Shown: piece by piece, positions 1 to 10,415 of the stretch
Layout: the number at the start of each line of letters is the position of its first letter
How positions within the stretch are numbered: position 1 is the stretch's first letter
Notes under the pieces: model-generated
What the model saw: the letters and a program-made list of their open reading frames with translations, nothing else
What the model was told of the DNA's origin: nothing
Database searches by the model: none
Position numbers and translations under genes: made by a program
From: Bacteriovoracales bacterium
GTDB lineage: Bacteria > Bdellovibrionota > Bacteriovoracia > Bacteriovoracales > Bacteriovoracaceae
NCBI GenBank assembly: GCA_007117175.1
Contig: SKGZ01000282.1
Location: 1 to 10,415, forward strand
Reading direction: 5' to 3'
DNA length: 10,415 nt

Positions 1-680
1 GGTTGGGAAGGGCCAAGTTGCAAGAGATCATTAATCACTAAAACTTGTCCGTCGGTCCCTCGGCCGGAGCCGATACCAATAGTGGGAATAGAGAGGTTTT
101 GGCTGATTTCTTTGGCTAAGTTTTCCTCCACGCACTCTAAGACCAAGGCAAAGACACCCGCATTTTGAAGTGCTTGAGCACTCTTGATAAGTTCTTGAGC
201 TTGCTCTTCATTTTTACCATGGGTGTAATATCCTCCCAGTTGATGAACAGATTGAGGTTGCAAGCCAATATGTCCCATAATAGGAACGCCATTTTGAATT
301 AAGCGTTCAATCAGCTCTAATAAGTAGGGACTGCTGCCCTCTAATTTAAGAGCCTCCACTGAAGTTTTCTGAAAAAGTTCAATGGCGTTTTGCAGACCTT
401 TTTCAAAACTAGCATAAGTGCCAAAGGGAAGATCAGCGATGACAAATTTATCGCTAGCACCTCTTTTGACTGCCGCTGAAAAAGTGATCATCTCGTTCAG
501 GCTGACTGGAATGGTATTGGGATAACCCAGCATGACATTTCCTAGACTGTCTCCTACTAAAATGAGGTCCAGTTCCGTTTCATTAAGTATTTGAGCTGTT
601 TGAAAGTCATAGCAAGTAAGCATCTCAATGCTTCTTTGATTTTTAAGTTTTTGGATAGTTCTGACATTAAGTTTTTTCAT
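1..680 (-). CDS. panB: 3-methyl-2-oxobutanoate hydroxymethyltransferase (ketopantoate hydroxymethyltransferase), 3' end missing
   Basis: PanB transfers a hydroxymethyl group from 5,10-methylene-tetrahydrofolate to 2-ketoisovalerate to give ketopantoate, the first committed step of pantothenate and CoA synthesis in the cytoplasm. The visible 226 residues cover most of the usual ~265. They show the family signatures in order: TCYD (22-25), VGDSLG (42-47, Mg ligand Asp44), ADLPFG (82-87, Asp83), KLEG (112-115, Lys112 and Glu114), GHIGLQPQ (136-143) and LECV (181-184, with Glu182 matching E. coli Glu181), then IGIGSG and the TDGQ motif. All expected active-site residues are present. The ATG at 680 lies inside the stop codon of the upstream KARI-like gene (ATGA, 677-680) and has no clear Shine-Dalgarno site, so translation is probably coupled. 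The gene leaves the window at base 1, with about 40 C-terminal residues unseen. Confidence 0.97.
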   Translation of the reverse strand, partial: MKKLNVRTIQKLKNQRSIEMLTCYDFQTAQILNETELDLILVGDSLGNVMLGYPNTIPVSLNEMITFSAAVKRGASDKFVIADLPFGTYASFEKGLQNAIELFQKTSVEALKLEGSSPYLLELIERLIQNGVPIMGHIGLQPQSVHQLGGYYTHGKNEEQAQELIKSAQALQNAGVFALVLECVEENLAKEISQNLSIPTIGIGSGRGTDGQVLVINDLLQLGPSQ

Positions 681-1606
681 GATTGGGACTCATTCATTTG
701 TTGATACATCTTTTGTAAAGGACTTTGTTGCCAATATTCTTCTACTTGATTCTGAATCTCTTTAAAAGACATTTTTTGAATTTTTTGATCAAAGCTTCCA
801 TCTTTAATTTCACGGTGCAGCTCTTCCATTAATTTCTCAGTCTCTTGCTTATTGTACTTTTGATTGTATTGCTGTGAGCCCATTAAAGCATTGGGACTAA
901 TCATTTTGAAAAATTCTTTTGGTCCTTTGGCCTTTAAAACATCGGCGATCAAGAAAAATTCGTGCCATGTCTCTAAATAGGCTAAGTGGTTGGGAATACC
1001 TTTTTGAATAAGAAAATTATAGTTTTGTTCAATCAGAGTGGGCAGTGCTCCACAAAGTAAACTTTGTTCAGAAAAAAGATCGCAGCAAGTTTCTTCTTCA
1101 AAGCTGACTGGGTAGGGATTTTGGATTCCAATGGCAGCAGCTAACTCTTTCAAAAAACTTTCTGATTGTTTGGGATTTTGACTGTGCTCAGTGGAGAAGA
1201 CTGCTTGGATATTTTGTTGATTGAGATAATCTTTCCTCATAGCACTGGCAATTGACTTAGGGGCAAGCAGTAGGTGCTCAAATTGATTAAATTTTTGATC
1301 AAGTTTAAGTGTGTGAACAGAGTGGCCATGGGCGTAGATGATTTTAGCTGCTTTTGGCAGGTGGTCTTGGTGCTTGTTTAGAAACTCAAGGTGATTTTGG
1401 TCGGGAATGAGCAGAGCAAAATTTTGATACTGGGCCAATTGGCTGGCCTTAACAGTGCTGAGTCCCTGTTGAACTGGAAAATTTGCCTTATGACTGCCGG
1501 CTCGCAAGTAGATTTTGCAGGGGTAGTGAGAGTCGCGCAAATTACAGGCCCAACTTTGAGCTTGATTTCCCCAACCAACAATAATTAATGTTTTGTCTTC
1601 TTTCAT
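677..1606 (-). CDS. Divergent ketol-acid reductoisomerase (IlvC) homologue; likely ketopantoate reductase
   Basis: This 309-residue protein has the length and layout of a class I KARI: an N-terminal Rossmann domain and one helical knotted domain. The dinucleotide loop is GWGNQAQ (11-17), where the third Gly of typical KARI is Ala16, followed by NLRDS and an LRAGS loop that would suit NADPH. Typical KARI residues retained are Asp69 (IPDQ), His93 (AHGH), Lys117 (APK), the metal ligands Asp176 and Glu180 in EEETCCDLFSEQ, Glu212 and Glu216 (ETWHE), and Ser237. The usual GPG after APK is lost (SIA here), and the C-terminal end is diverged. KARI normally makes dihydroxy acids for valine and isoleucine. 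Known KARIs, such as IlvC of E. coli and Corynebacterium, also reduce ketopantoate to pantoate. Being first in a translationally coupled pair with panB, it is best read as the step after PanB; that role is inference. The start codon has only a weak GGA site before it. Confidence 0.87.
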   Translation of the reverse strand: MKEDKTLIIVGWGNQAQSWACNLRDSHYPCKIYLRAGSHKANFPVQQGLSTVKASQLAQYQNFALLIPDQNHLEFLNKHQDHLPKAAKIIYAHGHSVHTLKLDQKFNQFEHLLLAPKSIASAMRKDYLNQQNIQAVFSTEHSQNPKQSESFLKELAAAIGIQNPYPVSFEEETCCDLFSEQSLLCGALPTLIEQNYNFLIQKGIPNHLAYLETWHEFFLIADVLKAKGPKEFFKMISPNALMGSQQYNQKYNKQETEKLMEELHREIKDGSFDQKIQKMSFKEIQNQVEEYWQQSPLQKMYQQMNESQS

Positions 1607-1629
1607 TTTCTATCCAAGTAATAGCCTCA

Positions 1630-1659
1630 ACAATAACAAAAAAAGATGGGGTGGGTAAA
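1630..1659 (-). promoter_or_regulatory. Possible promoter of the KARI-like/panB unit
   Basis: On the minus strand TTTACC (1654-1659) and TATTGT (1630-1635) are separated by 18 bases and lie 24 bases or more upstream of the KARI-like start codon. Both hexamers depart from consensus, so this is only the best candidate in the spacer. It would be divergent from the stronger promoter at 1693-1720. Confidence 0.3.
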
Positions 1660-1692
1660 GATTTCTCCATTTGCAGCCTATTTTTCCCTTCA

Positions 1693-1720
1693 TTGACCCT
1701 GATGCTGATCGTTTTATAAT
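1693..1720 (+). promoter_or_regulatory. Sigma70-type promoter for the coiled-coil/HEAT gene pair
   Basis: TTGACC (1693-1698) and a perfect TATAAT (1715-1720) are separated by 16 bases. Transcription would start near 1727, giving a leader of about 25 bases before the GTG at 1752. This is the closest match to the sigma70 consensus in the window. Confidence 0.8.
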
Positions 1721-1737
1721 AGTGGGAGTGGACCTAT

Positions 1738-1744
1738 GGAGGGG
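1738..1744 (+). promoter_or_regulatory. Strong ribosome binding site fixing a GTG start
   Basis: GGAGGGG sits 7 bases before the GTG at 1752. The first in-frame ATG lies about 277 codons further on, so this site decides the start. A near-identical stretch, TATGGAGGGG, precedes the lipoprotein at 8100. Confidence 0.85.
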
Positions 1745-1751
1745 TTAAATC

Positions 1752-2783
1752 GTGGAAAATATTTTTAGATTTATTGATTTTCACAGCACTCATTTTCTAG
1801 TGATTGGCGCCAGTAGCTTATTTTTCATTGGTTTGGCCTTCATTGCTCTGTGGGTTTATAACCGCCAAAAATTTCAAAATCTCAAGCACCAAATTCCGGC
1901 CAGCGTTGTTCATAGTTATTTAGACTCCATTATTCAAAATTCAACGGCACTTAAGTCCAATCTTTTTAGAGGGCTAGCTGGAGAAGCTCCAGTGGATATT
2001 ATCAGCCCTAAAGTTGTTCCGACCAGTCAGTTGGTGGGAGGAGAAGTTAAGCAGGGTGGAGTTTCAGTAGAAGAGCTCAATCAAAAAAATGCTCATATTG
2101 CCACACTCAAGAGCCAATTAGCAGATAAGACTCAGGTGATTAGTGACCTAGAGGCTAAAATTGAAGAGTTGTTGAGTCAACAACAGACTCAACAGCAGGC
2201 GCTAGCTTCAACTACTGAAGTAGATTCCCAGCAAACCGCAGCACTGACTGCACAGCTCAGTCAAGTGACTCAAGAACGTGATGAGTATAAAGCAAGACTG
2301 GATGAGTATAGTATTATTGAGGACGACTTGGCCCAACTCAAAAGATTGCAAGAAGAAAATGAGCATTTAAAAAGATCGCTACAAGCAGGATCTGCGCCAA
2401 TGCCGGTTGCTGAGGAAGAAACGGCCATTGACGAGGAACCAGTTGCTGAAAGTGATTCTGTGGAAGAGGTCGCCACATCTGCTCATGATGAAGATGGCGC
2501 TGAGGAAGTGATCGATGAAATTGTTGCAGCAGTTGAGGAGAATGAACAGCAAGAGCAGCAGCAAGAGCAGCCAGTGGCAATGGAAGCTCAAACTCCTGAT
2601 CCATTAGCGGAAATGGATGAGACTCAAGGTCATGATGGTTCAGAAGATGAATTACCAGAAAATGACAATGTAATAGAGATGCAGTCGGCTAGAGAAGAGC
2701 AAAACAATCAACAATCAGCCAAAGCTGAAAATCCAGAACAATTAGAGGATTTACTTTCAGAGTTTGAAAAAATGCTCGGCTAG
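1752..2783 (+). CDS. Membrane-anchored coiled-coil protein with long acidic tail, function unknown
   Basis: I do not recognise a family. The 343 residues start at GTG, supported by the GGAGGGG site. Residues about 14-36 form one hydrophobic segment followed by a basic stretch (NRQK), suggesting a single helix with the bulk of the protein in the cytoplasm. Residues about 48-104 are a linker of mixed composition. Residues about 105-210 have heptad-like spacing rich in Leu, Glu, Gln and Lys, as in a coiled coil. Residues about 219-326 are dominated by Glu, Asp and Gln and look disordered. The last 16 residues (328-343) are again amphipathic, with ordered-looking Leu, Phe and Met spacing, like a short docking helix. 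It heads a two-gene unit with the exported HEAT protein 14 bases downstream. A scaffold or polar tether would fit, but nothing in the sequence proves it. Confidence 0.88.
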   Translation: MENIFRFIDFHSTHFLVIGASSLFFIGLAFIALWVYNRQKFQNLKHQIPASVVHSYLDSIIQNSTALKSNLFRGLAGEAPVDIISPKVVPTSQLVGGEVKQGGVSVEELNQKNAHIATLKSQLADKTQVISDLEAKIEELLSQQQTQQQALASTTEVDSQQTAALTAQLSQVTQERDEYKARLDEYSIIEDDLAQLKRLQEENEHLKRSLQAGSAPMPVAEEETAIDEEPVAESDSVEEVATSAHDEDGAEEVIDEIVAAVEENEQQEQQQEQPVAMEAQTPDPLAEMDETQGHDGSEDELPENDNVIEMQSAREEQNNQQSAKAENPEQLEDLLSEFEKMLG

Positions 2784-2795
2784 AGTACACTAGCC
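2778..2795 (+). promoter_or_regulatory. Intercistronic hairpin covering a stop codon
   Basis: GGCTAG and CTAGCC are a perfect 6-base inverted repeat with a 6-base loop. The TAG stop of the coiled-coil gene forms the 3' half of the left arm. The right arm ends two bases before the ATG of the HEAT gene at 2798. There is no T-run after it, so it is not an intrinsic terminator. A ribosome ending at the stop would melt it, so it may make HEAT translation depend on the upstream gene. Confidence 0.5.
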
Positions 2796-2797
2796 AT

Positions 2798-3535
2798 ATG
2801 AAGCTTTCTTTAATTCTTTTAGTATTGCCACTTTTTTCTTATGGAGCCTACGAGGTGGGACCAGCTAAAATAGAGACGCAGCTTGAAAAGTTATTTTTAA
2901 TTCCTACAGATAAACCAACTAAAGAAAAAAAATTAAAGGATGCAGTGCTTGAAGCAGATAATAAGGCTGTTCCAATTTTAATTAAGGTTTTGAAAAGCCC
3001 CGTTTATCCAGAGGTGAATCGATGGCATGCCATGTTTTTATTAACACGTTTAATGGGGGATAAGGCAGCTCCTTATATTGCTCAGTATTTGCAGCATCCT
3101 ATGTGGACCTTGAGGTTAGCGGCCTTAAAGTGCTTATTAATCTTAGATAAAAAAGAATATGAAAACCTTTATCGTAAGCGACTTTATGACCCTGCTTTAG
3201 TTGTTCGCCAGCAAGCCCTCGATAATATCGTTCAGCTTAAAATTGAAAAAGCCGGTGATGATATTTGGAAAATGCTTTTTCATAAAAAAAACTATATCAT
3301 TGACCAAAAAGGCAAAGCTAAGAGAACGGATATTGTTGCTAAAATTATTCGATCTTTAGGTGATTTATCCTATGAAAAGGCAAAGGATCCCTTGGTAAGG
3401 CTAATACAAAAAAATGATTATCAAGACTTAGTGCAGGCTATTGATTATAGCTTGCAAAAAATGACAGGAATTCAATCTCCTAAGACTGTAAGTGAGAAAA
3501 AAACTTTTTGGTCTCAGCAGTTGAAAAGTCTTTAA
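2798..3535 (+). CDS. Exported HEAT-repeat protein, function unknown
   Basis: The 245-residue product has a short signal peptide (MKLS, then a Leu-rich core at residues 4-13, probable cleavage near Gly16/Ala17), so the mature protein is likely periplasmic or secreted. From about residue 45 to 225 it is made of helical pairs of HEAT/PBS-lyase-repeat type: AVPILIKVLKS (58-68), APYIAQYLQHP with TLRLAALKCLL (91-114), DPALVVRQQALDNI (131-144) and KDPLVRLIQK (196-205). HEAT solenoids generally bind other proteins and carry no catalysis. The ATG follows the upstream stop by 14 bases, mostly hairpin, and has no good Shine-Dalgarno site, so it probably relies on coupling to the coiled-coil gene. Its stop overlaps the convergent lipoprotein gene by 4 bases. 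The partner is unknown. Confidence 0.83.
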   Translation: MKLSLILLVLPLFSYGAYEVGPAKIETQLEKLFLIPTDKPTKEKKLKDAVLEADNKAVPILIKVLKSPVYPEVNRWHAMFLLTRLMGDKAAPYIAQYLQHPMWTLRLAALKCLLILDKKEYENLYRKRLYDPALVVRQQALDNIVQLKIEKAGDDIWKMLFHKKNYIIDQKGKAKRTDIVAKIIRSLGDLSYEKAKDPLVRLIQKNDYQDLVQAIDYSLQKMTGIQSPKTVSEKKTFWSQQLKSL

Positions 3536-4062
3536 TCGTCAATAAATTCTTCGATCGCTTCTTTTTCTTTTTGCTTCTGCAATCCTTCGATTTCCTGCTC
3601 GATGGCAATCACTCGACCAATTCGATAGAGCAGTGTTTTTTCTAGAATATTATCATTTTCAGTGGCACTCCAGCCTTCAAGGAAATCTCTTTCGACCACT
3701 TGTCTTTTATAAATGCTGACTCGTCCAACTTCTTGCCCTCCCAGCGTTCCTTTGCTGACGTTGACAACCAATTTGAAGCGAGCACTTTGAACACTTTGCG
3801 ATTGGTCAAAGGAGTCAGAAAAGTTAAGTTGAGCGGTGTTTTCTATCCATCTAGTTTTAATGATTCCAGCCTCATTATTTTGCTCTTCAATATCAAACTG
3901 GCTTAAAACAGCAACAGTGGCACTCCAAGTTGTTTGATAATTGGCACGGTAAACTCGATTGGGAATGCGAAGGTCTCTATTGGCTCTTTCAAATTGTTCG
4001 TAAGAAGAGCAGGAAATGAAGAGAAAAAAAAGTAGGTTTTTGCCAATTGTTACCAGATTCAT
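3532..4062 (-). CDS. Small lipoprotein, BamC-like
   Basis: The 176-residue product begins with a short hydrophobic signal ending in LFISC, so Cys18 is the predicted lipidated residue; the lipobox is loose, with Phe rather than Leu/Val/Ile at -3. A pattern resembling BamC/NlpB N-domains follows: a Tyr-Arg-x-x-Tyr-x-x-x-Trp start (38-46), an alternating helix (47-57), then the EAGIIKTRWIE strand (64-74) and a KLVVNVSKG strand (97-105). BamC is an accessory lipoprotein of the outer-membrane beta-barrel assembly machine; this match rests on pattern only and covers one such domain. The last 25 residues are charged and helical. No Shine-Dalgarno site precedes the ATG; a TATTAT box lies only 10 bases upstream, so the message may be nearly leaderless. 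It is divergent from kdsD and overlaps the HEAT gene tail to tail. Confidence 0.72.
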   Translation of the reverse strand: MNLVTIGKNLLFFLFISCSSYEQFERANRDLRIPNRVYRANYQTTWSATVAVLSQFDIEEQNNEAGIIKTRWIENTAQLNFSDSFDQSQSVQSARFKLVVNVSKGTLGGQEVGRVSIYKRQVVERDFLEGWSATENDNILEKTLLYRIGRVIAIEQEIEGLQKQKEKEAIEEFIDD

Positions 4063-4068
4063 TATGAT
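4040..4068 (+). promoter_or_regulatory. Sigma70-type promoter for kdsD
   Basis: TTGCCA (4040-4045) and TATGAT (4063-4068) are 17 bases apart, an optimal spacing. Initiation near 4075 would give a leader of about 34 bases. The -35 box lies inside the first codons of the divergent lipoprotein gene, so the two genes share control DNA. Confidence 0.7.
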
Positions 4069-4072
4069 TAGA

Positions 4073-4078
4073 ATAATA
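4073..4078 (-). promoter_or_regulatory. Possible -10 box of the BamC-like lipoprotein gene
   Basis: The minus strand reads TATTAT, ending 10 bases before the ATG at 4062; a start about 7 bases further on would leave a leader of only about 4 bases. The -35 region 17 bases upstream (TTCTTT) is poor. The box lies between the kdsD -10 element and the kdsD start codon. Confidence 0.3.
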
Positions 4079-4108
4079 ACAGTCTATCGCAAATAAAAGA
4101 AGAGCTAT

Positions 4109-5116
4109 ATGGATTATTTATCACTCTTTCAAGATGTTCTTTCTCAAGAAGCGCAGGCCATTGATCTGGCTAAAAAGAGGGTGACTCAACAGCAGATAGA
4201 TAAAATGATAGCCCTATACGATCGTCTCATCCTAAGTGGAGGAGATCTTTATATTTGTGGTGTTGGAAAGTCAGGGCTCATTGCTGATAAAATTGCTGCC
4301 ACCTTCTCTTCACTAGGGTTGCCTTCTTATTTTTTGCATCCCACTGAAGCCTTGCATGGAGATCTAGGTAGAATTAACTCCCATGACGCTATGATCTTTA
4401 TTAGTAAATCAGGTAGTACTGAAGAGATTTTAAAATTAATGCCTTATCTTCCCATCACTAAGGAAAACTGGATAGCGCTGGTAGGAAATGTTAAAAGTGA
4501 AATTGCTCAAAAGTGTTCAATTCTTTTAGATGCCAGTGTGGAGAAAGAAGCGTGCTTGAATAATTTAGCACCCACCACCAGTTCAACTCTTGCTCTGGCC
4601 ATTGGTGATGCGATGGGAGTAGTTTTTGAAAAATACCGGGGTGTTTCTAGTGATAAGTTTGCTAAAAATCATCCAGCAGGCTTGCTTGGAAAAACTTTGA
4701 ATTTAAAGGTCGAGAGCTTACTTGTTCCCATGGAACAGGTGGGACAGGTTCAACCATCTGAAAACTTAGCACAAGCAATCTTGCAGATGACAAGATATCC
4801 CACGGGAATTTGCTGTGTGGTTAATCTCAATCAGGAGTTACTGGGAATTATTGTGGAGGGAGACATCAGGCGTGCTTTAGGTCAAGATGAGTCAGCTTTG
4901 CAAAAATCAGTTGACCTTTTGATGAACGCGAATCCAATTGTATTGAAAAAAACTGATTTGGCTTTCGATGCATTAAGGATCATGGAATCTGGCCAGAGAT
5001 TGATTTCAGTCGCTCCTGTTTTAGAAGGAAAAAAACTCTTAGGAGTCATTCGCTTGCACGATTTACTTAAAGAGGGATTTTCTGTTCGTGTAGCTGGCAA
5101 TCAAGAGGATAAGTAA
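4109..5116 (+). CDS. kdsD: D-arabinose 5-phosphate isomerase (SIS domain plus two CBS domains)
   Basis: The enzyme interconverts D-ribulose 5-phosphate and D-arabinose 5-phosphate, the first step toward Kdo of LPS, in the cytoplasm. The 335 residues match the usual ~328. The SIS domain (about 35-200) has GVGKSGLIADK (51-61), HPTEALHGDLG (77-87), SKSGSTEE (99-106), the LAPTTSST loop (153-160) and FAKNHPAG (184-191). The four residues corresponding to the E. coli catalytic set are present: Lys54, Glu106, Glu147 and His188. Two CBS domains follow: about 201-260, with the VEGDIRRAL motif, and about 268-325, ending in the HDLL motif. The start has a close AGAAGAG site (4098-4104). The paralogue GutQ has the same architecture, so kdsD is the general reading. 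The last 54 bases overlap the 3' end of lnt on the other strand. Confidence 0.96.
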   Translation: MDYLSLFQDVLSQEAQAIDLAKKRVTQQQIDKMIALYDRLILSGGDLYICGVGKSGLIADKIAATFSSLGLPSYFLHPTEALHGDLGRINSHDAMIFISKSGSTEEILKLMPYLPITKENWIALVGNVKSEIAQKCSILLDASVEKEACLNNLAPTTSSTLALAIGDAMGVVFEKYRGVSSDKFAKNHPAGLLGKTLNLKVESLLVPMEQVGQVQPSENLAQAILQMTRYPTGICCVVNLNQELLGIIVEGDIRRALGQDESALQKSVDLLMNANPIVLKKTDLAFDALRIMESGQRLISVAPVLEGKKLLGVIRLHDLLKEGFSVRVAGNQEDK

Positions 5117-6652
5117 ATTCATAATTAAGAAAATCCAATCACCGTAAAGCTGATAAAGACTAGGTTGATGGTCAAAAAGTGGTAAGGAAAAGTCTAGATT
5201 TTCTTGAGAGTTTATTTCTGTGTATTTTAAAATTTCTCCATAACGGTTAATGATTGCACTTATCCCCGTATTGGTAGCCCGAACGATTGGCATTGAAAAC
5301 TCTAAGGCACGCCAGCGAGCCAGAAAAAGGTGTTGGTAAGGTTCAGCAGTTTTTCCATACCATGAGTCATTAGTTAGGTTGGTGATAAATTGTGGCCATT
5401 GACCATATTGATCATAGCTTGCATTAAGGTAGTTTCTTAAGTAATGGGGCTTGAGAATTTCATAGCAGATGGGAGTAATAGTTCTAAACTGATTTTTGAT
5501 TAAAAAGCTATTTTGATGAGCTCCCTGAGCAAAAAGAGAAACACCTGGAAAATATTTTCTAAGCTGAGGGTTAAAGCGTCCGAAAGGAAGTGTCTCTCCA
5601 AACATTAAGAGGATGTTTTTATGATAGACATCTAAAAATCCTTCTTTGGGATCAAAGTGAAAAACGGAATTATACTCTGTGGTGAGATTATTTCTTGATT
5701 TTTGTAATTGGCCTGTGTCATAGCCTCCAGTTAACAATTGAGCTTGATGAAATTGTATAATTTCTTGCATCAGTAGAGGCACTTGTTGTTTTGCAGTGGA
5801 TAATTGATCAGTATTAAGATTATAGGGATAAGCTGTCTCAGGCCAAATGATTAGATCAATTTTATGATCAGACTCTTTTTGACTCAGTTTTAGGTAGCGT
5901 TCTGAGACTTCTTGTAGAGATTCTATACTTCCGAGTTCCGATTGAATCTTGAGAAAATTTCCAATATTGGCCTGGACTATTCTTAGGTTTAAGTTTTGTG
6001 TTGGTTGCAGATCCTTTGACTGAAATAATGGCAAAAGGCTTATGGAGATCAGAGCAGTTATTGCCAGTAATTGTTTTTGTAAATGAAAGCGAAAGTGAAA
6101 CTTGGCAAAAAACAAGGCGATAGCCCAATAGAGAATAAAGCTATAAAAGAGACTACCTATCATACTTGAAAATGTTAATAATTGCCCTAGCGGTAGTAAG
6201 CTTTGTCCTAATGGAACAGGAAAAATCTGCGGAGTGTAGTGATCAAGCCAAGTTAAGATTGAACTGTATAAGATAATCCTAAAAGAGAGAGGCAGTGAGT
6301 AGCGATTAAGCCATCTTATGATCAATAAGGATAAATAAAGTTGTGGGCGAACAATCAAGGCAAATATAAAGAGTGCGACAAAAGACCAAAAGCTATGTAG
6401 CCCTGCAAAAACCTGAAGTGTGTAATTTAGCCAATAAAATCCAGCAAAAGTATGTCCTAGATTAAAAAGATAGATAAGCAAAAGACTTCTTTTATATTCA
6501 TGAAAAGAACGACTCAAAAGAAGAACTAATCCAATCAGTCCCAAAGGAGCAAAAGGAAAGAAACCTTGAAATAAGAAATTAGGATAGCCTAAGGTAAAAA
6601 TAACTCCAGCCAGAAACGACATCAATAAGCTAAGAAGAAAAGAATCTCTCAT
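5063..6652 (-). CDS. lnt: Apolipoprotein N-acyltransferase
   Basis: Lnt adds the third acyl chain to the N-terminal cysteine of lipoproteins at the periplasmic face of the inner membrane. The 529 residues (E. coli 512) hold a bundle of hydrophobic helices in residues 1-210, then a nitrilase-fold catalytic domain (about 222-490) and a final membrane helix (about 503-520). The triad is visible: Glu272 in the IIWPETAYP motif, Lys345 in YHKNILLMFGE, and Cys396 in TPICYE. The NLTNDSWYG (425-433) and RATNTGISA (458-466) signatures are also intact. The gene follows the subtilase stop by 18 bases. The only Shine-Dalgarno-like bases (AAGAAG) abut the ATG and an in-frame TAA lies just upstream, so initiation may depend on coupling. 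The last 17 codons plus stop overlap kdsD; they include the end of the last helix and a basic tail, so the overlap is probably genuine. Confidence 0.97.
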   Translation of the reverse strand: MRDSFLLSLLMSFLAGVIFTLGYPNFLFQGFFPFAPLGLIGLVLLLSRSFHEYKRSLLLIYLFNLGHTFAGFYWLNYTLQVFAGLHSFWSFVALFIFALIVRPQLYLSLLIIRWLNRYSLPLSFRIILYSSILTWLDHYTPQIFPVPLGQSLLPLGQLLTFSSMIGSLFYSFILYWAIALFFAKFHFRFHLQKQLLAITALISISLLPLFQSKDLQPTQNLNLRIVQANIGNFLKIQSELGSIESLQEVSERYLKLSQKESDHKIDLIIWPETAYPYNLNTDQLSTAKQQVPLLMQEIIQFHQAQLLTGGYDTGQLQKSRNNLTTEYNSVFHFDPKEGFLDVYHKNILLMFGETLPFGRFNPQLRKYFPGVSLFAQGAHQNSFLIKNQFRTITPICYEILKPHYLRNYLNASYDQYGQWPQFITNLTNDSWYGKTAEPYQHLFLARWRALEFSMPIVRATNTGISAIINRYGEILKYTEINSQENLDFSLPLFDHQPSLYQLYGDWIFLIMNLLILLIASYTNRKSLFK

Positions 6653-6670
6653 CTTCTTAATTTAAACAAA

Positions 6671-7825
6671 CTATTGATCTCTTGCAACTTGTCTGGAGCT
6701 CTTTGACCTTTGCTTAGGCTGTGTAATTTTTTTCTTCTTTTGTTTTTGGGTAGGTTCTTGTAACTCTTTAGCTTTTAGCAACGCTTTAGAGATATCGAGT
6801 CTCCCAGCTGAGGCAACTTTTCCTTCAAATTGTTTTTCCTTCTCAACTGTTTCCACTATGATTGATTTGATCTTTTCAGCTGAGTAATGTGGATACATGG
6901 ACTTGATCAGTGCGGCGGCACCTGTGACAAAGGCAGTTGCCTGACTCGTTCCAGTCATCATTTCTGAAACAGGACTGGTGGCAGCTAATGCATTAGCAAT
7001 TTCGCTATTAGTTTTCTGTTTAGGTTGAATAAAGGCAGAGTTGATACGGTAGCCAGGAGCCGCCAAGTCCACCGTTTGATCTCCCCAATTGGAAGAATTA
7101 AGTAGACGCACTTGAGGATTATAGGATCCTACAGAGATAATATTGGAAAGTCGATAAGATGCCGGGTAATACCCTTCTTTATTTGAGTCAATATTCTTTC
7201 CATCATTGCCAGCTGCTGCCACTACTAGTATGCCTTTTTTACGGGCAAGTTCTAAGATCTCTTTTTCTTGTGAACTGGCCTCAGGCCCACCACCAGAGTA
7301 GTTAATAATGTCAACATTGGCCTCTACAGCATAGCGTAGCGCCTTAATCGTTGCGGCCAGGTTTTGTTGCCCTGAAGCCTTAGGGCTAAAGTACTTCACT
7401 GGTAAAATGCGCACATCTGGAAAAATACTGCGGATAATCCCGGCGACATGCGTTCCGTGACCGTGTTCATCATGGGGGCGAGTGGTCACCTTCTTTAATG
7501 AAAAATCCATTCCAAATTCAGAGGGAGTAGCCTTTTTATTTTTAAAATATAAACTCTCTTGCAAAAAGGGGTGCGAGTAATCAATACCTGTGTCGACTAC
7601 TGCCACTGTGACTGGTCGGTTCATTTTAAAGATTTTTAATGCTTTCTCTAATTGAATAGATGGGTCTTTGACAGTTTTAGTTTTAAGAGGTTGAATCCCC
7701 CAGCTGGCATACTGAGATTGAATGAGTTGATCAATCTCTTGGGCAGAATAACTTTTTCCCCAACTACTTAAGGAGAGACCCAAAAGTAAAAGCAGTAAAT
7801 GACTCACTCTACATTTAAAAACCAT
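6671..7825 (-). CDS. Secreted subtilisin-family serine protease (peptidase family S8)
   Basis: The 384-residue product is an exported endopeptidase. A signal peptide (Leu-rich core 10-20, cleavage near residue 28) is followed by the S8 domain (about 40-350). The catalytic triad is intact: Asp78 in VAVVDTGID, His123 in HGHGTHVAG, and Ser294 in MTGTSQATAFVTGAAAL. The oxyanion Asn207 lies in AAAGNDG. Sequence resembling the start of a mature subtilase (SWGIQ, 41-45) begins soon after the signal peptide, so a classical inhibitory prodomain of 70-80 residues is missing. The tail (359-384) is strongly basic with a KKKK run, and no sorting or membrane anchor is seen. A good AAAGGA site lies 7 bases before the ATG. 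It precedes lnt by 18 bases and is divergent from the trypsin-like lipoprotein. The substrate cannot be told from sequence. Confidence 0.95.
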   Translation of the reverse strand: MVFKCRVSHLLLLLLGLSLSSWGKSYSAQEIDQLIQSQYASWGIQPLKTKTVKDPSIQLEKALKIFKMNRPVTVAVVDTGIDYSHPFLQESLYFKNKKATPSEFGMDFSLKKVTTRPHDEHGHGTHVAGIIRSIFPDVRILPVKYFSPKASGQQNLAATIKALRYAVEANVDIINYSGGGPEASSQEKEILELARKKGILVVAAAGNDGKNIDSNKEGYYPASYRLSNIISVGSYNPQVRLLNSSNWGDQTVDLAAPGYRINSAFIQPKQKTNSEIANALAATSPVSEMMTGTSQATAFVTGAAALIKSMYPHYSAEKIKSIIVETVEKEKQFEGKVASAGRLDISKALLKAKELQEPTQKQKKKKITQPKQRSKSSRQVARDQ

Positions 7826-7860
7826 GAGTTAATCCTTTTGTCATTAATTTAGTCACAGGA

Positions 7861-7895
7861 CTACGCCTTTCTGGAACTATTGGTGCAAGGCGTAG
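7861..7895. repeat. Perfect 9-base inverted repeat in the divergent spacer
   Basis: CTACGCCTT (7861-7869) and AAGGCGTAG (7887-7895) flank a 17-base loop. It lies 36-70 bases upstream of the subtilase start. There is no T-run on either side, so it is not an obvious intrinsic terminator. It could be an operator or a structured leader of the subtilase message. Confidence 0.6.
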
Positions 7896-7940
7896 GCCAG
7901 TGGAAAGATTAGTTAATTCAGGTATTTAGAGAAAGCCGAG

Positions 7941-7976
7941 TGTTCTACTGGTGAACAGGTGTTTAAAAATTGTTCA
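7941..7976. promoter_or_regulatory. Cluster of TGTTC/GAACA half-sites
   Basis: Three elements lie within 36 bases: TGTTC (7941-7945), TGAACA (7952-7957) and TGTTCA (7971-7976). The first pair forms TGTTC-N7-GAACA; the second and third form a perfect 6-base inverted repeat with a 13-base gap. The arrangement resembles an operator between divergent genes, but no regulator is identified. Confidence 0.25.
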
Positions 7977-8007
7977 GTTGATGGCAGCTAGTGTAAACTG
8001 GAGTTTT

Positions 8008-8106
8008 ATGCGTCGGTATTTTTTTCATTCACTCATGGCAAGTTTTGAAACTGTGATAGCATTAAGGATAAAGAGAGTAGCCTTATGGAGGGGCTCAAAA
8101 TGTTAA
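8008..8106 (+). CDS. Possible short leader peptide, 32 residues
   Basis: An ATG with GGAG 4 bases upstream (8000-8003) opens a reading frame of 32 codons, rich in Arg and Ser, that ends at TAA (8104-8106), five codon-bases inside the lipoprotein gene in another frame. Such an overlap could couple translation. There is no composition or homology support, so this may be chance. Confidence 0.15.
   Translation: MRRYFFHSLMASFETVIALRIKRVALWRGSKC
8045..8072 (+). promoter_or_regulatory. Tentative promoter of the trypsin-like lipoprotein gene
   Basis: TTGAAA (8045-8050) and GATAAA (8067-8072) are 16 bases apart. Initiation near 8079 would give a leader of about 20 bases that still contains the ribosome binding site. 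The -10 box is weak. Confidence 0.3.
8087..8093 (+). promoter_or_regulatory. Strong ribosome binding site fixing the ATG at 8100
   Basis: GGAGGGG lies 6 bases before the ATG at 8100. A second in-frame ATG at 8085 overlaps this site and would put five extra residues (MEGLK) before the signal peptide; it has only weak purines upstream, so 8100 is preferred. Confidence 0.8.
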
Positions 8107-9473
8107 TAAGGAATATTTTATTTTTATTGGCCTTCATTTCACTAACGACTTCTTGTGGAAAAGAAGCTGTTGATATTGTCCCTGATGATAGGGTCTCTGA
8201 TGATCTCAACCCTGATAACGGTCCTAATCTTTCAGAGATTGCTAAGAACTTTTCACTCACTTGTGATCAAAATGGTGATGCTTGCCCAGAGTATGTTGTG
8301 CAAGTTTTATCTCGTCAAAGAAGTGATGAGCCAGCTCGGGTTTGTACCGGAGTGCTCATTGATTCACAAACAATTTTGACCAGTGCCCTTTGTATTCCAA
8401 ACTTTTTAACTGTCCAGTCCCGTTGTGGTAGAGATGTACATGTTGTCTTTCAAGACTCTACCGGGCAAAAATCCATTGCCTGTCGTGAAATAAAGGCCTT
8501 GAGTCCTACCTCGCGCACTGCTGACCCGGCTAGCTGGGAAAGAGATTACGCACTTTTTGATCTGCGAGAAGAAGTGAGTGGTCTCACGCCAATTGATGGT
8601 AATTTAGAGGGGCTAAAGCATCAGCAAAGAGCGGGACTATGGTATGTTTTAGAAGAAACTCAAGATAAGAGCGTTGTGAGTTTAAAGTCAGATTGTCACG
8701 TGGTTCACAACTCCTTTGTACAGCCATTTGCCACTAATCACTTAGCACCTGTGATGGCACTGACTCACTGTGATGTACCCTCTTCTGCAGCTGGGGGAGT
8801 GATCATTGATAATCAACTTCAACCGAAAGCATTGTATTCGACAGCTCTTGCTCAAGACTGGGTTGACTTGATTTTAAACCAATTACCATTTTCAGGGCAG
8901 ACAGATGTCCCTCATTTTTCTTATATCTTTAGTTATAATTGTATTCCGTTTCTTAACGGAGTCAGTGATGAAAAAAGAAGGCCTGGCTGTAGTGTCAATA
9001 TTAGTAAAGGAACTTTGAGAACGGCTCGTAATAATATGATGAGTGCCTCTGATAGTGTGGTTGAAATTCAGCAGTATATTCGCGATCGCCTGGGTGATGA
9101 GAATAAGTACTTAGCTTGGGGCGTGAGCTTTCATGCCATGGATGACCAGGGAGTCATTGAAACCACTATTCGTCCTCGTTGCTTTAAAAACCATCGAAGT
9201 TGGATCAATGAGTTTCGCAGTGGAACCTGGCCATTTCGAAGTTACGATAAAAGTGCAGTGCGAGATCATAGCTGGCCAGAGTTTTCGATTGATGTCTCTT
9301 TTAATCACAACTTACAAGTGGAAGGGGTGTTAACAGAGGGGCGCTACACTCGTTATGCATTTCGTTTTTCCCCAAGGCAACTTGATGATGGACGATTTTC
9401 TTTTATCGATCTTTATTACAATGATGATCAAAGACCATCAGATCGGTTTGAGCAAATTTGGGTTTGCCAATAA
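8100..9473 (+). CDS. Lipoprotein with trypsin-like fold, probably catalytically dead
   Basis: The 457-residue product starts at 8100. A hydrophobic signal ends in SLTTSC, giving lipidated Cys19 (loose lipobox, Thr at -3), then an acidic linker to about 48. Residues about 52-255 resemble a chymotrypsin-fold (S1) domain: VCTGVLIDSQTILTSALC (81-98) matches the region normally ending TAAHC, with Cys82 and Cys98 placed like the 42-58 disulfide. The catalytic His is Leu97. Asp149 in RDYALFDL matches the triad Asp. The GDSGG site reads SSAAGG (228-233), with Ala231 at the nucleophile. Cys199 and Cys224 could pair. If correct, it cannot cleave by the usual mechanism and may bind peptides or inhibit or present substrates. 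Residues about 275-457 form an unrecognised second domain with Cys281, Cys297, Cys361 and Cys456. It is divergent from the subtilase and ends 6 bases from mltG. The S1 assignment is from motif pattern only. Confidence 0.75.
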   Translation: MLIRNILFLLAFISLTTSCGKEAVDIVPDDRVSDDLNPDNGPNLSEIAKNFSLTCDQNGDACPEYVVQVLSRQRSDEPARVCTGVLIDSQTILTSALCIPNFLTVQSRCGRDVHVVFQDSTGQKSIACREIKALSPTSRTADPASWERDYALFDLREEVSGLTPIDGNLEGLKHQQRAGLWYVLEETQDKSVVSLKSDCHVVHNSFVQPFATNHLAPVMALTHCDVPSSAAGGVIIDNQLQPKALYSTALAQDWVDLILNQLPFSGQTDVPHFSYIFSYNCIPFLNGVSDEKRRPGCSVNISKGTLRTARNNMMSASDSVVEIQQYIRDRLGDENKYLAWGVSFHAMDDQGVIETTIRPRCFKNHRSWINEFRSGTWPFRSYDKSAVRDHSWPEFSIDVSFNHNLQVEGVLTEGRYTRYAFRFSPRQLDDGRFSFIDLYYNDDQRPSDRFEQIWVCQ

Positions 9474-9479
9474 TTCTTT

Positions 9480-10415
9480 TTACTGCTTAAGCTGGCGCCA
9501 GCTTTTGCCCTCTCGATTAGCTCTGGTTCGTTGATACTTAGTGACTGCTTGGTCATGGTCTTTATAATTGGTGCTAAAAACATGGGTGCCATCATTGCGG
9601 CTAACAAAATAGAGATAAGAATGCTCTTCTGGATCCAGTACGGCTTCTATGGCCTCAAGGGATGGATTAGCTATTGGCCCAGGAGGGAGTGAGGGAATTT
9701 TATAAGTATTATAAGCAGTTTTTTCCAATAAATCCTTCTTGCGAAGGTTGCCATCAAAACGCTCCCAGATTCCATAAATGGTAGTGGGATCTGATTGCAA
9801 GCGCATTCTTTTCTTGAGGCGATTATGAAAAACCCCTGCAATTTTTTTTCTTTCAAATCGTGCCCCTGTTTCTTTTTCGACAATAGAAGCTAAAATGATC
9901 ACTTCACTTTCAGAAAGAGAACTTTGAGAAAAGTCTAAATGCTTGGTGGCTTTTCTAAATTGCCTCACCATTTGTTTGATAATATCGCGACTATGACTTT
10001 GAGTAGGAAGGTAGTAGGTATCAGGAAAAAGGTAACCCTCTACATTCTTGGCCGAAATTGCCAGCTCTTGCAGCAATTGCTGGTTGTGTGCTTGATCAAT
10101 GAAATCTTGGCGATCTTCGATGATTTCCTTGTGAACTAGTAAATCAGCAACTTGGTAGAGATTCTTGCCTTCAATGACAGTCACGGTTTCTAGCAGTGCA
10201 TCTCCTGAGACTATTTTATCGATGAGTTGAGACATATTGAGTCCAGGCTCGATGAGAAAAATTCCTTTTTTAAACTGAGTTAAAACACCTTTATACTTTG
10301 CATAGTGGTGAAATAAGCGTGGGTTGGAGATGATTTTTTGATCCCATAGCCGCTGATTGATTTTAGAAAAGGACTCACCGGCGGTGATTTCAAAGCGAGT
10401 TTCAGGCCCCGGGTA
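9480..10415 (-). CDS. mltG: Endolytic murein transglycosylase, 5' end missing
   Basis: MltG cuts nascent glycan strands at the periplasmic face of the inner membrane and helps set strand length. The reading frame stays open to the window edge. The 60 codons before the Met at 10235 are clearly family sequence: an FEITAGES stretch and FKKGIFLIEPG near 10253-10285, of the usual GxY-type module. So 10235 is not the start, and the N-terminal membrane anchor lies beyond base 10415. The 311 visible residues contain EGYLFPDTY, the catalytic motif ASIVEKET (the Glu of IVEK encoded at 9876-9878 matches E. coli Glu218), FHNRLKKRMRLQSDPTTIYG, LPPGPIANPSL and a YFVSRNDGTHVFS end motif. All are intact. The stop lies 6 bases from that of the convergent lipoprotein gene. 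Confidence 0.96.
   Translation of the reverse strand, partial: YPGPETRFEITAGESFSKINQRLWDQKIISNPRLFHHYAKYKGVLTQFKKGIFLIEPGLNMSQLIDKIVSGDALLETVTVIEGKNLYQVADLLVHKEIIEDRQDFIDQAHNQQLLQELAISAKNVEGYLFPDTYYLPTQSHSRDIIKQMVRQFRKATKHLDFSQSSLSESEVIILASIVEKETGARFERKKIAGVFHNRLKKRMRLQSDPTTIYGIWERFDGNLRKKDLLEKTAYNTYKIPSLPPGPIANPSLEAIEAVLDPEEHSYLYFVSRNDGTHVFSTNYKDHDQAVTKYQRTRANREGKSWRQLKQ

Follow-up and report, generated by a model that had tools for sequence, protein, structure and literature searches.

A KARI-family protein encoded with panB as a proposed ketopantoate reductase in a Bacteriovoracales bacterium and its relatives

The conversion of ketopantoate to pantoate is usually carried out by PanE or PanG, and dual-function KARIs (IlvC) acting as ketopantoate reductases are already known from several bacteria. 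Such use is reported for the IlvC enzymes of Corynebacterium glutamicum, Buchnera and Bacillus subtilis (PMC4353338, PMC4306246, PMC11487621). An Escherichia coli ilvC panE double mutant is rescued by Buchnera ilvC but scarcely by the E. coli gene (PMC4306246), a panE defect in Salmonella is suppressed when expression of ilvC is raised (PMC5965847), and a B. subtilis strain mutated in panE, panG and ilvC is impaired unless pantothenate is supplied (PMC11487621). The ketopantoate reductase homologues FTT1388 of Francisella and EF1861 of Enterococcus correspond to a DUF2520 protein (PMC4572677), here called PanG; B. subtilis YkpB, also renamed PanG, is distinct from it and is grouped with the orthologues of PanE (PMC11487621). 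PanE/ApbA and KARI belong to one wide superfamily (PMC4353338). Recruitment of the KARI fold outside amino acid synthesis is further illustrated by BurG (PDB 7pce and others), judging from the structure titles.

Here, we describe a KARI-like protein encoded directly upstream of panB in a Bacteriovoracales bacterium (assembly GCA_007117175.1, contig SKGZ01000282.1). It is very probably an IlvC-family enzyme that has turned into a dedicated ketopantoate reductase, an activity that we infer from comparative data. The proposal resembles the IlvC cases above in using a KARI for this reaction. Dual-function IlvC has a second role in the synthesis of branched-chain amino acids, whereas the present clade is encoded in a coenzyme A operon and the branched-chain pathway is missing from most of its genomes. 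Likewise, it differs from IlvC proper (EC 1.1.1.86, class I) in being encoded with panB in genomes mostly lacking ilvB and ilvD. The same reaction is proposed as for PanE/ApbA and for PanG, which takes the same slot before panB in sister genomes but carries an unrelated C-terminal domain (PF10728) that the window protein does not have. BurG, in contrast, acts in a cyclopropanol-ring pathway and shares 22% identity with the window protein. A literature search that covered few subscription papers returned neither a panB-linked, dedicated KARI clade in a coenzyme A operon nor an account of pantoate synthesis in this bacterial group.

A KARI-like gene overlapping panB

The window, meaning the whole stretch of 10,415 nucleotides analyzed, contains an open reading frame with an ATG start at 677–1606 on the minus strand that encodes the 309-residue KARI-like protein. 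It is followed by panB, encoding ketopantoate hydroxymethyltransferase, at 3–680 (minus strand); the 226-residue product scored 267 bits against TIGR00222 (cut-off 207.55), with its 3′ part lost at the contig end. Stop and start codons overlap in an ATGA at 677–680 (minus strand), a candidate site of translational coupling. The initial annotation had described an IlvC-family homologue of this length overlapping panB by ATGA, and this description held: the reading frame is real, the overlap spans four bases and both KARI domains lie far above their gathering cut-offs (KARI_N, 71.9 versus 20.6 bits; KARI_C, 92.7 versus 29.1 bits). No RNA element was matched at the operon in an Rfam search. A strong promoter for the gene pair was considered and rejected, the best promoter-like site being on the opposite strand and serving the gene at 1752.

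That gene (1752–2783, plus strand) encodes a member of a conserved family of unknown function without a Pfam match, the start of which resembles a membrane anchor and which contains a conserved segment, IPASVV..YLDSIIQNSTALKS; this neighborhood is common to 72 examined loci. Elsewhere in the window, a SIS-CBS sugar-phosphate isomerase gene (4109–5116, plus strand) and an Lnt-like gene (5063–6652, minus strand) overlap by 54 bases at their 3′ ends (5063–5116).

Fold, conserved residues and phylogeny of the panB-linked clade

In structural alignments, the class I KARI fold spans the whole chain of the window protein at ~21–25% identity to class I KARIs. Against the NCBIfam ilvC equivalog model TIGR00465, the protein scored 147.1 bits, below the cut-off of 226.15, as did three other clade members (185.5, 188.1 and 175.4 bits). 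TIGR00745/ApbA domains were absent among its family matches at E values up to 0.001, PF10728 was not matched in the Pfam search and comparison to the PDB found no close sequence relation to PanE.

Residue conservation was assessed in a clade set of 258 rows (213 distinct) combining loci and database proteins, some of which share one genome. The window protein retains H93, K117, D176, E180, E212, E216 and S237, all invariant in 28 aligned relatives. The metal ligands form two pairs, D176 and E180 in the D-L-F-S-E stretch of codons 176–180 (1067–1081, minus strand) and E212 and E216 in the E-T-W-H-E stretch of codons 212–216 (959–973, minus strand). Retention of the metal and acid residues, pointed out earlier for this protein, extends across the clade: 256 of 258 rows contain every residue of an eight-residue signature comprising these seven positions and E172. 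The remaining two represent a single genome, G028, fetched twice; its protein carries D176N and E216N and its gene still precedes panB.

Other positions have changed in a consistent manner. At codons 117–120 (1247–1258, minus strand), the window protein has K-S-I-A on the substrate side in place of the canonical K-G/S-P-G loop. The proline, present in 119 of 120 canonical KARIs, is missing from all 258 clade rows, residue 119 being Ile in 256 and Thr in two; residue 120 is mostly Ala and residue 121 mostly Ser. Residue 179 is mostly Ser rather than the canonical Gly, and 95% of the clade has Leu at residue 241, the Glu of S-x-T-A-E-Y-G. In the nucleotide loop, the third Gly of the canonical set is replaced by Ala in the window protein and in 88% of the 213 distinct rows. 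Moreover, clade proteins begin at the Rossmann strand and lack the N-terminal stretch of canonical rows. The loss of GPG after APK and of the third nucleotide-loop Gly, both noted in the initial annotation, was thus recovered here. Its description of the substrate loop as drifting captured a genuine change, but one other than decay, as the loop has taken on a new motif, K-[AS]-I-A-S, that the clade conserves.

For phylogenetic analysis, a KARI tree of 80 rows was computed that sampled 35 of the 63 clade genomes, 10 of the 120 canonical rows and five of 80 named loci; its bootstrap had not fully settled, and one row (L258) forms a long branch. The 35 clade rows lie on one side of a branch with 100/99 support, and together with panB-type KARIs of the same phylum (G093, G100, L106 and L110) they form one side of a branch supported at 99/98. 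All panB-linked rows fall on that side. The G100 gene ends near a contig edge in a genome in which panB was not found, and we presume it to be panB linked because its sister G093 is. A separate group of 14 (100/100) holds the canonical KARIs and the KARIs of ilvD-containing genomes, all 14 with the loop proline and the metal ligands. The proline is missing from all 35 rows of the panB clade.

KARIs located away from panB (orphans) occur in other families of the phylum, including in genomes without ilvD. Among 24 orphan rows, 17 lack the proline and six have lost a metal ligand position. Some, for example those of G088, G115 and G125, retain the P-G loop and all ligands; loop loss is therefore no general orphan mark. 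On the KARI tree, metal-ligand loss requires at least four changes, and the combination of a D-to-N change with loss of E216 recurs in G028, G087/G121 and G095/G109. In the KARIs of L195, L201, L202, L232 and L259, from genomes without ilvD, the bridging ligand has changed from Asp to Asn and the last ligand from Glu to Gly, Lys or Asn, with this pair altered in separate branches of the tree. We see about an even chance that Bdellovibrionota as a group replaced PanE by KARIs freed from amino acid synthesis, that the panB clade is reductase only and that G028, G087/G121 and G095/G109 separately lost D176/E216 to become metal-independent or one-metal ketopantoate reductases, a series that would separate the KARI half-reactions. 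Two genomes, G031 and G019, encode second, distant KARIs with altered metal sites (L203:4944–5954 and L204:4884–5960, both plus strand). Each adjoins a gene of one shared cluster, in G019 a D-2-hydroxyacid dehydrogenase gene; by analogy to BurG, these KARIs perhaps belong to specialized metabolism.

Operon linkage and phyletic pattern

Linkage to panB is widespread. In 74 of 80 named loci, panB directly follows the KARI gene on the same strand at a spacing of −71 to 63 bases, which is exactly −4 in 35 of the 74; the unlinked loci are three clade members located elsewhere (L061, L074 and L077) and three KARIs of other phyla (L107–L109). Among 143 related genomes, the window's own included, 61 have a KARI gene immediately before panB. 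All 30 best-scoring KARI loci are also panB linked, a sample that overlaps with the 61 genomes and partly with the named loci. Within the window's family, three genomes (G019, G025 and G062) have the clade protein away from panB. Downstream of panB, most loci of sufficient length encode a type III pantothenate kinase, CoaBC and PanC, as identified on one representative per cluster. A divergent class IV aminotransferase that occurs near many KARI–panB loci was also considered as a branched-chain enzyme beside the gene pair and rejected: its representative (L003) best matched aminodeoxychorismate lyase, below cut-off, and it was therefore not counted as a ketoisovalerate source.

Two variants of this arrangement were observed. 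In G001 (L182:4992–5830), a KARI-type panB persists while the KARI gene is gone from its slot, leaving 48 bases between panB and a divergent gene; panC is nevertheless present. Either recent loss or another reductase would account for this. In G093 and G100, which belong to another family, the panB-type KARI (L212:4956–6077 and L225:109–1230, both minus strand) is fused to an N-terminal, MerR-like DNA-binding domain (PF13411, 36.8 bits for L212). The fused gene precedes panB in G093, and its product could possibly regulate its own operon.

The window's genome is 85% complete and its contig ends inside panB. A profile search found one KARI in it. The search for alternative reductases and for the branched-chain pathway that the initial annotation had proposed yielded, in this 85% complete genome, no PanE (TIGR00745, or PF08546 at E values up to 1), DUF2520, ilvB, ilvD or second KARI. 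A hidden PanE was rejected since the TIGR00745 and PF08546 searches were both empty. There was also no panC match at this completeness; with the contig stopping within panB and part of the genome missing, the genes after panB probably exist but were not assembled. The sole class IV aminotransferase found in the genome was nearest to branched-chain models, below their cut-offs.

Across the 143 genomes, 90 contain KARI, 120 contain panB and 86 contain both. By contrast, profile searches that matched 14 of 14 control genomes detected ilvD in only five genomes and ilvB over cut-off in four. Only four of the 90 KARI-containing genomes have ilvD (G008, G037, G053 and G107), and among the 100 genomes that are at least 90% complete, KARI is present in 62 and ilvD in one. 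Counting any match to the ilvB model gives 94 of 143 genomes, 90 of them below cut-off with scores of up to 420 bits; we presume these sub-cut-off matches to be other thiamine-diphosphate enzymes, a weak point in the case against an ordinary IlvC. PanE (TIGR00745) was over cut-off in five genomes and close to it in two more, with 13 of 14 controls matched and eight of these over cut-off. Some TIGR00745 match occurred in 75 of 143 genomes, most of the sub-cut-off ones spanning the N-terminal Rossmann part only. A second KARI match in G141 contained stop codons and was excluded. Of the 61 genomes with a panB-linked KARI, 57 lack ilvD, a PanE hit at or near cut-off and PanG. The exceptions are G014, G039 and G073, with a PanE-model match over cut-off, and G008, which has a complete-looking ilv set including a separate, canonical ilvC in the ilv cluster in addition to the panB-linked gene.

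PanG shows a reciprocal distribution. DUF2520 (PF10728) was detected in 26 of the 143 genomes, over cut-off in all except G083, and its gene lies directly upstream of panB, in the slot of KARI, in 25 of the 26 (exception, G105). KARI and DUF2520 occur together only in G037, where the KARI is canonical and sits beside ilvB and ilvD. In total, 112 of the 120 panB-containing genomes have KARI or PanG (G122 being scored as PanG by BLAST cluster only). The other eight comprise G112 with PanE over cut-off, G124 with PanE close to cut-off and six (G001, G071, G085, G102, G129 and G131) in which the KARI, PanG and PanE models recognized no ketopantoate reductase. The initial annotation had proposed a test of whether the clade co-occurs with panB in genomes lacking panE, and within the window's family of 85 genomes the clade followed panB: the clade protein is present in 63 of 65 panB-containing genomes without PanG, in none of ten with PanG and in none of ten without panB, although Fisher tests on such co-occurrence treat genomes as independent despite their kinship and the movement of panB types in blocks. 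The two family genomes with panB and neither reductase, G001 and G071, are 75% and 68% complete. Even a single genus can be mixed; g43 includes G077 with KARI, G042 and G084 with PanG and G066 without panB. A quick panB tree of 66 rows separated the KARI and PanG types imperfectly, with G105 (PanG located elsewhere), G112 and G131 on the KARI side, and showed that the operon types largely travel as blocks. The KARI/PanG swap is thus an exchange of whole operon types, each carrying its own reductase.

Proposed function, alternatives and meaning

Co-occurrence, tree and genome searches favor the earlier proposal of a KARI recruited to the pantothenate pathway, with ketopantoate reduction as its predicted activity. 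Several observations weigh against it: G001 and G071 have panB but neither reductase, G014, G039 and G073 combine a linked KARI with a PanE-model match, G008 has its ilv set, the clade protein of G019, G025 and G062 is encoded away from panB, and panC was not matched in the window's genome. In the pathway that we envisage, external valine would be taken up and transaminated to 2-ketoisovalerate, PanB would hydroxymethylate this to ketopantoate and the KARI-like enzyme would reduce ketopantoate to pantoate with NAD(P)H. PanC, CoaX and CoaBC, next in the operon of relatives, would then complete the route from pantoate to coenzyme A. Of the two half-reactions of KARI, this scheme calls for the reduction only, so that the loop by the catalytic lysine and some second-shell residues could settle into an altered, conserved state, with the metal and acid residues largely retained. 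Fold, family, operon linkage, phyletic pattern and loop change are observed; the substrate, the cofactor, the absence of isomerization and valine as starting compound are predictions.

Among the alternatives, we consider it unlikely that the protein acts on some other 2-oxo acid connected with the operon, such as 2-ketoisovalerate or a later coenzyme A intermediate, with ketopantoate being reduced by an unrecognized enzyme. The weak Rossmann-protein matches to the PanE model in 75 of 143 genomes would offer candidates for the latter, and BurG, a relative whose solved structure has this fold, is an example of the family being put to different chemistry. No further reductase gap in the pantothenate route is known to us, however, which counts against this reading. 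KARI and its relatives are described as promiscuous (PMC4353338), but in KARI-less genomes the slot is filled by PanG, a described ketopantoate reductase (DUF2520 correspondence in PMC4572677).

We consider it very unlikely that the protein is a standard IlvC still engaged in valine and isoleucine synthesis, which happens to be encoded next to panB and perhaps moonlights as in C. glutamicum. A full-length KARI fold and metal and acid residues in 256 of 258 clade rows are what such an enzyme would show, and moonlighting is documented (PMC4306246, PMC4353338, PMC11487621). Against it stand the sub-cut-off TIGR00465 score, the changed loop, ilvB over cut-off in four of 143 genomes and the canonical ilvC that G008 keeps in its ilv cluster beside the panB-linked copy. 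Without dihydroxyacid dehydratase (ilvD), the product of a true KARI would lead nowhere; with ilvD in four of 90 KARI-containing genomes and neither ilvB nor ilvD found in the window's 85% complete genome, we rejected this candidate. That the protein has no catalytic role and serves as a partner or regulator of PanB or coenzyme A synthesis might be read from the two metal ligands lost in panB-linked G028 and the MerR-like fusions in G093 and G100, but is highly improbable given that 256 of 258 clade rows retain the catalytic residues and that the reductase slot is shared with PanG.

A dedicated ketopantoate reductase of KARI origin would fill a missing step of coenzyme A synthesis in a large, mostly uncultured bacterial group. 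In these relatives of predatory bacteria, the synthesis of valine and isoleucine seems to be lost, while one enzyme of that pathway seems to have been retained and adapted to vitamin B5 production. Their KARI genes are routinely annotated as branched-chain enzymes, and several database records name them as such while ilvD is rarely found, so that metabolic reconstructions would wrongly infer valine and isoleucine synthesis. KARI itself is studied as a herbicide and drug target. The panB-linked clade would represent a natural experiment on this enzyme, in which apparently only the reductase half is needed and loop and metal sites have changed in step, and to which the direct swap of KARI and PanG in one operon slot adds.
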